DNA of 64,000 bases from Spirosoma lacussanchae (lineage in GTDB: Bacteria > Bacteroidota > Bacteroidia > Cytophagales > Spirosomataceae), in contig NZ_SWJG01000006.1 in NCBI RefSeq assembly GCF_005870035.1, positions 124,001 to 188,000 of the forward strand, given 5' to 3'. A program made the position numbers and the translations under genes. Below are positions 1-64,000 of this stretch, in pieces; position 1 is the first letter of the stretch; each line of letters starts with the position of its first letter. Under the pieces are notes generated by a model, which saw only the letters and a program-made list of their open reading frames with translations, searched no databases and was not told the origin of the DNA.

Positions 1-143
1 AGAGGAAGCGGGCGAACGAGGTTGTCAATGAATAACGATGAATGATAATTGATGAATTCGTTTTGGGGAGCCTGCGGCTGGGTTGCAAAGTTAACCGTCC
101 TGCCTGTTGTCACTCATCATCCATCCTCCATAATTCGTTGTTC
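1..143. other. Noncoding stretch with degenerate ATGAAT/GAATTCG words
   Basis: No gene is visible downstream of the rpoN stop. The DNA is a low-complexity mixture of words such as AATGAATAACGATGAATGA near 27-45. A loosely complementary copy (CTCATCATCCATCCTCCATA) lies near 113-132. The two could fold on each other imperfectly. No T-run follows, so I do not call it a terminator. Confidence 0.3.
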
Positions 144-1598
144 CTATAACTGTTTTCGCAACCGGGCTACGGGTATGTTGAGTTGCTCACGGTATTTGGC
201 CACGGTACGGCGGGCAATGTTATAACCGCGATCATTCAGAATCTTCTCCAGCTTATCGTCCGAGAGCGGGTTCATCTTGGGTTCGCTGTCGATGAGATCT
301 TTCAGGATGTTTTTCACCTCGCGGCTGCTGACGTCTTCTCCCGTATCGGTCGAGATCCCTTCCGAGAAGAAATATTTGAGCGGATAAATGCCGAACTCGG
401 TCTGGACGGCCTTGCTGTTGGCTACCCGCGACACGGTCGATACGTCCATGTCGATGAGCGTGGCAATGTCTTTCAGGATCATGGGGCGCAGCTTCGACTC
501 GTCACCGGTCAGGAAGAAGTCGTACTGGAACCGCACGATGGCGTTCATGGTCTTGAGCAGGGTTTGCTGCCGCTGTTTGATGGCGTCGATGAACCACTTG
601 GCCGCGTCGAGCTTCTGCTTCACGAACGAGACCGTTTCGCGCAGGGATTTGTTCTGCTTGCTGCTCTTGTCGTAGGTATCGAGCATGTCGGCAAACGACC
701 GGCTAATGCGCAGTTCGGGCGCGTTCTTGGAGTTCAGCGTCAGTTCAAGCTTGCCGTTGCTGTTGGTCAGGATAAAGTCTGGAATAAGGTACTGTACGTT
801 GCCGGCTTCGCCTTCTACCGACCCCGGCTTGGGGTTGAGCTTGATAATCACATCGACCACCCGTTTCAGCGATTCGTCGCTGATGTTGAGCCGTCGCTGA
901 ATTTTGTCGTAGTGTTTCTTCGAGAACTCATCGAAAAAATCTTCGATGATGCGAACGGCCAGTACGTTGTAGGGGTCCGACTGATCTTTACGCCGGAGTT
1001 GCAGCAGCAGGCATTCCTGGAGCGAGCGGGCGGCAATACCCGGCGGGTCGAACGTCTGAATTTTATGCAGCACTTCCTGAATTTCTTCGGCATCGGTGAA
1101 TACATTCTGCGAAAAGGCCAGATCGTTCACAATGGCCTGCATGGATCGGCGGATGTAGCCATCGGCTTCGATACTGCCAATCAGCTGTAGGCCGATGATC
1201 CGCTGTTCTTCGCTAAGCGAGAGGTACCCGAACTGCTGTAGCAGCGAGTCGGTCAGGCTCGAGCTGGTGGCTAGCGGCATGTCGCGCTCTTCTTCGCTGT
1301 AGTTGCCGTCGCCCTGCATCTTGTAGCCGGCATAATCTTCACCCTGCAGGTAGCTGTCGATATCGAGGTCGTCGGTGCGGTCTTTGTAGTCGTCGTCACC
1401 GAAATCATCGTCGAAGGGATCATCTTCTTTCTGATCGAACTCGTCGTCCATGCCTTCTTCCAGCGCCGGGTTGATTTCCAACTCCTCTTCGATGCGGGTA
1501 TCCAGTTCGGCAGTAGGAATCTGCAACAGCTTTATGAACTGAATCTGCTGGGGCGATAACTTCTGCTGAAGAGACTGGGAAAGGCTTAACTTCTGCAT
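144..1598 (-). CDS. rpoN: RNA polymerase sigma-54 factor
   Basis: This is sigma-54 (RpoN), the alternative sigma factor that directs RNA polymerase to -24/-12 promoters and needs an AAA+ activator to open them. The 484-residue length is normal. The N-terminus is the glutamine/leucine-rich activator-interacting region I (LSQSLQQKLSPQQIQFIKLL), followed by a very acidic stretch at about residues 45-80. Next come the core-binding domain and a helix-turn-helix region. The C-terminal RpoN box reads ARRTVAKYRE at about 462-471. It stands alone, with pncB diverging upstream. An NtrC-type activator that would need this factor is encoded at 60458-61918. Confidence 0.97.
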   Translation of the reverse strand: MQKLSLSQSLQQKLSPQQIQFIKLLQIPTAELDTRIEEELEINPALEEGMDDEFDQKEDDPFDDDFGDDDYKDRTDDLDIDSYLQGEDYAGYKMQGDGNYSEEERDMPLATSSSLTDSLLQQFGYLSLSEEQRIIGLQLIGSIEADGYIRRSMQAIVNDLAFSQNVFTDAEEIQEVLHKIQTFDPPGIAARSLQECLLLQLRRKDQSDPYNVLAVRIIEDFFDEFSKKHYDKIQRRLNISDESLKRVVDVIIKLNPKPGSVEGEAGNVQYLIPDFILTNSNGKLELTLNSKNAPELRISRSFADMLDTYDKSSKQNKSLRETVSFVKQKLDAAKWFIDAIKQRQQTLLKTMNAIVRFQYDFFLTGDESKLRPMILKDIATLIDMDVSTVSRVANSKAVQTEFGIYPLKYFFSEGISTDTGEDVSSREVKNILKDLIDSEPKMNPLSDDKLEKILNDRGYNIARRTVAKYREQLNIPVARLRKQL

Positions 1599-1877
1599 GG
1601 TAGTGATGTTTCAAATCGGGTAGAGGTGTCAACGGGGATTGGCTGCTCCGGTTGGCAAAATGCCCCTCACAATTATCAGACCAATTTAGTTAGGATTTTG
1701 TTTAGGGCTACAAAAAAAATACACCAAGTCGTTCAGAATTAATGATTTGGCCTAAAAAAGTGCCTGGTTAACGATCTTTATGGGTTAGTAAATTGCTGAT
1801 AGATAGCCATTTAATGGCTTGCTTTCGGGTGTTGGCAGCGGATACGAAAACTGGTATCATTTTTCTACCTTAGCGTC

Positions 1878-3347
1878 ATGACAAATAAGCTGTACGACAC
1901 CTCGCTGAGTCTGCTTACCGATCTCTATCAGGTCACTATGGCCTATGGGTACTGGAAATCAGGCACTGCCGAAAAGGAAGCGGTCTTTAATCTGTATTTC
2001 CGGAAAAACCCGTTCGGCGGAGGCTATACGATAGCCTGTGGACTTAGTAATGTAATCGGCTACATCGAACAGTTCAGCTTTTCGCGCAAAGATCTACGGT
2101 ATCTCCGTACCCTCACCGGCAATGACGGGCAGCCCTTGTTTGAGGAGGCTTTTATCGAGTACCTGGCCGCGCTGAAGCTGAGCTGCACCATCGATGCCAT
2201 TCCCGAGGGAACGGTCGTGTTTCCCAACGAGCCACTGGTACGGGTACGCGGGCCTATCCTGCAGTGTCAGCTGCTCGAAACGCCCCTCCTGAACCTGGTC
2301 AACTTCGAATCGCTGATTGCTACTAAGGCGGCACGACTCCGGCTGGTTGCCGAGTCGGACACGCTGCTGGAGTTCGGCCTGCGCCGGGCACAGGGGATCG
2401 ATGGCGGCATGACGGCCAGCCGGGCGGCCTACATAGGTGGCTGCGACGCTACCTCGAATGTGCTGGCCGGCAAACTCTACGACATCCCGGTTCGGGGTAC
2501 CCACGCCCACAGCTGGGTCATGTCTTTCGACGATGAGCAGCAGGCGTTCGATACCTACGCACGGGTGCTGCCCAACAACGTTACCCTGCTCGTTGACACG
2601 TACGATACGCTGGACGGGGTACGGCATGCCATCGAAACGGGTCACAAACTCCGGGCCCGGGGTTACCGGCTGGCCGGCATCCGGCTCGACTCCGGCGACC
2701 TGGCCTACCTCAGCATCGAAGCCCGCAAACTACTCGATGAGGCTGGTTTCACCGATACCAACATCGTGGCCAGTAACGACCTCGACGAGACGATTATCGC
2801 CAGTCTGAAGCAGCAGGGGGCCAAAATCACGGTATGGGGCGTCGGCACCAAACTGGTTACGGCCTTCGATCAGCCGGCGCTGGGGGGCGTCTACAAGCTG
2901 GCCGCGCTCCGCACGGGGGATGCCCACAAGCCCTGGGACTACAAGATCAAGTTGTCGGAGCAAGCCATTAAAACCTCGACTCCGGGCATTCAGCAGGTGC
3001 GCCGGTACCGCGACGAGCGGGGCTTTCTAGCCGACATGATTTTTGATGAGACGCTGAACGGCACCCACCAGCCCACCACCATGATCGACCCGCTCGACTT
3101 CACCAAACGTCGGCGCTTCGACGCGCATGCAGCCTTCGAGGATTTGCTGGTGCCCATCTTTGCGGCTGGCCAGTGTGTATACGATAAACCCGATATCCAC
3201 GCTATCCGGGCGCGGGTGCAGGCGCAGCTGGCCGCGCTGCACCCCGGGGTCAAGCGACTCGTCAACCCGCATACCTACCCCGTCGGGCTGGAACGACACC
3301 TGCATGACCTCAAAACCGCGCTTATTCTCGAACGCAGAGGAGAGTGA
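1878..3347 (+). CDS. pncB: Nicotinate phosphoribosyltransferase
   Basis: This enzyme joins nicotinate and PRPP to give nicotinate mononucleotide, the entry step of the Preiss-Handler NAD salvage route in the cytoplasm. The 489 residues match the longer bacterial PncB class. The N-terminus DLYQVTMAYGYW and the GTHAHSWVMSF block (about residue 207, around the active-site histidine) are family hallmarks. The phosphate-binding part follows (GIRLDSGDLAYLS, then VWGVGTKLVTA). A possible -7 element, TACCTTAG, lies at 1866-1873, very close to the start codon, so the leader may be very short. The gene is single and converges on the GHMP kinase gene. Confidence 0.95.
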   Translation: MTNKLYDTSLSLLTDLYQVTMAYGYWKSGTAEKEAVFNLYFRKNPFGGGYTIACGLSNVIGYIEQFSFSRKDLRYLRTLTGNDGQPLFEEAFIEYLAALKLSCTIDAIPEGTVVFPNEPLVRVRGPILQCQLLETPLLNLVNFESLIATKAARLRLVAESDTLLEFGLRRAQGIDGGMTASRAAYIGGCDATSNVLAGKLYDIPVRGTHAHSWVMSFDDEQQAFDTYARVLPNNVTLLVDTYDTLDGVRHAIETGHKLRARGYRLAGIRLDSGDLAYLSIEARKLLDEAGFTDTNIVASNDLDETIIASLKQQGAKITVWGVGTKLVTAFDQPALGGVYKLAALRTGDAHKPWDYKIKLSEQAIKTSTPGIQQVRRYRDERGFLADMIFDETLNGTHQPTTMIDPLDFTKRRRFDAHAAFEDLLVPIFAAGQCVYDKPDIHAIRARVQAQLAALHPGVKRLVNPHTYPVGLERHLHDLKTALILERRGE

Positions 3348-3386
3348 ATGCCGGGTTTTGGGTGGAAGGGGCTACCGCCTGTGCAG

Positions 3387-4469
3387 CTACAGCGTATGAC
3401 GCGTGCCGTTGTCAACATGTACGACGTAGGCGCGGCCACCGGCCTGCTCGATAGCATCGGCTACGGCGATAGGGCTTTCAGGCGCGTAGGCAAACATGCA
3501 GCCGCCACCGCCCGACCCGTTGATCTTGCCACCCAGCGCGCCGGCCGCGAGGGCTGCGTCGAGCATCCGGTCTATTTTAGGAGTGCTGATGCGCTGGGCG
3601 TCGCGGAGATTGGCGTGGTGGTCGGTCAGGAGCTGGCCGAACCGCCGGTGGTCGAGTGCATCGGCCTGTAACACCGTTAGGGCGTCGCGCAGGATGTCGC
3701 GGTTGGCAAGGTTGCCTTTCAGCAGGATGTACTCGTCTTTGGTCAGGCTGTCTTTGAACTCGGTCGCGTCGGTCAGGCTTGAGTGGTGCAGCGAGAAGCC
3801 GGGGTTCACCGCCCTGATGCGGGCCAGGATGTCGAGCATACCGTACTTGACCCGACTCAGAATCCCGATTGTATCTTTCGGTTCCTGTGAATCGCCCAGT
3901 ACGAAGGTGCCGAGCCGAGACGCCGGGCTGCGGGGCTCCAGGCTGACGAGCCGGATCTGCGGCTGCGATTCGAGGTAGATCACCTGCCCAACGGCCGTGG
4001 CGTAATGGTCCATCATGCCGCCGGGTTCGCCAAATTCAAGCACTTCGGCTGCATAGGCCAGCTCGGCCAGCTGCGTGGGCGGCAGAGAACGCGGCTGGTC
4101 GGCCAGCTGGGTCAGCACATTGAGCCAGGTCACCAGCAACGCCGACGAGCTCGACGTGCCTGCATTGATGGGTATGTTGCCGTGAACCTCGCCCAGCACC
4201 CCCCTTGAAAAGGTAAAACCATCACGCAGCAGCACGTTCACCGCCGACCGGAAGTAATCCCGATCCTGCGGATACGTCAGCGGAGAACCGTCGAACGGAA
4301 TCGTTACCGTACGGCCGATGTCGGGCAGGTTAAGCCGGAACCCCAACTCGGGGGTAGGGGTGGCATCGATCTGAATCCGGCGCGAGATAGCGGCCGCTAT
4401 GACGGGTAATCCTAGATAATCCTGATGTTCGCCGAACAGGCAGATACGGCCGGGGGTAGAACTGGTCAT
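3387..4469 (-). CDS. GHMP-family sugar kinase (galactokinase-like)
   Basis: A 360-residue GHMP kinase, which phosphorylates a small molecule, probably a sugar at C1, using ATP. All three family motifs are visible. Motif 1 is PGRICLFGEHQDYLG at residues 6-20, a variant of the galactokinase signature. Motif 2, the ATP loop, is PINAGTSSSSALL near 100. Motif 3 is GGKINGSGGGGCMFAY near 310. It lies 24 bp downstream of a sugar MFS transporter gene and probably shares its transcript, with a GH109-type enzyme further upstream. That context suggests an intracellular kinase for the imported monosaccharide, perhaps galactose or N-acetylgalactosamine. The substrate cannot be read from the sequence. Confidence 0.85.
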   Translation of the reverse strand: MTSSTPGRICLFGEHQDYLGLPVIAAAISRRIQIDATPTPELGFRLNLPDIGRTVTIPFDGSPLTYPQDRDYFRSAVNVLLRDGFTFSRGVLGEVHGNIPINAGTSSSSALLVTWLNVLTQLADQPRSLPPTQLAELAYAAEVLEFGEPGGMMDHYATAVGQVIYLESQPQIRLVSLEPRSPASRLGTFVLGDSQEPKDTIGILSRVKYGMLDILARIRAVNPGFSLHHSSLTDATEFKDSLTKDEYILLKGNLANRDILRDALTVLQADALDHRRFGQLLTDHHANLRDAQRISTPKIDRMLDAALAAGALGGKINGSGGGGCMFAYAPESPIAVADAIEQAGGRAYVVHVDNGTRHTL

Positions 4470-4493
4470 TGGAACAATAAGGCAGGCAACGAC

Positions 4494-5711
4494 TTACCAG
4501 CTTGATTTTTTGTATCCTGATACGGCATAGTACAGGATAAAGCCGAAGAGGGGCAGAAGCATGGCATAAGCCAGCTGGGGGCTGTACGTATCGGTCAGAT
4601 ACCCGTGGAGGAGGGGTAGCAGCGCCCCACCCGAAATACCCATAATCAGCAGAGCCGACCCGAGTTTAGTGAAGCGGCCCAGGCGGTTGAGTGCCAGTGG
4701 CCAGAGCGCGGGCCAGATCGGCGCGAGACCGAAACCCAGCAGCGCTACGCACAAAACCGACGTAAAACCACTGGTCAGCAGGGTAGCCACCGTTAGCACC
4801 AGCCCGTAGGCGGCTCCGAACCGCAGTGCCGTTTGCTGCGAAATAACTTTGGGGATCAGCACGATACCCAACACATAACCCGCCAGCAGGCCGTACAGTG
4901 TATAAGTTGTAAAATATTTGGCTTCGTCGTTATCAAAACCAAGCGCTTTGCCGTAGTTGATGATGGTATCGCCCGCAATAACCTCGGCCCCTACGTAACA
5001 GAACAGAGCGGCTACGCCCAGCACCAGGTTCGGAAACTGCCAGACGCTGGTATGGGCCACGGCATCGGCGGGAGCGTCGTCCTGCTCTTCCGATACGTCG
5101 GGTAGGTTCGAGAACCGAATCAGGCCCGCCAGCACCACCAGTACGCCCGTCAGGATCAGATAGGGCGATACCACTTTTTCGAGCGAAGCGGTGCCCGATA
5201 CGGCGTTGGCCCCCGTCAGCAGTAGCCCGCCAAACACGAACTGGCTAATGATACCGGCCAGTTTATTGGCAATACCCAGGAAGCTGATCCGCTGGGCGGC
5301 ACTTTCGCGCGGTCCCAGAATGGTGGCATAGGGATTAGAAGCCGTTTGCAGCACCGTTAGCCCGATGCCGATCAGAAACAGACCGACCAGAAAAAGCGGG
5401 TACGATACGGCTTTGGCCGCCGGAACGAAAATAAGCGTACCGACCGCCATCACCAGCAAACCCAGCGACATGCCGCTCTTGAAACCCGTCCGCTTCAACA
5501 CCGCCGATGAGGGAATGGCCATGAGCGTATAGGAGATAAAGAACGCAAAGGCAACCAGGTTGGAACCAACGGTGCTGAGGTCGAAGGCCTGCTTGAAAAA
5601 CGCGATCAGGACGCTGTTGACCCAGGTCACGAAGCCGAATATGAAAAATAGGGCTCCGATAATAAGCAGCGGGCCGGTGTAATTCTGGGGTTTGGAAGGG
5701 GCAGTTACCAT
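4494..5711 (-). CDS. Sugar MFS transporter (FucP/GluP type)
   Basis: A 405-residue major facilitator of the FucP-like sugar:proton symporter group. About 12 hydrophobic segments are visible, beginning with LLIIGALFFIFGFVTWVNSVLIAFFKQAF, the N-terminal block typical of Bacteroidota glucose/galactose/fucose transporters. A central hydrophilic loop (SEEQDDAPADAVAHTS) separates the two halves. It sits in the inner membrane. The GHMP kinase follows 24 bp downstream and a GH109-like gene lies 95 bp upstream, all on the same strand. The likely role is uptake of the sugar these two enzymes release and phosphorylate. The exact sugar is unknown. Confidence 0.88.
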   Translation of the reverse strand: MVTAPSKPQNYTGPLLIIGALFFIFGFVTWVNSVLIAFFKQAFDLSTVGSNLVAFAFFISYTLMAIPSSAVLKRTGFKSGMSLGLLVMAVGTLIFVPAAKAVSYPLFLVGLFLIGIGLTVLQTASNPYATILGPRESAAQRISFLGIANKLAGIISQFVFGGLLLTGANAVSGTASLEKVVSPYLILTGVLVVLAGLIRFSNLPDVSEEQDDAPADAVAHTSVWQFPNLVLGVAALFCYVGAEVIAGDTIINYGKALGFDNDEAKYFTTYTLYGLLAGYVLGIVLIPKVISQQTALRFGAAYGLVLTVATLLTSGFTSVLCVALLGFGLAPIWPALWPLALNRLGRFTKLGSALLIMGISGGALLPLLHGYLTDTYSPQLAYAMLLPLFGFILYYAVSGYKKSSW

Positions 5712-5806
5712 GTCTGGGAGAGCAACAAAAAACGAGGGCTAATGAAAGAAAACGGCTGGTCCTCAAGAGACGGCAGTCATTCGCTAGCCAATATTATTAA
5801 ATTTTT

Positions 5807-7171
5807 TCAAAAATTGTCGTTTAACCCGAAAATCGGCGGGTTGGTCTTCCATTTGCCCCGGGTAAAGTCGGGAATATCGACCGCTTTGCTGTTACCGGCA
5901 ATGCTTTGTTCGGACAGGGGGCTGATGGCGCTCCAGACGGCCGCGTCATATACATCGATCGGAACGGGGCCTTTGGCTTTGACGGCTTCGATAAACGCCC
6001 GTAAGACGAAAAAGTCGATGCCACCATGTCCCGCTTTGTCGGCGGTTTGGGCGTGTCGTTTCCAGAGGGGGTGGTCGTATTTCTCCTGATAGGCGGCAAA
6101 GGGTTCCCAGGTATGGGCTTTGGGCGAGGTGCCTTCGAGGTAGATCATGTCGTTATCGTCCATCCAGATTCCCTGCGTGCCCTGCGCCCGGAAGCCGAGC
6201 GAGTAGGGGCGGGGTGAGTTGGTGTCGTGCATGATCACGATGTTTTCGCCGTTGGCGCACTCGATCATAGTCGTTACCACATCGCCGAGTTTGAAGTTGA
6301 CTTTGGCGTTGGGGTGGTCGGCTCCGCCCTTGTCGACAACGTACTTATGCAGCCCGCGGCTTTTGGTCGCCATACTGGTTAGCCGGACGAAGCGGTTGCC
6401 CCGGTTGATGTTGAGCCAGTGAGCTACCGGACCGAGGCCGTGGGTCGGGTACAGGTCGCCGTTGCGGTCTACGGAGTGCTGGGTGCGCCAGCGGGCTTCC
6501 GAAAAGCCTTTTTCGCCAAACTCGACTCCACCACCGTAGGCTTTTTTGCCGTCGTTGAACTTCACTTCGCGCAGGTCGTGCTGATAGCCGCAGTGGGCGT
6601 ACGTCATTTCGCCGAACAGGCCCTGCCGGATCATATTGAGAACGGCCAGCACGTCGCGTCGGTAGCAGACGTTCTCCAGAATCATGCAGGGCATCTTCGT
6701 TTTCTCGGAGGTGTTGACCAGGTCCCACGACTCCTGAAGCGTTACCGTAGCCGATACTTCAACCGCTGCGTACTTTCCGGCTTTCATGGTCGCTACAGCC
6801 ATTGGCACGTGCCATTCCCAGGGGGTTGCAATCACAACGCCGTCGAGGTCGTCGCGTTTGAGCATCTGCAAAAAGGCTTCGCTGCCTTTGGTATAGGCTT
6901 CGGGCAGCGGTCGGCCGGCTTTCTGAATCATGGCGTTGGTGCGGGCAATGCTGTCCGGGTCAACGTCGCAGATGGCCGGAATGACAACATCGTCGCGATA
7001 CAGCGCCTGCTCTACGTGACTGCGTCCGCGCAGGCCTACGCCAATGAAGCCAAGCCGGACTTTGGTATCGGCCTGCCCGGCTTGGCTGGTCAGTATCGTC
7101 GGAAAAATAGATGCGGCTGTGCCGGTCAGGGCGGCTGTACGGATAAACTGGCGTCGGGTGGTGGCGGTCAT
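5807..7171 (-). CDS. Gfo/Idh/MocA-family enzyme, GH109 glycosidase type
   Basis: A 454-residue NAD-binding enzyme of the type classified as glycoside hydrolase family 109 (alpha-N-acetylgalactosaminidase in the founding members, which hydrolyse by an NAD-dependent redox route). It starts with a Tat-like signal (TRRQFIRTAALTGT), so it is probably exported. The NAD motif GFIGVGLRGRSH is near residues 41-52. The block HGLGPVAHWLNINRGNRF and the later MHDTNSPRPYS and GHGGIDFFVLRAFIEA are GH109-like. It lies upstream of a sugar transporter and sugar kinase, which suggests release, import and phosphorylation of a galactosamine-type sugar. Substrate assignment is inference. Confidence 0.85.
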   Translation of the reverse strand: MTATTRRQFIRTAALTGTAASIFPTILTSQAGQADTKVRLGFIGVGLRGRSHVEQALYRDDVVIPAICDVDPDSIARTNAMIQKAGRPLPEAYTKGSEAFLQMLKRDDLDGVVIATPWEWHVPMAVATMKAGKYAAVEVSATVTLQESWDLVNTSEKTKMPCMILENVCYRRDVLAVLNMIRQGLFGEMTYAHCGYQHDLREVKFNDGKKAYGGGVEFGEKGFSEARWRTQHSVDRNGDLYPTHGLGPVAHWLNINRGNRFVRLTSMATKSRGLHKYVVDKGGADHPNAKVNFKLGDVVTTMIECANGENIVIMHDTNSPRPYSLGFRAQGTQGIWMDDNDMIYLEGTSPKAHTWEPFAAYQEKYDHPLWKRHAQTADKAGHGGIDFFVLRAFIEAVKAKGPVPIDVYDAAVWSAISPLSEQSIAGNSKAVDIPDFTRGKWKTNPPIFGLNDNF

Positions 7172-7251
7172 GGGGATTAGGTTAGGACTATTTCAGGAAT
7201 CACGACCGGAAATATACGGATTATCGCCAAACCGGATGCCGCTACCGGTGT

Positions 7252-8358
7252 CTAGAAATTCCACCAGACCCCGGTCGGATAAGCCACACCCAGCACCACT
7301 GGCTCGCCAATCCGGGGGGTCGTTACGGGAAGCCCCACTGCGCGGGCGCGTTCGGTAAATCGTTGTATGGGTTCGTTCCAGGGGTGGTAAGCCAGCGCAA
7401 ACTTACTCCAGTGAACGGGCAAAACGGTTTTGGCCTTCAGATCCTGGCCGGCCTTTACGACCTCTTCGGGGAACATATGAATACTGGGCCAGTCGGCGCC
7501 GTACTGTCCACATTCCAGAATAGCCAGATCGAACGGGCCGTAGGTAGCGCCTATTTTGGCAAACTGCTCGTCGTAGCCCGAGTCGCCCCCCAGAAAAAGC
7601 CGGTAGCCGTGCAGGTCAAGGACAAACGATGTCCAGAGGGTTTTGCCGCGGGTCATGCTCCGCCCCGAGAAGTGCCGCGCCGGGGTAGACGTCAGGCGGA
7701 TACTGTCGGCCACGGCCTGCGTTTCCCACCAGTCGAACTCAACGATGCGGTCGGCCGGGACGCCCCAGCGTTCAAGGTGGGCACCAACGCCCAGGGCTGT
7801 ATAGAACCGCTTGACCTTTGGGATGAGTCGGGTAATAGTCTGGTAATCGAGGTGGTCGTAATGATCGTGCGACAGCACCAGCATGTCGATGGCGGGCATT
7901 TCGTCGGCGCTGTAGGCATCTGAACCCGGAAACGACCGGCCGAAGTACCCGATGGGCGACGCGCTGCCGCTCAGGACCGGATCGACCAGAATCGTCACCC
8001 CTTTAGACCGGATGAGGTAAGACGAATGCCCGAACCAGACCAGGCTGGGGGTGTCGTCGGGTAAACTGGTCAGGGAGGTGCGGACGGTAGGGATGGGCCG
8101 GGGCGGTTCGTTGTTGGCGGGTTTGTTCAGGAAGTCGCCCATCATAGATATATAGGAAGCGCCTTCGCGCATCATGGCCGTGGGCGCAATGTTCTGAAAA
8201 GCGCCGTCGCGGTAATTGGGTGACTGGCTGATGCGCTCCAGCCGGGCATCGGCCGGATTAAGGCCAAAAACGGGCTGTTGCAGGAAAATGTATCCCCCTA
8301 TGGCCAGGGTTGCCAGAATGATAAAAGTGATAAGCATGGTGGATTTAAGCGATTTCAT
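7252..8358 (-). CDS. MBL-fold metal-dependent hydrolase (UlaG/NAPE-PLD-like), membrane-anchored
   Basis: About 368 residues from the chosen start, which puts a hydrophobic N-terminal segment (STMLITFIILATLAIGGYIF) first. An upstream in-frame ATG at 8481 would add 41 basic residues and is less likely. The metallo-beta-lactamase signature LVLSHDHYDHLDY lies near 155-168. Later metal-ligand regions include TPARHFSGR, LGGDSGYD and VLPVHWSKF. This layout matches the UlaG/N-acyl-phosphatidylethanolamine phospholipase D-like branch, which acts on phosphodiesters or lactones. The substrate is unknown. It is single, with divergent neighbours. Confidence 0.85.
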   Translation of the reverse strand: MKSLKSTMLITFIILATLAIGGYIFLQQPVFGLNPADARLERISQSPNYRDGAFQNIAPTAMMREGASYISMMGDFLNKPANNEPPRPIPTVRTSLTSLPDDTPSLVWFGHSSYLIRSKGVTILVDPVLSGSASPIGYFGRSFPGSDAYSADEMPAIDMLVLSHDHYDHLDYQTITRLIPKVKRFYTALGVGAHLERWGVPADRIVEFDWWETQAVADSIRLTSTPARHFSGRSMTRGKTLWTSFVLDLHGYRLFLGGDSGYDEQFAKIGATYGPFDLAILECGQYGADWPSIHMFPEEVVKAGQDLKAKTVLPVHWSKFALAYHPWNEPIQRFTERARAVGLPVTTPRIGEPVVLGVAYPTGVWWNF

Positions 8359-8618
8359 GTTAGGCAAACCACGTGAAGTCGGCTTCCGTTCGGCACCCGG
8401 GGGAACAAACCGTTTGGAGCGGACGTTATACCAGTGAAGATGTCTGCTGTTGTTTAGTTTTTTTAAAAAAACGTTAAACAAAATTCGCCAAAAACGGGTT
8501 AAGCAGGTATCATTCGCACACGAAAGAGCGGGTTTTCTTCAACGCTCTGCTGTCTGCCTGTGTTGTACACATACTTTGTAACGACAGGTTGATCGAACCA
8601 TTTTTCGATTACTAGTTT

Positions 8619-9050
8619 ATGGAAACCTCCCGGGCCGATGCCCTGCGGGTGGCTGTGTTTCGGAAAGAGCACTTTAACGCGGCCCATCGTCTGAATAATC
8701 CCAACTGGTCAGACGAAAAAAACGCCCGCGTTTACGGCAAGTGCAACAATCCTAATTATCACGGACACAATTACGAGCTGATCGTGCAGGTTACGGGGCC
8801 CATCGATCCCGAAACCGGCTACGTCATTGACATGAAAGTGCTCGGTGACCTGATCAAAACGCACGTTACCGACCGCTTCGATCACAAAAATCTCAACCTC
8901 GACACCGACGAGTTTGCCGACCTGAACCCTTCGGCCGAAAACATTGCCATCGTTATTTACACTATTTTACGCAACCAGCTGAGCCAGGACCTGGCGCTCA
9001 AAATCAGACTTTATGAAACGGAACGGAACTTCGTCGAGTACCCCGCTTAA
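8619..9050 (+). CDS. 6-pyruvoyl-tetrahydropterin synthase / QueD family protein
   Basis: A 143-residue member of the PTPS/QueD family, which acts on 7,8-dihydroneopterin triphosphate, the product of GTP cyclohydrolase I. Zinc ligands are visible in HFNAAHRL and HGHNY. The catalytic cysteine is in GKCNNPNYHGHNYE, closer to the PTPS-type motif than to the shorter CxxxHGH of typical QueD. FDHKNLNLD and the C-terminal YETERNFVEY complete the family pattern. The 3' end overlaps the start of folE, so the two are probably co-translated. With the SDR downstream, a tetrahydropterin route is possible, but a queuosine role (QueD) cannot be excluded. Confidence 0.9.
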   Translation: METSRADALRVAVFRKEHFNAAHRLNNPNWSDEKNARVYGKCNNPNYHGHNYELIVQVTGPIDPETGYVIDMKVLGDLIKTHVTDRFDHKNLNLDTDEFADLNPSAENIAIVIYTILRNQLSQDLALKIRLYETERNFVEYPA

Positions 9051-9801
9051 CGGACAGGCTATGAACGGCGTTTCGCTGAACGGAAACCCCATGAACGGTA
9101 AACATATGAACGGTAACGGCCTGAATGGTCATCATCACGACGAACTGATTGATGAAATCGGCGACGAACACGGCGCTGCTTCGATTGATACACCCATGCG
9201 GCCCGACGCCTTCGATCTGGACGATGATACCAAAATCGACCTGATTGAAGAGCACTTCCGCGAGATTATGAGTATTCTGGGCCTCGACCTGACCGACGAC
9301 AGCCTGAAAGGCTCGCCCCGGCGGGTGGCCAAGATGTACGTCAAGGAAATCTTCCGCGGCCTGGACCCGGCCAACAAACCCGCACCGACCCTGTTCGAGA
9401 ACAAGTTTCGCTACAACGAGATGCTGGTCGAGAAAGACATTCTGGTGCAGACCTACTGCGAACACCATTTTGTGCCCATCATTGGCAAGGCGCACGTAGC
9501 CTATATCTCGAGCGGGAAGGTCATTGGTCTCTCGAAGCTGAACCGGATCGTAGAATACTACAGCAAACGCCCCCAGGTACAGGAACGCCTGACGGTCCAG
9601 ATTGCCGACGAGCTGAAAAAGGTGCTCGAAACCGAAGATGTAGCGGTCATCATCGATGCCAAACACCTCTGCGTGTCGACGCGGGGGGTGCACGACGTCA
9701 ATAGCTCGACCATTACGGCTGCCTACGGAGGCAAGTTCGACGAAGAGGCTACCCGTCAGGAATTATTGCGCTACATCGGCACTTCGAACGTAACTATCTA
9801 A
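9013..9801 (+). CDS. folE: GTP cyclohydrolase I with Asn-Gly repeat N-terminus
   Basis: FolE converts GTP to 7,8-dihydroneopterin triphosphate, the first step of folate, biopterin and queuosine pathways. Zinc ligands are seen in YCEHHFVPI and AKHLCVSTRGV. The catalytic domain starts near residue 70. The first 40 or so residues are unusual: a run of Leu/Met-Asn-Gly units (LNG, MNG, LNG, MNG, MNG, LNG) followed by an acidic linker. The chosen start overlaps the upstream PTPS gene by 38 bp. An ATG at 9061, just after the PTPS stop, would avoid the overlap. The LNG repeat already begins before 9061, which weakly favours the longer form. Confidence 0.95.
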   Translation: MKRNGTSSSTPLNGQAMNGVSLNGNPMNGKHMNGNGLNGHHHDELIDEIGDEHGAASIDTPMRPDAFDLDDDTKIDLIEEHFREIMSILGLDLTDDSLKGSPRRVAKMYVKEIFRGLDPANKPAPTLFENKFRYNEMLVEKDILVQTYCEHHFVPIIGKAHVAYISSGKVIGLSKLNRIVEYYSKRPQVQERLTVQIADELKKVLETEDVAVIIDAKHLCVSTRGVHDVNSSTITAAYGGKFDEEATRQELLRYIGTSNVTI

Positions 9802-9870
9802 CCGGTTTGCGGTTTTACAGGGTACAGTCTGGCGTCAGCCAGCGTAGCTGTAAAACCGCAACCTTTTTTT

Positions 9871-10572
9871 ATGCAAGGCAAAAACATCCTCATTGTCGGG
9901 GCGAGTTCGGGTATCGGTCACGCGCTGGCCCGGCAGCTTCAGGAGCAGGGCGCAACCCTGTTCACCGCTGGCCGAACCCAGCCCGAAGGCATTCAGTCGA
10001 CTCACATGACGTGGGACGTAACCCAGGCCCCGGCTACCGATGCGCTCAACCAGCTGCCCGACACCCTGCATGGACTGGTCTACTGCCCCGGAACCATCAA
10101 TCTGAAACCGTTTCAGCGGCTCACCCTGGACGACTATTCCAGCGACCTGCAGGTAAACGTGCTGGGCGCGGTGTCGGCCATCCATACGGCCTATGCCGCT
10201 ATCAAGAAGTCGAAGTCGGCCAGTATTGTACTATTCAGCACGGTAGCGGCCAAGCTGGGTATGGGTATGCACTCGTCGGTTTCGGTCGCTAAATCGGCGG
10301 TTGAAGGACTGACCAAATCGCTGGCGGCCGAGCTGGCTCCGTTCAACGTTCGGGTTAATGCCGTAGCGCCTTCACTGACCGATACGCCGATGGCCAAATT
10401 TCTGCTCGGTGACGAAACAAAGCGGGAAGCGGCCAACAAACGGCACCCGCTCAACCGATATGGCTCTCCGGGGGATATTGCCACCATGGCCGCTTATCTG
10501 CTCACCGACCAGGCGAGCTGGATTACCGGTCAGATCATCGGGGTCGATGGGGGTATGGGCAGTCTGAAATAA
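9871..10572 (+). CDS. SDR-family oxidoreductase lacking the catalytic Tyr
   Basis: A 233-residue classical-length short-chain dehydrogenase/reductase. The dinucleotide motif VGASSGIGHA is near residues 9-18, and ITGQIIGVDGGMG marks the usual C-terminal end. The catalytic serine is present in LFSTVAAKLG. The YxxxK motif is altered: the sequence reads GMHSSVSVAKSAVEGL, so the lysine is kept but the residue four before it is Val, not Tyr (checked on the DNA). It lies 69 bp after folE and ends in a strong terminator. A reductase in the pterin route (sepiapterin-reductase-like) is an attractive but unproven guess. Confidence 0.88.
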   Translation: MQGKNILIVGASSGIGHALARQLQEQGATLFTAGRTQPEGIQSTHMTWDVTQAPATDALNQLPDTLHGLVYCPGTINLKPFQRLTLDDYSSDLQVNVLGAVSAIHTAYAAIKKSKSASIVLFSTVAAKLGMGMHSSVSVAKSAVEGLTKSLAAELAPFNVRVNAVAPSLTDTPMAKFLLGDETKREAANKRHPLNRYGSPGDIATMAAYLLTDQASWITGQIIGVDGGMGSLK

Positions 10573-10589
10573 ACGTATTTCTCTATGGT

Positions 10590-10630
10590 AAAGCCGTCTT
10601 GTCGGGCATCAGCCCCGGCAAGACGGCTTT
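10590..10630. terminator. Bidirectional terminator between SDR and MBL-fold genes
   Basis: A 17-bp stem (10590-10606 with 10614-10630, one G-T pair) has a 7-base loop. It ends AAAGCC..GGCTTT so that U-runs form on both strands. It separates two convergent genes. Confidence 0.85.
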
Positions 10631-10637
10631 TCTGCGT

Positions 10638-11435
10638 TTAGGCTGGCACCTCCGTTTCGGCCGGAACGGGGGCTTTGATGGTGTAAACGGGCGTAGCCGC
10701 ATAGCGGGGCGCAACGATGACTTCGGTGCTATCCCGGTGCGGTTCAAACAGGGTGGCTACCAGGTCGGGGCAGTTGTTCTCTTTGGAGAGGTGAGCCAGC
10801 AGGACATGACTCATATGAGCCGGTTTATGCGCTCTAAACAACGCCAGCGCCTGCTGGTTGGAGAGGTGCCCTTTGCCGCCCCGGATGCGCTGCTTCAGAA
10901 AGTACGGATACCGGCCGTTTTCGAGCATCTGCTCGTCATAGTTGGCCTCCAGGAAAGCGGCATGGCACTGGCTGAAATGCTCGATCAGGGATTCGCAGGG
11001 GTACCCCAGATCCGTGAATACTCCCACGTTGGTCCCCTTGTAGCGAACCAGGAAACTGTGCGGGTCGGCGGCATCGTGCAACTTCAGGAAGGCCGACACG
11101 CACAAATCGCCGATCCAGACCGGGTTATCGCTGCGTAGCGGCCTGAGCGGATACGCCTGCGAAGCCAGCCGCGAGTGTTGCAGGGTTCGGGCGGTGATGT
11201 ATACGGGAAGCTGGTACTTTTTGGCCAGTTGCGGAATGCCGCTGACGTGGTCGGTATGTTCGTGGGAAACGAAAATGGCCTTTACGGTATGAATGGATAA
11301 GCCCAGCTGGTCGAGCCGACGTTCGATCTGGCGGCAGGAGATCCCCACATCGATCAGGACGGCTTCGGTGTCGTTACCAACGTAGTAGCAGTTTCCGTTA
11401 CTGCCTGAATTAAGCGAGGTGATGTAAAGCGACAT
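10638..11435 (-). CDS. MBL-fold hydrolase (YycJ/WalJ-like)
   Basis: A 265-residue cytoplasmic metallo-beta-lactamase-fold protein. The N-terminus ITSLNSGSNGNCYYVGND and the metal motif FVSHEHTDHVSGI (near residue 55) are typical of the YycJ/WalJ group, whose members are proposed 5'-3' exonucleases or phosphodiesterases. LLAHLSKENNCPD near the C-terminus is another metal-site block of this group. It is a single gene on the minus strand, sharing a terminator with the convergent SDR gene. The biochemical role in Bacteroidota is not established. Confidence 0.87.
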   Translation of the reverse strand: MSLYITSLNSGSNGNCYYVGNDTEAVLIDVGISCRQIERRLDQLGLSIHTVKAIFVSHEHTDHVSGIPQLAKKYQLPVYITARTLQHSRLASQAYPLRPLRSDNPVWIGDLCVSAFLKLHDAADPHSFLVRYKGTNVGVFTDLGYPCESLIEHFSQCHAAFLEANYDEQMLENGRYPYFLKQRIRGGKGHLSNQQALALFRAHKPAHMSHVLLAHLSKENNCPDLVATLFEPHRDSTEVIVAPRYAATPVYTIKAPVPAETEVPA

Positions 11436-11523
11436 GCCGGTACGGAGGGATAAAACGAAACAACAAAAATAGGCAGCAAGAGGTTGCCGACGGCGGCAGT
11501 ACTGGCGTAGTTACGCAAAAATA

Positions 11524-11551
11524 AACCGGCCTGTAGGCATACAGGCCGGTT
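11524..11551 (-). terminator. Terminator of the polysaccharide lyase operon
   Basis: A 12-bp perfect stem (AACCGGCCTGTA with its complement, 11524-11535 / 11540-11551) has a 4-base loop. On the minus strand it is followed by TTTATTTTTG. It lies 31 bp beyond the heparinase-family stop codon. Confidence 0.85.
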
Positions 11552-11582
11552 ATTCAGGTAAAAAACGAGCTACCAAAGCGAA

Positions 11583-13532
11583 TTATTTGGCCGCTACGGT
11601 AAACAGGAAGGTGTCTGCGGTTTTGGGAGCCACTACGGTACAGTTGATCCGGTAGATGGTATCGCCCCATTTACTGATGATACCCCGGTCTTCGGGCGTG
11701 TCGAGCTTTACTTTCTCGACGGCCACCTGCATTTGCTTCGCATTGTAGGTCACCACAAAGTCTTTGGCCGGCTGATCTTTGGGCTGGTAATGAACGAGTA
11801 GTTCGCCGGGTTTCAGCACCTCCGCCGGGTAGCAGGTCATCAGGTGCTGGGTGAGCGAACTGGCGTTGGTCAGGCTGATAATGTCTTCAATCTGAACGTT
11901 TTTGCCCCGGTTGAGCCGAACCGTCCGCTGCCAGCTTTTCACCCCCGCATCGGCCGGGTAGGCCTTCGCAATGTCGACGCCAAACTGGGTGGTGGCGTTG
12001 CCTGGTTTGTAGGTCACCTGGCTGGCTTTGTAGGTCATGCCCGGCGGCTGGGTCTTGCCGTTAATAGTGGGCAGGTTGTGGTAGTCGGAGCAGTTGTACC
12101 AGATCTCGTACCGCTTGTCGCTGAAGGTTTTGCGGGTGTAGGTGCCCCGACCCACGTCGATCAGCAGCGGCTGACCGTTGTAGTAGACCACGTAGTTGCC
12201 GATGTCGTTATGGTTATGGCTTTCGTCGTTGTGCCCGCCTTTGGCCGCTACGTAGAACCCGTCGGTGGTGCCGGCTTTGTCGCGGGCGGCAAAGACCTGC
12301 AGGTCGGGTAACCAGACGTTCTGAGGCAGGGGCAGGCCCTGGGCGGCCTGTTTAAACTCGTCCTGCATGAACAGCGCGTAAAAGTGGCGGAAAAAGTGAA
12401 ACTTACCGACGGTACCCGTCTCCGGCTGGCGATAGTAGGCGCCGAACCGCATCATGTCGGGGTCGTTGATGGCTTTGCCGTATCGGTAGATCATTGTGGC
12501 GGCCATACCAGGCTGTGGGTCGGCGTCGGCAAAGTTCAGGAAGTATCGGTCGCTGATCTGAGCGCGGTAGATAAACCGGCCCATATTCCTGACTTTTTCA
12601 TCGGCATAGACATAGGCAAACGCATCGTTGCTGGCGGTGTTCAGCAGGGCCATGTTGTCGTAGAGCGACGCGGCAGCGGCTCCCCAGTAGCTGGGCCCCT
12701 CGTCGCAGCCGCCATCCTGCGGATAGGGGTTCAGAAATTCGTCGAGTACGTCGAGTAGCTTATGCACCGATGCCGCTCGTTTGTCGTCGTCTTTTTCCAG
12801 CAGCAGCACCGCGTTCAGCCAGTTGGAGCAGATCCAGGGGTTCCAGTTGTTGGGCGCGCGGCCCGCAGCGGTCTTGGTCATCCAGCCGTGGGGCTGCGTC
12901 ATCAGGGGCTGAAAAATCCGGTTGCTGGTTTCCGTATAGATCCGTTTGCGGATCTGGGGCGAAACGGCATCGAGCTTATCGCCGAGGTAGTAGTCGACCC
13001 AGGCCAGGTAGGTCGCTGTTTCGGCCGCAAACAGGTCGACAAACGGTTTCGATACATCCATCAGCCCGGCATACGATCGGGAACGCGGCAGGTGGGCCGG
13101 TACGCCCCAGAACGACTCTTCGCAGATCGACCAGACGCCGTCGATGATGGGGTCAACGAACCGGCCTTTGTTTTCGTAGATCTCGGCCAGCAGCAGCGTA
13201 CCCAGCACCTCGCGTTTTTCAAAACTGACGTTCTGGTACTGATCCCGGTCGCCGGTGCGTTCGATGAGCAGCGATTTGGTGGCCGGAATATAAGGCCAGG
13301 TGTAGGTCAGGTACGTTTCGGCTTTCTTGACATAGGCCTGCATCATGGCCTGATCGGCTTTGGCCCAGCCCGCCCAGTCGTCGCGTTTGGGGAAGGGCGT
13401 CCATTTGGCCTGCGGGATCAGCACGCTCTTCAACTGCTCTTTCGTGAATTTGCCGCTCAGCAAATCAGCCTGCTGACCGTAAGTAGCCAGACTGATCAGC
13501 AGCGCCAGGCATACACCAGCTATTTGTTCCAT
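11583..13532 (-). CDS. Heparinase II/III family polysaccharide lyase
   Basis: A 649-residue exported protein with a short signal peptide (GVCLALLISLATYGQQ). It has an N-terminal alpha/alpha toroid and a C-terminal beta-sandwich of the heparinase II/III family. The signature block HNDESHNHNDIGNYVVYY lies near 430-450, followed by QPLLIDVGRGTYT. Such lyases cleave uronic-acid glycosidic bonds by beta-elimination, leaving 4,5-unsaturated uronates. The gene follows an alginate-lyase-superfamily gene by 77 bp in the same operon. It is linked to GH88 and KduI, which process unsaturated uronates. The target (glycosaminoglycan-like, alginate, or another uronan) cannot be fixed from the sequence. Confidence 0.87.
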   Translation of the reverse strand: MEQIAGVCLALLISLATYGQQADLLSGKFTKEQLKSVLIPQAKWTPFPKRDDWAGWAKADQAMMQAYVKKAETYLTYTWPYIPATKSLLIERTGDRDQYQNVSFEKREVLGTLLLAEIYENKGRFVDPIIDGVWSICEESFWGVPAHLPRSRSYAGLMDVSKPFVDLFAAETATYLAWVDYYLGDKLDAVSPQIRKRIYTETSNRIFQPLMTQPHGWMTKTAAGRAPNNWNPWICSNWLNAVLLLEKDDDKRAASVHKLLDVLDEFLNPYPQDGGCDEGPSYWGAAAASLYDNMALLNTASNDAFAYVYADEKVRNMGRFIYRAQISDRYFLNFADADPQPGMAATMIYRYGKAINDPDMMRFGAYYRQPETGTVGKFHFFRHFYALFMQDEFKQAAQGLPLPQNVWLPDLQVFAARDKAGTTDGFYVAAKGGHNDESHNHNDIGNYVVYYNGQPLLIDVGRGTYTRKTFSDKRYEIWYNCSDYHNLPTINGKTQPPGMTYKASQVTYKPGNATTQFGVDIAKAYPADAGVKSWQRTVRLNRGKNVQIEDIISLTNASSLTQHLMTCYPAEVLKPGELLVHYQPKDQPAKDFVVTYNAKQMQVAVEKVKLDTPEDRGIISKWGDTIYRINCTVVAPKTADTFLFTVAAK

Positions 13533-13609
13533 AAAATGGGGTCAGGATGTGTTGTCGGGTGGGTAATCCACCTGAATGAGTAAGGAAAACGCAGCGGCTA
13601 TAGCTTCTG

Positions 13610-14812
13610 CTAGAGTAATGAATGCGTCAGGGCAAACAGGCCTGTGTCGCGAGCCGAACCGGCCGCCGATGTTCCGTACTTCTGGCTGGCTACGGCCTGC
13701 ACCGGAGCAAACTCCTCGTAATGCAGGGGCTTGATCTGCTGAAAGGTCCAGGGCTTTTCCTGACGGGCGTAGGGCACCAGCCATTCATACGCTTTCCGGA
13801 TGCTTTTACCGTCGGGAGTCTGGTACTTCCAGAGGTCGACGCCTACGGTTTCGGCCAGTTGCGCCAGGGTGAAAAAGCCTTTCAGGTTCATGATCGAGTA
13901 GTTCCAGGACAGCGTACGGGCCAGCTCATGCGGTTGGCTACCGTCCGGTTTGAGCTGCGTCTGAATCCGCTTCATGGTCTTCTGTTCGAGCATCTGCCGG
14001 GCCAGCGCCCGGTTGTCCAGAAAAAGCGCAAACGCTACCGTCTGTACATCATAATAAGTGCCGTGGTTATTATGCTCGTCTTCTTCATCCTTGCCGATGG
14101 GGCTTGTCAGCATCCAGTCCATAAACTGCTGTACCCAGCCCTGCAACGCCCGGTGGTCCTGCTGTGACCAGGCTTTCGATCCCTGAAGCAGCTGAACGGC
14201 GTCGGTCAGGTTGGCCAGCCCCCGGCTGTCGATCAACCCGATGCCCCGGCCTTCGGTAATGCCCGGAATAGCCTGGCCGTAGTTCAGGTTCGGGTTCATC
14301 TTGGTGGCCGGGTCGAGAAACCAGATGCGCAGCCGCTCGGCCGCGCGACGGGCATATTTTTCGTTATCGGAATAGTAATAGGCGAGTGCCAGCGTCGGCA
14401 CATCGTCGCAGAGGTTCTTGAGGTAGGTTTCGTCCACGATGGCCGACCGCTCCGGGTTGATCTGGCCGTCTTTACGGATGTACGGCAATCCGTTGGGTTT
14501 GGTCGTGTCGGGCCACCAGTAGGGTCCTACGCTCATGTAATCGTGTTTGCTGCCACTGGGGGGCGTTTTGCTCTTTTCCATGACCGAGTGAGCCGGTCGG
14601 GTCAGCACCTGGTCGGCAGCGGTAAGCAAGGCCTGCCGGGCCGCCGTCATCGCCGGGTCACCCTGCCGGATCTTCTGTTTGTTTGCCTGTAGCAGCGTAG
14701 CATCCAGCAGGAACGTGGCCGGTTTCCTGACGGGTTGCGCTACCGAGTCAAATACCAGGGCCATACCAATCAGGCAGCCACAAAGGGCCAGTCGTTGAGT
14801 CAGCTTGTTCAT
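13610..14812 (-). CDS. Alginate-lyase superfamily protein (PL5/PL38-like)
   Basis: About 400 residues from the start that gives a signal peptide (MNKLTQRLALCGCLIGMALV). An ATG eight codons upstream is less fitting. It has an alpha-toroid of the alginate_lyase domain type. The block MSVGPYWWPDTTKPNGLPYI near residue 90-110, followed by KDGQINPE, is characteristic of Bacteroidota members. HNNHGTYYDVQ near 240 holds the probable catalytic Asn/His/Tyr cluster. Related enzymes cleave mannuronan or glucuronan. It lies just upstream of the heparinase-family gene and downstream of a terminator that closes the SusCD block. It could serve as an uronan lyase in this locus. Confidence 0.82.
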   Translation of the reverse strand: MNKLTQRLALCGCLIGMALVFDSVAQPVRKPATFLLDATLLQANKQKIRQGDPAMTAARQALLTAADQVLTRPAHSVMEKSKTPPSGSKHDYMSVGPYWWPDTTKPNGLPYIRKDGQINPERSAIVDETYLKNLCDDVPTLALAYYYSDNEKYARRAAERLRIWFLDPATKMNPNLNYGQAIPGITEGRGIGLIDSRGLANLTDAVQLLQGSKAWSQQDHRALQGWVQQFMDWMLTSPIGKDEEDEHNNHGTYYDVQTVAFALFLDNRALARQMLEQKTMKRIQTQLKPDGSQPHELARTLSWNYSIMNLKGFFTLAQLAETVGVDLWKYQTPDGKSIRKAYEWLVPYARQEKPWTFQQIKPLHYEEFAPVQAVASQKYGTSAAGSARDTGLFALTHSLL

Positions 14813-14840
14813 CGATTCGTGGGGGGAGGGGAGCAAAGGA

Positions 14841-14873
14841 AAACCAGTAAGGCCCCGTAGACCTTACTGGTTT
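14841..14873 (-). terminator. Terminator after the SusCD/lipoprotein block
   Basis: A 12-bp stem (AAACCAGTAAGG, 14841-14852, with 14862-14873) lies immediately after the DUF4466-like gene. On the minus strand it is followed by TTTTCC. It probably separates the SusCD transcript from the two lyase genes, or attenuates read-through. Confidence 0.7.
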
Positions 14874-14881
14874 CTATTCGG

Positions 14882-15877
14882 TTAATTCAGCTTGAGCCGC
14901 TTGATGCTCACCGTCATGGTTTTGGCGGTGTTGTTAACCGCGTTTACGTAGACATAGGCCGCATAAGCGCCGTCAGCCGTTTTGACGAAGGCTCCCTGAT
15001 CCGCAGCCATGCCATAGGCGTAGTCAGCCACGTTGGTGAAAGTAGTTCGCTCCAGATCGATATCGTCGATATAGACGTCGAAGCCGGCGGTGCCCCGCAG
15101 CTGGGCATCCTTCACGTCGACCCGCTTGTCGATGGCCGTACGGGGTTTAGCCAGTCCCGTTGGCAGGACAACATCCTTCAGGTAATCGGCGTTCGAGGGC
15201 GCTACCAGCGCATGACCGAACGCGTAGTTGCCCGCGCCGAGGGTTGGCCGGTAGATGTAGACCAGGTCGATTTTGCTGGCCAGATTGTTCTGCTCGACTT
15301 CGGCTTTGGTGTACGCAGTCATATCGGCCAGCGAGATGTAGGCTTTGGCCCCGTCGGCCAGCACGATAGACCGTTTCATGTCCATGCGGCTGATGCGGTA
15401 GGTCGGCGACTGGATGCTGACTTCCTTGCCGGTGGAGGAGGTGACGCTGAATCGGAACGATACATCTTTCCCCTGCGAGGCTGCCGTGGGGTAGTAATAG
15501 TACCGCAGGGTGATGGCTTTATTGGTGGCTACGTCCAGGATGTTGGCGGTCGATACCGGCCCTTTAGTCGAGGTATCACCCGCTGTCGCCAGCGGTTCAT
15601 CGACGCCGGTGCTGCGGTTGGTGTACCAGGAAAACCGGTCGAAACCGGTGCCCGTGCCGCCGGGCAGAGTCGCTTCGGCCCGAACGTTTTTAAGGTCACC
15701 TTCGAGGGTGCCGATGGCGTAGGCAAACTCGATCCGATCGCCTACCACGGCAGGGCCCGTCGTTTTTTTGAGCAGGTCGTTTCGTAGGGGCCCTTCGTCC
15801 GGGCTTACACTAGGCTGGCAGCCAACTGTCAGTAAGGCAGCAACAACCGGGATCAGCGGAAATAGATAGTGGCGCAT
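14882..15877 (-). CDS. PUL lipoprotein, DUF4466-like
   Basis: A 331-residue lipoprotein: the signal MRHYLFPLIPVVAALLTVGC ends in the lipidated cysteine at position 20. The mature part looks all-beta and begins with a region typical of surface-exposed Sus accessory proteins (DEGPLRNDLLKK). The middle part contains RISRMDMKRSIVL. I think it matches the DUF4466 group of polysaccharide-locus lipoproteins, but this is from memory of the family pattern. It sits 6 bp after the smaller lipoprotein, in the SusCD operon. A glycan-binding role on the cell surface is likely; no catalytic motif is evident. Confidence 0.7.
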   Translation of the reverse strand: MRHYLFPLIPVVAALLTVGCQPSVSPDEGPLRNDLLKKTTGPAVVGDRIEFAYAIGTLEGDLKNVRAEATLPGGTGTGFDRFSWYTNRSTGVDEPLATAGDTSTKGPVSTANILDVATNKAITLRYYYYPTAASQGKDVSFRFSVTSSTGKEVSIQSPTYRISRMDMKRSIVLADGAKAYISLADMTAYTKAEVEQNNLASKIDLVYIYRPTLGAGNYAFGHALVAPSNADYLKDVVLPTGLAKPRTAIDKRVDVKDAQLRGTAGFDVYIDDIDLERTTFTNVADYAYGMAADQGAFVKTADGAYAAYVYVNAVNNTAKTMTVSIKRLKLN

Positions 15878-15883
15878 GGGCAG

Positions 15884-16279
15884 TTATTGTTGAAGGGTGA
15901 CCGTTACGGTATAGGTTTTGCGTACCTGCCGGTTGCCCGACACGACGGTATACTTCTGCGGCTGGCGGAAGTCCGTCCAGATCCCCATAGTGGGTTCTAC
16001 GATGGCATCGGTCACGACGCTGCAATACGGTTTGACGCGCTGCATGTTGGTGCCGAACCGCGCTACAGCCGTAACGGTCAGCGCCGTCGTGTCGATCTTG
16101 GTCTGGCCGCTGACCAGCACCGTCCGGTGGTCGGAGCCGAGCAGGTCGAAAAACGTAACGTAGCACTGCGACCGGCCGGTAATCAGCAGACCGGTATCAT
16201 CAATGGGATCGTTGCCGCAGGAAAGCAGGCCCGTAATAGCCAGCAGACAGAGGAGTTTGGAAAACAAAGACTGGTTCAT
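15884..16279 (-). CDS. Small PUL lipoprotein
   Basis: A 131-residue lipoprotein with the signal SKLLCLLAITGLLSCGN (lipidated Cys about residue 21). The mature part is short and beta-rich. It ends in YTVVSGNRQVRKTYTVTVTL, a phrase typical of DUF5018-like bacterial Ig-type domains in polysaccharide loci. It lies between susD and the larger lipoprotein with tight spacing, so it is part of the same transcript. It probably assists glycan capture. No enzyme function is visible. Confidence 0.65.
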   Translation of the reverse strand: MNQSLFSKLLCLLAITGLLSCGNDPIDDTGLLITGRSQCYVTFFDLLGSDHRTVLVSGQTKIDTTALTVTAVARFGTNMQRVKPYCSVVTDAIVEPTMGIWTDFRQPQKYTVVSGNRQVRKTYTVTVTLQQ

Positions 16280-16346
16280 CGAACAGGGTATTTATGGGCC
16301 AAAGCCGGGTTGCCAGGTCAGATGAAGACGCGGGCAACCTCAGTGC

Positions 16347-18077
16347 TTACAGCCAGGGTTCGTTCTGAATAATGTTGGGGTTTACTTCAATTTCGTTGGT
16401 CGGGATCTGGAAGATGTAATACCGCTGATAAGCCCGCAGGTCGGCATTCACGAATTCATCGCGGATACGAGTACCCTGGCTATCGAAGAGGACCTGTCCG
16501 GCTGGCATCGGCCATATTTCTTCGGCTTTTTTCCACCGGCGGATGTCGAAGAAGCGGTGGCCTTCGCCTACCAGTTCAACGATGCGCTCCTGTTCGATGG
16601 CTTTGAAGAATTCGGCCTGGGTAGCAAACTTAGCCTGGTTCAGCGCGGGCAGATTTCCCCGGCGACGAATGCGGTTGAGCAGGGTAAAGAGCTCGGGCGT
16701 TGGACCGCCGTTGATCTCGTTAACCGCTTCGGCATACATCAGCCACACGTCGGGCAGGCGCATGAGGTAGATGTCCTGCGGGCCGTCGCTGCGGCCGATA
16801 CCACCCGTCTGGCGTACCCACTTCCGGAAGATATACCCGGCCGGGGCGCCGTCGTAGTTGATGTACGTAACCCCGTCGCGGCTGCCGAAGCGGAACGGTA
16901 TGCTGTCGAGCGCGTTGAGGCCGTCGGTCGAGAGTCGAACCATTTTTTGCTCGTCCCACAGCATGGTAGCCCGCATCCGGTAATCGCGGCCAATGTAGGA
17001 TCGGGGGTTTGTAGCGCTATTAACCAGCGTCGTGTTACGGCTTAGTACCAGCGGGGGGGCAAAGTCGCCGGTACTCACCAGCTGATACCGGTTGGCCAGT
17101 CGGTAGGTGGGTGCTACCCAGCACTGGGCGTTGCCGGTGTTGCGGGTGCCGAAGTCGCGCATCAGCTCTTCGCCCTGGCCCAGCAGTGGCCCGCCGAATT
17201 GAACCGAGAAGAGAATCTCGGGATCGTATTCGTTGAAATACTGGAACAGGTGCCAGTAGTTGGGGTTATCGATCGGGCCGGGTTCGCCATTCCGGAACAA
17301 CGGAATATTCTTGTCGATAATTTTTTTGAACTCGGCCGCTGCCGCTGTATAATGCTTCTGAGCTTCGGCGGTGTTGCCCGCGTTTTTCATCCAGCAGGCC
17401 CAGTACAGATTGACTTTGCCGCTGAAGGCCAGAGCCGCCCGCTGCGAGGCCCGTCCCTGGTTATCGCCGGTGTAGGTTTCGGGCAGTACCGAAGCCGCAT
17501 AGGTCAGGTCGGCCAGGATCGAATCTTTCACCACCGCCCGCGGGGTGCGCGTGAGGGTATAAGCTTCGGCGTTGCCGTCGAGTCGCTTCGTGAAATACGG
17601 CACATCGCCCCAGAGATCGATCAGCCGGAAATAGTTCAGCGCCCGAATGAAGCGTACCTCACCCGTAAGCCGGTTCATCAGGGCCTGGTCCGTGGGCGAC
17701 TGTAAGGTTGCCCGCAGGGTGCCGATGTTGGCCAGCACGTAGTTGGCCCGGTTAATGGCCCGGAAGCAGTCGCTCCACAGAAAGCCGAAGTTACCACTCG
17801 ACCCTATCCCGCCGGGGCTAAACGAACCCTGGTTATTGCTCGTACCGCGGGTATGAACAAATTCACCGGCACCATCGAAGTAATAATCACGGTCGAAGGT
17901 AGTCCGGTTGGCATCATAGACACCATTAACGGCAAAGACGGCGTCGTCGGCTGTTTTCCAGAACAGGTCAGACGACAGCTGCGTGGTGGGTACCTGATCG
18001 AGCAGATCTTCCGTACAGGAGGCCGCCGTCATCAGGGCTACGCCTAGCAGACAATATAGTTTGGTAAGTCGTTTCAT
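16347..18077 (-). CDS. SusD/RagB-family glycan-binding lipoprotein
   Basis: A 576-residue SusD-like outer-membrane lipoprotein. The signal CLLGVALMTAASC is followed by TEDLLDQVPTTQLS, the standard start of the mature family. The tetratricopeptide-like region (RFIRALNYFRLIDLWGDVPY) and the C-terminal ERIVELVGEGHRFFDIRRWKKAEE are strong family signatures. It caps the SusC transporter and binds the oligosaccharide at the cell surface. It starts 8 bp after the susC stop. The uronate enzymes nearby indicate an acidic polysaccharide as the ligand. Confidence 0.97.
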   Translation of the reverse strand: MKRLTKLYCLLGVALMTAASCTEDLLDQVPTTQLSSDLFWKTADDAVFAVNGVYDANRTTFDRDYYFDGAGEFVHTRGTSNNQGSFSPGGIGSSGNFGFLWSDCFRAINRANYVLANIGTLRATLQSPTDQALMNRLTGEVRFIRALNYFRLIDLWGDVPYFTKRLDGNAEAYTLTRTPRAVVKDSILADLTYAASVLPETYTGDNQGRASQRAALAFSGKVNLYWACWMKNAGNTAEAQKHYTAAAAEFKKIIDKNIPLFRNGEPGPIDNPNYWHLFQYFNEYDPEILFSVQFGGPLLGQGEELMRDFGTRNTGNAQCWVAPTYRLANRYQLVSTGDFAPPLVLSRNTTLVNSATNPRSYIGRDYRMRATMLWDEQKMVRLSTDGLNALDSIPFRFGSRDGVTYINYDGAPAGYIFRKWVRQTGGIGRSDGPQDIYLMRLPDVWLMYAEAVNEINGGPTPELFTLLNRIRRRGNLPALNQAKFATQAEFFKAIEQERIVELVGEGHRFFDIRRWKKAEEIWPMPAGQVLFDSQGTRIRDEFVNADLRAYQRYYIFQIPTNEIEVNPNIIQNEPWL

Positions 18078-18085
18078 GAGAGAGA

Positions 18086-21000
18086 CTACAGGTTAAGGTT
18101 CAGACCGAACGAAAACGAGCGCAGCAGCGGGAACGGATCGTCCTGATTGTCGACGCCGGCTACGCTGGTACTCTTCTCGGGATCGACACCCCGGTATTTG
18201 GTGAAGGTCAGCAGGTTCTCGGCCGTGGCGTAGATCCGCAGCCGGCTTACGCCGAAGCGGCTCGTTACCTTGGCCGGAATGTTGTAACCAGCCTGGATGT
18301 TTTTCAGCCGCAGGTAGCTGAAACTATCCAGCCAGAACGTCGATTCGGCCTGGTTGTTACCCCCCGAGCCGCTGACCAGACGCGGCAGCGAGGCCGAACG
18401 GTTGTCCAGATTCCAGGTGTCGTACCAGTGGAAATCCTGGAAGGCGTTGCGTGTAGAAGGTACGTTGACGTTGTTGAACGGCTCGAGCCAGAAGTCTTTC
18501 CGACCCGTTGCGGCCTGCCAGAGTACGCTGACGTCGAAACCGCGCCAGTTGCCGAACAGGTTAAGCCCGTAGGTGCCGATGGGCTGGTCGCGGTTGAACT
18601 GCGGCTGTGCTAAACGGTCTTCGTCGTTGACCTGGCCGTCGCCGTTAAGGTCTTTGTACAGGATATCGCCCGGCGAGAAGTACTGGCCCTGGTAGGGTGC
18701 GTTGGCGATGTCTTCCCAGCTCTGGGCAATACCCGTAGCGACGCGGCTGTAGGCAAAGTGGTAGGGCATGTTCAGGTACGTAAAGCCCTTGCCCAGAAAC
18801 TCGTTCCACTGGAGCAGCTTGTTGCGGTTGAACGCCAGGTTCAGGTTGGCGCCTACGTTGGCATCGCGGACTTTGGCGCGGTAGGTCAGGTTCACCTCCA
18901 GACCGCGGTTGCGCAGTTCGCCGATGTTGACACGGGGCGCTGAGTACCCCGACAGGAACGTCGACAGCGACGAAGGACGGATCATGCCGGTGGTGAGCTT
19001 CTGGTAAAAGTCGATTTCGCTCGACAGCCGTCCGCCGAAGAAAACCAGGTCGAGTCCCAGGTTGGTCACGTTCGTTTCTTCCCAGGAGAAATCTTCGTTG
19101 ATGATCTTGGCCGAGCTGAAACCCTTAACGATTTTGCCGTTCAGGATGTAGTTGGTCAGGTTGAAGATGTCGCGCTGCTCGTACCGGCCCACGCCCGAGT
19201 TGTTGCCGAGCTTACCGATCGAGGCCCGTATTTTACCCGACGAAAGGAAGTTGGAGAACCGCTTGAAAAACGGCTCTTCCGAAAAGCGCCATCCGGCCGA
19301 TGCCGATGGGAAGAAGCCGTACTGGAAACCCGGCAGAAACTTGCTGGAACCATCGTAACGGGCGTTGATTTCGAACAGATACCGATCGTTGACAACATAG
19401 TTGACCCGGCCAATGCCCGAACGCAGCCCTTCGGCATCGGAGTTGCCACCGGCGGCCTGGGTCGTGGTCAGGGCTGCGTCGATCTCGCTCAGCAGCGGGT
19501 TGATCCGGTCCTGGCGGCTGGCGAACATATTACGGTTGAACCAGTATTCTTCCGTATAGGCGCCCAGCAGGCTGAGCTGGTGGTTGCCGAACAGGGTTTT
19601 GTTGTAAGTCACCCGACCCTGCAGCAGGGTTTTGTAGCCGGAGTTGACGGAATTGCTGATACCAGCGCTGGGGGCTACCAGGTTCCGCGCAATCAGCCCC
19701 GTCTGGAAATTATACTCGTCGGTGGGGTCGGAATAACTTTTCACGAACTGGTTGTAGTACCGCAGGCCGTAGTCGCCCCGCACGGTCAGTCCCTCAATGG
19801 GGTTCCACTCGCCATAGAGGTTGGCGTTCAGCTCCTGCCGGTCGTTCTGGTTGTGGTTCACCTCAAACTGCGAGAGCATATTCCGGGCAAAGGCATCTTC
19901 GCCATACGCCATGATACCACCATACTGGCCGGTGTTCGGGTTCTTCGGCAGTATACCCGCCACCGCGTACCGGATGTCATAACCGGCCGTTCCGTTGTAG
20001 GAGATAAATCCTTCCTGGTTGGCGTATTCCTGCTTGGACCACTGACCATCCATCCGGATACCGACTTTGATGTTGTCGCGGACTTTGTAGTCGAGGTTGA
20101 AACGGGTGTTGTACCGGCGGTAGTTGTGGTTGATCAGCACCCCCAGTTCATCGAAAAGACCCGCCGACAGGTAGAAGTTAGCCCGGTCGGTACCGCCCGA
20201 GGCCGACAGGTTGTGGGTCTGAATCCGGCCGTTATCGCGCAGAATAACATCCCACCAGTTGGTGCTGGGGTATTTGATCGGATCGACCATGCTCTTCGAC
20301 AGCCAGTCTTCTACCGTACCGTAGCGATAGGTCGTCGAGGAGGCCCCGGCGCCGGACGCCCGCAGGTGCATGGTCAGCGACCGGGCGTAGTCGTCGAAGT
20401 AGGTATAGAAATTGGTAGGCTGCGACAGACCGTAGGTGCCCGTGTAGCTGATCTGCGCTTTCTTGTTCTGCGAGCCGTTTTTGGTCGTGATCAGCACAAC
20501 GCCGTTGGCCGCCCGCGAGCCGTAGACCGAGGCCGAAGCCGCGTCTTTCAGTACCGAAATACTGGCCACGTCGTTCATGTCGATCCGGTTGATGTCAACA
20601 TCGGGAATGCCGTCGACAACAATCAGCGGACCGGCGTTGTTGACCGTACCCAGTCCCCGGATCACCAGCGCGGCTCCGCTACGACCCGCCTGCCCCGTCG
20701 ACTGCTGAACGGCCAGGCCCGGAATCAGTCCCGAAAGACCCGACGATACGTTGGCCAGCGACCGGCTTGCGATTTTTTCATCGATGGTGATGGCCGCAAC
20801 GGCCCCGGTCAAGTTCTCTTTCTTCTGGGTGCCGTACCCAACAACAACTACTTCGTTCAGGGTCTTGATGTCGGGCGCCATGGCCACATCGAGGGTGGTT
20901 TCGCTGGTGATGGCTACCTCTTTGGGGAGGTACCCGATGGCCGACACCACGAGTGTACCGCCACCGGTAGGGACGTTGATCGTGAATTTACCATCGGCGT

Positions 21001-21238
21001 CAGAAGTCGTTCCCGTCTTGGCGTCGTTTTTCAACACCACCGTCGCACCGGGCAGGCCGGTTCCTTTTTCGTCGAGCACCCGACCGCTGAACCGGTACGA
21101 GCCTACGGGGCGGGTGGCAGGCGTTTGCCCGCTTCCCGGCGTCACGGCCTGCCCAAGGGCGGCTCCGGTGGCCAGCGCTACGGCGAGCCAGCCGTGCATC
21201 ATCGGCCGTATGACGTGAATAGATAGAGGTTTATACAT
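18086..21238 (-). CDS. SusC/RagA-family TonB-linked outer-membrane transporter
   Basis: A 1050-residue TonB-dependent receptor that imports oligosaccharides across the outer membrane with its SusD partner. After the signal peptide comes a carboxypeptidase-regulatory-like domain (FSGRVLDEKGTGLPGATVVL). The SusC signature VVVGYGTQKKENLTGAVAAI is near residue 130. The plug (LIVVDGIPDVDINRIDMNDV) and a long beta-barrel ending FSFGLNLNL follow. There is no N-terminal STN/anti-sigma-interacting domain, so it is not an ECF-sensing type. It is the first gene of the SusCD transcript, with an unusual hairpin 80 bp upstream. Confidence 0.97.
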   Translation of the reverse strand: MYKPLSIHVIRPMMHGWLAVALATGAALGQAVTPGSGQTPATRPVGSYRFSGRVLDEKGTGLPGATVVLKNDAKTGTTSDADGKFTINVPTGGGTLVVSAIGYLPKEVAITSETTLDVAMAPDIKTLNEVVVVGYGTQKKENLTGAVAAITIDEKIASRSLANVSSGLSGLIPGLAVQQSTGQAGRSGAALVIRGLGTVNNAGPLIVVDGIPDVDINRIDMNDVASISVLKDAASASVYGSRAANGVVLITTKNGSQNKKAQISYTGTYGLSQPTNFYTYFDDYARSLTMHLRASGAGASSTTYRYGTVEDWLSKSMVDPIKYPSTNWWDVILRDNGRIQTHNLSASGGTDRANFYLSAGLFDELGVLINHNYRRYNTRFNLDYKVRDNIKVGIRMDGQWSKQEYANQEGFISYNGTAGYDIRYAVAGILPKNPNTGQYGGIMAYGEDAFARNMLSQFEVNHNQNDRQELNANLYGEWNPIEGLTVRGDYGLRYYNQFVKSYSDPTDEYNFQTGLIARNLVAPSAGISNSVNSGYKTLLQGRVTYNKTLFGNHQLSLLGAYTEEYWFNRNMFASRQDRINPLLSEIDAALTTTQAAGGNSDAEGLRSGIGRVNYVVNDRYLFEINARYDGSSKFLPGFQYGFFPSASAGWRFSEEPFFKRFSNFLSSGKIRASIGKLGNNSGVGRYEQRDIFNLTNYILNGKIVKGFSSAKIINEDFSWEETNVTNLGLDLVFFGGRLSSEIDFYQKLTTGMIRPSSLSTFLSGYSAPRVNIGELRNRGLEVNLTYRAKVRDANVGANLNLAFNRNKLLQWNEFLGKGFTYLNMPYHFAYSRVATGIAQSWEDIANAPYQGQYFSPGDILYKDLNGDGQVNDEDRLAQPQFNRDQPIGTYGLNLFGNWRGFDVSVLWQAATGRKDFWLEPFNNVNVPSTRNAFQDFHWYDTWNLDNRSASLPRLVSGSGGNNQAESTFWLDSFSYLRLKNIQAGYNIPAKVTSRFGVSRLRIYATAENLLTFTKYRGVDPEKSTSVAGVDNQDDPFPLLRSFSFGLNLNL

Positions 21239-21318
21239 GAGCAGGAATCACAGGTTAATTGGTTTACAGGTAATGGGGTGATTAATCTAATCAGGAGTAA
21301 GCCACTGGGATAAGCCCT

Positions 21319-21366
21319 TTATAAGCGGGTGCCAACCTGCAGAAACGGGCAGACACCTGCTTATAA
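21319..21366 (-). other. Hairpin in the GH88-susC intergenic region
   Basis: An inverted repeat of 13 bp with one mismatch (TTATAAGCGGGTG at 21319-21331 with CACCTGCTTATAA at 21354-21366). A 22-base interior contains CCTGC and GGGCAG. No U-run follows on the minus strand, so it is a weak terminator candidate at best. It may be an RNA processing or stabilising element in the susC leader. Confidence 0.45.
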
Positions 21367-21404
21367 CGGCCTACTGAATGAGTATCGATTCGTGTCTGGC
21401 GGGG

Positions 21405-22598
21405 TTAGCTGCGTTTTTTGCGCAGCGCATCGTAGCGGAGCAGTGCTTCCAGGTAGTAGTAGTCGGCGTAAACCAGCGGCACATCGATCTCGCTTTTGCC
21501 GGGTTTGTGGCCCACACTGTGCTTCAGGATAAAATGGTTGTTCTCGCCCACTTTCGCCCGGTAGGTAGGACCCGACAGGCTTTCCAGCATCTGCACGGCC
21601 GACTGGTAGTATTTTTTGGCCGAGGGGCCGCCGTAGGTGCTTAGCTCCAGCAGGGCCGAGGACGCAATAGCGCCTGCCGATGCGTCGCGCTCTTCGTTCG
21701 GAATACCCGGTGCGTTGAAGTCCCAGTACGGAATTTTATCGGCGGGCAGGTTGGGGTGGTTCAGAAAAAAGTCGGCAATGCGCTGGGCCTGCTGTAGGTA
21801 TGTTTTGTCTTTAGTTTCGCGGTACATGGTCGTGTAGCCGTACAGCGCCCAGGCCTGGCCCCGTGCCCAGGCCGACTCGTCGGCGTAACCCTGGTGGGTT
21901 CGGCGGGCCAGCACCTTGCCACCGTCGCCGTAGCAGATGACGTGGTAGCTGCTGGCATCGGGCCGGAAGTGATTCTTCAGGGTCTGGTTCGCGTGGGTAA
22001 CGCTGAGATCCCGAAGCCGTTTATCGCCCGATTCACGAGCGGCCCAGAACAGAAACTCCAGGTTCATCATGTTATCGATGATAACGGGGTAGTCGTACTT
22101 CTCGCCAGCCTTATCCTTGAAGCTGTTCCACGATTTAATAACCCCATAATCGGGGCGGAACCGGGTCGAGAGCGACTGCGCACCCGTCAGCATGATGGTG
22201 CGGTACTGCGGGTTTTTGGTGAGTCGGTACCCATTTCCGAAGGGGCAGTAGAGCATGAAGCCCAGATCGTGGGTGCCGGTATTGTGCTGCTCTTTGGCAA
22301 CAGCCATGGTCCATTTGTGGGCTGCTTCTTTCCACTTCGGGTCGCCGGTCTGCTCAAACAGGTACCAGAGCGATCCGCCAAAGAAACCGCTGCACCACCA
22401 GCTCGATTTCATATCGCGCGGGCTACCGTCGGGGTTGGTCGACTGCGGAAACTTAGTCGTGTCGGGATGCGACTGCAACATGCCTTCGTATTGCTGAGCC
22501 GCGAAGGCAAACGCGCCTTTAACGTCGATGGGCGTTTGGGCCGGCGCCAGTCGGGTCAGTAAAACCAGGCTAAGTATAGAAATAGAACGTTTGATCAT
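21405..22598 (-). CDS. Glycoside hydrolase family 88 unsaturated uronyl hydrolase
   Basis: A 397-residue exported enzyme (signal RSISILSLVLLTRLAPAQ) of the GH88 (alpha/alpha)6-barrel family. It removes the 4,5-unsaturated uronic acid that lyases leave at the non-reducing end of oligosaccharides. The catalytic aspartates fit DNMMNLEFLFWAARE (near 173) and the GYADESAWARGQAWALYG region. IPYWDFNAPGIPNEERDASAGAI is also diagnostic. Its start overlaps the kduI stop by 4 bp (ATGA), so the two are translationally coupled. The released unsaturated uronate becomes the substrate of KduI. It belongs to the uronate polysaccharide locus. Confidence 0.93.
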   Translation of the reverse strand: MIKRSISILSLVLLTRLAPAQTPIDVKGAFAFAAQQYEGMLQSHPDTTKFPQSTNPDGSPRDMKSSWWCSGFFGGSLWYLFEQTGDPKWKEAAHKWTMAVAKEQHNTGTHDLGFMLYCPFGNGYRLTKNPQYRTIMLTGAQSLSTRFRPDYGVIKSWNSFKDKAGEKYDYPVIIDNMMNLEFLFWAARESGDKRLRDLSVTHANQTLKNHFRPDASSYHVICYGDGGKVLARRTHQGYADESAWARGQAWALYGYTTMYRETKDKTYLQQAQRIADFFLNHPNLPADKIPYWDFNAPGIPNEERDASAGAIASSALLELSTYGGPSAKKYYQSAVQMLESLSGPTYRAKVGENNHFILKHSVGHKPGKSEIDVPLVYADYYYLEALLRYDALRKKRS

Positions 22599-23446
22599 CG
22601 GAGTGCTGAAATAGGTGAGAAGTCCATGTCGGCAAAGTCTTTGTTTTCACCGGCCATACCCCAAATAAAGGAATAGGAAGAGGTACCGCAACCCGAGTGG
22701 ATGGACCAGGGTGGAGAGATAATGGCCTGGTGGTTGGCCACAACGAGATGACGGGTCTGGTCGGGCGGACCCATGAGGTGAAAGACGCGATGGTCGGGGT
22801 GCAGATCGAAATAGCAGTAGGCCTCCATGCGCCGGTCGTGTACGTGCGCCGGCATCGTGTTCCAGACACTGCCTGGCTCCAGGACGGTAAGACCCATAAC
22901 AAGCTGGCAGCTAGCCAGTCCGGCGGCATGGATGTATTTGTAGATGGTCCGTTCGTTGGCCGTTTCCCGGGCCCCGAGCCGGGTGGGGCTGGCGTCTTCT
23001 TTGGCTAGTTTAGCCGTCGGGTGGGCGTAGTGGGCCGGGGCCGACATCAGAAAAAAACGGGCCGGCTCACCGGCATCAAAGCTCTGGAACGTTACCGACC
23101 GGCTTCCCTGACCCACGTACAACGCATCGAGCGCCGTCAGGGTATAGGTAGTACCGTCGACCGTGACCGAGCCGGGGCCTCCTACGTTGATGATGCCCAG
23201 TTCGCGACGCTCCAGGAAAAACGAGGTTTTAAGATTGTCGTAGGGAGGAAGCTCGATCGAATCGTAGATCGGTAGTACGCCACCAACGATCACCCGATCG
23301 TAGTGGGTATACACCGTCTGGATGCTGTCGGGCTCGAACAGAGTTTCGACCAGAAAATGGTCGCGCAATTTCTCCGTGGTGAAATGTTGCATCTCACCAA
23401 GGCCAACTGCGTGGAGAATGGGCATTACGGTAGTGTCTGTTATCAT
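22595..23446 (-). CDS. kduI: 5-dehydro-4-deoxy-D-glucuronate isomerase
   Basis: KduI isomerises 4-deoxy-L-threo-5-hexosulose uronate to 3-deoxy-D-glycero-2,5-hexodiulosonate, on the way to KDG. The 283 residues match the family (about 278). The block LRDHFLVETLFEPDSIQTVYTH is typical. The zinc site is visible as PAHVHDRRMEAY near 195-206 plus a later histidine in SPPWSIHSG. A nested palindrome 245 bp upstream may be its operator. KduD and KDG kinase are not in the window, so the pathway is completed elsewhere. Confidence 0.96.
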   Translation of the reverse strand: MITDTTVMPILHAVGLGEMQHFTTEKLRDHFLVETLFEPDSIQTVYTHYDRVIVGGVLPIYDSIELPPYDNLKTSFFLERRELGIINVGGPGSVTVDGTTYTLTALDALYVGQGSRSVTFQSFDAGEPARFFLMSAPAHYAHPTAKLAKEDASPTRLGARETANERTIYKYIHAAGLASCQLVMGLTVLEPGSVWNTMPAHVHDRRMEAYCYFDLHPDHRVFHLMGPPDQTRHLVVANHQAIISPPWSIHSGCGTSSYSFIWGMAGENKDFADMDFSPISALR

Positions 23447-23689
23447 GCGAAAACGAGTAGGTGTTTACGAGTAGCTGGAATAGATACGGACTGGAATGAT
23501 CTCTTCACAAGAGGTTTGATTAGGTCGGTAGTAACTGCGTTATATTGGGAAAGTGATAAATGAGCCTGGATGAAGGGTGGTCGTCTCTAACGAAAAAGAA
23601 AGTTTGACAGCATAGATCATTTAGCTTTTTCAAGGAAATTATACGCTTGAGGTAAGCTTGTCAATAGACGACGCAGGCAGAAATCAAAG

Positions 23690-23731
23690 ATTCTTCCCGC
23701 AAACGTTGCCGCAAACGTTTGCGGGAAGAAT
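23690..23731. promoter_or_regulatory. Nested palindrome, LacI-family-like double operator
   Basis: A perfect 16-bp inverted repeat (ATTCTTCCCGCAAACG, 23690-23705, with 23716-23731) has a 10-base centre. Inside it lie two CG-centred words: GCAAACGTTGC at 23699-23709 and the fully palindromic GCAAACGTTTGC at 23711-23722, offset by about 12 bp. The latter has the form of a LacI/PurR-family operator. A T-rich stretch follows on the plus strand, but no plus-strand gene ends here, so a terminator is less likely. No LacI gene is in the window. Confidence 0.6.
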
Positions 23732-23852
23732 TATTTTTTGAAAACATTACACTTTACGGGTACAGGCTGAACGGAGTATAGAAAACTAACTTTTTGGTAC
23801 AACAGCGGCTGTGGATGTATACCATATAAATTTAGTACTATTCGGGTGCAGA

Positions 23853-23904
23853 CAAGAAAAAGCCGCATCGCCTGTCTGGTTGGGTAGACAGGCGATGCGG
23901 CTTT
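23853..23904 (-). terminator. Terminator of the aldehyde dehydrogenase gene
   Basis: A 19-bp perfect stem (AAAGCCGCATCGCCTGTCT, 23859-23877, with 23886-23904) has an 8-base loop. It is followed on the minus strand by a U-rich tail (TTTTTCTTG including the stem end). Confidence 0.9.
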
Positions 23905-23954
23905 GGGGGCAAGAAGGTATGGGCCAGTCTGCCGTGAATGCAGACCAGAGACGA

Positions 23955-25553
23955 CTAATCCTTGGTCAAGACGCCATCGACATTCCGCCAGATGCCGAGC
24001 GGATTGCCGTTTTGTAAGGCGGGCGGCAGGAGCGCATCCGGGAAACTCTGGTACGAGACCGGACGGACCCAGCGCAGAATGGCCGCGGTGCCCACCGACG
24101 TTGTACGACTGTCGCTGGTGGCCGGAAAGGGGCCGCCGTGCGTCATGGCCTCGCAGACCTCTACGCCGGTGGGGAATCCACCAAACAGCACCCGACCCGC
24201 CTTCGCCTGTAACCGGCCAATCCAGTCGTACGCCGATTGCTGTAACTCGTCGGGCGTAGCGTAGAGGGTTGCTGTCAGCTGCCCTTCCAGCGAATCGATG
24301 CAGTCGGCCAGTTCATCTTCGGTCCGGCAGATAACTACCAGCGAGCTGGGCCCGAAAATCTCGTGGCTCAGGTCCGTATTCGACATGAACAGGGGAGCGG
24401 TTGTGGTCAGTACCGTAGGCCGGCCTTCGGTGCGGCTCTCATCGGCATCCGTTTCCGCTTCGGCCAGCAGGTGAACGCCGGGCAAGACCCGAATTTGCTG
24501 AACCCCTTTCTGATAGGCCTGCTGAATACCGGCGTTGAGCATGGTTGCGGGCGCGGTAGCCCGTATTTTGTCGGCTACGGTTTCCAGAAACGCGTTGGTC
24601 AGGCTCTCCCCGCCGTCGAGCATAAAGACCAGACCCGGATTGGTGCAAAACTGACCAACGCCCAGGGTAACGGAGGCTGCCAGCCCGGCTGCTACCTTCG
24701 CAGGATCCTCAGCAATGGAGCCCGGCAGAACGATCAGCGGGTTGACCGCGCTCATTTCGGCATAGACCGGAATGGGTTCGGGGCGCTCCTGAGCTACCCG
24801 CAGGAGTGCTAGACCGCCCCGGCGCGACCCGGTGAAGCCAACGGCTTTTAGGGCAGGATGAGCAACCAGGCGCTGGGCTACTTCGTTGTCGGCATGGAGC
24901 AGCGAGAACACCCCGTCGGGCATACCGGTTTTCTGAGCCGCCAGCGCAATAGCCGCGCCCACCATAGAGGAGGTACCCGGATGTGACGGGTGGGCTTTGC
25001 AGACAACCGGACAGCCAGCCGCCAGGGCCGATGCGGTATCGCCCCCGGCCACCGAGAACGCCAGCGGGAAATTACTCGCGCCAAATACAACCACCGGTCC
25101 GAGCGGCACCAGCATCCGGCGCAGGTCGGGCCGGGGAAGGGGTTGCCGGTCGGGAAGAGCCGGATTGATGCGGGCGTCGACCCAGGAGCCTTCCCGAAGC
25201 AGGTTGGCGAAAAGCCGGAGCTGGCCGGTGGTACGGCCGCGCTCGCCTGCAATCCGGCCGGTGGGCAGGCCGCTTTCCAGTACTGCCCGTTCAATCAGGA
25301 CATCGCCCAGGTTTTCGATTTCGGCTGCGATGGCGTCGAGGAAATCGGCCCGCTGCTGCGGACTGAGTTTCTGGTAGGGCGCAAAAGCGGCCTGTGCTTT
25401 CTGAACGGCGATGTCGGCCTGCTCAGCGGTCACGTTTGTGAATGCGTCTGGTAAGAGGTCGCCCTGGGCCGGGGCATAGGCCTGGAATGAATCCCCTTCG
25501 CCAATGACGGATTCGTGGCCAATGAGGTTAGTGGTAAGCGGTTGAGCTATCAT
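23955..25553 (-). CDS. Aldehyde dehydrogenase, 2-ketoglutaric semialdehyde type
   Basis: About 532 residues of the NADP-preferring aldehyde dehydrogenase branch that includes 2,5-dioxovalerate (alpha-ketoglutaric semialdehyde) dehydrogenase, a late step of non-phosphorylative pentose, uronate and hydroxyproline breakdown. The catalytic Cys is in GQFCTNPG near residue 300, and GFTGSRRGG holds the cofactor-loop region. VVFGASNFPLAFSVAGGDTASALAAGCPVVCKAH is a hallmark of this branch. The start at 25553 is preferred; 17 extra residues upstream read like leader DNA. It follows a TIM-barrel epimerase by 60 bp. Its place beside the uronate locus fits sugar-acid catabolism, but the substrate is inferred. 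Confidence 0.9.
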   Translation of the reverse strand: MIAQPLTTNLIGHESVIGEGDSFQAYAPAQGDLLPDAFTNVTAEQADIAVQKAQAAFAPYQKLSPQQRADFLDAIAAEIENLGDVLIERAVLESGLPTGRIAGERGRTTGQLRLFANLLREGSWVDARINPALPDRQPLPRPDLRRMLVPLGPVVVFGASNFPLAFSVAGGDTASALAAGCPVVCKAHPSHPGTSSMVGAAIALAAQKTGMPDGVFSLLHADNEVAQRLVAHPALKAVGFTGSRRGGLALLRVAQERPEPIPVYAEMSAVNPLIVLPGSIAEDPAKVAAGLAASVTLGVGQFCTNPGLVFMLDGGESLTNAFLETVADKIRATAPATMLNAGIQQAYQKGVQQIRVLPGVHLLAEAETDADESRTEGRPTVLTTTAPLFMSNTDLSHEIFGPSSLVVICRTEDELADCIDSLEGQLTATLYATPDELQQSAYDWIGRLQAKAGRVLFGGFPTGVEVCEAMTHGGPFPATSDSRTTSVGTAAILRWVRPVSYQSFPDALLPPALQNGNPLGIWRNVDGVLTKD

Positions 25554-25613
25554 GGATTGGTTGTATCTGATTCGGGTGAACCGGCTGGCTGGGCTACCGG
25601 TCATTCAATATGA

Positions 25614-26555
25614 TCAGGCCAGTGGTCCGACGCGCTCCAGCAGGGCTTTGGATTTGCGGATGCCTTCGTACTCGTCGAGGGTTGACCCTTCGTACTCAAT
25701 ACCCACAATACCCCGGAAACCGCTGTCTTTGACGATCTTCATCATCCGGGCAAAATCGACCAGAGTGTCGTTACCCTGGGCATCGAAGTCGTGGGTCTTG
25801 GCCGATACGCCTTTTGCAAACGGCATCATCTCTTTGGTTCCTTTGTAGCGGTCATACTCTTCAACACAGGCACCCCCCCATTCGGTGCCGTTATCGGCCC
25901 GGCGCAGGCAGAAATTGCCAAAATCGGGCAGCGTACCGACGTTTTTCATGTTGACCTGCTTCATAACGGTGGTCAGCCAGTCGCCGTTAGAGGAGTGGCC
26001 GCCGTGATTCTCGACAATGACGTTGATGTTCATGGTTTTGGCAAACTCGCCCAGCTTACCCAGTCCATCGACCGCGCTCTTCATCACATCGGCCGCCGAT
26101 CCAATGCCGTGGGCGTTGACCCGGATGGTCTTACAGCCGAGGTATTTGGCGCATTCGACCCATTTTTTGTGGTTGTCGACCGCCGTTTGCCGCTTCGTGG
26201 CATCGAGATCGCCCAGTCCACCCTCACCGTCGATCATGATGAGGTGGTTGCTGACACCGTTGTCTTTGCAGCGCGTCAGCAGATCGTTGAGATACGTTTT
26301 GTCCTGCGCTTTGTCTTTAAAGAACTGGTTAACGTACTCAACGATACTGATATCGAATTCTTTACGGGCAATAGCCGGAAAATCGAGGTTGGTAATTTTC
26401 TTGGCGAATAGGGTTTTATGCAGCGACCACTCGGCCAGCGAGATCTCGAAGAACATCTTTTTCTTCATAGGGCCAGCAACGAGTTCGGGCAGAAAAGCTA
26501 TTCCGGCTGCGAATCCGGCGGCTTGCTGAATAAATTGACGGCGATTGGTAGTCAT
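25614..26555 (-). CDS. Exported TIM-barrel sugar isomerase/epimerase family protein
   Basis: About 313 residues of the xylose-isomerase-like TIM-barrel family (sugar phosphate isomerase/epimerase). The start at 26555 gives a Tat-like signal, TTNRRQFIQQAAGFAAGIAF, so it is probably periplasmic. A longer ORF from 26711 runs into a repeat-rich intergenic region and is unlikely. Metal-ligand regions are visible as VIVENHGGHSS, GTLPDFGNFCL and GFRGIVGIEYEG. Members isomerise or epimerise sugars or hydroxypyruvate; the substrate is unknown. It precedes the aldehyde dehydrogenase in a probable two-gene operon. Confidence 0.82.
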   Translation of the reverse strand: MTTNRRQFIQQAAGFAAGIAFLPELVAGPMKKKMFFEISLAEWSLHKTLFAKKITNLDFPAIARKEFDISIVEYVNQFFKDKAQDKTYLNDLLTRCKDNGVSNHLIMIDGEGGLGDLDATKRQTAVDNHKKWVECAKYLGCKTIRVNAHGIGSAADVMKSAVDGLGKLGEFAKTMNINVIVENHGGHSSNGDWLTTVMKQVNMKNVGTLPDFGNFCLRRADNGTEWGGACVEEYDRYKGTKEMMPFAKGVSAKTHDFDAQGNDTLVDFARMMKIVKDSGFRGIVGIEYEGSTLDEYEGIRKSKALLERVGPLA

Positions 26556-26579
26556 AACGGGCCAGGTTTGGAGATTAGC

Positions 26580-26643
26580 GTTTGAAGTCTGTAGTTCGTA
26601 GTTTACAGGACCAGGTTCGGCCGCTAAACTACAAACTTCAAAC
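26580..26643. repeat. Degenerate inverted repeat in a divergent intergenic region
   Basis: The word GTTTGAAGTCTGTAGTT (26580-26596) is matched 16 of 17 by the complement of 26627-26643. Further shifted copies of GTAGTTT/CAAACTAC lie on both sides. It looks like a low-complexity repeat family member between divergent genes rather than a terminator. Confidence 0.5.
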
Positions 26644-26670
26644 GTCAAACTACGAACAATATACCCATCT

Positions 26671-27618
26671 ATGCTTTCCTTCGAGACGATTGCCGAGGCC
26701 CACGACCGCATCAGACCTTATATTCACCGCACGCCGGTACTGACCAACCGGACCATTAATGAACGGGCCGGCGCCGACCTGTATTTCAAGTGCGAGAACT
26801 TTCAGAAAATAGGTGCTTTCAAGGCGCGTGGGGGCACAAACGCGGTGCTTCAGGTAGCTCAGAACCGCGAAGGCACCGCCATCACCACTCATTCGTCGGG
26901 CAACCATGCCCAGGCTGTTGCCTATGCGGCCCGACAGGTCGGTCTGCCTGCCTACATCGTGATGCCGCGTAGCGCTCCGCAGGTCAAAAAAGACGCAGTC
27001 CGGGGCTATGGCGCCGAGGTGATCGAGTGCGAGCCAACGCTCGATGCCCGCGAGCAGGGCGTTCGGGATATTATAGCCCGTACTGGTGCCGTACTGGTGC
27101 ATCCGTTCGACGACGATCGGGTTATTGCCGGGCAGGCCACGGCGGCCAAAGAACTGATCGAAGATGCGGGGCAGATCACTCCGTTTCAAGTGATTATGGC
27201 GCCGGTGGGCGGGGGCGGGTTGCTGAGCGGCACGGCCCTGACCACGCATTACCTGTCTCCGGGCAGCCGCGTTGTGGCAGGAGAGCCGGCGGGCGCTGCC
27301 GATGCGGTGCTGTCGTTTCAGTCCGGAAAGGTCGAGAAGGCTCCGTTTATCGATACCATTGCCGATGGGTTGCTGACCAGCCTGAGCGAGCAGACGCTAT
27401 CTATTATACGTGCGCATGTATCGGAGATTCTGACCGTGTCTGATGCGGAGATCGTGGCGGCAATGCGGCTGGTCTGGGAGCGGATGAAAATCATCATCGA
27501 GCCCTCGTGTGCGGTGCCGCTGGCAGTCGTGCTAAAACACCCCGATCGGTTTGCGGGCCAGAAAATTGGCATCATCCTGACCGGTGGTAATGTAGATCTG
27601 GGTAAACTGCCTTTCTGA
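26671..27618 (+). CDS. PLP-dependent threonine/serine dehydratase (serine racemase-like)
   Basis: A 315-residue fold-type II PLP enzyme without the C-terminal regulatory ACT domain of biosynthetic IlvA, so of the catabolic threonine dehydratase/serine racemase type. The PLP lysine is in KIGAFKARGG near residue 51. The pyridoxal-phosphate/substrate loop is SSGNHAQAV, and the glycine-rich phosphate loop is VGGGGLLSG. It deaminates Thr/Ser to 2-oxo acids or racemises Ser; the sequence does not decide. Its stop overlaps the start of the next gene (TGATG), giving coupled translation. Confidence 0.9.
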   Translation: MLSFETIAEAHDRIRPYIHRTPVLTNRTINERAGADLYFKCENFQKIGAFKARGGTNAVLQVAQNREGTAITTHSSGNHAQAVAYAARQVGLPAYIVMPRSAPQVKKDAVRGYGAEVIECEPTLDAREQGVRDIIARTGAVLVHPFDDDRVIAGQATAAKELIEDAGQITPFQVIMAPVGGGGLLSGTALTTHYLSPGSRVVAGEPAGAADAVLSFQSGKVEKAPFIDTIADGLLTSLSEQTLSIIRAHVSEILTVSDAEIVAAMRLVWERMKIIIEPSCAVPLAVVLKHPDRFAGQKIGIILTGGNVDLGKLPF

Positions 27619-28058
27619 TGCTTACAATTCAGCCCATAACCTACGAGCAGACCTACCCGCTTCGCCACGAAGTACTCTGGCCCGACAAACCCGTCGAGTA
27701 CGTTCAGATCGATAACGATGCTGACGGCTACCATTACGGGGCCTTTCTGGCCGATGAGCTGGTCGCGGTTATTTCGTTGTTTATCGAACCCGGCGAGGGC
27801 GGTCCCGTTCGGGCCCGGTTCCGCAAATTTGCAACCCGGCCCGACCGCCAGCGGCAGGGAATTGGCACCCAGCTGATGAACCACGTCATCGCCGAAGCCC
27901 GGCGCCTGGGAGCAGAAACCCTCTGGTGCGACGCGCGACTCGACGCGGCCGATTTTTACCAGCGTTTTGGTATGGAACCATACGGCGAAGGTTTTTACAA
28001 GGGGGCAATTCCGTACAACAAGTTTTCGCTGTCGCTGTACCCGTCGCTCAACCTCTAA
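27618..28058 (+). CDS. GNAT-family N-acetyltransferase
   Basis: A 146-residue acetyl-CoA-dependent acetyltransferase. Motif A is visible as RKFATRPDRQRQGIGTQLMNHVIAEAR around 68-95, with the Q/RxxGxG/A loop as RQGIGT. WCDARLDAADFYQRFGMEPYGEGFY is the usual C-terminal beta-bulge region. It is translationally coupled to the dehydratase gene (one-base overlap). The acceptor is unknown. Confidence 0.88.
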   Translation: MLTIQPITYEQTYPLRHEVLWPDKPVEYVQIDNDADGYHYGAFLADELVAVISLFIEPGEGGPVRARFRKFATRPDRQRQGIGTQLMNHVIAEARRLGAETLWCDARLDAADFYQRFGMEPYGEGFYKGAIPYNKFSLSLYPSLNL

Positions 28059-28273
28059 AACCGGAACCGGGTGGGTTATCGGCCGGGTAGTCTGGGATGC
28101 CCGGCCTAAAGTGCGGGTAAAAATACAGAATCCGTAACCGGGCCGCTGTATTAATGGTTATTGTAGAATGAGTCGGGTAGCAGACATGCCGGTAACTGAT
28201 CGCCTGCGGGCTCAGGTTAGTTGATACTATGCTGTCACCTGGCTCGTCATCCGTTAATACGTCTTGCTCAACA

Positions 28274-29596
28274 ATGAAAACAACACCCATTTTGATGCTG
28301 GGGTTAGCCTCGGCTCTGCTGGCCTGTGGTCAGAAAAAAGAAGAAAATGCGGCTGCCGGAGCCGATACGGTGTCCACAGCCAGCACGGACCTGAAACTTC
28401 CGGCGCCCTATGCCACCAAATCAGCGGCTCATTTCAGCAATGTGGTTGGCTGGTCGGAAGGCCAGATGCCCAAAGCCCCCGCTGGCTTCACCGTATCCGA
28501 ATATGCCCGGGATTTCGACAGTCCGCGCTGGATCTATGTAGCTCCCAACGGCGACATCTTTGTTGCCGAGTCGAAAACCGAGCGCAAGGGAATCAAAACA
28601 AAAGTTGTAAACGCCGTTTCGGGGAAAAACAAGTCCGAGCCCGGTGGAGAAAGCCCCAACCGAATCACGATTCTGCGCGATACCAATAAAGATGGCAAGC
28701 CAGACCTTCGTCAGGCCTTTGTGACGGGTCTTAACCAGCCTTTTGGTATGCTGGTGCTGGGCGATAAATTCTACGTAGCCAATACCGATGGGCTGCTGAT
28801 GTTCCCCTACAAGACCGGCCAAACTACCCTGACCGGTCAGGGCAAAAAAATACTGGAGCTACCCGCCGGCGGTTATAACAACCACTGGACGCGCAATCTG
28901 CTGGCCAGCCCCGATGGCAAGAAGATTTACATATCCGTCGGATCGGGTAGTAACGTAGGCGAAAACGGCATGGAGCATGAAGTTCGGCGGGCTAATATTC
29001 TGGAGATCAACCCGGATGGTTCAGGAGAGCGTATCTACGCCAGCGGACTGCGGAACCCGGTTGGTATGGACTGGCAGCCGGGTAACGGTAGTCCGGTGCT
29101 GTTTACGGCTGTCAACGAGCGCGACGAACTGGGCGACGATCTGGTGCCTGATTACCTGACAAGCGTAAAAGCCGGTGCTTTCTACGGCTGGCCCTACAGC
29201 TACTTTGGCGCTAACGAAGATCCCCGCCGGAAAGGCGAACGGCCCGACCTCGTTGAAAAAACGGTTGTTCCCGATGTACCACTGGGCTCGCACACCGCTT
29301 CGCTGGGACTGGCATTCTATGACCAGAAAGCCTTCCCGGAACGCTATCACAACGGCGCTTTCATTGGGCAGCATGGCTCCTGGAACCGCTCGGAGTTTTC
29401 GGGTTACAAGGTTGTGTTCGTTCCCTTCGAAAATGGGAAGCCAGGTAAGCCCGAAGATTTTCTGACGGGTTTCGTAGCTGGTAAAGACAAAGATGTCTAT
29501 GGCCGTCCGGTTGGGGTTAGTGTACTACCCGATGGGTCGATGCTCGTTGCCGACGATGCCGCCGGCCGCATCTGGCGGGTAGCTGCCGGCCAGTAG
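28274..29596 (+). CDS. Sorbosone/glucose dehydrogenase-like six-bladed propeller lipoprotein
   Basis: About 440 residues. The start at 28274 gives a lipoprotein signal (MKTTPILMLGLASALLAC); the earlier ATG at 28229 does not. The mature protein is a beta-propeller of the PQQ-dependent L-sorbosone/aldose dehydrogenase family. Visible blocks are FDSPRWIYVAPNGDIFVAES, GLNQPFGMLVLG, SGLRNPVGMDWQPG, FIGQHGSWNRS and PVGVSVLPDGSMLVADD. It would oxidise sugars in the periplasm if it binds PQQ; many Bacteroidota homologues are uncharacterised. It is followed by a very strong terminator. Confidence 0.88.
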   Translation: MKTTPILMLGLASALLACGQKKEENAAAGADTVSTASTDLKLPAPYATKSAAHFSNVVGWSEGQMPKAPAGFTVSEYARDFDSPRWIYVAPNGDIFVAESKTERKGIKTKVVNAVSGKNKSEPGGESPNRITILRDTNKDGKPDLRQAFVTGLNQPFGMLVLGDKFYVANTDGLLMFPYKTGQTTLTGQGKKILELPAGGYNNHWTRNLLASPDGKKIYISVGSGSNVGENGMEHEVRRANILEINPDGSGERIYASGLRNPVGMDWQPGNGSPVLFTAVNERDELGDDLVPDYLTSVKAGAFYGWPYSYFGANEDPRRKGERPDLVEKTVVPDVPLGSHTASLGLAFYDQKAFPERYHNGAFIGQHGSWNRSEFSGYKVVFVPFENGKPGKPEDFLTGFVAGKDKDVYGRPVGVSVLPDGSMLVADDAAGRIWRVAAGQ

Positions 29597-29597
29597 G

Positions 29598-29621
29598 TAC
29601 TGGCTCATCTACTGGCTCATC
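29598..29621. repeat. Tandem 12-bp direct repeat
   Basis: TACTGGCTCATC occurs twice back to back (29598-29609, 29610-29621) just after the propeller gene stop and before the terminator hairpin. It looks like a recent slippage duplication. Confidence 0.8.
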
Positions 29622-29624
29622 AGG

Positions 29625-29675
29625 CAAACAGACCGGCCTGCCGACAGTAAGTATGTCGGCAGGCCGGTCTGTTTG
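29625..29675. terminator. Strong 22-bp terminator hairpin
   Basis: A perfect 22-bp stem (29625-29646 with 29654-29675) and a 7-base loop lie between two convergent genes. The stem ends in CAAACAG/CTGTTTG. The U-tract is weak on both strands, but the position and strength suggest a bidirectional terminator. Confidence 0.8.
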
Positions 29676-29684
29676 TGGGGTATG

Positions 29685-31361
29685 TCAAAGCTGATAGAAC
29701 AGGCGGAGCCGCGCGCCGAAGGAGGGTTCGCTGGCCCAGTTCATCGTAGCCTGCAGTGGTTTGGTTAACAACAGCCCCCCCTGCGCTACCCAGTGGCCCT
29801 GCTGCCATTCGACGGTGGCGCTGGCTGTGTAGGAACTGATCAGATCGACGGGTAATTTTTTGGTGAACTCCACGGACTCGAAGCCATTGTAGCCCCCAAA
29901 CATGGGTTTCGGATAACTAAACGAGACATGAGCTGTACTCGTCAGATTCAGATAGGTACCCAGCGCAGGGGTCAGCGATAGGTGCTGGTTCAGCGGCACC
30001 CTATAGCCAATTTGTAGCGGAATCTGATACCGGGTGGTTTTCAGACTGATGCTATAGATCTCACGTTTAGGGTCAAAACCCGGCGGGGGCGCGTACTCGT
30101 ACCGGAAGTTACGGCGCGTCCGGTACTTGAAATCCTCATCGTTGGCATAAGAACCTACTTTGTAGGTAGACTGCGCCAGACCAAGGCTCAGGGTCCAGCG
30201 ATTGGCGAAAACAAACTCCGACACGGCCCCCAGACTGAAGAGTTGCGGCTGAAGATCCATCCCCACACCCAGCCGAACGTTGACTGCTATCGGATCGATG
30301 TGCTGGCTCTCCGGCGCCTGAGCCACTGCCGGTGCCGCTGGCTGGGTTACGGCCGAACGCGTGCGTTTGAGCCGACGGCTGAGGAGCCCGTTCCAGTCGA
30401 CCGGTTTCAGCGCAAAGGGGCGGGTGTTAACCGGCTGGTAGGCGGTCTCGACGGGAGCCGCCGGATTCTCTGCGGCCGGCTGGGCCGTGGCTAATGACCC
30501 GCCTGGTTCAGCTGCGTTTGTAGGCGCCACCCCGGTCGCGCCCGCTAGGTCGGTCCGGCTGCCTTCGGAGCCGTCGGCTGAAGAAATAGGGTTTCGGACT
30601 GGCGACGACGAGTTTGCCGACGGACGGGCCGAATCGTGATCCTGCCGGTTTTTACGTTTGGTGGTCAATAGGGTACGTGTAGACGTTGGGTCATACGAGG
30701 GTAGGTTAGATTGGTCGTTGGTTGACTGGGTCGGCTGGTGGCCGGCTATCTCCTGCCGGGTAAGCGGGTTAGCAGACGGTGACTCGGGGGGCAGCGAAGG
30801 CGTCGATTGGGGCCGCGATCGGTCGGTGCCGGTATACCGCTCCGTACCCGCCTGGCTTCGGCTGGCGGGCAGTTCGGTACCTGGCTGGGCTGGCACCGGT
30901 ACGTAACGGGTAATGTATACGGTGTCGATCCGGGAGGGAATTGATGTGAGGGCAGACTCATTTTTCGATACAGTGGGGTGGGCCGACTGGGATTGCGATG
31001 CAGTAGGGGGAGCCGCTAGTTTATCTACAGGCAGGCCCGAGCCGGGTTGCGGTTGCCGGACAGTGGATGATGGCGATTGGCGCAGTTGCGAAACCGCCTG
31101 CCGAAGCTGATTGATTTCAGCATGTTGCCAGACACTCAGGGCCAGTAATACGATGGAGCTGATGCTGGCCGCGGCTACCAGCCAGGGACGGGCATACCAG
31201 CCCGCACCATGCAGGGGCTGAACGGTGCCGGAACCGTCCGGGTCCGACAATCCGGCCTGCTGCAGCGATGCCTGCATGCGCTGCCAGTCTTTATCTTGAA
31301 ACTCCGGACGAATACTTTCCAGTTTTCGCCGGATCAGTTCGGTGAATCGGTCAGTTCTCAT
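29685..31361 (-). CDS. Membrane-anchored protein with C-terminal beta-barrel-like domain, ECF-sigma partner
   Basis: A 558-residue protein in three parts. Residues 1-60 are charged and cytoplasm-like (FTELIRRKLESIRPEFQDKD). One transmembrane helix follows (WLVAAASISSIVLLALSVW, about 58-78). Then comes a Pro/Ser/Thr-rich linker to about 320. The C-terminal 200 residues look like an outer-membrane beta-barrel, with alternating aromatic strands (NRWTLSLGLAQSTYKV, TRYQIPLQIGYRV) and a terminal aromatic-leucine end (LRLFYQL). Its start overlaps the sigma gene stop by 4 bp. It probably acts as the anti-sigma or sensor partner of that factor, but no known anti-sigma motif is visible. Confidence 0.7.
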   Translation of the reverse strand: MRTDRFTELIRRKLESIRPEFQDKDWQRMQASLQQAGLSDPDGSGTVQPLHGAGWYARPWLVAAASISSIVLLALSVWQHAEINQLRQAVSQLRQSPSSTVRQPQPGSGLPVDKLAAPPTASQSQSAHPTVSKNESALTSIPSRIDTVYITRYVPVPAQPGTELPASRSQAGTERYTGTDRSRPQSTPSLPPESPSANPLTRQEIAGHQPTQSTNDQSNLPSYDPTSTRTLLTTKRKNRQDHDSARPSANSSSPVRNPISSADGSEGSRTDLAGATGVAPTNAAEPGGSLATAQPAAENPAAPVETAYQPVNTRPFALKPVDWNGLLSRRLKRTRSAVTQPAAPAVAQAPESQHIDPIAVNVRLGVGMDLQPQLFSLGAVSEFVFANRWTLSLGLAQSTYKVGSYANDEDFKYRTRRNFRYEYAPPPGFDPKREIYSISLKTTRYQIPLQIGYRVPLNQHLSLTPALGTYLNLTSTAHVSFSYPKPMFGGYNGFESVEFTKKLPVDLISSYTASATVEWQQGHWVAQGGLLLTKPLQATMNWASEPSFGARLRLFYQL

Positions 31362-31966
31362 GAGATCGTATAAGGAGCCTGCGGATTGTTTTTTTCATGG
31401 AATGGATAAGCCTGCCGGATCATGTCCTGCAGTTTGTACCGGGCGCGGGCAAAATTGGAGCGCACCGTAGCTTCATTCTGGTTCAGTATGCCGGCTATTT
31501 CGTGCAGGCTATATCCATCTACTACGTGCATCATAAACACGGTTCGGTGGGTAGGGGTTAGTTGTTGAACCAGGGCCAGAATCTCGTCGGCTGCCATCTG
31601 ATCGACCACATCGTCGTCGAAGGCTACCTGTTCGCTGGTTTCGAGGGATGCATGCTGGTCAAAACGCTGATTTTTGCGGTAATGGCTGATGGCCGTATTG
31701 ACCATGATTGTACGAAGCCAGGCTTTGAAGGGCAGCGTCTCGTCGAAATTATCGAGGTGTTGAAAGGCCTTCAGAAAGCCTTCATTCAGCACATCTTCAG
31801 CTTCTTCCGTACTGGAGGTGTAGCGCAGGCAGATACTTTTGGCGTAGCCGAAGAACTGTTTAAAGAGCGTCCGCTGCGCCCGTGGATCTTTGGCGCGACA
31901 GGCCCGAATGACGCTCAGCAGGTCATTATCGGAGAACGAGGACGATTTTCTGAAGAACAAAGTCAA
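31358..31966 (-). CDS. ECF-type RNA polymerase sigma factor
   Basis: A 202-residue sigma-70 family factor of the extracytoplasmic-function class. Region 2 includes YAKSICLRYTSSTEEAEDVLNEGFLKAFQHLDNFD. Region 4 includes LTPTHRTVFMMHVVDGYSLHEIAGILNQNEATVRSNFARARYKL, a standard helix-turn-helix. It directs transcription of an envelope-related regulon. The downstream gene overlaps by 4 bp (ATGA) and is probably its membrane partner. The SGNH-like gene diverges from it. Nothing in the window shows its target promoters. Confidence 0.95.
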   Translation of the reverse strand: MTLFFRKSSSFSDNDLLSVIRACRAKDPRAQRTLFKQFFGYAKSICLRYTSSTEEAEDVLNEGFLKAFQHLDNFDETLPFKAWLRTIMVNTAISHYRKNQRFDQHASLETSEQVAFDDDVVDQMAADEILALVQQLTPTHRTVFMMHVVDGYSLHEIAGILNQNEATVRSNFARARYKLQDMIRQAYPFHEKNNPQAPYTIS

Positions 31967-32133
31967 ACCAGGTTATCGTGGACGCAAGGGGGATATCATC
32001 AGCAATACGCACCTGGTCGGCGAAGCGTTGCACCGCACTGGATTTTTGTCTTTTTTTTAACCGGATGCCACGTTTTATCCGCTGATTACGTACGGGCGGG
32101 TAACGAAATTACTTACTTTGTTATTGTGCGCTA

Positions 32134-32850
32134 ATGAATGTGTTGGTGATTGGTGATGAACACACCTACGGCTACGGACTGCGTTCGGGACAGCTCAGCT
32201 ACGTAAACCAGTTTATTCGGTTGATGGGGCGCTTGGGTAAAGGCGACTCTATATCGGTGGAGGCCTACGCGCATCTTACCATGCCCAGACTGCTGAATGC
32301 ACTGAGCCAACTGCCACTCGGTCGGTATGACCTGATCATACTCCAGCTCGACGAATCGATGCGCCGGGCCGTTGTCGACGAGCCGAGTGAAGCGGGGCCG
32401 GCGACCTCCTGTCTGCCAACCTTATACCCGCCTGCTTCCCAAAAGCGGTCGCGCTGGAAGAGTGAGCTTCGGACAGTGGGCAGTAACCTGCTGTCCGACG
32501 GGCTGAATTGGTTACGTCGCAGACCGACGGGTCTTTCCAGGTTGCTGGCGTTGCTGAAGCCTTACCGGCATACGGTTGTTTTACTGACGCCTTTTCCGCA
32601 CCAGAAGGGGCTTGTTAACTGGGGGCGCCAGCGGCTACGATACCGGATGGTTGAACAGGCCAGCCGGGCTGCGTTCAGCCTGTTTGATACAAGTCAGGTT
32701 TTAGGAACAGGAGAGGAATACTTCCTGACCGATGACCCGGAACACCTGAACGCGGTCAGCCACGAACTGCTGGGCCAGGCCCTGTTCGATTTTTACCAGT
32801 CGGCCCCGGCTATCGTTACCATCCAGACGTTTCGGCGTAATAAACAGTGA
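32134..32850 (+). CDS. Degenerate SGNH/GDSL-like protein
   Basis: A 238-residue protein that resembles SGNH hydrolases. The N-terminus reads VLVIGDEHTYGYGL where active members have GDSxTYGYG, so the nucleophile Ser is Glu. A hydrophobic strand LIILQLDES occupies the place of the GxND block without an Asn. The C-terminal DDPEHLNAVSHELLGQAL keeps the Asp-x-x-His arrangement of block V. It has no signal peptide and is probably cytoplasmic. It may be a non-catalytic or altered-chemistry member. It stands alone, divergent from the ECF sigma gene, and ends in a terminator. Confidence 0.65.
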   Translation: MNVLVIGDEHTYGYGLRSGQLSYVNQFIRLMGRLGKGDSISVEAYAHLTMPRLLNALSQLPLGRYDLIILQLDESMRRAVVDEPSEAGPATSCLPTLYPPASQKRSRWKSELRTVGSNLLSDGLNWLRRRPTGLSRLLALLKPYRHTVVLLTPFPHQKGLVNWGRQRLRYRMVEQASRAAFSLFDTSQVLGTGEEYFLTDDPEHLNAVSHELLGQALFDFYQSAPAIVTIQTFRRNKQ

Positions 32851-32871
32851 TTAGGTAAACAGGTATACAAG

Positions 32872-32905
32872 CAACGGCGCCGGACTGTGGAGTCCGGCGC
32901 CGTTG
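32872..32905. terminator. Terminator between SGNH-like and RND permease genes
   Basis: A 15-bp perfect stem (CAACGGCGCCGGACT, 32872-32886, with 32891-32905) has a GTGG loop. It lies between convergent genes. The U-tract is poor, but the stem is strong and extended by TACA/TGTA flanks. Confidence 0.8.
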
Positions 32906-32924
32906 TCTGTACAGAAAGAAGGTA

Positions 32925-35900
32925 TTAGAGACGTACGGTCATTTCTTCCGGCTTCGTCGTATCGCCCGTTGGGCGACCTTCGGGCTGGGGCAGCGGCCGC
33001 TTTTCGCCGTCGGCACCCGCTCCGTCTTTTCGGCGTGAGAGATAGGTATAAATAACCGGTACGACATAGAGGGTCAGCACCAGCGAGAACAACAGACCAC
33101 CCACAATAACGATCCCGAGCGGCACCCGGCTTTTGGATGCGGAGCCGAGCGCCAGCGCAAGCGGTAAGGCGCCAAACGCAGCTACGAGGGTTGTCATCAG
33201 AATAGGGCGAAGACGCATGGCCGCTGATTCTGTGGCAGCCTCAAACTTGTTTTTGCCGACTAGTCGCTGTTCGTTCGCGAACTCAACGATCAGGATACCG
33301 TTCTTGGTAACCAGACCCACCAGCATAATGATCCCAATCTGGCTGAAGATATTCAGCGTCTGGTTAAACATCCAGAGGGAGAACACGGCTCCGGCCAGCG
33401 CCAGCGGCACGGTGATCATGATGATAAACGGATCGACGAACGAGTCGAACTGGGCAGCCAGTACCAGATACACCAGTACCAGCGCGAGGGCAAAGGCGAA
33501 AAGGGTGTTGGAAGAGCTTTCGGCATAATCGCGCGAAGGGCCTGACAGGGCCGTCTGGAAGCTCTCGTCGAGGGTGCGGGCCGCAATGGCCTGCATGGCT
33601 GCTACGCCATCACCAACGGTTTTGCCGGGGGCAAGGCCGGCCGACACGGTCGCCGATTTAAAGCGGTTGTAGTGGTACACCTGCGGGGGGCTACTGACTT
33701 CCTGGAACCGGACGAGGTTATCGAGCTGAATCAACTCCCCCTGATTGGTACGAACATAGAACGAAGCCAGATCGACCGGGGCGTCGCGGTCAGCGCGGTC
33801 AACCTGTCCGATCACCTGGTACTGCTTTCCATTCATGAGGAAGTAGGCCAGACGCCGGTTACTGAGCGCCAGCTGAAGTGTAGAAGCGACATCCTGAACG
33901 GATACACCCAGGTTGGTGGCCTTCTCGCGGTCGATACTAATGTTTAGCTCGGGTTTGTTGAACTTCAGATCGACGTCGGAGTTCTGGAACGTTGGGTCTT
34001 TCTGCACCTCATCGAGGAACTTGGGCAGCTTCTCGCGCAGTTTTTCAAAGTTTAGATTCTGAATAACGAACTGCACCGGTAAGCCGCCACCCCGGCCTAC
34101 CTGAATCGTCTGATCCTGGGTAGCAAAGATGCGGGCCTCGCTAAACCGTTTGGTTCCTTTGTTGAGGAAATCGACAATTTCCTGCTGGGAGCGTTTCCGC
34201 TCGGTAGGGTCGACCATGTTTACCATCACAAACGAGCTGTTAACGGCACCGGCACCCGAAAAACCAGGAGCCACCACGCTAAAAGCCAGCTTTGTTTCCG
34301 GGACCGAATCCAGCACGAACTGCATAATCCGGTCGGTAGTGTTGGCCTGAGCCTCGAAACTGGTTCCCTCGGGTGAGGTAATCGACAACCGCGTGCGGCT
34401 CCGGTCTTCCAGCGGAGCCAGCTCTGAATTCAGGAGGGAGCCCAGTCCGAATATGAGCAGCAGGCAGGCACCAATCATGACGAAAGCCCAGCCCCGCTTG
34501 CCCATAAACGTCGTCAGTGAGCTGCGGTACGACTGATCGAGCCACTGGAAGAAAGGTTCTGTTTTCTTGTAAAACCAGGAGCCCTTGCCGTGATTCTTGC
34601 TGGTCAGTTTTACACTGAGAACGGGGGTGAGAGTCAGCGAGACGAAGGCCGAAATCAGAACGGCGCCCGCTACGACAATGCCGAATTCGCGGAAAAGCCG
34701 ACCCACGAACCCTTCCAGGAAAATAATGGGCAGGAATACAATGGCCAGCGTAATCGACGTTGCCAGTACGGCGAAGAAGATCTCGTTGGACCCTTCTTTG
34801 GCGGCCTGCTTGGTCTCCATACCATCTTCAATCTTCTTGAAGATGTTCTCCGTAACAACGATACCGTCATCCACCACCAGACCGGTGGCCAGTACAATGG
34901 CCAGCAACGTCAGTACATTAATACTGAAGTCGGCCATGTACATGATGAAGAAAGCCCCGATCAGCGATACCGGTATGTCGATCAGCGGACGGAACGCAAT
35001 CAGCCAGTCACGGAAGAAGAAGTAGATGACCAGGACGACCAGGACGAACGAGATCAGGAGAGTTTCGCCTACTTCTTCGATGGCGCGCCGGATAAACGTG
35101 GACCGGTCGATACCCAGACTTACGATAATGTCGTCGGGCAGGTCTTTCTTGATCTGGTCGAACCGCTTGTAAAACTCATCCGCAATGCTGACGTAGTTAG
35201 CCCCCGGCTGCGGAATCAACACGAGAATAACTCCGACAGCGCCGTTCTGCTTCGAGCTGGTTTCTTCGTTCTCGGCCCCGAGTGTGGCGTAACCTACGTC
35301 TTTGAAGCGAATGATCTGGTTGCTGGTCTGCCGAAGGATGAGGTTATTGAAATCATCTTCGGAGACAAGGCGTCCCACTGCTTTTACGGTTAGTTCGGTG
35401 CTGTTGCCATATACTTTACCGCTGGGTAGCTCAACGTTCTGCGCGTTCAGGGCGGTCTGTATATCCTGAGTGGTCAGTCGGTAGGCCGACAGTTTGATAG
35501 GGTCGATCCAGAGCCGCATCGCCTGGCGCTTGAGACCGTAGATGTTGGCCTGGCTTACACCGGGAATAGTCTGAAGCCGCTCCTGGAGTACGTTTTCGGC
35601 GTAGTCGGACAGCTGCGTCGGGTTGCGCGTTGTGCTCTGCACCGTCATGAAAATAATCGGGTCGGAGTTGGCGTCGGCCTTGGTTACGACCGGGGGAGCA
35701 TCGATATCCTGAGGGAGCTGCCGCTGTGCCTGGGCCACTTTGTCGCGTACGTCATTGGCGGCCTGCTCCAGATTGGCGTCCAGGTTGAACTCGACGGTAA
35801 TGGTGCTGGCGCCCAGGGCGGAGTTCGACGAGATTGTCCGTATGCCTTCGATGCTGTTCAGCGACTTCTCGATCGGCTCGGTAATCTGCGACTCGATGAT

Positions 35901-36071
35901 GTCGGGATTGGCGCCGGTGTAGTTGGTCCGCACCGAAATAACGGGCGGGTCAATGGCCGGATATTCCCGAACGCCGAGAAACGTAAAGCCAATGATGCCG
36001 AACAGCACGATGACGATCGACATCACCATGGCGAAAACGGGCCGGTTCAGACTAAGTTCAGGAAGACTCAT
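32925..36071 (-). CDS. RND multidrug efflux permease (HAE-1/AcrB-like)
   Basis: A 1048-residue inner-membrane proton-driven pump of the AcrB family, expelling hydrophobic compounds. The N-terminus LSLNRPVFAMVMSIVIVLFGIIGF is TM1, followed by the large porter loop. The TM4 proton-relay motif reads GLVVDDGIVVTENIF near 395-405 (usual form VVDDAIVVVEN). The second half repeats the fold. It follows the adaptor gene by 127 bp in the same direction. No TolC gene is adjacent, so an outer-membrane channel from elsewhere is needed. The acidic/charged C-tail (EKRPLPQPEGRPTGDTTKPE) is typical. Confidence 0.96.
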   Translation of the reverse strand: MSLPELSLNRPVFAMVMSIVIVLFGIIGFTFLGVREYPAIDPPVISVRTNYTGANPDIIESQITEPIEKSLNSIEGIRTISSNSALGASTITVEFNLDANLEQAANDVRDKVAQAQRQLPQDIDAPPVVTKADANSDPIIFMTVQSTTRNPTQLSDYAENVLQERLQTIPGVSQANIYGLKRQAMRLWIDPIKLSAYRLTTQDIQTALNAQNVELPSGKVYGNSTELTVKAVGRLVSEDDFNNLILRQTSNQIIRFKDVGYATLGAENEETSSKQNGAVGVILVLIPQPGANYVSIADEFYKRFDQIKKDLPDDIIVSLGIDRSTFIRRAIEEVGETLLISFVLVVLVIYFFFRDWLIAFRPLIDIPVSLIGAFFIMYMADFSINVLTLLAIVLATGLVVDDGIVVTENIFKKIEDGMETKQAAKEGSNEIFFAVLATSITLAIVFLPIIFLEGFVGRLFREFGIVVAGAVLISAFVSLTLTPVLSVKLTSKNHGKGSWFYKKTEPFFQWLDQSYRSSLTTFMGKRGWAFVMIGACLLLIFGLGSLLNSELAPLEDRSRTRLSITSPEGTSFEAQANTTDRIMQFVLDSVPETKLAFSVVAPGFSGAGAVNSSFVMVNMVDPTERKRSQQEIVDFLNKGTKRFSEARIFATQDQTIQVGRGGGLPVQFVIQNLNFEKLREKLPKFLDEVQKDPTFQNSDVDLKFNKPELNISIDREKATNLGVSVQDVASTLQLALSNRRLAYFLMNGKQYQVIGQVDRADRDAPVDLASFYVRTNQGELIQLDNLVRFQEVSSPPQVYHYNRFKSATVSAGLAPGKTVGDGVAAMQAIAARTLDESFQTALSGPSRDYAESSSNTLFAFALALVLVYLVLAAQFDSFVDPFIIMITVPLALAGAVFSLWMFNQTLNIFSQIGIIMLVGLVTKNGILIVEFANEQRLVGKNKFEAATESAAMRLRPILMTTLVAAFGALPLALALGSASKSRVPLGIVIVGGLLFSLVLTLYVVPVIYTYLSRRKDGAGADGEKRPLPQPEGRPTGDTTKPEEMTVRL

Positions 36072-36198
36072 TGTTGGTTGAGATTATGGTTTTGGTCTTC
36101 TGGATTCGAATTGGGTACCATGGGGTTACGTTCTGGTTTGGCTGCCTGTCAGGTTTCAGGCTAGCAACAGATTGCCCCGTACTGAAACATCGGCTGGT

Positions 36199-37356
36199 TT
36201 ACCGCGTGGCTACTTTCGGGTCGGTACTGGCGCTTTTGGCCGAATTCATGTTGGGCAGGGTAATGACGCGGCCGATTTTAACCGGCGTATCCTGCTTCAA
36301 AAACAACAAGCCGGTTGTGGCTACCGTATCGCCCGCCGACAGACCCGACAGAATCTGGATGGCCCCGGCCGTGCGTAATCCGGTCGTGACATCCTTAAAC
36401 TGGGCTTTCCCGTCTTTCACAACCACAACCTGGTTGGTTCGCGTCTGGGGGATAATGGCCTGCGTTGGTACGACCAGACTTTTCTCGTTTTGAATGGTTA
36501 AGGTAACCCGGGCAAACGTTCCTGGCCGGTATGTCATCGACCCGTTGCTCACTCTGGCCCGGATACGCAGGTTACGGGTTTGTTCTTCCACCCCGGGCTC
36601 AATGGCATATACGATACCCTGGCTGGGTTGTCTGGCTCCGTCTACTAAAAACGAAATAGAGCTGCCAACCCGTACAGCAGATCCATATTTTTCAGGAATT
36701 GAAAAGTCAAGTTTCAGCGATGATACCTGCTGGAGACGGGCAATAAGGGTATTAGGCGTAACGACCGCGCCGGGACTGACGTTACGAAGGCCGATTACGC
36801 CCGAAAAAGGAGCGCGAATTTCGGTCCGCTGCAGGTTTGCTTTGACCAGTTCGATATCGGCCAGCGATGACCGTAGGTTGGTCGTTACGATGTCGTACTC
36901 CTGCTGGCTAATGCCGCCCCGGTCCAGTAATTGCTTATTTCGTTCTTCAGTACGTCGGGCGTTATCAGCCTGAGCCTGTAGCTTCTGCAGCTGGGCACGC
37001 AGGTCTGCGTCGAACAATTTAACCAGTAAGGCACCCTTGGCTACGGGCTGACCTTCGCGGATGTTGAGCTGGGTAATACGGGCCGACAGTTCGGGGTAGA
37101 TGTCTACCTGTTCGGCAGCGAGCAACGATCCACTCGATACCACATCTTCGCGCAGGTTCTGGGCAACAACAATGAATCCATTTACGGCGGGGGTGGGGCC
37201 TCGTCCGGGACCGCCCGGGCCGCCTTTGCCGCCATCTTTTCCGCCACCACCTGGCCCCCCCGACGTGGCTCCGGGAGCCGGGTGTAATACCTTGTTATAC
37301 ACGATAATCCCGCCGAGTACCAGGACGACGAGGCCGATAGCAATCCATCTTTTCAC
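36199..37356 (-). CDS. RND efflux periplasmic adaptor
   Basis: A 385-residue membrane fusion protein that joins the RND pump to an outer-membrane channel. It has an N-terminal anchor (IAIGLVVLVLGGIIVYNKVL), then a glycine/proline-rich linker (GGPGGGGKDGGKGGPGGPGRG). The lipoyl/hairpin domain (SARITQLNIREGQPVAKGALLVKL), the beta-barrel (TEIRAPFSGVIGLRNVSPGAVV) and a membrane-proximal domain follow. It is the first gene of the pair with the permease downstream. The glycine-rich linker is longer than usual. Confidence 0.95.
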   Translation of the reverse strand: MKRWIAIGLVVLVLGGIIVYNKVLHPAPGATSGGPGGGGKDGGKGGPGGPGRGPTPAVNGFIVVAQNLREDVVSSGSLLAAEQVDIYPELSARITQLNIREGQPVAKGALLVKLFDADLRAQLQKLQAQADNARRTEERNKQLLDRGGISQQEYDIVTTNLRSSLADIELVKANLQRTEIRAPFSGVIGLRNVSPGAVVTPNTLIARLQQVSSLKLDFSIPEKYGSAVRVGSSISFLVDGARQPSQGIVYAIEPGVEEQTRNLRIRARVSNGSMTYRPGTFARVTLTIQNEKSLVVPTQAIIPQTRTNQVVVVKDGKAQFKDVTTGLRTAGAIQILSGLSAGDTVATTGLLFLKQDTPVKIGRVITLPNMNSAKSASTDPKVATR

Positions 37357-37430
37357 AGGCTAACGTTTTGCAGGGAGGAACTTGATTTTAACGGCACAAT
37401 GCGCGTTTTTGTTTCTTAACCTACAAAGCT

Positions 37431-37811
37431 ATGACCGTAGATGATTATATCAATCAACAGCCTGCCGATCTACAGCGAATTTTACGCTGGCTCCGGAAAA
37501 TAATCATGTCGTCAGACCCGTCTATCCGCGAGAAGATAGCCTGGCAGATCCCCGTCTTTACGTTTCGGCAGGTGAACGTGATGTACCTGAATGTGGTACG
37601 TGGCCGACGCGGCATGGCGCCCGGTATCGGTGTCGAACTGGCATTCATGGCTGGGCGCCACCTGCCCGATGAGTTGGGCATGCTCACGAGCGCAGGCCGC
37701 AAGCAGGTCAGGTCGCTGCCAATCTCTGGCGTTGACGACCCGGAGGCTGATCTTGTACGAACCTATATACAGGAAGCCCTGCTGTTAATCGAGAATCGGC
37801 ATGGCGAGTGA
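37431..37811 (+). CDS. DUF1801 (YdhG-like) family protein
   Basis: A 126-residue small protein of the DUF1801 fold. The N-terminus DDYINQQPADLQRILRWLRKII and the strand IREKIAWQIPVFTFRQVNVMYLNV are typical. Members are thought to be small cytoplasmic proteins with a frataxin-like fold; no enzymatic role is established. The last 27 bp overlap the 3' end of the convergent TetR gene. Confidence 0.82.
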   Translation: MTVDDYINQQPADLQRILRWLRKIIMSSDPSIREKIAWQIPVFTFRQVNVMYLNVVRGRRGMAPGIGVELAFMAGRHLPDELGMLTSAGRKQVRSLPISGVDDPEADLVRTYIQEALLLIENRHGE

Positions 37812-38471
37812 TGAAAACAGCAGATGCCGCACAAACGCCAGCAGTTTGCTTTGATCTTTAGGCTGGCCGAAATCGGTGAGCGAGGGTAGGTTTTCCATAA
37901 AGAAAGCCTGGTGGTGAATGGTCTCGATCAGCGAGCTGGCCCGCGACCGGGCGTAGGGGTAGCCGGGTCGGAGTTCGAGAATGATACCCGCAATACGACC
38001 GACCAGGTCTTTGTACGGTTTGAACAGTTGCTGCCGGTTATCTTCCGTGACGTGTCGGGTCAGGTAGGCCTTGCTGGCTTCGCAGATGACGATATTGTGC
38101 AGCGCCCGCAGGTCGATGTCGTCGGTAAGGGGGTTTTCAAGATCGGTCAGCAGCAGCAGATGCAGGAGTCGTTCTAGCTTTTCGTGGGGGTCGGCCAGGT
38201 TGTTGGTCCGGAAAACCAGCTGGAAGTCGAGCCACTGCCAGTACCAGGCAACCAGGTAAACCAGCAGTCGGTGTTTGTTCTCGAAATAGCGATAGATACT
38301 GGCTTCTTTGGTGCCCATACGATCGGCCAGCTTCCGGAAAGTGGCATCTTCAAAGCCAATTTCGTCGAACAATAAAATACCCTGCCGGACAATCCGCCGA
38401 CCTAAATCAGATCCTTCCGGATCACGTAAGAAAAGCCGCTCATTCATGCGGACATGTACTGAATACTCCAT
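37785..38471 (-). CDS. TetR/AcrR-family transcriptional regulator
   Basis: A 228-residue repressor. The helix-turn-helix lies near residues 30-75 (GFEDATFRKLADRMGTKEASIYRYFENKHRLL), the clear TetR signature. The C-terminal half is an all-helical ligand domain with no recognised sub-family. The gene diverges from a four-gene exporter operon. The intergenic region carries the perfect 15-bp palindrome GATAGTAATACTATC, a good candidate operator for it. The same palindrome lies in the isocitrate dehydrogenase promoter. The 3' end overlaps the DUF1801 gene by 27 bp. Confidence 0.93.
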   Translation of the reverse strand: MEYSVHVRMNERLFLRDPEGSDLGRRIVRQGILLFDEIGFEDATFRKLADRMGTKEASIYRYFENKHRLLVYLVAWYWQWLDFQLVFRTNNLADPHEKLERLLHLLLLTDLENPLTDDIDLRALHNIVICEASKAYLTRHVTEDNRQQLFKPYKDLVGRIAGIILELRPGYPYARSRASSLIETIHHQAFFMENLPSLTDFGQPKDQSKLLAFVRHLLFSSLAMPILD

Positions 38472-38554
38472 TGATCCGGCTATTTAACCACCTGGACTAA
38501 AATTTAAAGCAAAATAAGCAGATAACCCTAGAGAAGAGTTATGTTTGCAAGATA

Positions 38555-38569
38555 GATAGTAATACTATC
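38555..38569. promoter_or_regulatory. Palindromic operator candidate for the TetR regulator (site 1)
   Basis: GATAGTAATACTATC is a perfect 7+1+7 palindrome. A weaker relative, GATATTGTTGCTATC, follows at 38576-38590, 21 bp centre to centre, which is two helical turns. They lie between the divergent tetR and exporter genes. A second perfect copy is at 46885-46899. Confidence 0.7.
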
Positions 38570-38621
38570 AAAATAGATATTGTTGCTATCTTTTCAAGTA
38601 GTTACATACACAAATCTAGTC

Positions 38622-39440
38622 ATGAACCGTTTAATTAATCGAACATATATTATCCTGTGTCAAATCAGAAACTGGATTGGTACCAGTCTGCTCTATATAT
38701 TCTCGGATACAGCCGCAGAGGCCCAGTCGCTGATTGCTGGTATTCCGAGTGCCGATGTAGCTCGCAGAGGTCATGTTGAATATACGCACGAAAGTCAGTG
38801 GGCGTCTGAGGCTGGCAAGCTGAAATGGAACAGCTTCAACTTTTTAACCTACGGCATCGCCAAACGGACAGAACTGGCTGTTTCTGTTGTAAATGTGGGC
38901 TCGCCGGGAACCGAAAACGTAGCGGTAGGGATTGGGTATAAAACCATCTTACCTTTGCAACAGGGAGAGGGTGCCGGTATGTTTCGTGAACGAAAGCTGT
39001 CTATAGGGCAAATGGCTTACGTGGCGGTAGGGCCCGAACGAAACATTGTTCGGGATCGGGTAGGCGGGTGGCTGTACAGTCACGTCAGTACCCGCCTGTC
39101 GCCGACGCGAACCCGTTTGACGGCGGGCCTGAGCTATGGCTCATCGCACGTGTTCGGTTTCCGGAGAGTCAGGATGCAGGGGGTAGGTGGCTTGCCGGAA
39201 ACAAGCCCCCAGCGGATTCCGTTAACACCCCTGAGCTTTATAGGCGGTATTGAACAGCCCTTAACCCGCCACGTTGGTCTGCTGGCCGACTGGATTTCGG
39301 GCCGTCACGACATTGCCGCGCTGATTACCGGGGTGCAGTTCAACATCGGTCACCAGGTGCTGATTCTGGCTTATAAACGGGCTAACGATCAGGTTTCAGA
39401 CACAAATGCATTAGTAACTGAAGTGATGATTCATTTCTAA
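38622..39440 (+). CDS. Exported beta-rich protein, first gene of exporter operon
   Basis: About 272 residues from the chosen start (the ATG at 38580 lies inside the operator region and is unlikely). The N-terminus is hydrophobic and ends AEAQ, a plausible signal peptide. The mature part has many short amphipathic strands (KWNSFNFLTYGIAKRTELAVSVVNVG, VGIGYKTILPLQ, GLLADWISGRHDIAALITGVQFNI) and looks like a small outer-membrane barrel. I do not recognise a named family. It lies 21 bp before the ABC transmembrane gene, so it is likely part of the export system. Confidence 0.6.
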   Translation: MNRLINRTYIILCQIRNWIGTSLLYIFSDTAAEAQSLIAGIPSADVARRGHVEYTHESQWASEAGKLKWNSFNFLTYGIAKRTELAVSVVNVGSPGTENVAVGIGYKTILPLQQGEGAGMFRERKLSIGQMAYVAVGPERNIVRDRVGGWLYSHVSTRLSPTRTRLTAGLSYGSSHVFGFRRVRMQGVGGLPETSPQRIPLTPLSFIGGIEQPLTRHVGLLADWISGRHDIAALITGVQFNIGHQVLILAYKRANDQVSDTNALVTEVMIHF

Positions 39441-39461
39441 AAACCTAACAGGAATTAAACA

Positions 39462-40463
39462 ATGGCAACTTCAACGTCATCTGATCCAACACCAACACCA
39501 ACACAACGACTGATCCGGCTGCTCAGTAATGATAAAAAAGACATTGGCTACATCTACCTGTACGCGCTGGTTACGGGGCTGATCAGTCTGTCGCTGCCGC
39601 TGGGTATCCAGGCCGTATTTAACCTGGTATCGGGTGGGTTAGTCTTCAGTTCGGTTTATTTGCTGATTGGCCTCGTTATTCTGGGTGTACTGTTGTCTGG
39701 TTTACTGCTCGTGAGCCAGATGATGCTGGTCGAAGTTCTGCAGCAGCGGGTTTTCGCCAAGGCGGCTTTCGAATTTACTTACCGACTGCCCCGTATCCAG
39801 CCCGACGCGTTTGCTGGCTATTACCCACCCGAGCTGATGAACCGTTTTTTCGATGTGCTGACCATTCAGAAAGGAATGCCCAAGCTGTTGATCGATTTGA
39901 CAGCAGCCGCGGTACAGATTCTGTTCGGTATTATTCTGCTGTCGGCCTACCACCCGGTTTTTCTGGCGTTTGGTTTGTTCACCATGGTGGCTATCGTCGG
40001 CATTTGCTGGATATACGGGCCGGTCGGGTTGAAAACCAGTCTGAACGAGTCGAAATACAAGTACAAGGTGGTGGCCTGGCTCGAGGATGTAGCCCGTGAT
40101 CTGCCTATTCACCGGCACCGGACCGATTCACTGGAAACGATTGATCGCATGGATGAACTGGTGGCCAGCTACGTGGGTTACCGGAATCAGCATTTTAGCG
40201 TACTGCGCCGTTTTTTTTACAGTGGTGTGGCATTCAAGACCATCGTAACCGGGGGGCTGCTGATTCTGGGGACTACCCTGGTAGTTGGCCGCGAAATGTC
40301 GCTTGGGCAGTTTGTTGCCGCTGAGCTGGTAATCGTTCTGATTACGAGCTCGGTCGATAAACTCATGTCAGGCATCGATACCGTATTCGACATGCTGACG
40401 GCCGTTGAAAAAATTGGTTACGTAACCGATCTTCCCTTATCTGATTTACACCTTACCGACTAA
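39462..40463 (+). CDS. ABC exporter transmembrane subunit without ATPase domain
   Basis: A 333-residue type-1 ABC exporter transmembrane domain of the kind found in type I secretion and peptide exporters. Hydrophobic helices include IGYIYLYALVTGLISLSLP, VYLLIGLVILGVLLSGLLLV, QILFGIILLSAYHPVFLAFG and IVTGGLLILGTTLVV. The protein stops at AVEKIGYVTDLPLSDLHLTD, just where a nucleotide-binding domain normally begins. The following 118 bp hold no Walker or signature motifs in any frame. HlyD and TolC genes follow, so the exporter set is complete except for ATPase. It may borrow an NBD in trans or use another energy source. Confidence 0.85.
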   Translation: MATSTSSDPTPTPTQRLIRLLSNDKKDIGYIYLYALVTGLISLSLPLGIQAVFNLVSGGLVFSSVYLLIGLVILGVLLSGLLLVSQMMLVEVLQQRVFAKAAFEFTYRLPRIQPDAFAGYYPPELMNRFFDVLTIQKGMPKLLIDLTAAAVQILFGIILLSAYHPVFLAFGLFTMVAIVGICWIYGPVGLKTSLNESKYKYKVVAWLEDVARDLPIHRHRTDSLETIDRMDELVASYVGYRNQHFSVLRRFFYSGVAFKTIVTGGLLILGTTLVVGREMSLGQFVAAELVIVLITSSVDKLMSGIDTVFDMLTAVEKIGYVTDLPLSDLHLTD

Positions 40464-40581
40464 TGAAAACGAAGCAGGGCCGCAGAACGGGACCGATCAG
40501 GTCCCATGAAGTAACCCGGGGCATACCTACGACGATTATCGTAACTGGCTTGGTACTCATTACTCATTACGTACAGACACT

Positions 40582-41940
40582 ATGCTAAACATATCGAATC
40601 AACGGGTCGATGAAGAACTCTTCAACCACTATCCGCTCAAAACGCTGCGCACCCTGCCCCATACGGATGCCGGTCGCCGGTTAGGACGTTGGATGGCGTT
40701 TATTCTGCTGGTCGGCCTGGCTGTCATGTTTCTGCCCTGGCAGCAGAATATCAACGGAGAAGGCAAGCTAACGGCTCTGACTCCAAAAGATCGTCCGCAA
40801 ACGGTACAGAATGCCATTGCGGGCCGGATTGAACGCTGGAACGTGCAGGAAGGCCAGTACGTCAAGGCGGGGGACACGCTGCTGGTGATCTCCGAGATTA
40901 AGGACGAATACTTTGATCCCAACCTGCCCCAGCGGCTCGATGAGCAACTGGATGCCAAACAGGGCACCAGCGATGCAACTGTCGCCAAAATTAACGCACT
41001 CGATGACCAGATTGCAGCGCTCCGGGCGGGCTTGAAAGTGAAGCTGGAAGCTGCCCGCAATAAGGTCAAACAAAGCGAGTTCAAAGTACAGGCCGACCAG
41101 GCCGACCTGACCGCCATCCGCAGAAATTACCAGATTGCGCTAGACCGGCTCGACCGTTTTGAGAAAGGGTACAAAAATGGCCTGTTTTCGCTGACCGATT
41201 TGGAATCGCGCCGACTGAAGGTGCAGGAAGATTATGCCAAAGTTGTATCGCAGGAGAACAAAGTGAATGTGTCGCAACAGGAGCTGGTCAACGCGCGGCT
41301 GGACCTGACAAACATTCAGGCCGATTATCAGGAGAAGCTGGCCAAGGCCGAATCGGACCGGAGTTCGGCGGTCTCTTACCTGGCCGAAGCCGGGGGCGAA
41401 ATATCCAAGCTGCGGAATAAAATCAGTAGTGTCGATGTACGCCGGGGACTTTACATCGTACGGGCCCCGCAGAATGGCTACGTAGTGCGCTCACTGAAGG
41501 CCGGTATCGGCGAGACCATCAAAGAAGGCGAATCCATTGCTACCCTCCAGCCGGATAACCCGGCGCTGGCCGTTGAGTTGTACGTGCGGGCTATGGACGT
41601 GCCCCTGATTCAGCGGGGTCGCACCGTTCGGTTACAGTTCGATGGCTGGCCGGCGATTCAGTTCTCGGGCTGGCCGGCCGTAGCGGTCGGTACGTTTGGT
41701 GGCGAAGTGGTCGTCATTGATGCCGTCAGTAGCGTAGGCGGGAAATATCGATTACTGGTTAGCCCCAAAGTACAGAAAGGCGATCAGCCCTGGCCGAGTC
41801 AGCTGCGGGTCGGATCGGGCGTGTATGGCTGGGTCATGCTCGACGACGTACCGGTATGGTACGAACTATGGCGTCAGTTAAACGGCTTCCCGCCCAGTTT
41901 GCAGGAAGAACCCACCGAGGAGAAAGGAGCTAAAAAATGA
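40582..41940 (+). CDS. HlyD-family membrane fusion protein
   Basis: A 452-residue type I secretion-type adaptor. One inner-membrane helix (WMAFILLVGLAVMFLPW, about residues 34-50) is followed by a lipoyl half-motif (GRIERWNVQEGQYVKAGDTLLVI). A long coiled coil follows (residues about 110-290, heptads rich in Lys/Asp/Gln/Leu). The second lipoyl half reads IVRAPQNGYVVRSLKAGIGETIKEG. The C-terminus has VRLQFDGWPAIQFSGWPAVAVGTFGG, typical of HlyD proteins. It sits between the ABC transmembrane gene and TolC, whose start overlaps its stop by 4 bp. Confidence 0.93.
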   Translation: MLNISNQRVDEELFNHYPLKTLRTLPHTDAGRRLGRWMAFILLVGLAVMFLPWQQNINGEGKLTALTPKDRPQTVQNAIAGRIERWNVQEGQYVKAGDTLLVISEIKDEYFDPNLPQRLDEQLDAKQGTSDATVAKINALDDQIAALRAGLKVKLEAARNKVKQSEFKVQADQADLTAIRRNYQIALDRLDRFEKGYKNGLFSLTDLESRRLKVQEDYAKVVSQENKVNVSQQELVNARLDLTNIQADYQEKLAKAESDRSSAVSYLAEAGGEISKLRNKISSVDVRRGLYIVRAPQNGYVVRSLKAGIGETIKEGESIATLQPDNPALAVELYVRAMDVPLIQRGRTVRLQFDGWPAIQFSGWPAVAVGTFGGEVVVIDAVSSVGGKYRLLVSPKVQKGDQPWPSQLRVGSGVYGWVMLDDVPVWYELWRQLNGFPPSLQEEPTEEKGAKK

Positions 41941-43388
41941 TGCGTTTGACGTTTCGCTGGCAATCTTCGGTATTCCGAAGGCTGATGCTGGTGGCCGGTG
42001 TCGTGTTCCTGTCAACGGTGCAGGCCGTCTGTCAGCCCGACACAACTGTATTTCCGGCGCAGGCCTTTTATGAACTCATCCGACTCAACCACCCCATTGT
42101 TAAACAGGCTGGCCTGTTTGGCGAAGAAGCCGAGCAGGTGTTGATGCAGGCGCGGGGGGCTTTTGACCCGAAGTTGAGTACTTATTACGACCGGAAAGAA
42201 TTTGCCCGGACCCTGTATTACGACCACTGGCAGAATAAGCTGTCGGTTCCGCTCTGGGTGAGCGGCATCGATCTGAACGTATCCTACGATCGTAACAACG
42301 GGAAGTACATCAACCCGCAGGAAACCACCCCACCGTCGGGGCTGGCGGGCGTAGGGCTGGCGATGCCGATCGGGCAGGCCATGCTGATCGATGCCCGGCG
42401 CAACGCCGTTCGTCAGGCCCGGCTGCTCATTAACCTGGCCGAAGCTGATCGGGTTAAGCAGGTCAACAAAACCCTCTTCGATGCGGCAAAAACCTACTGG
42501 GAGTGGTTCCTGGCTCATCGGCAACGGCAATTACTTGTCGAAGGCTATGACCTGGCCGACCGTCGGTTCCGGGCATTGCGCCAACGGGCACTCCTGGGCG
42601 ATGCGGCCATGATCGATACGACCGAAGCACTCATTACCGTGCAGGACCGACTGGTGCAGCGGCAACAGGCCGAACTGGATGAGCAGAATGCCCGCCTGCG
42701 TGTGAATACATTTCTCTGGAATGCCGAAGGACAGCCGGTCGAGTTGCCGGTAACGGCTATTCCGCAGGAGCCCTCGCTGGCCACCCCGGACGAAAATCTG
42801 CTCCAGGCGCTGCTGGACCAGGCTGCGCAACGCCATCCGGAGCTGCTGAAACTTGATATCAAGAACCAGCAGCTGACCATAGAGGAGCGTTTCCGCCGGG
42901 CCATGATTCAACCGCAGATTCAGCTAAACGCCATGCTGCTCAGCGAAACGCCCCGCATCGATGTGCCCTACAACTGGAGTAGCTATTACGCCTTACGGCC
43001 TCAGAACTACAAAGTAGGTCTCGACTTCGTATTCCCATTGTTTCTGCGGAAAGAGCGCGGTAAACTGCGCGAAGTACAGGTAAAAAACCAGCAGGTTGTT
43101 CTGGAACGCCAGCAGACCGGCCGCGATATAACCAATACGGTGCAGTCGGCCTATAACCAGCTGCAAACGCTACAGCAGCAGATTATCGTTCAGCAGCAGG
43201 TAATTGCCAACCAGCAGCGGTTGATGGAGGCTGAGCAGCAGAAATTCGAGATTGGCGAAAGCAGCCTTTTCCTGGTCAACTCCCGCGAGACCAAGCAGAT
43301 CGACCTGCGCGTAAAGGGCGAAGAGTTGAAAACGAAGTATCAGAAAGCCATTGCCGAGCTGTATTTTGTGGCCGGAACGACCCAGTAA
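41937..43388 (+). CDS. TolC-family outer-membrane channel
   Basis: A 483-residue TolC-type protein with a signal peptide ending near SLSTVQAVCQ (MLVAGVVFLSTVQAVC). Two repeats of long alpha-helical hairpin with Gln-rich coiled coils are seen (QTLQQQIIVQQQVIANQQRL). FDPKLSTYYDRKEF at the start of the mature barrel is typical of Bacteroidota members. It is the outer-membrane exit of the HlyD/ABC system. Its ATG overlaps the HlyD stop. Its stop directly abuts the convergent NUDIX gene with no spacer. Confidence 0.92.
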   Translation: MMRLTFRWQSSVFRRLMLVAGVVFLSTVQAVCQPDTTVFPAQAFYELIRLNHPIVKQAGLFGEEAEQVLMQARGAFDPKLSTYYDRKEFARTLYYDHWQNKLSVPLWVSGIDLNVSYDRNNGKYINPQETTPPSGLAGVGLAMPIGQAMLIDARRNAVRQARLLINLAEADRVKQVNKTLFDAAKTYWEWFLAHRQRQLLVEGYDLADRRFRALRQRALLGDAAMIDTTEALITVQDRLVQRQQAELDEQNARLRVNTFLWNAEGQPVELPVTAIPQEPSLATPDENLLQALLDQAAQRHPELLKLDIKNQQLTIEERFRRAMIQPQIQLNAMLLSETPRIDVPYNWSSYYALRPQNYKVGLDFVFPLFLRKERGKLREVQVKNQQVVLERQQTGRDITNTVQSAYNQLQTLQQQIIVQQQVIANQQRLMEAEQQKFEIGESSLFLVNSRETKQIDLRVKGEELKTKYQKAIAELYFVAGTTQ

Positions 43389-44018
43389 TCAGGCACTCAT
43401 GACGGTCAGTAATTCGCTGATCATCATAGCCGTAGCGCCCCAGACCCGGTAGCCCTGTATCTGGTAGAATGGGGCATCGACCAGCACTCCCCGGACGTCG
43501 ATCTGGCTATCCCCGACAATGGTTTCGTCGAGAAGGGTAGCCAGATCAACTTCTACCACCGCTTCCACTTCCCGCGGATCGGGGTAAAACTCGGGACGGT
43601 GGGGCAGGATGCCTACAACGGGTTGTACGTAGAAATTGCTGGGGGGAATAAACAGCTCGGTCAGCAATCCCAGCACTTGTACGTCCGAAACCCGGATACC
43701 AATCTCTTCCTGAGCTTCGCGCAGGGCCGTACGGGTCAGGTTTTCGTCGATGCGCTCCATACGACCGCCCGGAAAAGCCATCTGGCCGGCATGAACGCCA
43801 TCGTACTGGGGGCGCAGGATGAGGGGTAGATAAATAGAATTCTGGTACGGGTAAAAACAGATCAGCACCGCGCTCCGCCGGGTACGCTCGTTGGGTTTGA
43901 TACCAAGCCGAAGTCGGGAGGTCGACGCCATCCTGGCGTGAGCCGCTTCGCCGGGTAAAGGTTCCCGAAGTCGTTGCCGAAGGTGTTCGGTAAAGGTATG
44001 AAACGTGGTGTCGATCAT
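43389..44018 (-). CDS. NUDIX hydrolase, CoA pyrophosphatase type
   Basis: About 209 residues from the chosen start (a 22-residue N-terminal extension from 44084 has no family similarity). The Nudix box reads GGRMERIDENLTRTALREAQEEIG. The upstream block LILRPQYDGVHAGQMAFPGG is the UPF0035/CoA-specific motif (usual form LLTxR...GQVAFPGG). It would hydrolyse CoA or acyl-CoA to 4'-phosphopantetheine and 3',5'-ADP. Its 3' end abuts the tolC stop. It follows the FAD-dependent gene by 76 bp and may share its transcript. Confidence 0.9.
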   Translation of the reverse strand: MIDTTFHTFTEHLRQRLREPLPGEAAHARMASTSRLRLGIKPNERTRRSAVLICFYPYQNSIYLPLILRPQYDGVHAGQMAFPGGRMERIDENLTRTALREAQEEIGIRVSDVQVLGLLTELFIPPSNFYVQPVVGILPHRPEFYPDPREVEAVVEVDLATLLDETIVGDSQIDVRGVLVDAPFYQIQGYRVWGATAMMISELLTVMSA

Positions 44019-44094
44019 GTATCTCTGTAGATTACAGCGGTTCGTATTCGGTAGATCAGCCTTGCTCACCCACCGTAAACACAAGCCCGTAACC

Positions 44095-45678
44095 CTATTT
44101 ATATAGCTTTACTAACTGCTCCGCACACCGTTCGCCATCCATAGCGGCCGAAACGATACCGCCTGCGTAGCCAGCGCCTTCGCCACATGGAAACAGACGC
44201 CGTACATCGACGTGTTCACAGGAGTCGCGATCGCGGGGAATTCGTATGGGCGACGATGTACGACTTTCAACACCAATAACCTGCCCGTTGTTACTTAGAT
44301 AGCCGCGCATTTTCCGGCCAAAATCGCGTAGTCCCTGTCGAAGGGGCTGCGCAATATGGTCAGGCAGTACGTCTGCCATATCGACCGAAGCCAGGCCAGG
44401 CTGGTAACTCGTAGGTAGTAACACATCGGACACGTGCCCATCTACGAAGTCGGCCACCCGCTGAGCCGGTGCGGTTTGCGATGGTACTCCTTCCGACCGG
44501 CTACCCATCCGGCAGGCCCAGCGTTCCAGTTCCTGTTGGAGAGCCAGTCCGGCCAGCGGCCCTTCGTCTTCGTAGGGCTTGAGATCGGCCTCGGTAATGG
44601 CGACGACTAACCCCGAATTGGCATATTTCGAGTCCCGGCGCGAGGGCGACATGCCGTTGACGACCAACTCGCCGGGGGCTGTGGCGGCCGGTACAATAAA
44701 TCCACCCGGACACATACAAAACGAAAAAACACCCCGGTCTACCCCGCCATAGCGCGTTTGGGTAACCAGGCTGTACGACGCTGCCGGCAGGTAGTCGCCC
44801 CGCTCGGGCCGGTGGTACTGGAACTGATCGATCAGTGACTGCTGATGTTCGATCCGCACGCCCATGGCAAATGGCTTGGCTTCGATCCGGACGTCACGCT
44901 GCTGCAACAGGTAAAAGACATCCCGGGCCGAATGCCCCGTTGCCAGAATAACCCCGATGCCGTGGATTTCCTGCCCATCGGCGGTCACCACGCCACGCAA
45001 CTCGCCCCCGCTCAACTGAAGGTCGGTTACTTTGGTGTCGAAGCGAACCTCGCCCCCGGCGCGGAGAATGGTTTCGCGCAGATCGGCTACCACGTTTGGT
45101 AGTTTGTTGGTGCCAATGTGTGGATGGGCATCAACCAGAATCTGATCCGTTGCGCCGTGCGCGACAAATATTTCGAGTATCCGCCGAACATCGCCCCGTT
45201 TGGTTGAGCGGGTGTACAGTTTGCCGTCTGAGTACGTACCAGCACCTCCTTCGCCGAAACAATAGTTCGACTCGGGGTTAACGATATGGTCTTTGTTGAT
45301 AGCCGCCAGATCCCGACGTCGGGCGCGTACGTCGCTGCCTCGTTCCAGCACGATGGGTTTTATACCCAGCTCAATCAGGCGTAGCGCAGCGAACAGACCG
45401 GCTGGTCCGGCCCCGACCACGAGGGCCTGGGGCGCCTGGCTAACGTCATGTTGGGGCTTCTGGTACTGAATCAGGGGAGGAGGAGTTATACCTACATACA
45501 CCTCGGCATCGATGTGGACACGGACCTGTCGGCCGCGGGCATCGACCGATTGCCGGCGTTTGCGCACATGGGCAGGTACATCGGCCGGAAGCCGAAGCGC
45601 CCGAAATGCCTGCTCCTGAAAAAGTTGATCGTCGAAAGCCTGTTCCGGATCGAGCGTTAGCGAAAGCTGATGAATCAT
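44095..45678 (-). CDS. FAD-dependent dehydrogenase (COG2509 type)
   Basis: A 527-residue uncharacterised FAD-dependent protein. An N-terminal domain of about 100 residues precedes the Rossmann motif VVGAGPAGLFAALRLIELG near residue 105. The conserved blocks NYCFGEGGAGTYSDGKLYTRST and CPGGFIVPAATAPGELVVNGMSPS are diagnostic of this family. LFPCGEGAGYAGGIVSAAMDG binds the FAD near the C-terminus. The reaction is unknown; family members are widespread in Bacteroidota. It lies upstream of the NUDIX gene. Confidence 0.9.
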   Translation of the reverse strand: MIHQLSLTLDPEQAFDDQLFQEQAFRALRLPADVPAHVRKRRQSVDARGRQVRVHIDAEVYVGITPPPLIQYQKPQHDVSQAPQALVVGAGPAGLFAALRLIELGIKPIVLERGSDVRARRRDLAAINKDHIVNPESNYCFGEGGAGTYSDGKLYTRSTKRGDVRRILEIFVAHGATDQILVDAHPHIGTNKLPNVVADLRETILRAGGEVRFDTKVTDLQLSGGELRGVVTADGQEIHGIGVILATGHSARDVFYLLQQRDVRIEAKPFAMGVRIEHQQSLIDQFQYHRPERGDYLPAASYSLVTQTRYGGVDRGVFSFCMCPGGFIVPAATAPGELVVNGMSPSRRDSKYANSGLVVAITEADLKPYEDEGPLAGLALQQELERWACRMGSRSEGVPSQTAPAQRVADFVDGHVSDVLLPTSYQPGLASVDMADVLPDHIAQPLRQGLRDFGRKMRGYLSNNGQVIGVESRTSSPIRIPRDRDSCEHVDVRRLFPCGEGAGYAGGIVSAAMDGERCAEQLVKLYK

Positions 45679-45895
45679 ACGATAGGAAGGCCGGTGTTTA
45701 TCCGGCAGGAATTGACAAAACTACGCACAAAAAAGGCTGTTTACGGATAACAGGGGCCATTTTGTTTGGGTTCGTTACCGGTGAATTACTTATACAACAT
45801 GGGCCGTAAGAAGCGGCCAGGCCGGGCATTGGTGTACTTTTTTAAACTACTGTAAATTGGTAGAGTTATATACGTCAACACAATCGACTCAACGT

Positions 45896-46324
45896 ATGAA
45901 ACAGATACTTGCCACCTTCGCCTGCGCCTGGTTAATAACTGGGGCGGCTCTGGCCCAGCAGCGCACTAATTCTACAGCTGCCCAGTCATCGGGAACAGCC
46001 ACCAATGCCGGTACCGGCAATACGCTCGAGCAGAACAGCGCGGGCAGTGTAACCACCGGAGCGGCTACCAATGGCTCTGCCAACTCGACCCCGCCCAATT
46101 CGTCCAGTACGAACACCAGCAACGGGGCAACGGCAACGTCGGGGCTAAATAACACCCTGGAGCAGAACAGCGCGGCAACCGTTACATCAGCCAACGGTCC
46201 TACAACGACTACGACGGATGCACGTAGCAGCACCATGACCGGTGGCACGTCGACCAAAGCCCGCACTAAAAAAGAGAATCTGATAAACCTGAAGCCCAAT
46301 AAAGATCCGAAAAAGGACCAGTAA
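45896..46324 (+). CDS. Secreted low-complexity Ser/Thr/Asn-rich protein
   Basis: About 142 residues. The start at 45896 gives a signal peptide (MKQILATFACAWLITGAALA). The mature part is Ser/Thr/Asn/Ala-rich and disordered-looking. It contains two copies of the motif NTLEQNSA (near 42-49 and 88-95), each followed by an Ala/Val-Thr-rich tail. The C-terminus becomes basic (KARTKKENLINLKPNKDPKKD). No family is recognised. A second small exported protein follows 35 bp downstream. Function unknown. Confidence 0.6.
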   Translation: MKQILATFACAWLITGAALAQQRTNSTAAQSSGTATNAGTGNTLEQNSAGSVTTGAATNGSANSTPPNSSSTNTSNGATATSGLNNTLEQNSAATVTSANGPTTTTTDARSSTMTGGTSTKARTKKENLINLKPNKDPKKDQ

Positions 46325-46358
46325 AATGGTTTGTAGGGTCGTCAATCACCGAATCGCC

Positions 46359-46631
46359 ATGAAAAAACTCCTAATTATAGCCGTCTTAGCCGCCCTGCCA
46401 ACGCTGGCCAACGCCCAGCGGGAAAGTGTAAAGAGCGGTAATAAATACAACAGCGCAGCGGCTCGGGTCCCTGATGCGGAGAAAGAGCGGGTCGCGGCCG
46501 AAAAGTTTAACGGGCAGAAGCCTGACCAACCTCAGAAACCCAAACCTAAATCGGGTAAGCAGCCTGTGCAGGGACCTACGGAGAACGGAGGCCGGGTAAA
46601 AAATCCGACTACCAAAAGCGGCAACCGTTAG
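46359..46631 (+). CDS. Small exported basic protein
   Basis: About 90 residues. The start at 46359 gives a clear signal peptide (MKKLLIIAVLAALPTLANAQ). The mature part is highly charged and Pro/Lys/Gln-rich (KFNGQKPDQPQKPKPKSGKQ), without predicted secondary structure elements. It follows the NTLEQNSA-repeat protein by 35 bp and probably shares its transcript. A terminator lies about 110 bp downstream. No function is visible. Confidence 0.6.
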   Translation: MKKLLIIAVLAALPTLANAQRESVKSGNKYNSAAARVPDAEKERVAAEKFNGQKPDQPQKPKPKSGKQPVQGPTENGGRVKNPTTKSGNR

Positions 46632-46740
46632 TTCCAGCGTGTGAAGCGAGACGGTCTATACATCTCCTAACTAAAAAGACCAAGCATAGCCAATGAAAAG
46701 CAAGGCAGATAATTTTAAAATAATACCTTGTGTATGCAAC

Positions 46741-46776
46741 AAAAAAGCTCCTACTTGATATAGGAGCCTTTTTTGT
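46741..46776. terminator. Bidirectional terminator upstream of icd
   Basis: A stem GCTCCTA/TAGGAGC (46747-46753, 46761-46767) is flanked by A6 on the left and T6 on the right, the classic symmetrical intrinsic terminator. It closes the small exported-protein pair on the plus strand. Confidence 0.85.
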
Positions 46777-46881
46777 TGAACCAGTCAAACGAATCAGCTA
46801 GCTGGCGGATAGATTGACAAAAGGGCATTTGTTGCAATGAGTAGTCATTTTGTGGTAAGCTAAATTAGCTAAACAAATATT

Positions 46882-46915
46882 TTTGATAGTATTACTATCA
46901 TATTGGTTATTTTTG
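46882..46915 (+). promoter_or_regulatory. icd promoter with embedded palindromic operator (site 2)
   Basis: A -33-like TTTG (46882-46885) and -7-like TATTTTTG (46908-46915), 22 bp apart, match the Bacteroidota pattern. Between them lies the perfect palindrome GATAGTATTACTATC (46885-46899), identical in sequence to site 1 read from the other strand. A repressor there would block RNA polymerase. Confidence 0.7.
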
Positions 46916-46944
46916 CTTTCCTTTGTGCGGTAATTTATACGCAC

Positions 46945-48390
46945 ATGGAAAAAACACCCATCACAGTTGCTTATGGGGACGGTATTGGTCCCGAAATTAT
47001 GCAGGCTACCCTCGATATCTTACAGGCTGGCGGTGCTCAGCTCGATATCGAGACGATTGAGATTGGCGAAAAAGTGTATCTCAGCGGCAACTCCGCCGGT
47101 ATAGCTCCTGAGGCCTGGGAGTCGCTTCGGCGCACGAAGGTTTTTTTGAAAGCACCGATTACAACACCCCAGGGCGGAGGCTTCAAGAGCCTGAACGTAA
47201 CGACGCGTAAAGTGCTGGGTCTGTTTGCCAATGTTCGGCCCTGTGTGGCTTATTCCCCATTCGTCAGCACCAAGCATCCGGCTATGGATGTGGTTATCGT
47301 GCGGGAAAACGAAGAAGATTTGTACGCGGGCATCGAACACCAGCAAACTCAGGAAGTAGTGCAGTGCCTGAAGCTCATCTCGCGGCCCGGTACCGAAAAA
47401 ATCATCCGCTATGCGTTCGAGTATGCCCGCGCCTACGGGCGTAAGAAGGTGACCTGCTTCAGTAAAGACAACATCATGAAGCAGACCGACGGCCTGTTCC
47501 ATAAAGTTTTTGACGAAGTAGCGGCCGAGTATCCGGAGCTGGAAAACGAACACTGGATCGTTGACATCGGAGCGGCCAAACTTGCCGACACTCCAGAAGT
47601 ATTCGATGTGATTGTCATGCCGAATCTCTACGGGGATATACTGTCAGACGTGGCTGCTCAGATTGCGGGGTCGGTCGGTCTGGCCGGTAGCGCGAACATT
47701 GGGCAGGAAGTGGCCATGTTTGAAGCCATACACGGATCGGCTCCCCGTCGGGCGGGTCAGAACCTGGCCAACCCATCGGGGCTGTTACTTGGCTCGATCA
47801 TGATGCTGGTTCATATTGGCCAGAACGAAGCGGCTGAGCGCGTACATAACGCCTGGCTCAAAACGCTGGAAGATGGTATTCATACGTATGACATCTTCGA
47901 CGCCAGCGTGAGCACCGAGAAAGTCGGCACCCGCGAATTTGCGCAGGCTGTTATTGCCCGGCTCGGCCAGAAACCCCAGCAGTTAACCCCGGTCAGTTAT
48001 GCGCAGGCTAAAAACGTAAGTTTCAACGTAACGCCGAAGCCCCAGGCGCCCGTAGCGATTGAAACGGTAGGTGTCGATATCTTCCTTCGCCATACGGATC
48101 GGGACCCGAACAAACTCGGCCAGACCCTCAAAACACATAAAGCAGGCGCTATGAGCCTGTCTATGATCACAAACCGGGGGGTTAAAGTATGGCCAGATGG
48201 GTTTGCGGAAACGTTCTGCACGGATCACTGGCGGTGTCGTTTCAAATCGGAGGCCCTGGAGCCGTCATCGTATCAGGATATTCTGGCGCTGCAGCAATCC
48301 ATTACGGAAGCTGGTTTCGAGATTATCAAAACCGAGAATCTCTGCACCTTCGATGGGCAGCCCGTTTTCTCGGCCGGACAGGGAGCATAG
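46945..48390 (+). CDS. icd: NADP-dependent isocitrate dehydrogenase (Thermus-type)
   Basis: A 481-residue member of the isocitrate/isopropylmalate dehydrogenase family, converting isocitrate to 2-oxoglutarate in the TCA cycle. The ORF opens 42 bp earlier, but the start at 46945 (MEKTPITVAYGDGIGPEIM) fits the family. Motifs include the substrate loop LNVTTRKVLGLFANVRPC, IVRENEEDLYAGIEH, the metal site VMPNLYGDILSDVAAQIAG and the cofactor loop EAIHGSAPRRAGQNLANPSG. A C-terminal extension of about 130 residues (TVGVDIFLRHTDRDPNKLG...) matches the longer Thermus/Bacteroidota form. Its promoter carries the candidate TetR operator. Confidence 0.93.
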   Translation: MEKTPITVAYGDGIGPEIMQATLDILQAGGAQLDIETIEIGEKVYLSGNSAGIAPEAWESLRRTKVFLKAPITTPQGGGFKSLNVTTRKVLGLFANVRPCVAYSPFVSTKHPAMDVVIVRENEEDLYAGIEHQQTQEVVQCLKLISRPGTEKIIRYAFEYARAYGRKKVTCFSKDNIMKQTDGLFHKVFDEVAAEYPELENEHWIVDIGAAKLADTPEVFDVIVMPNLYGDILSDVAAQIAGSVGLAGSANIGQEVAMFEAIHGSAPRRAGQNLANPSGLLLGSIMMLVHIGQNEAAERVHNAWLKTLEDGIHTYDIFDASVSTEKVGTREFAQAVIARLGQKPQQLTPVSYAQAKNVSFNVTPKPQAPVAIETVGVDIFLRHTDRDPNKLGQTLKTHKAGAMSLSMITNRGVKVWPDGFAETFCTDHWRCRFKSEALEPSSYQDILALQQSITEAGFEIIKTENLCTFDGQPVFSAGQGA

Positions 48391-48444
48391 CCAGCATCTG
48401 GCTGCTAATCAAACACTCAGGTATCATAATAGACAGACACTATC

Positions 48445-48726
48445 ATGACAAATCAACACGATTTTCAACTCATCAATGGCCGATTCAGTAGCAATGAGGC
48501 CGAGTTATTGATCAGTGAACTGGCCCAGGCCAAAATACAGCACCATATGCGTCGGATTGCCTGGCACGATTATGCCGAAGAAGACATCAAGGCCCTGGAA
48601 GTCCGCATCCGCGAAATAGAAACCGACCTGCGCGAAACAATCCGGCTTATCAAGACAACCGCCGGGCCTGAAGGGTCAGTGGATATCGAGGGAGTTATCC
48701 GAATGCGTTTCGTTCGTCAGGTGTAG
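48445..48726 (+). CDS. Small helical protein
   Basis: A 93-residue protein of unknown family. It is predicted to be mostly helical, with a charged heptad-like middle (KALEVRIREIETDLRETIRLI). No signal peptide or membrane segment is present. It starts 54 bp after icd on the same strand and may be co-transcribed. Its final 51 bp overlap the 3' end of the convergent histidine kinase gene, so transcription of either affects the other. Function cannot be assigned. Confidence 0.6.
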   Translation: MTNQHDFQLINGRFSSNEAELLISELAQAKIQHHMRRIAWHDYAEEDIKALEVRIREIETDLRETIRLIKTTAGPEGSVDIEGVIRMRFVRQV

Positions 48727-50100
48727 TACCGATTGACGCAGGGCCGCGTTGGTCTGCGTCGGTAAACTGATCCGGAAGGTGGTCCCCTTATTTAAGACAG
48801 ACTCTACCTCAATCCGGCCCTGATGGAGGTCAATGATGCGTCGGGTCAGGGCCAGTCCAATGCCGTGCCCATGAATGGTCAGTACGTTCTCAGAGCGGAA
48901 AAACGGTTCGAAAATATGTTGAATGTCGCCGGGTGGAATTCCCTGTCCATGGTCACTGATGGTCAGATGAATTTCGCCCGGCTCAAAAGCGATTCGTACC
49001 GATACCTGCTCGTCGGCTGAATACTTGCATCCGTTTTCGAGCAGGTTCTGAAGCGCCGTCTGCAACAGTGACTCTTCGCCCATGATCACCAGGTCTTCTT
49101 CCTGATCGGGCAGGTTTTCGAAGTCGATGTCGATCTGATAGGAAGGTTTTTTCTGGGTGATCTGGCTCTGGGCCTGCCACAGCAGCTCATCGATCCGGAC
49201 GGGCTGGTATCGCAACATAACCGCGTCGGCGTTGGCCTGGGCCAGCTCGAGAAGTCCATTGACCAGACGAATCATGTTCTGCACCTCATCGAGCAAACCG
49301 TCCAGCGCGGCTTCGTAGTCCGGTCCGGTTCGGGGTTGCAGCCGGGTCACCTCAATCTGGCCCATCATGACCGTCAGCGGAGTCCGGAGTTCGTGCGACG
49401 CATGTGAAACAAAACTCTTCTGGGTAACGAAGGCCACCTCAAGGCGACTCAGCAGGGCGTTGAAGGTGCGGGCCAGCGCAGCCAGTTCATCTCGCTGACG
49501 ACCAACCCGGAGCCGCTCATGAATGTTAGTGGCGGAGATAGAGTTGACCTGAGCAATAAGTTCAGCAACGGGCCGGAGCGCATCGGTCGCAAACAGGTAA
49601 CCGGCAATGCCGGCGATGAGCAGGCTGAGCAGCCATCCTACCGCCAGCAAATCGCGCAATCGGCCGAGTTTGCTAAAGCCGTAGCGATCATTGGCCGAGA
49701 CAAAAATAACGAACGACTGACCCCGGCTATTCTGCGACCGCACGCCAACGGCTTCTATATCGCCCTGTCGGAGGTACTGGGGTTGTCGGGTTGTAATTCG
49801 GCGCAGGAGGCCCGGCGATACCGGAAAGCGGGGGCGCTGAGCGCCTTTGCTGTATAGAACCAGACCCTGGTCATTGTAAATAGTGATCTGCTCATCGATC
49901 ATGAACGACAGATCTGTACGGGGCATTTCGCCAACATCTTCCCGCAACTGAATGGTGGTGAAAGCGCGTTCCTCGAGTCGCTGCTGAAATTCCTGTTGTC
50001 GAAACTGATCGTAAAAATAATAGACAGACCCCGTAAACAGCAGCATGATTAACGCGACCAGAAGCACGAAAAGCAGTGTTAGGCGAGTCCGTATATTCAT
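48676..50100 (-). CDS. Sensor histidine kinase (two-component, EnvZ/CusS-like layout)
   Basis: A 474-residue membrane kinase. TM1 is LLFVLLVALIMLLFTGSVYYF, the periplasmic sensor spans about 35-150, and TM2 is LLAVGWLLSLLIAGIAGYLF. A HAMP domain follows. The phosphoacceptor H-box FVSHASHELRTPLTVMMGQIE lies near 237, then the N, G1 (GQGIPPGD) and G2 (HGHGIGLAL) boxes of the ATPase domain. It follows its OmpR-type response regulator by 82 bp. Close to the CzcCBA operon, it may sense metal or envelope stress, but the ligand is unknown. Confidence 0.93.
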   Translation of the reverse strand: MNIRTRLTLLFVLLVALIMLLFTGSVYYFYDQFRQQEFQQRLEERAFTTIQLREDVGEMPRTDLSFMIDEQITIYNDQGLVLYSKGAQRPRFPVSPGLLRRITTRQPQYLRQGDIEAVGVRSQNSRGQSFVIFVSANDRYGFSKLGRLRDLLAVGWLLSLLIAGIAGYLFATDALRPVAELIAQVNSISATNIHERLRVGRQRDELAALARTFNALLSRLEVAFVTQKSFVSHASHELRTPLTVMMGQIEVTRLQPRTGPDYEAALDGLLDEVQNMIRLVNGLLELAQANADAVMLRYQPVRIDELLWQAQSQITQKKPSYQIDIDFENLPDQEEDLVIMGEESLLQTALQNLLENGCKYSADEQVSVRIAFEPGEIHLTISDHGQGIPPGDIQHIFEPFFRSENVLTIHGHGIGLALTRRIIDLHQGRIEVESVLNKGTTFRISLPTQTNAALRQSVLHLTNETHSDNSLDIH

Positions 50101-50182
50101 GGAAATAAAGGCGGGGCAGGGGGAAGTAGCGAAAGAACTGGTGAGTAGACTGGTGCGGCTTTCCTACCCCGGTTCTCCTCTG

Positions 50183-50860
50183 TCACTCCTCTTTGAGCAT
50201 ATAGCCCATACCAATTACGGTATGAATTAATTTATGGGGAAAGTCTTTATCGACTTTTTTGCGGAGAAAGTTAACGTAAACATCGATTACATTCGTGCCG
50301 GTATCGAAATGGATATCCCAGACTTTCTCGGCAATGTCGACTCTGGAAACCACCCGGCCCCGATTCCGCATCAGGTAATCGAGCAGACCAAATTCCTTAG
50401 CCGTTAGTTCGATGCGTTTGTTGCCCCGGCGGGCTACCTTCTCGTTCAGGTCCAGCTCCAGATCGCCTACTTTCAATACATTTGACTGGGTGCCGGGGTC
50501 GGTAGCCCGTTTGGTCAGGGCGCGCAGGCGGGCCATCAGTTCCCGAAATTCGAACGGCTTGACCAGGTAGTCGTCGGCGCCGGACTCGAAACCCGTCAGT
50601 TTATCATCTACCGAACTCATGGCAGTCAGCATCAGAACCGGCGTCCTGACCTGCTCCTGCCGCAGGGCCTGAACAACGTCATACCCATTCATTTTGGGCA
50701 GGTTAACGTCCATTACAATAACGTCATACGTATTGTTCAGGGCCATATTTCGACCTACTTGTCCGTCGTAGGCAATATCTACCTCACAGGATTGCTCTTC
50801 CAGTCCTTTTTTTACGAACGAGGCCAACTTTGGCTCGTCCTCAACCATCAGAATCTTCAT
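50183..50860 (-). CDS. OmpR-family response regulator
   Basis: About 225 residues from the start MKILMVEDEPKLASFVKK; the upstream extension to 50902 is not family-like. The receiver domain has the phosphoacceptor Asp in VIVMDVNLPKMNGYDV near 51 and the Lys in DDYLVKPFEF near 101. The winged-helix DNA-binding domain includes KVARRGNKRIELTAKEFGLLDYL. It forms a pair with the kinase just downstream. The closest likely targets are the metal-efflux genes upstream on the same strand. The region between holds a structured RNA candidate. Confidence 0.95.
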   Translation of the reverse strand: MKILMVEDEPKLASFVKKGLEEQSCEVDIAYDGQVGRNMALNNTYDVIVMDVNLPKMNGYDVVQALRQEQVRTPVLMLTAMSSVDDKLTGFESGADDYLVKPFEFRELMARLRALTKRATDPGTQSNVLKVGDLELDLNEKVARRGNKRIELTAKEFGLLDYLMRNRGRVVSRVDIAEKVWDIHFDTGTNVIDVYVNFLRKKVDKDFPHKLIHTVIGMGYMLKEE

Positions 50861-50948
50861 ATCGGCAACATACGCACCTATTTTGTTATTTAAAAATGGC
50901 AAACGGTTTTATTTTAAGGTGACGAGTGCAAAAAAACAAATACCCCCA

Positions 50949-51066
50949 AAAACAAAAAAGCCGCTCCGAAAATCGGGGCGGCTTTCCGCTTCTATCCACA
51001 CCATTTCAAGACAGGTAACCGATGGTTACCACGTCTTGATGTTCAACCTTCCCTTTGTAAAGGATT
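50949..51066 (-). ncRNA. Candidate small RNA or structured leader
   Basis: On the minus strand a promoter-like TTG (51100-51102), 19-bp spacer and TACTTTAG (51073-51080) precede about 117 nt of non-ORF sequence. This begins with a small hairpin CCTTTACAAAGG. A longer hairpin follows: TCAAGAC, G/AC bulges, GGTAACC, loop ATC, GGTTACC, GTCTTGA (51006-51039). It ends with an intrinsic terminator. It could be a free small RNA or the attenuated leader of the downstream response-regulator gene (start 97 nt further). Not matched to any family I can name. Confidence 0.55.
50957..50985 (-). terminator. Intrinsic terminator of the RNA candidate
   Basis: A 13-bp stem (AAAGCCGCTCCGA, 50957-50969, with 50973-50985; one G-T pair) and 3-base loop, followed on the minus strand by TTTTTTGTTTTTGG. 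It could also end read-through from the czcA operon. Confidence 0.85.
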
Positions 51067-51072
51067 GTTATG

Positions 51073-51102
51073 CTAAAGTAAGCAAATTTCTTCGTAGCGC
51101 AA
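51073..51102 (-). promoter_or_regulatory. Predicted promoter of the RNA candidate
   Basis: TTG at 51102-51100 and TACTTTAG at 51080-51073 with a 19-bp spacer resemble the Bacteroidota -33/-7 pattern (one mismatch in TAnnTTTG). Confidence 0.45.
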
Positions 51103-51217
51103 GATCGGTTCGGACATTTTGATTCTGCGCAATGCCCTCAACTACGTTGCGATTTAACTAATAAACGCTACTACAGCGGTTAAAATTATCTAACGTAGTA
51201 ACTTTTGAGTTCGGGTC

Positions 51218-54200
51218 CTATAAAGGCTGAAACTGACGCCGGTAGAAGGCGTAAAATATCAGCGGAAAAACGAATAGCGTTAGCAGTGTAGCCGAAATAA
51301 GCCCGCCAATAACGACAATAGCGAGGGGTCGGGCCGTTTCCGAACCGATTCCGTGCGATAGGGCCGCTGGGATCAGACCAATGCCTGCCATCATGGCCGT
51401 CATCACAACGGGTCGTATCCGGGAAATAACTCCTTCGCGAATAGAGGTATTCAGCGACAAATTGTTCCGGAGGTTCTTCTTGAAGACGGTAATCAGGATA
51501 ACGCCATTCTGAATGCAAATGCCAAACAGGGCAATGAAACCTATACCGGCCGATATGCTGAAATTGACATGCGTTACCAGCAGCGCGGCAATGCCGCCGA
51601 TAACCGCAAACGGTACGTTGACTAACACCAGTCCAGCGTCTTTCCCGTTGCCGAACAGCACAAACAGGATCAGGAAGATACCTAACAGGCTAATCGGTAC
51701 TACCTGCTCCAGCCGGTTCGTAGCCCGCTGCTGGTTCTCAAAATCGCCCGCCCATTTAATCGTGTAACCAGTTGGCAGTGAGACATGAGCGGCTACTTTC
51801 TGACGGGCCTCGGCAACGGCGCTACCCATGTCGCGTCCACGCACCGAGAATTTGACGGCGCCATATCGCTGGCCGCCTTCTCTGAAAATCAGGACAGGCC
51901 CTGTCTGGGTCGTTACCTTTCCAATTTCCTGGATAGGGATCATGGCCGTCGACGCGCCCGAGCCGGATTGGGCCGGTACCATAAGTCGGCCAATCTCCTG
52001 TTCGTTGGAGCGGAACGGGCGGTCGTACCGAATGCGCAGATCGAACTTCCGCTCGCCCTCATAGATCTGGGTAGCTGCTTTCCCGCCAATAGCCATTTCT
52101 ATAACGGCTTCAGCCTCGGCTTTGTCGACCCCGTAGAGGGCCAGTTTGCGTTCGTCCAGCTCGACCCGCATTTCAGGCTGACCCGTTGTCCGAATCACTC
52201 CCAGGTCTTCGATACCCTGAACGGTGGCCAGCTGTTGCTGCACCTCCTGCGACTTACGTTCCAGGATGGTCTGATCCGGGCCGAATAGTTTAACGGCAAT
52301 TGAGCCTTTTACGCCCGAAACAGCCTCTTCTACATTGTCCATAATCGGCTGCGAAAAACCGAAATTAACGCCCGGAAAAACGCGCAGTTTTTCCTGCATC
52401 TTATCAATTAATTCTTCTTTGGTCAGCCCACTTTTCCATTCATCCTGTGGGTAAATGTCGACCAGAAACTCGATGTTATAAAAGCCGGTGGGGTCGGTTC
52501 CGTCGTTGGGTCGTCCGGTCTGCGAAATCACCCCTTTCACCTCCGGAAACTGCTCGAATACATGCCGCATCTGAATGCTTTGCTTCACCGACTCCGGCAG
52601 CGAAATACTCATGGGCATGGTGGCTCGCACGTAAATAGACCCTTCGTTCAGTTCGGGTAGAAATTCGGTACCCAACAGGCTGAAACCCGACAAACCGATC
52701 ACAACCACGAAAGCGGTAACCAGCAGGCTCAGTTTCTTGTGCGCAAAGGTGAAACCGAACGCCTGGGTGGCATAACGGGTGACAAGGTTGACAAACGGGT
52801 TGTGCTTCTCACGAACATTTTTCTTCAGCAGCAGGCTGGCCAGCACCGGCACCAGGGTCAGGGTAAAAAAGAGCGCGCCCAGCAACGCAAAGCCCAGGGT
52901 CCAGGCCAGGGGGCTGAACAGTTTGCCTTCTACTTTCTGAAACGAAAAGATGGGAAGCAGACAAGTAATGATAATGAGCTTGGAGAAGAAAATGGCTTTT
53001 CCCATCTCCGTGCCCGTTTTGCGAAGCACACCGAGTTTGGCCAGTCGGTTGAAGCGCGCCATGCCCTGCTCATGGGCCAGCTGATCCAGGGTAACGAAAA
53101 TGCCCTCTACCATAACCACCGCACCGTCGACGATGATACCGAAGTCGATAGCGCCCATGGATAACAGATTGGCCGACATACCCTTCAGCCGCAGACACAC
53201 AAACGCAAACAGCAGCGCCAGCGGAATGACGATAGAAACGGTAACCGTGGTGCGCCAGTCGGCCATGAACAGAAAGACAATGACCGTAACAAATACGATG
53301 CCTTCGAGCAGGTTGTGTGTAACGGTATGGGTGGCAAAATGAATGAGTGACTCCCGATTATAGAAGGTGTTGATTTGTACGTCGGAAGGCAGGATGCTGG
53401 TGTTGAGCTCGTTGATTTTGGCTTTTACGCGGTCAATGACTTCGCTGGGGTTCTCGCCCTTGCGCATGACCACGATACATTCTACTACATCGTCGCGTTT
53501 GTCGCGTCCGGCCTGACCCAGGCGAGGGAGGGCCGACTCCGATACCTGCGCTACGTTTCGTACGGTTATAGGGGTTCCGTTAACGTTTTTGATGGCAATA
53601 TTCTGGATGTCATCCTGGTTTCGCAACAGACCAATACCCCGAACCACGTACGCTTCGGCGTTTTTTTCGATGACATCCCCGCCAACGTTGACGTTCGAGT
53701 TGGCCACGGCCTGATACAACTCGAGAGGGGTAATGTGATAATCGATCAGCCGACGCGGGTCGACCGATATTTCGTAGGTTTTTACCTCGCCCCCAAAGCT
53801 GACCACATCGGCTACGCCCGGCACACCCTTCAGCTGCCGGTCAATGACCCAGTCCTGAATGGTTTTTAGCTCGCGGGCGGTGCGGGTGGGTGACTGGAGC
53901 GTGTACCGGAAAATCTCACCGGTGGGGCCGTAGGGAGGCTGTACGTCGGGTCGGACGCCTTCGGGCAGGTCGACACTACCGAGCAGGTTATTGACCTGCT
54001 GGCGCGCAAAGGCATCATCGGCTCCGTCGTCGAACATAATCTTGACCACCGACAAGCCAAAAAGAGAGGTTGAGCGGATATCGGTGCGTTTCTGAACCGG
54101 GTTGAGCCCAATCTCGATGGGAATGGTTACGAATTTCTCGACTTCTTCGGCCGAGCGGCCGGGCCATTGGGTAATGAGGGTAATCTGCGTATTGGTAACG

Positions 54201-54331
54201 TCGGGGAAAGCCTCGATGGGCGTATTCTGGTAGCTGATGATACCCGCTATCACCGCCAGGGCCGTTAGGAAAAAAACAAAGAATCTGTTTTTGAGCGAGA
54301 ACGACAGGATGGATCGAATGAACGTATTCAT
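51218..54331 (-). CDS. czcA: Heavy-metal RND efflux permease (CzcA/HME type)
   Basis: A 1037-residue inner-membrane proton-driven metal exporter of the HME-RND family. The TM4 motif is DFGIIVDGAVVMVEG near 394-408, the form of CzcA-type Co/Zn/Cd pumps rather than CusA. The N-terminus and the periplasmic porter blocks (GRSAEEVEKFVTIPIEIGLNPVQ) are typical. It is the last gene of a czcC-czcB-czcA order, 42 bp after the adaptor. A two-component system follows downstream on the same strand. Metal specificity is inferred from the motif class. Confidence 0.93.
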   Translation of the reverse strand: MNTFIRSILSFSLKNRFFVFFLTALAVIAGIISYQNTPIEAFPDVTNTQITLITQWPGRSAEEVEKFVTIPIEIGLNPVQKRTDIRSTSLFGLSVVKIMFDDGADDAFARQQVNNLLGSVDLPEGVRPDVQPPYGPTGEIFRYTLQSPTRTARELKTIQDWVIDRQLKGVPGVADVVSFGGEVKTYEISVDPRRLIDYHITPLELYQAVANSNVNVGGDVIEKNAEAYVVRGIGLLRNQDDIQNIAIKNVNGTPITVRNVAQVSESALPRLGQAGRDKRDDVVECIVVMRKGENPSEVIDRVKAKINELNTSILPSDVQINTFYNRESLIHFATHTVTHNLLEGIVFVTVIVFLFMADWRTTVTVSIVIPLALLFAFVCLRLKGMSANLLSMGAIDFGIIVDGAVVMVEGIFVTLDQLAHEQGMARFNRLAKLGVLRKTGTEMGKAIFFSKLIIITCLLPIFSFQKVEGKLFSPLAWTLGFALLGALFFTLTLVPVLASLLLKKNVREKHNPFVNLVTRYATQAFGFTFAHKKLSLLVTAFVVVIGLSGFSLLGTEFLPELNEGSIYVRATMPMSISLPESVKQSIQMRHVFEQFPEVKGVISQTGRPNDGTDPTGFYNIEFLVDIYPQDEWKSGLTKEELIDKMQEKLRVFPGVNFGFSQPIMDNVEEAVSGVKGSIAVKLFGPDQTILERKSQEVQQQLATVQGIEDLGVIRTTGQPEMRVELDERKLALYGVDKAEAEAVIEMAIGGKAATQIYEGERKFDLRIRYDRPFRSNEQEIGRLMVPAQSGSGASTAMIPIQEIGKVTTQTGPVLIFREGGQRYGAVKFSVRGRDMGSAVAEARQKVAAHVSLPTGYTIKWAGDFENQQRATNRLEQVVPISLLGIFLILFVLFGNGKDAGLVLVNVPFAVIGGIAALLVTHVNFSISAGIGFIALFGICIQNGVILITVFKKNLRNNLSLNTSIREGVISRIRPVVMTAMMAGIGLIPAALSHGIGSETARPLAIVVIGGLISATLLTLFVFPLIFYAFYRRQFQPL

Positions 54332-54373
54332 AGCCAGTGGGCTAAGTGGTGGGAGGCAAAAAGAAAGGCTGGG

Positions 54374-55477
54374 TTAATTACCCAGTGCGCTGTAAATCAG
54401 GAGCTGATTGGTAGTAACGACCCGATCGCCTACGGCCAGACCACCCGACAAGTATGTGGTTGACCCAATGGTTTTATAAATCGAAATCTCGCGCACGATG
54501 GGCTGATTATGCCGGTTAACGGCTACTACGAAATTGCGGTTTTTGTCGAACACCACGGCGCTTGCCGGAATAGCCACCCGCTTGTCATGACCGGCGTAGG
54601 TAACGTTTACGTTGGCAAACATCTCGGGTTTGAGCGGATAAGGGTTTGGGCCTGTCGGCTGGTTATCGAGCGTGACCCGGATTTTCATCGTTTTGCTTTC
54701 CGGGTCGAGCATGTTGAAAATCTTGTCGATTCGCCCCCGAAATACTTTGTCAGGATAGGAGAGGGTGGTAATCGTTGCCATATCGCCTTCGTGTACATTA
54801 GCCAGATCAGATTCGTAGACGTTGGCCAGTACCCAGACGTGGTCGAGGTTCGAGATGGTGAATAGGTTTTCGGGGTCATCGGACCGAATTTCCATCCCGG
54901 GCGATGCCGTTTTTTCGACGATAAACCCGCTCATGGACGCTTTTACGACGTAAACCGACCCATTGCCGCCCAGAATATGTCGTCGTTCGGCTACCCGGTT
55001 TACCTCGCCCCTGGCGGCCTGAAGCTGTTGCTGGCTGGCCACGAGTTCGCGCTGAGAGCTGAGCCCAGCCTGTGCCATGTCTTCGGTTACCTGCAGGTTT
55101 TTCTGGGCCACTGATAACTGGCCACGCGCCGTAACGCCTTGCTGCTCCAGGTCGGCGAGGTCGCCGGATCGGATCAGGGCCAGAGTCTGACCTTTTTGGA
55201 CAAAATCGCCCAGATCTGCCTTGACCGCATCAACATGACCACCAACCAGGGGAAATATTTTGACGACCTGATCCTGATTGACCGTGACCTTACCGGTCAG
55301 GTTAAGTTCGTTTCGGGTAGTTTCGAGCTGGGCGGTATCGAAGGTAGCACTGGCCAGCAGATTGGTTTTGGGGGTAACGGTGGTGGCTTCGGTCGGCGAG
55401 TCGGAATGGCTACAGCTGCTGAGGGCTCCTACGAGCAGGAACCCTGCCAAACTCGCCAGGCCTTTGGAGCCGGGCAT
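54374..55477 (-). CDS. Metal-efflux periplasmic adaptor lipoprotein (CzcB-like)
   Basis: About 367 residues from the start that gives a lipoprotein signal (MPGSKGLASLAGFLLVGALSSC); the longer ORF to 55642 lacks this sense. Domains in order: lipoyl half (VGGHVDAVKADLGDFVQKGQTLALI), helical hairpin, second lipoyl half (ASMSGFIVEKTASPGMEI), beta-barrel (VWVLANVYESDLANVHEGDMATI) and membrane-proximal domain. It joins the CzcA pump and the TolC-like channel. No His-rich metal-binding tail is present. Confidence 0.9.
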   Translation of the reverse strand: MPGSKGLASLAGFLLVGALSSCSHSDSPTEATTVTPKTNLLASATFDTAQLETTRNELNLTGKVTVNQDQVVKIFPLVGGHVDAVKADLGDFVQKGQTLALIRSGDLADLEQQGVTARGQLSVAQKNLQVTEDMAQAGLSSQRELVASQQQLQAARGEVNRVAERRHILGGNGSVYVVKASMSGFIVEKTASPGMEIRSDDPENLFTISNLDHVWVLANVYESDLANVHEGDMATITTLSYPDKVFRGRIDKIFNMLDPESKTMKIRVTLDNQPTGPNPYPLKPEMFANVNVTYAGHDKRVAIPASAVVFDKNRNFVVAVNRHNQPIVREISIYKTIGSTTYLSGGLAVGDRVVTTNQLLIYSALGN

Positions 55478-55657
55478 CCGGTTCGTTTGATGAGCTAGCC
55501 GTACAATCAGCCCAAACGAAAAACGGGTAGCCATAGCCGATTTAGGATCGGCTGTTATGCCGAGCCGGTCAGACAGGCGCAGCGGTCGGCTACAGGGAAG
55601 AATAGTGGGGTGTCGTTTCATGTTGAATGTCTGTTTTACCAATTTCTGTATGTTCAG

Positions 55658-57034
55658 TCAATGCCGAAACGGGTTGGTACCGATGGCGTATTCCAGTTCC
55701 TCAAGGCTTTGCATACGGTCATTCTGGAGCTGCGTAACCTGAATCTGAGTGTTTTTGTACGAGTCGAAGAAGTCAAGAAACTCAACCACGTCGATATTCT
55801 GCTTGCGGTAGTTGATCGTCACGCCGTTGATCAGCCTCCCAAAGTCGCCGGTAAACTGATTGTCGAAGGCGCGATAAAGCTGTTCGGTCTGTCTGGCTTT
55901 GTCGTAGGCCCGCTGTACCTCACCGTCGACCTGGACCAGGTAAGCATTCGACAGATACTGGCTGCTTTGGATTCGGATCTGAGCGGCCTGAATATTTCCC
56001 TGGTTTCGGTTCAGGACGGGCAGTGAGATACCCACACCTACGCCAACGTAGTTGGGGATGTAGCCGGCGTTTCGGTCATACGTACCCTGTAAAGTCAGAT
56101 CGGGTACGGCCAGCGCTTTCTGAAGGGCCAGGTTCTGTTGCTCCTGCCTGGCCAGATCTCGATAACTTTTCGCGTCGTAGCGATATTGCTCTGCCAGCTG
56201 ATACAGGGTGTCCAGATTCAGCTGCGATACGCTGAGCTGGCTCACCGAGTCGGTCGATACCATCGGACGGATCACCGTAGCGGGTTTGATGTTTAATAAA
56301 ATAGCCAGGTCAGACTGTGAGTCAATAACCTGGCGGAGCCGCTGCTGACGTTCGGTAGTCAGGCTAAAGAGGTAGGCTTTTAGGCGTGTCAGGTCTTTGA
56401 GCGGAACGTTCCCTTTGTCGAACTGCTGCTGGTACAGCTGAACCGTTTGCTGCAGGGTGGTAATTTCTTCATCGTATACCGTCAGTAGCTGCTGACCGTA
56501 GTATAAATCAAGGAAACTGGTATGCAGTTGGTAGGTTAATGTACGGAGGAGGTCATAAAAATGGTCAGCGGCCAGGTCGGTACCGGTTTTGGCCAGAGCC
56601 AGCTGCTTGTTCCGTTTCCCGGCGAGCCTGATTAGCTGCTGGACCTGGATTACCTGCTGGGAGTTTGATTTGCCGAAGGGCAGTGCTTCATGCGTCAGCT
56701 GGTTGTACGGCATTGTCTCGACGTAGACCGAAGGGTTTACCCGCAACTGGGCCTGTAACTCGTACGCTTTGTTTTCGGGAACCCCCAGCTGAGCAGCCAG
56801 CAGACTCAGATTATTGGCCTTAAACTGATCGTTGGCCTGTTGCAACGTGAGCCGCACCGTATCTGGAGCGGGGAGTTGAGTAGGGGCGATTATCTGCGCC
56901 AGGAGAACGTGGATGTTGCTGGCTGCAAACACCAGCAAACAGATTAACCACTGTTTGCGCGCCCGGAGCCGGACATATAGGAATGAACTACAAAACATAG
57001 CCTTGGTACTGGTGTGTTTCGTAGCAAATGTCAC
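55658..57034 (-). CDS. TolC-family outer-membrane channel of the metal pump (CzcC-like)
   Basis: A 458-residue outer-membrane factor. The signal peptide lies near WLICLLVFAASNIHVLLAQ; a start 12 codons downstream (56998) is also possible. Two helical-hairpin repeats with Gln-rich stretches are visible (ETLQQTVQLYQQQ and QVDGEVQRAYDKARQTEQL), as in CzcC/TolC. It is the first gene of the metal efflux operon. The gap to the adaptor is 180 bp when the short adaptor start is used. Confidence 0.9.
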   Translation of the reverse strand: MTFATKHTSTKAMFCSSFLYVRLRARKQWLICLLVFAASNIHVLLAQIIAPTQLPAPDTVRLTLQQANDQFKANNLSLLAAQLGVPENKAYELQAQLRVNPSVYVETMPYNQLTHEALPFGKSNSQQVIQVQQLIRLAGKRNKQLALAKTGTDLAADHFYDLLRTLTYQLHTSFLDLYYGQQLLTVYDEEITTLQQTVQLYQQQFDKGNVPLKDLTRLKAYLFSLTTERQQRLRQVIDSQSDLAILLNIKPATVIRPMVSTDSVSQLSVSQLNLDTLYQLAEQYRYDAKSYRDLARQEQQNLALQKALAVPDLTLQGTYDRNAGYIPNYVGVGVGISLPVLNRNQGNIQAAQIRIQSSQYLSNAYLVQVDGEVQRAYDKARQTEQLYRAFDNQFTGDFGRLINGVTINYRKQNIDVVEFLDFFDSYKNTQIQVTQLQNDRMQSLEELEYAIGTNPFRH

Positions 57035-57127
57035 GGGGCGGTATTAAGGCCCTCTTAAACAAAAATTAAAAGGCCGTTAAATAATGTGACCCTCTGGTGT
57101 CGTATTTGTCATGTCTGGCTATAAAGC

Positions 57128-57160
57128 AAGCGGCCTGCCGGGAGATCCGGCAGGCCGCTT
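57128..57160. terminator. Terminator hairpin between YtxH operon and tolC
   Basis: A 14-bp stem (AAGCGGCCTGCCGG, 57128-57141, with 57147-57160), T5 on the plus strand and TTGCTTTAT on the minus strand. It ends the minus-strand YtxH pair. Confidence 0.75.
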
Positions 57161-57194
57161 TTTCAATAACGTTGAGTAAATCAGGAAGGTGATA

Positions 57195-57563
57195 TTAGTT
57201 CACCTTGAAAGAGTCTTTTGCATTCTCGATACCAGACTGAGCATCATCGGCCAGTTCATCAACTTTGTCGTTATAGTGGCTCTTTACTTTCTCCTTATTG
57301 TATTCTGCTTCAGCCTGACCTTTATATTGGTTCAGTTGATCTTTGGCTTTATCGGCATACTGATTTACCTGCGTCTTAGCCTGTTCGTAGCCTTCTTTTA
57401 CCTGAGCTACGCCTTTTTCCCACTGGTCTTTCAGATCGCCAGTACGTTTGTTAGCTTCTTCGGTCAGTTTCTCGCGGGTTTCCTTACCACTGCGGGGTGC
57501 TGTGAGGATACCGATAACTACGCCTGTAATAATGCCTGTTAAAAAATCACGTGTACTTCTCAT
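57195..57563 (-). CDS. YtxH-domain protein 1
   Basis: A 122-residue protein with an N-terminal hydrophobic/glycine segment (FLTGIITGVVIGILTAPRSGKETR), the YtxH signature. An amphipathic helical region with repeated KDQLNQYKGQ-like words follows (residues 60-110). YtxH proteins are small membrane-associated general-stress proteins. It lies 32 bp after a second YtxH gene and ends at a terminator. Both probably share one promoter with a sigma-54-like element. Confidence 0.88.
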   Translation of the reverse strand: MRSTRDFLTGIITGVVIGILTAPRSGKETREKLTEEANKRTGDLKDQWEKGVAQVKEGYEQAKTQVNQYADKAKDQLNQYKGQAEAEYNKEKVKSHYNDKVDELADDAQSGIENAKDSFKVN

Positions 57564-57595
57564 TGCTTTATTTGTTTTAGGTGATTGGTAGATGA

Positions 57596-57844
57596 TTACT
57601 TCGCCTTCCGTTTTGCCTGAGCGACCAGGTCCTGCGTTTTAGACGAAGCGGAGTCAACGTAATCGTTGTACTGCTCTTTGATACTGTCTAAGCCAGACTG
57701 AAGCTGATCCTGCAAGTCCTTGAAAAACGAGTCTGACTCAGTAGATATTTTTCGGCGAGTAGTCTTTCCACTCTCCGGCGCCAGCAGAATGCCTACCACA
57801 GCACCAACTGCGAGGCCTATCAGTATTCCTGGTAACGATTTCAT
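57596..57844 (-). CDS. YtxH-domain protein 2
   Basis: About 82 residues. The start at 57844 gives the canonical MKSLPGILIGLAVGAVVGILLAPESGKTTRRKIS; the longer form to 57931 runs through the promoter. A short helical tail (residues 40-80) follows. It is the first gene of the YtxH pair. A TGGTAC-N5-TTTCTA element (57885-57902) is placed about 40 bp upstream of the start, at the right distance for a -24/-12 promoter. Confidence 0.85.
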   Translation of the reverse strand: MKSLPGILIGLAVGAVVGILLAPESGKTTRRKISTESDSFFKDLQDQLQSGLDSIKEQYNDYVDSASSKTQDLVAQAKRKAK

Positions 57845-57884
57845 TGGCTGTATCTTTAGTGAATGAAACAAATACACTAAATCA

Positions 57885-57902
57885 CTAGAAAATTTTGTAC
57901 CA
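57885..57902 (-). promoter_or_regulatory. Sigma-54-like promoter of the YtxH pair
   Basis: Minus strand reads TGGTACAAAATTTTCTAG, similar to TGGCAC-N5-TTGC at -24/-12 (the -12 GC is TC). It shares 16 of 18 bases with the element upstream of the lmo0937-type gene. Confidence 0.4.
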
Positions 57903-58059
57903 CATTGTTGTAAATATAGTAAATCACTCATTAACAGTCTATTAAATAGCCACTATCGTTGAGTATACGGTAGGGAGTTTGAGGAGTATTTTCTACAAGG
58001 GCGTCCACGATTTACGCAATTTGGAAAACAACACCCCCACAGTTGCCAGTTAGAGAATC

Positions 58060-59133
58060 ATGACCACCACTACACTCGTCCTACTTGGCTACACCGGTTT
58101 TCTGGTGCTGGCTTCATTCATCCACCTTATCCGGCTCGACTACTGGTGGGTTCGTATCTGGGACTTCCCTCACCTGCAGCTTACAGCCCTTACGGTGCTC
58201 GGCCTGGTTGCCTGGTTACTGGCTGATCAGTCGACCCAGTGGCCTTTAACCATTGCCCCGGTGGGTCTGCTGGCGGCCAGCATTTACCAGGGCTGGCTGA
58301 TTCGGCCCTATACGCCCCTCGCCAAAAAGCAGGTCAGAGCGGTAAGGCGTAAGGGCGGGGGAAACCAGGTGGAAGAAAATACGCTGCGGCTGCTGACGGC
58401 AAACGTGTTCATGGAGAACACGCATGTACCAGATGTAAAGCGGTTGATCGAGAAACACCAGCCCGATGTCGTGCTGTTGCTGGAAACCAACGAAGCATGG
58501 CGCCAGCAGCTGGAGGCTATTGAACAGAACTACCCGCATCGGTTATTATGTCCCCTAGAGAATACGTATGGTATGTTGCTATATTCCCGGCTGCCGCTGC
58601 ATAACCCGCAGATCCGGTTTCTGATACAGGATGACATCCCGTCTATGTACGTGCAGCTGGAGCTCCCGTCGGGTCAGCAGGTCCATTTCTATGGGGTTCA
58701 CCCCATGCCTCCCAGCCCTACGGAACACTACCGGTCTACCGAACGTGATGCGGAGCTACTACTGGTGGGGAAAGAATGCCGGAAGCATACGGGGCCTATC
58801 GTCGTGGCCGGCGATCTTAACGACGTGGCCTGGTCACATACGACCCGACTGTTTCAGCGTGTCAGCGGGCTGCTCGACCCTCGGGTAGGACGGGGGCTGT
58901 ATAGTACGTTTCATGCGCACTATTTTTTTCTACGCTGGCCGCTCGATCACGTCTTTGTGTCGCATCATTTCCGGCTTAAGCAGTTGCGCCGGCTTCCCAA
59001 CTGTGGGTCCGACCATTTCCCCATACTGGTATCGCTTACCTATCAGCCCGATCCGGCTACGGCTACCGAAGAGCCGCAACCTGAGGGCGACGATCTGAAA
59101 GAAGCACGTGACATCATTGACCGGGCTACATAA
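58060..59133 (+). CDS. Endonuclease/exonuclease/phosphatase (EEP) family protein, membrane-anchored
   Basis: A 357-residue protein. The first third has about three hydrophobic segments (LVLLGYTGFLVLASFIHLI, LQLTALTVLGLVAWLLA, IAPVGLLAASIYQGWL), so it is membrane-bound. The C-terminal EEP domain starts with LRLLTANVFMENTHVPDVKR, then VLLLETNEAW, VHFYGVHPMPPSP, VVAGDLNDVAWSHT and the final NCGSDHFPILV. This is the metal-dependent phosphodiesterase fold, used on nucleic acids or phospholipid headgroups. The domain order matches the common periplasmic EEP proteins. The substrate is unknown. Confidence 0.9.
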   Translation: MTTTTLVLLGYTGFLVLASFIHLIRLDYWWVRIWDFPHLQLTALTVLGLVAWLLADQSTQWPLTIAPVGLLAASIYQGWLIRPYTPLAKKQVRAVRRKGGGNQVEENTLRLLTANVFMENTHVPDVKRLIEKHQPDVVLLLETNEAWRQQLEAIEQNYPHRLLCPLENTYGMLLYSRLPLHNPQIRFLIQDDIPSMYVQLELPSGQQVHFYGVHPMPPSPTEHYRSTERDAELLLVGKECRKHTGPIVVAGDLNDVAWSHTTRLFQRVSGLLDPRVGRGLYSTFHAHYFFLRWPLDHVFVSHHFRLKQLRRLPNCGSDHFPILVSLTYQPDPATATEEPQPEGDDLKEARDIIDRAT

Positions 59134-59192
59134 CCCGGTCAGTGATCATTTTGTGGTCAGGTTACGCGATCTGATTGGGCAGGGATAAAAAA

Positions 59193-59222
59193 AATCCCTG
59201 CGCTCAACTTGGCGCAGGGATT
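59193..59222. terminator. Terminator downstream of the EEP and lmo0937-type genes
   Basis: An 11-bp stem (AATCCCTGCGC, 59193-59203, with 59212-59222) and an 8-base loop. On the minus strand it is followed by T8, making it a convincing minus-strand terminator. Confidence 0.8.
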
Positions 59223-59354
59223 CCGTACCCACCGTAACTTGTACTTAACCTAAAATGAAACCACCTAAACCTAAACGTTTCGACGTATTAGGAATTCTGT
59301 GACCCCAACCCGTAGCTGGCAACAGGTCGGTATATTTTCAAGGAAACCCAATCT

Positions 59355-59516
59355 TCACACCCCTCGTCCCTGAATCAGGCGCAGAATAATTGCAATGATT
59401 GCAATCACCAGCAGAACGTGGATCAGATTGCCCAGACCAAAGCTGCCGAATCCGATAAAGCCAAGTAGCCAGATGATAATCAGCACTACGGCAATTGTAT
59501 AAAGAAGGTTTCCCAT
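59355..59516 (-). CDS. lmo0937-type small membrane protein, 53 residues
   Basis: A short ORF read from the minus strand: MGNLLYTIAVVLIIIWLLGF, then a glycine-rich turn, then a second hydrophobic helix (LIHVLLVIAIIAIILRLI) ending QGRGV. Two transmembrane segments with a GFGSFGLGN loop are typical of the lmo0937-type family, often associated with stress. It has its own sigma-54-like element about 50 bp upstream (59567-59584). Its terminator is at 59193-59222. Confidence 0.85.
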   Translation of the reverse strand: MGNLLYTIAVVLIIIWLLGFIGFGSFGLGNLIHVLLVIAIIAIILRLIQGRGV

Positions 59517-59566
59517 AACGTTTCGTGAGTAAATCAGAAATTAATATCTCGCAATTGTCAAACTCT

Positions 59567-59584
59567 CTAGAAAATTCTGTGCCA
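59567..59584 (-). promoter_or_regulatory. Sigma-54-like promoter of the lmo0937-type gene
   Basis: Minus strand reads TGGCACAGAATTTTCTAG: a perfect TGGCAC -24 box, 5-base spacer, and TTTCT in place of TTGCW at -12. Confidence 0.45.
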
Positions 59585-59885
59585 TCACGGGCCCTTCGGA
59601 GCATAAAGTAGAGTTAAAATGGGCTACATGCTTGAAAATGAGTTACTAGGTAGTAAACTTCGCCATTGACGTGTCTACAGCAATTTATTAACCTCTAGTG
59701 AGGAAGTGTGGAGAAAAGTACACATGTGTAGAACATTCGGGGAAAATAAGCGCACATTGCCACAGTACGTTATCTCATATGCTATGAGTACTATTACCTT
59801 GAAGAATAACTTGTAACGGGTAACGGGCTTGTTAATCAGCCATTAACACAGAAATTACATGAAATAAACTGGAAGGCTATCGTTT

Positions 59886-59902
59886 CGGCACTAAATTTTA
59901 TA
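59886..59902 (+). promoter_or_regulatory. Sigma-54-like element upstream of a response regulator
   Basis: Plus strand CGGCACTAAATTTTATA shares the GGCAC-N5-TTT layout of the two preceding elements. It lies 27 bp before the longer start of the next gene. Confidence 0.35.
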
Positions 59903-59928
59903 TAAAGAGAAGCATAGAAGTTCATAAA

Positions 59929-60369
59929 ATGCTACGTACCGTGGTAAGCACAATGACAGGAGCCAGTGTGGGCCAGCAATACCGACCAGCCGTAATGAAT
60001 GCAGTGAGTAACGCCAAACGCGTGTTAATAGTCGACGACGAAGCCGACATCTGTTTATTACTGTCCGGTTTACTTCGTCGGTTGGGTTACCAGCCGACCT
60101 GTGCCCACTTCATAGAAGAAGGCAGGCAGTGCCTGAGTGCACAGCAATTCGACGCTGTGTTTTTAGATCTGAACTTGCCCGATGGGTTAGGCTTCGATCT
60201 GCTACCGTCCATCAAGCAGGAGCAGGCCGACACCAAGATTATCATGATCAGCGCCTTTGACGGACAGGCCGAACGCAGACGCGCCACCGAGCAGGGAGCC
60301 GACTATTTTATAGGTAAACCGTTTACCAGAAGGTCGGTCGAAATGGCTTTGCAAACCATTCAGGTTTGA
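59929..60369 (+). CDS. Single-domain response regulator
   Basis: A 146-residue receiver-only protein; a start at 59995 (MNAVSNAKRVLIVDDE) would remove 22 residues with no family similarity. The acidic pocket is VDDEADICLLL, the phosphoacceptor Asp is in AVFLDLNLPDGLGF, the Thr/Ser switch in MISAFDG, and the Lys in YFIGKPFTRR. No output domain is present, so it acts as a phosphorelay or protein-interaction switch. An NtrC-type regulator gene lies 88 bp downstream on the same strand and may be part of the same signalling unit. Confidence 0.9.
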   Translation: MLRTVVSTMTGASVGQQYRPAVMNAVSNAKRVLIVDDEADICLLLSGLLRRLGYQPTCAHFIEEGRQCLSAQQFDAVFLDLNLPDGLGFDLLPSIKQEQADTKIIMISAFDGQAERRRATEQGADYFIGKPFTRRSVEMALQTIQV

Positions 60370-60457
60370 GTAACTTTGTTCAAGCAGCTAACAACGCTTC
60401 GTTATTTCCTGTTAACATAGTTAGCCTTGGGCTGCCTGAGTAAGCTACTGCCTCTTC

Positions 60458-61918
60458 ATGGAGAAAATATTAATCATTGACGATAATAACGACATATGCC
60501 TGCTGCTGGAACGGTTTCTGGGCAAACAGGGATATAAGACGGCGTCGGTGCAGCGGGGAGAGGACGGACTCGTTCTGCTTCGTAAAGAATCGTTCGAACT
60601 AGTTATCTGCGATTTCAAGCTGCCGGATATTGATGGGCTGGAAATGCTGCGCCGAATAAAGGTCATGCATCCGACAACAGCCGTTATCATCATTACCGGT
60701 TATTCTGACGTACGGGTGGCTGTGCAGACGGTGAAGCACGGGGCCTACGATTATGTAACCAAGCCACTCTACCCCGACGAAATTCTTTACACTATTAAAG
60801 GCGCACTGGAACGTCGTAGCCAGTCGCTCACCCAGCCAGCGGCAACGGTCGCCAGTCCGGCAAAAGCTACCTCCACCAGAGCCGCTGGTAACAAAGGCTC
60901 ACTGGCCCCCGACGGCAAACGGTTTATCTTCGGCAAAAGCCGGGTAGCCGAGCAACTTCAGAAACATATTGATCTCATTGCTCCCACAGACATGTCGGTT
61001 ATCATTACCGGCGAGACGGGTACGGGGAAAGAGTTTGTAGCCAACGCCATTCATCTCAAAAGCAAACGCGCCGACAAATCTTTCGTGGCTATCGACTGCG
61101 GAGCGTTGAGCAAAGAACTGGCCGGCAGCGAATTGTTTGGCCATGTAAAGGGTGCGTTTACTGGGGCCATGTCCGATAAAGCCGGGAGTTTCGAGTTCGC
61201 CAACGGCGGAACATTATTTCTTGATGAGATCGGCAACCTCTCCTACGACAACCAGATCAAGTTGCTTCGGGTGTTGCAGGAGCGTAAGATTCGGCGCATT
61301 GGCAGTAACCAGGACATTGCCGTCGATGTGCGAATTATCGTAGCTACGAATGAAGATCTGCGTGAGGCCGTTCGCCAGGGGCGCTTTCGCGAGGATATTT
61401 ACCACCGGATCGACGAATTCGAAATTCATCTGTCGCCCCTGCGCGAACGCAAGGCCGACATTATGATCTTTGCCGAACACTTTCTGGAACTGGCCAACCG
61501 GCAGCTCGAAAAGGATATTCTTGGCTTCGATGATGAAGCGAAGGAGAAACTGAAAGAGTATTATTGGCATGGAAACCTTCGCGAACTGCAGAACGTGGTA
61601 AAACGGGCTGTACTGCTGACATCGGGAGATTATGTGGAGGCCGATGTGTTACCTCACGAGATAATCACTCCTCAGTATTTTGCCCCCGACGATACGGCAG
61701 GCAACGTTCAGGTTTCGTTTGATCCGGCCCGACCGGGTGTGCCCGTCATGAGTCAGTCGGCCGCTAACTTAAAATCAGTATCCGAAAACGCCGAGCGGGT
61801 CGCTATTCTAAAGGTACTTGAGAAAACCGGCTACAATAAAACCAAAGCCGCGGAAGTGCTCAACATCGACCGAAAAACGCTTTACAACAAACTCAAAGCG
61901 TACGATATTCATCTCTAA
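60458..61918 (+). CDS. NtrC-family sigma-54-dependent response regulator
   Basis: A 486-residue activator of sigma-54 RNA polymerase. The receiver (residues 1-120) has IIDDNND and the phospho-Asp in VICDFKLPDIDGLEML. The AAA+ domain has Walker A GETGTGKE near 185, the sigma-54 contact loop GAFTGA near 231, and Walker B GGTLFLDEIGNL. The Fis-type helix-turn-helix (LEKTGYNKTKAAEVLNIDRKTLYNKLKAY) ends the protein. No cognate histidine kinase is in the window. It could act on the sigma-54-like promoters nearby. It is followed by a very strong terminator. Confidence 0.96.
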   Translation: MEKILIIDDNNDICLLLERFLGKQGYKTASVQRGEDGLVLLRKESFELVICDFKLPDIDGLEMLRRIKVMHPTTAVIIITGYSDVRVAVQTVKHGAYDYVTKPLYPDEILYTIKGALERRSQSLTQPAATVASPAKATSTRAAGNKGSLAPDGKRFIFGKSRVAEQLQKHIDLIAPTDMSVIITGETGTGKEFVANAIHLKSKRADKSFVAIDCGALSKELAGSELFGHVKGAFTGAMSDKAGSFEFANGGTLFLDEIGNLSYDNQIKLLRVLQERKIRRIGSNQDIAVDVRIIVATNEDLREAVRQGRFREDIYHRIDEFEIHLSPLRERKADIMIFAEHFLELANRQLEKDILGFDDEAKEKLKEYYWHGNLRELQNVVKRAVLLTSGDYVEADVLPHEIITPQYFAPDDTAGNVQVSFDPARPGVPVMSQSAANLKSVSENAERVAILKVLEKTGYNKTKAAEVLNIDRKTLYNKLKAYDIHL

Positions 61919-61934
61919 CATGTAGAGTATATAC

Positions 61935-61981
61935 CCATAAAGAAAGCCGCCTGAATTCGATTCAGGCGGCTTTCTTTATGG
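61935..61981. terminator. Strong bidirectional terminator
   Basis: A 22-bp perfect stem (61935-61956 with 61960-61981) with a TCG loop between convergent genes. AAAG/CTTT stretches on both sides provide U-rich tails. Confidence 0.88.
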
Positions 61982-61990
61982 AGCATTTTC

Positions 61991-62635
61991 TTAGTTGATG
62001 CTCACGCCTACCGACAGTAATCCTACACTGTTTTTTGCATTACCCAACAACGTACGGGCGGCTCCGCTGTTGGCAATCCGCTGTAGTCCCTGCTCATAGC
62101 GAGCGCCGATAAACGCTTTCCCGAAGTAAATGTTGAGTCCGCCAGCGATACCGTAATCGACCTTGTTGAAGTTATCGCGGTTGATCGCGCTACTACCACT
62201 CCCGAAGTCGCCGTTCGAATTGACGTTCGAGTTTAGCAGATAGGCAGCGTAAGGGCCAGCCTGAAGTTCTACGGCCTGACCCAGTTTGAACGTCAGCAAT
62301 ACTGGCAGTTCAGCATAGTTTAGTCTGAATGTATTGCGTCCGTTAAAACCCAGCAGGTTGTAATCGGCAGAAGCGCCTTTGGTCGAGTAGAGTAACTCAG
62401 GCTGAATGGCCAGAAATTCGCCAAGAGGTGCCTGCGCAAACAAGCCCGCGTGGAAGCCGATACGCTCATTTTTGTTGCTGACACCTTGGTTATCGTAGAA
62501 GAGTGAGCTTGCGTTTAGACCTCCTTTGATCCCCGTCCTGACTCGGCCCTGGGCAAGTGCATCCGACGAGGAAGTAACAAGACTACCAACAGCCAGTACT
62601 GCAGTAGCCAACAGTAGATTCATCGACTTTTTCAT
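61991..62635 (-). CDS. Outer-membrane beta-barrel (PorT/OmpA-like) protein
   Basis: A 214-residue exported protein: signal peptide LLLATAVLAVGSLVTSSSDALAQ, then an eight-strand barrel of the outer-membrane-beta-barrel family (GIKGGLNASSLFYDNQG, IGFHAGLFAQAPLGEFLAIQ, FRLNYAELPVLLTFKL, YGIAGGLNIYFGKAFIGARY). Many Bacteroidota encode dozens of such proteins; function unknown. A sigma-54-like element (TGGCAC-N5-TAACA) lies about 75 bp upstream. Confidence 0.88.
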   Translation of the reverse strand: MKKSMNLLLATAVLAVGSLVTSSSDALAQGRVRTGIKGGLNASSLFYDNQGVSNKNERIGFHAGLFAQAPLGEFLAIQPELLYSTKGASADYNLLGFNGRNTFRLNYAELPVLLTFKLGQAVELQAGPYAAYLLNSNVNSNGDFGSGSSAINRDNFNKVDYGIAGGLNIYFGKAFIGARYEQGLQRIANSGAARTLLGNAKNSVGLLSVGVSIN

Positions 62636-63183
62636 AACGATCTAGTGATTTACGTGAAGAGCAGGTCCATGGTTAATTCAGTTGTACCGACTCATGACGG
62701 CTAATATGTTAAAATCGTGCCAAAACTCTCCTAAGCGCATGTTGAGGGCCTATCGCGTTGCATTTTACCACTTTACAGAATTTTGTTAGAGAAGGGGAAC
62801 TGCTCGGTAAGGACACCTGCTGCGTAATAATCTCCCCATTTTGTAGAATATAGACAATCCTGATCTGAAATTAGAACGCATACATCTGTTCATGAATACC
62901 CCTGCTCTATATACGTAAGGGGCTGTCAATCAGGCTAAGTCTGTTAGTTCGGTATAAATACTATCGTACGGCAGGATAGGTTACGCTATTTTAATGGATG
63001 GGCGCTGCCGCGAGTTGGGCAATTTTGCTTAGTTTTGACAAGTATAATGCCGATTGCTATGCATTATACGTTACATGTATTATGCTAGCCGACTATTGAT
63101 GGCGGGTTTAAATCTGTTACAACTAGTATGCATGCATTTTACCTCTTTTTAGCACTACCGTAACAAACTACTTTACCGAATCT
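62636..63183. other. 548-bp intergenic region, AT-rich
   Basis: No gene is supported in either strand beyond very short ORFs. It contains a sigma-54-like element for the outer-membrane gene (62705-62722) and a -7-like TAGTTTTG at 63030-63037 with no clear -33 partner. Imperfectly mirrored words (ATGCATTATACG / CATGTATTATGC) lie near 63060-63085. Confidence 0.6.
62705..62722 (-). promoter_or_regulatory. Sigma-54-like element upstream of the outer-membrane gene
   Basis: Minus strand reads TGGCACGATTTTAACATA: a perfect TGGCACG -24 box, but the -12 part (TAACA) is weak. Confidence 0.3.
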
Positions 63184-63624
63184 ATGCACCGTAAGCCTAC
63201 CAGTATGACTATTCTGATTGCTGACGATGACCATGATGATCGCTTGTTTATGGAGCAGGCGCTGCGTCAGAATGGATTTTCTCAAACAATACAGTTTGTT
63301 GAAGACGGTGAGGAGTTGATGGAGTATCTGCGCCACGAAGGTCGATTCCTCGATCAGAACGTTCCCTGGCCCAATCTGCTCATACTTGATCTGAATATGC
63401 CCCGTAAAAACGGATTTCAGGCCTTGGAAGAGATCAAAGACGATCCTAAATTACGTCGTCTGCCGGTAATAGTAATGACTACCTCATCGGCCGACGAGGA
63501 TGTGGTGAAAACGTATAATCTGGGCGTTAATTCGTTTGTTACAAAGCCCTTCAACTTCAGCCGTCTGGTCGAGATGGTTGGGGCGCTGAAGACGTACTGG
63601 ATGGACACGGTCAAGCTACCTTAA
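63184..63624 (+). CDS. Single-domain response regulator (Rcp1-like)
   Basis: A 146-residue receiver-only protein; a start at 63205 (MTILIADDDHDDRLFMEQ) is equally possible and removes 7 residues. The acidic pocket is ADDDHDDR, the phospho-Asp in NLLILDLNMPRKNGF, Thr in VIVMTTSSAD, Lys in NSFVTKPFNF. This matches the Rcp1 group, which usually pairs with phytochrome- or PAS-type hybrid kinases. Another receiver-domain gene starts 91 bp downstream. Confidence 0.92.
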   Translation: MHRKPTSMTILIADDDHDDRLFMEQALRQNGFSQTIQFVEDGEELMEYLRHEGRFLDQNVPWPNLLILDLNMPRKNGFQALEEIKDDPKLRRLPVIVMTTSSADEDVVKTYNLGVNSFVTKPFNFSRLVEMVGALKTYWMDTVKLP

Positions 63625-63714
63625 CAGAGCGGTGCTGTCCAGGATGTCAGCCCTTTCGATTGTATATACTGTATTAAATTAATACTAACTGGTTCCTGTT
63701 AACTGCTCACTGTT

Positions 63715-64000
63715 ATGATGCCGGTTGTTGCTCCCCTCGACGTTACCGAAAAGAAACATGTAATTCGGGTTCTTCTGGTTGAAGATGATGAAGATGATTA
63801 CATGCTGACCCGGGCCCTGGTTTCGGCCCGGGAAAATGCTAACATCAAACTCGACTGGGTAGAGAGCTATGACCGGGCGCTGCTAGCTATTGAAGCGAAT
63901 GAGCATGATGTGTATCTGGTCGATTACCGACTGGGTCATCATACCGGTATTGATCTTATTCAGGAAGCCTTTCGCGCCGGTTGCCGCGCTCCCATGATTC
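63715..64000 (+). CDS. Receiver-domain protein, cut off by the window end
   Basis: The 5' 286 bp of a gene. The start is MMPVVAPLD with two adjacent ATGs (63715 and 63718). The receiver domain starts VIRVLLVEDDEDDYMLTRAL. The phospho-Asp lies in VYLVDYRLGHHTGIDLI. Proteins with this start in Bacteroidota often continue into PAS and histidine kinase domains, but the rest lies beyond the window, so its class cannot be told. Confidence 0.85.
   Translation, partial: MMPVVAPLDVTEKKHVIRVLLVEDDEDDYMLTRALVSARENANIKLDWVESYDRALLAIEANEHDVYLVDYRLGHHTGIDLIQEAFRAGCRAPMI

Follow-up and report, generated by a model that had tools for sequence, protein, structure and literature searches.

A predicted TetR-family operator in an isocitrate dehydrogenase promoter of Spirosoma and its possible tie to bicarbonate and CO2 supply

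The window, the whole stretch of 64,000 nucleotides of Spirosoma lacussanchae DNA analyzed here, holds a 15-bp palindrome between a tetR gene and a divergent exporter operon, and the same palindrome recurs in the promoter of an isocitrate dehydrogenase gene (icd). The initial annotation took this as a sign that the regulator of an exporter also controls a TCA-cycle enzyme, perhaps in response to a 2-oxoglutarate, citrate or redox signal. Does one regulator act at both promoters, and what might it sense?

The palindrome and the TetR protein encoded beside it

A sequence check of both positions confirmed that GATAGTATTACTATC lies within the icd promoter and that its reverse complement, GATAGTAATACTATC, lies between tetR and the exporter operon (Table 1). 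A degenerate copy with 3 mismatches, GATATTGTTGCTATC, is found 21 bp past the primary tetR-side site, and this 21-bp spacing of a second copy is seen again at tetR relatives. The 6.33 Mb genome (G000) contains two perfect GATAGTANTACTATC sites, the one in the icd promoter and the one beside tetR, together with one site carrying one mismatch and six carrying two. The backward pattern, used as a control, gave 14 sites at ≤2 mismatches. This threshold covers 862 different sequences including the exact one, so ~0.016 perfect sites are expected in the genome by chance. The rarity claimed for the pattern was thus borne out, and the genome-wide search did not return the many random copies that had been named as a refutation of the proposed link. 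The three sites with no more than one mismatch all lie between genes, on the upstream side of a gene. Of the six sites with two mismatches, five fall within coding frames, and the two-mismatch sites were rejected as further regulon members for this reason. A chance origin of the palindrome was rejected on its rarity in the genome and its conservation among relatives.

Table 1. Coordinates of the tetR, exporter and icd features in the window
Feature	Position	Strand	Basis
tetR, TetR-type regulator, 228 aa	37785..38471	-	TetR_N E=3.5e-9; alignment; model pLDDT 90
Primary TetR operator (predicted), tetR/exporter divergent promoter	38555..38569	+	sequence, genome scan, relatives
Degenerate second operator copy	38576..38590	+	sequence; recurs 21 bp away in relatives
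First ORF of divergent exporter operon, 271 aa	38625..39440	+	no family match
ABC-type transmembrane protein without ATPase domain	39462..40463	+	PF00664 only
HlyD-family adaptor	40582..41940	+	profile match
TolC-family outer-membrane protein	41937..43388	+	profile match
TetR operator (predicted) GATAGTATTACTATC in icd promoter	46885..46899	+	sequence, genome scan, promoter alignment
Conserved -7-like box TTCCTTTG, TAnnTTTG type	46918..46925	+	alignment of 11 icd promoters
icd, NADP-dependent isocitrate dehydrogenase (PRK09222/ICDH_alpha type), second IDH	46945..48390	+	profile match

The TetR protein scores 36.8 bits against PF00440, the N-terminal TetR_N helix-turn-helix (curated cut-off 24), and its AlphaFold2 model (pLDDT 90.3) is all helical with a C-terminal ligand/dimer domain. 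The best PDB matches to the model are TetR proteins with TM values of about 0.5-0.66, the closest being of the FadR/EthR type. To our knowledge, TetR folds are all alike. A search against the named TetR equivalogs (FadR, KstR, BetI, TetR and RefZ) gave 28.7 bits at best, below NCBIfam cut-offs of at least 180. The protein is unusually conserved, with 37 invariant columns in an alignment of 73 sequences, and several of these are located in the C-terminal domain (E131, K134, T138, N145, E183, H186, Q188 and LPxLTD).

Relatives of tetR were taken with their surroundings at 80 loci, 79 of which had enough upstream sequence. The palindrome is present at ≤2 mismatches upstream of tetR in 67 of the 79, compared with 0.15 in shuffled upstream regions, which places a palindromic operator at the regulator's own promoter as in the TetR/AcrR family. 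Its distance from the tetR start has a median of 94 bp and is mostly 55-130 bp. The operator-bearing relatives span Bacteroidota, Methylobacter, Nitrotoga and others, and the core ATAGTA-N-TACTAT is nearly invariant although the TetRs are only ~50% identical, Methylobacter, Nitrotoga and a Bdellovibrionales MAG included. From these comparisons we infer that the TetR encoded in the window uses the palindrome as its operator.

The 271-aa ORF directly behind the operator has no Pfam or NCBIfam match, and in the Spirosomaceae relatives seen the operon starts with the ABC gene, not with this ORF. ABC proteins at related tetR loci have ATPase domains, mostly without a canonical Walker A. The transmembrane-only ABC protein of the window and the usual lack of a canonical Walker A at related loci suggest an ATPase-dead ABC/HlyD/TolC system.

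The icd promoter site in related genomes

Genus and family searches found the site in 11 icd promoters, with 0-2 mismatches and 60-66 bp ahead of the start. The encoded proteins are 79-100% identical to the icd product of the window and form one clade (support 98/98). Aligning the promoters of diverged lineages on the site gave an identity of 0.89 inside it and 0.29-0.43 in the flanks, the latter about the level of unrelated sequence. This alignment indicates that selection has kept the site in icd promoters. In most genomes, tetR is far from the site-bearing icd (0.67 Mb in G155; on other contigs in G039 and G173), and in G173 and G039 the tetR and icd promoters hold the only sites at ≤1 mismatch in the whole genome. 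The TetR is present in 10 of the 11 genomes; it was not found in G191, an 84% complete MAG.

The site was not found in the second icd clade (clade B, about 61-72% identical), including the TetR-positive genomes G121, G068 and G179, and it is absent from the clade-B icd of G167, a genome that holds both types. The palindrome was therefore rejected as a generic icd promoter feature. A phylum-wide search for more clade-A icds gave one further match beyond the family, with 71% identity and no site. The canonical site is missing from the related icds of G006 and G129, and no TetR match was found in these two genomes. In the G006 icd promoter (L156/L253), a pair of AAGTAATACTT-like palindromes ~22 bp apart replaces the canonical site and may serve a regulator whose specificity has shifted. 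Extra sites in G155 (L177, L185), G149 (L204), G191 and G179 share no consistent target.

The -7 box first proposed for icd, TATTTTTG (46908-46915), did not hold up because it is not conserved among the icd promoters. A different box is conserved (Table 1), and the distance from the operator centre to the start of its TTTG is nearly constant at 29-32 bp, as read by eye from the printed alignment. Promoters with the TAnnTTTG consensus have this -7 box at -12 to -5 (PMC9723704), which makes the icd operator span roughly -45 to -31 and overlap the -33 region. A dimer bound there would block polymerase, making repression the default reading rather than activation.

The icd product scores 785 bits against the PRK09222-type equivalog (cut-off 509). 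Another NADP-IDH, of the eukaryotic type, is encoded at C1:346116, so the operator-bearing icd is an accessory isozyme and not the only IDH. The site-associated icd type is divergent from tetR in three other genomes, namely G026 from the same family, L056 (a Cyclobacteriaceae MAG) and L116 (a MAG labelled Chitinophaga pinensis), and it is the second gene at the tetR locus of L054. An ABC-HlyD-TolC set is downstream of tetR in L116. The shared tetR-icd promoter keeps a 2-mismatch operator in L116; the palindromes of L056 and G026 have diverged (6 mismatches in G026). The link between tetR, icd and the exporter thus takes the form of adjacency or, in Spirosomaceae, of an operator in trans. The proposal that the exporter-side regulator also controls icd is strongly supported by a rare site kept between diverged flanks and by tetR-icd adjacency in three genomes; the meaning given to this link was not supported in the form proposed. 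The gene after icd in three tetR-adjacent loci encodes a conserved ~285 aa protein with a cysteine-rich tail (cluster 6; -2419..-1568 from the tetR start in L056, -2621..-1764 in L116 and -2445..-1561 in L203). This protein is also found near tetR in Methylobacter loci.

Genes sharing the operator and the candidate signal

The gene divergent from tetR at the 80 loci encodes SulP (22), an ABC exporter (14), bestrophin (11), PurK with PurE (7), beta-carbonic anhydrase (6), CarB (2), icd (2, plus G026), a 2-oxoacid:ferredoxin oxidoreductase subunit (1) or another protein (15). SulP, Pro_CA, Bestrophin_2, PurK, PurE, Sbt_1 and biotin carboxylase were confirmed by Pfam for representatives only, and CarB, AccB and the 2-oxoacid:ferredoxin oxidoreductase were named by eye from sequence. 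Outside Spirosomaceae, SulP, carbonic anhydrase, bestrophin, SbtA or other members of the group are within about 6 kb at 49/69 tetR loci, a figure that sums the neighbour groups holding 'Ci'. The 1.34 Mb around the tetR genes contains six further sites at ≤1 mismatch off the tetR promoter, and these precede SulP (L051, L060, L077 and L083) or an ABC exporter (L054 and L058). In L051, where tetR and SulP are no longer adjacent, the operator has remained at SulP.

Acetyl-CoA and pyruvate carboxylases and AIR carboxylase are named bicarbonate users (PMC6689103), and PurK is needed unless inorganic carbon/CO2 is high (PMC10880623). The neighbour list matches these known bicarbonate-dependent steps. 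By neighbours and extra operators, the regulon in relatives consists mostly of inorganic-carbon supply and carboxylation genes, and the regulator consequently appears to control how bicarbonate/CO2 is supplied and used. In the Spirosoma genome itself, icd, which releases CO2, is the one gene that fits this description. The neighbourhoods point to inorganic carbon and away from the citrate or redox signal suggested by the initial annotation. The third proposed signal, 2-oxoglutarate, stays possible as the sensed molecule, since it is a co-repressor of cyanobacterial CcmR (PMC3401165).

Our preferred reading, given a probability of roughly 0.7, is that the palindrome is a TetR operator, that the TetR is a bicarbonate/CO2 regulator in relatives, and that in Spirosoma its regulon includes icd and the exporter, derepressed at low carbon. 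On the computed identity, conservation, rarity and gene context of the operator, we infer TetR binding, repression and a response to inorganic-carbon status. TetR would bind upstream of icd and block RNA polymerase. Scarcity of inorganic carbon, or of a metabolite reporting on it, would release TetR, and icd and the exporter would be expressed jointly. The additional IDH would then release CO2 and make 2-oxoglutarate/NADPH in the cell; CO2 release or 2-oxoglutarate/NADPH supply is a possible purpose of icd. By gene context, the exporter and the second IDH look like recruits to a bicarbonate/CO2 regulator. This suggests a connection between a TCA-cycle enzyme and a CO2-supply control circuit in non-photosynthetic bacteria. 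A more specific version is tentative: that the TetR is a one-component sensor binding CO2/bicarbonate itself or a direct product of a bicarbonate-dependent enzyme, that heterotrophic Bacteroidota and several Proteobacteria use it to govern a regulon for CO2 supply, and that icd in Spirosoma serves as a dedicated internal CO2 source. Bicarbonate, 2-oxoglutarate and nucleobases may be ligands. Malonyl-CoA is a weak candidate drawn from the modelled fold, whose nearest matches are acyl-CoA binding FadR types.

Counting against the carbon reading, the exporter has no obvious fit and PurK/PurE and CarB also fit a nucleotide signal. The ligand of E. coli RutR is uracil. It is improbable, but conceivable, that the TetR-icd link is real and that the regulator likewise senses a nucleobase or nucleotide intermediate, with carbon genes following on account of the bicarbonate consumed in purine and pyrimidine synthesis. 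PurK/PurE and CarB share the operator in nine loci, with dihydroorotase near in some, and RutR is a TetR-type one-component regulator that coordinates pyrimidine and purine metabolism (PMC10891134). However, the commonest divergent partners, SulP, bestrophin and carbonic anhydrase (39/80 loci), include no nucleotide-specific step, the extra operators precede SulP, and icd and the exporter are misfits. The dominant partners of the present TetR, whose operator is GATAGTANTACTATC, set it apart from RutR.

It is unlikely as well that the TetR is an ordinary regulator of the exporter, responding to the exported compound or to stress, with icd induced for NADPH supply. Such a regulator would suit the ABC-TM/HlyD/TolC operon divergent from tetR in Spirosomaceae, the NADP type of the IDH and the FadR/EthR-type folds closest to the model, though the last says little when TetR folds resemble one another so closely. 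Most relatives, however, lack the exporter, and SulP, carbonic anhydrase, bestrophin and Pur genes share the operator there. FadR (Bacillus, TetR type) and AibR are the nearest solved structures by fold or sequence profile, but their identity to the present TetR is 16-19%, their ligands are acyl-CoAs, and the fatty-acid or isovalerate genes they control were not found at the present loci. It is very improbable that the icd site is recognized by a different regulator with matching DNA specificity, or that the palindrome arose by chance or for structural reasons. The site without a detected TetR in the incomplete G191 would fit such an origin, but the other ten icd-site genomes have the TetR, and the site is extremely rare in genomes and kept where its flanks diverged.

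The preferred bicarbonate/CO2 reading has a parallel in CcmR/NdhR, a cyanobacterial LysR-type repressor with 2-oxoglutarate and NADP+ as co-repressors that represses its own gene as well as bicarbonate uptake genes at dispersed genomic positions (PMC3401165). These co-repressors are the product and a substrate of NADP-IDH. CcmR/NdhR differs in being of the LysR type and in acting in autotrophs, and its protein and operator are unrelated to those of the present TetR. MpsAB/DAB and the SulP-SbtA-carbonic anhydrase toolkits likewise supply bicarbonate for carboxylations, in heterotrophs too (PMC6689103, PMC10880623), but they are effectors, whereas the present TetR is a regulator. The text of the inorganic-carbon toolkit review names no TetR and no regulator (PMC10880623), and a literature search, in which subscription journals were thinly covered, found no published description of a TetR regulator of bicarbonate genes or icd. 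It is largely an open question how heterotrophic bacteria sense bicarbonate and keep up its supply for carboxylations in fatty-acid, purine and pyrimidine synthesis and in anaplerosis. The present TetR is widespread, and its nearly unchanging operator occurs next to SulP, carbonic anhydrase, bestrophin, PurK/PurE and CarB; as a candidate for such a controller it can be tested directly. The rarity and strong conservation of the operator also allow the complete regulon to be read off from genome sequences. The icd site would place a TCA-cycle isozyme under this TetR through a predicted operator kept by selection.

The regulon in the Spirosoma lineage

The operator was looked for at the SulP and carbonic anhydrase genes of the own genome and none was found, so the carbon link in Spirosoma rests on icd and, weakly, on a two-component system. 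The third site of the genome, with 1 mismatch, is at C17:442046-442060 (L003 1501-1515), 46 bp ahead of an OmpR-type response regulator/kinase pair. Orthologous response regulators (76% identical) also have the site, perfect in G056 (L205) and with one mismatch in Fibrella rubiginis (L241). The perfect operator of G056 (L205 1708-1722) is positioned between the two-component system and a divergent carbonic anhydrase (Pro_CA). The predicted Spirosoma-lineage regulon comprises tetR, the divergent exporter operon and icd, and probably the two-component system. The G056 carbonic anhydrase has an N-terminal extension, and an outer-membrane-like gene follows it. A kinase/response-regulator pair also adjoins icd in the window (48676-50902), and its regulator is 61% identical to the third-site regulator.
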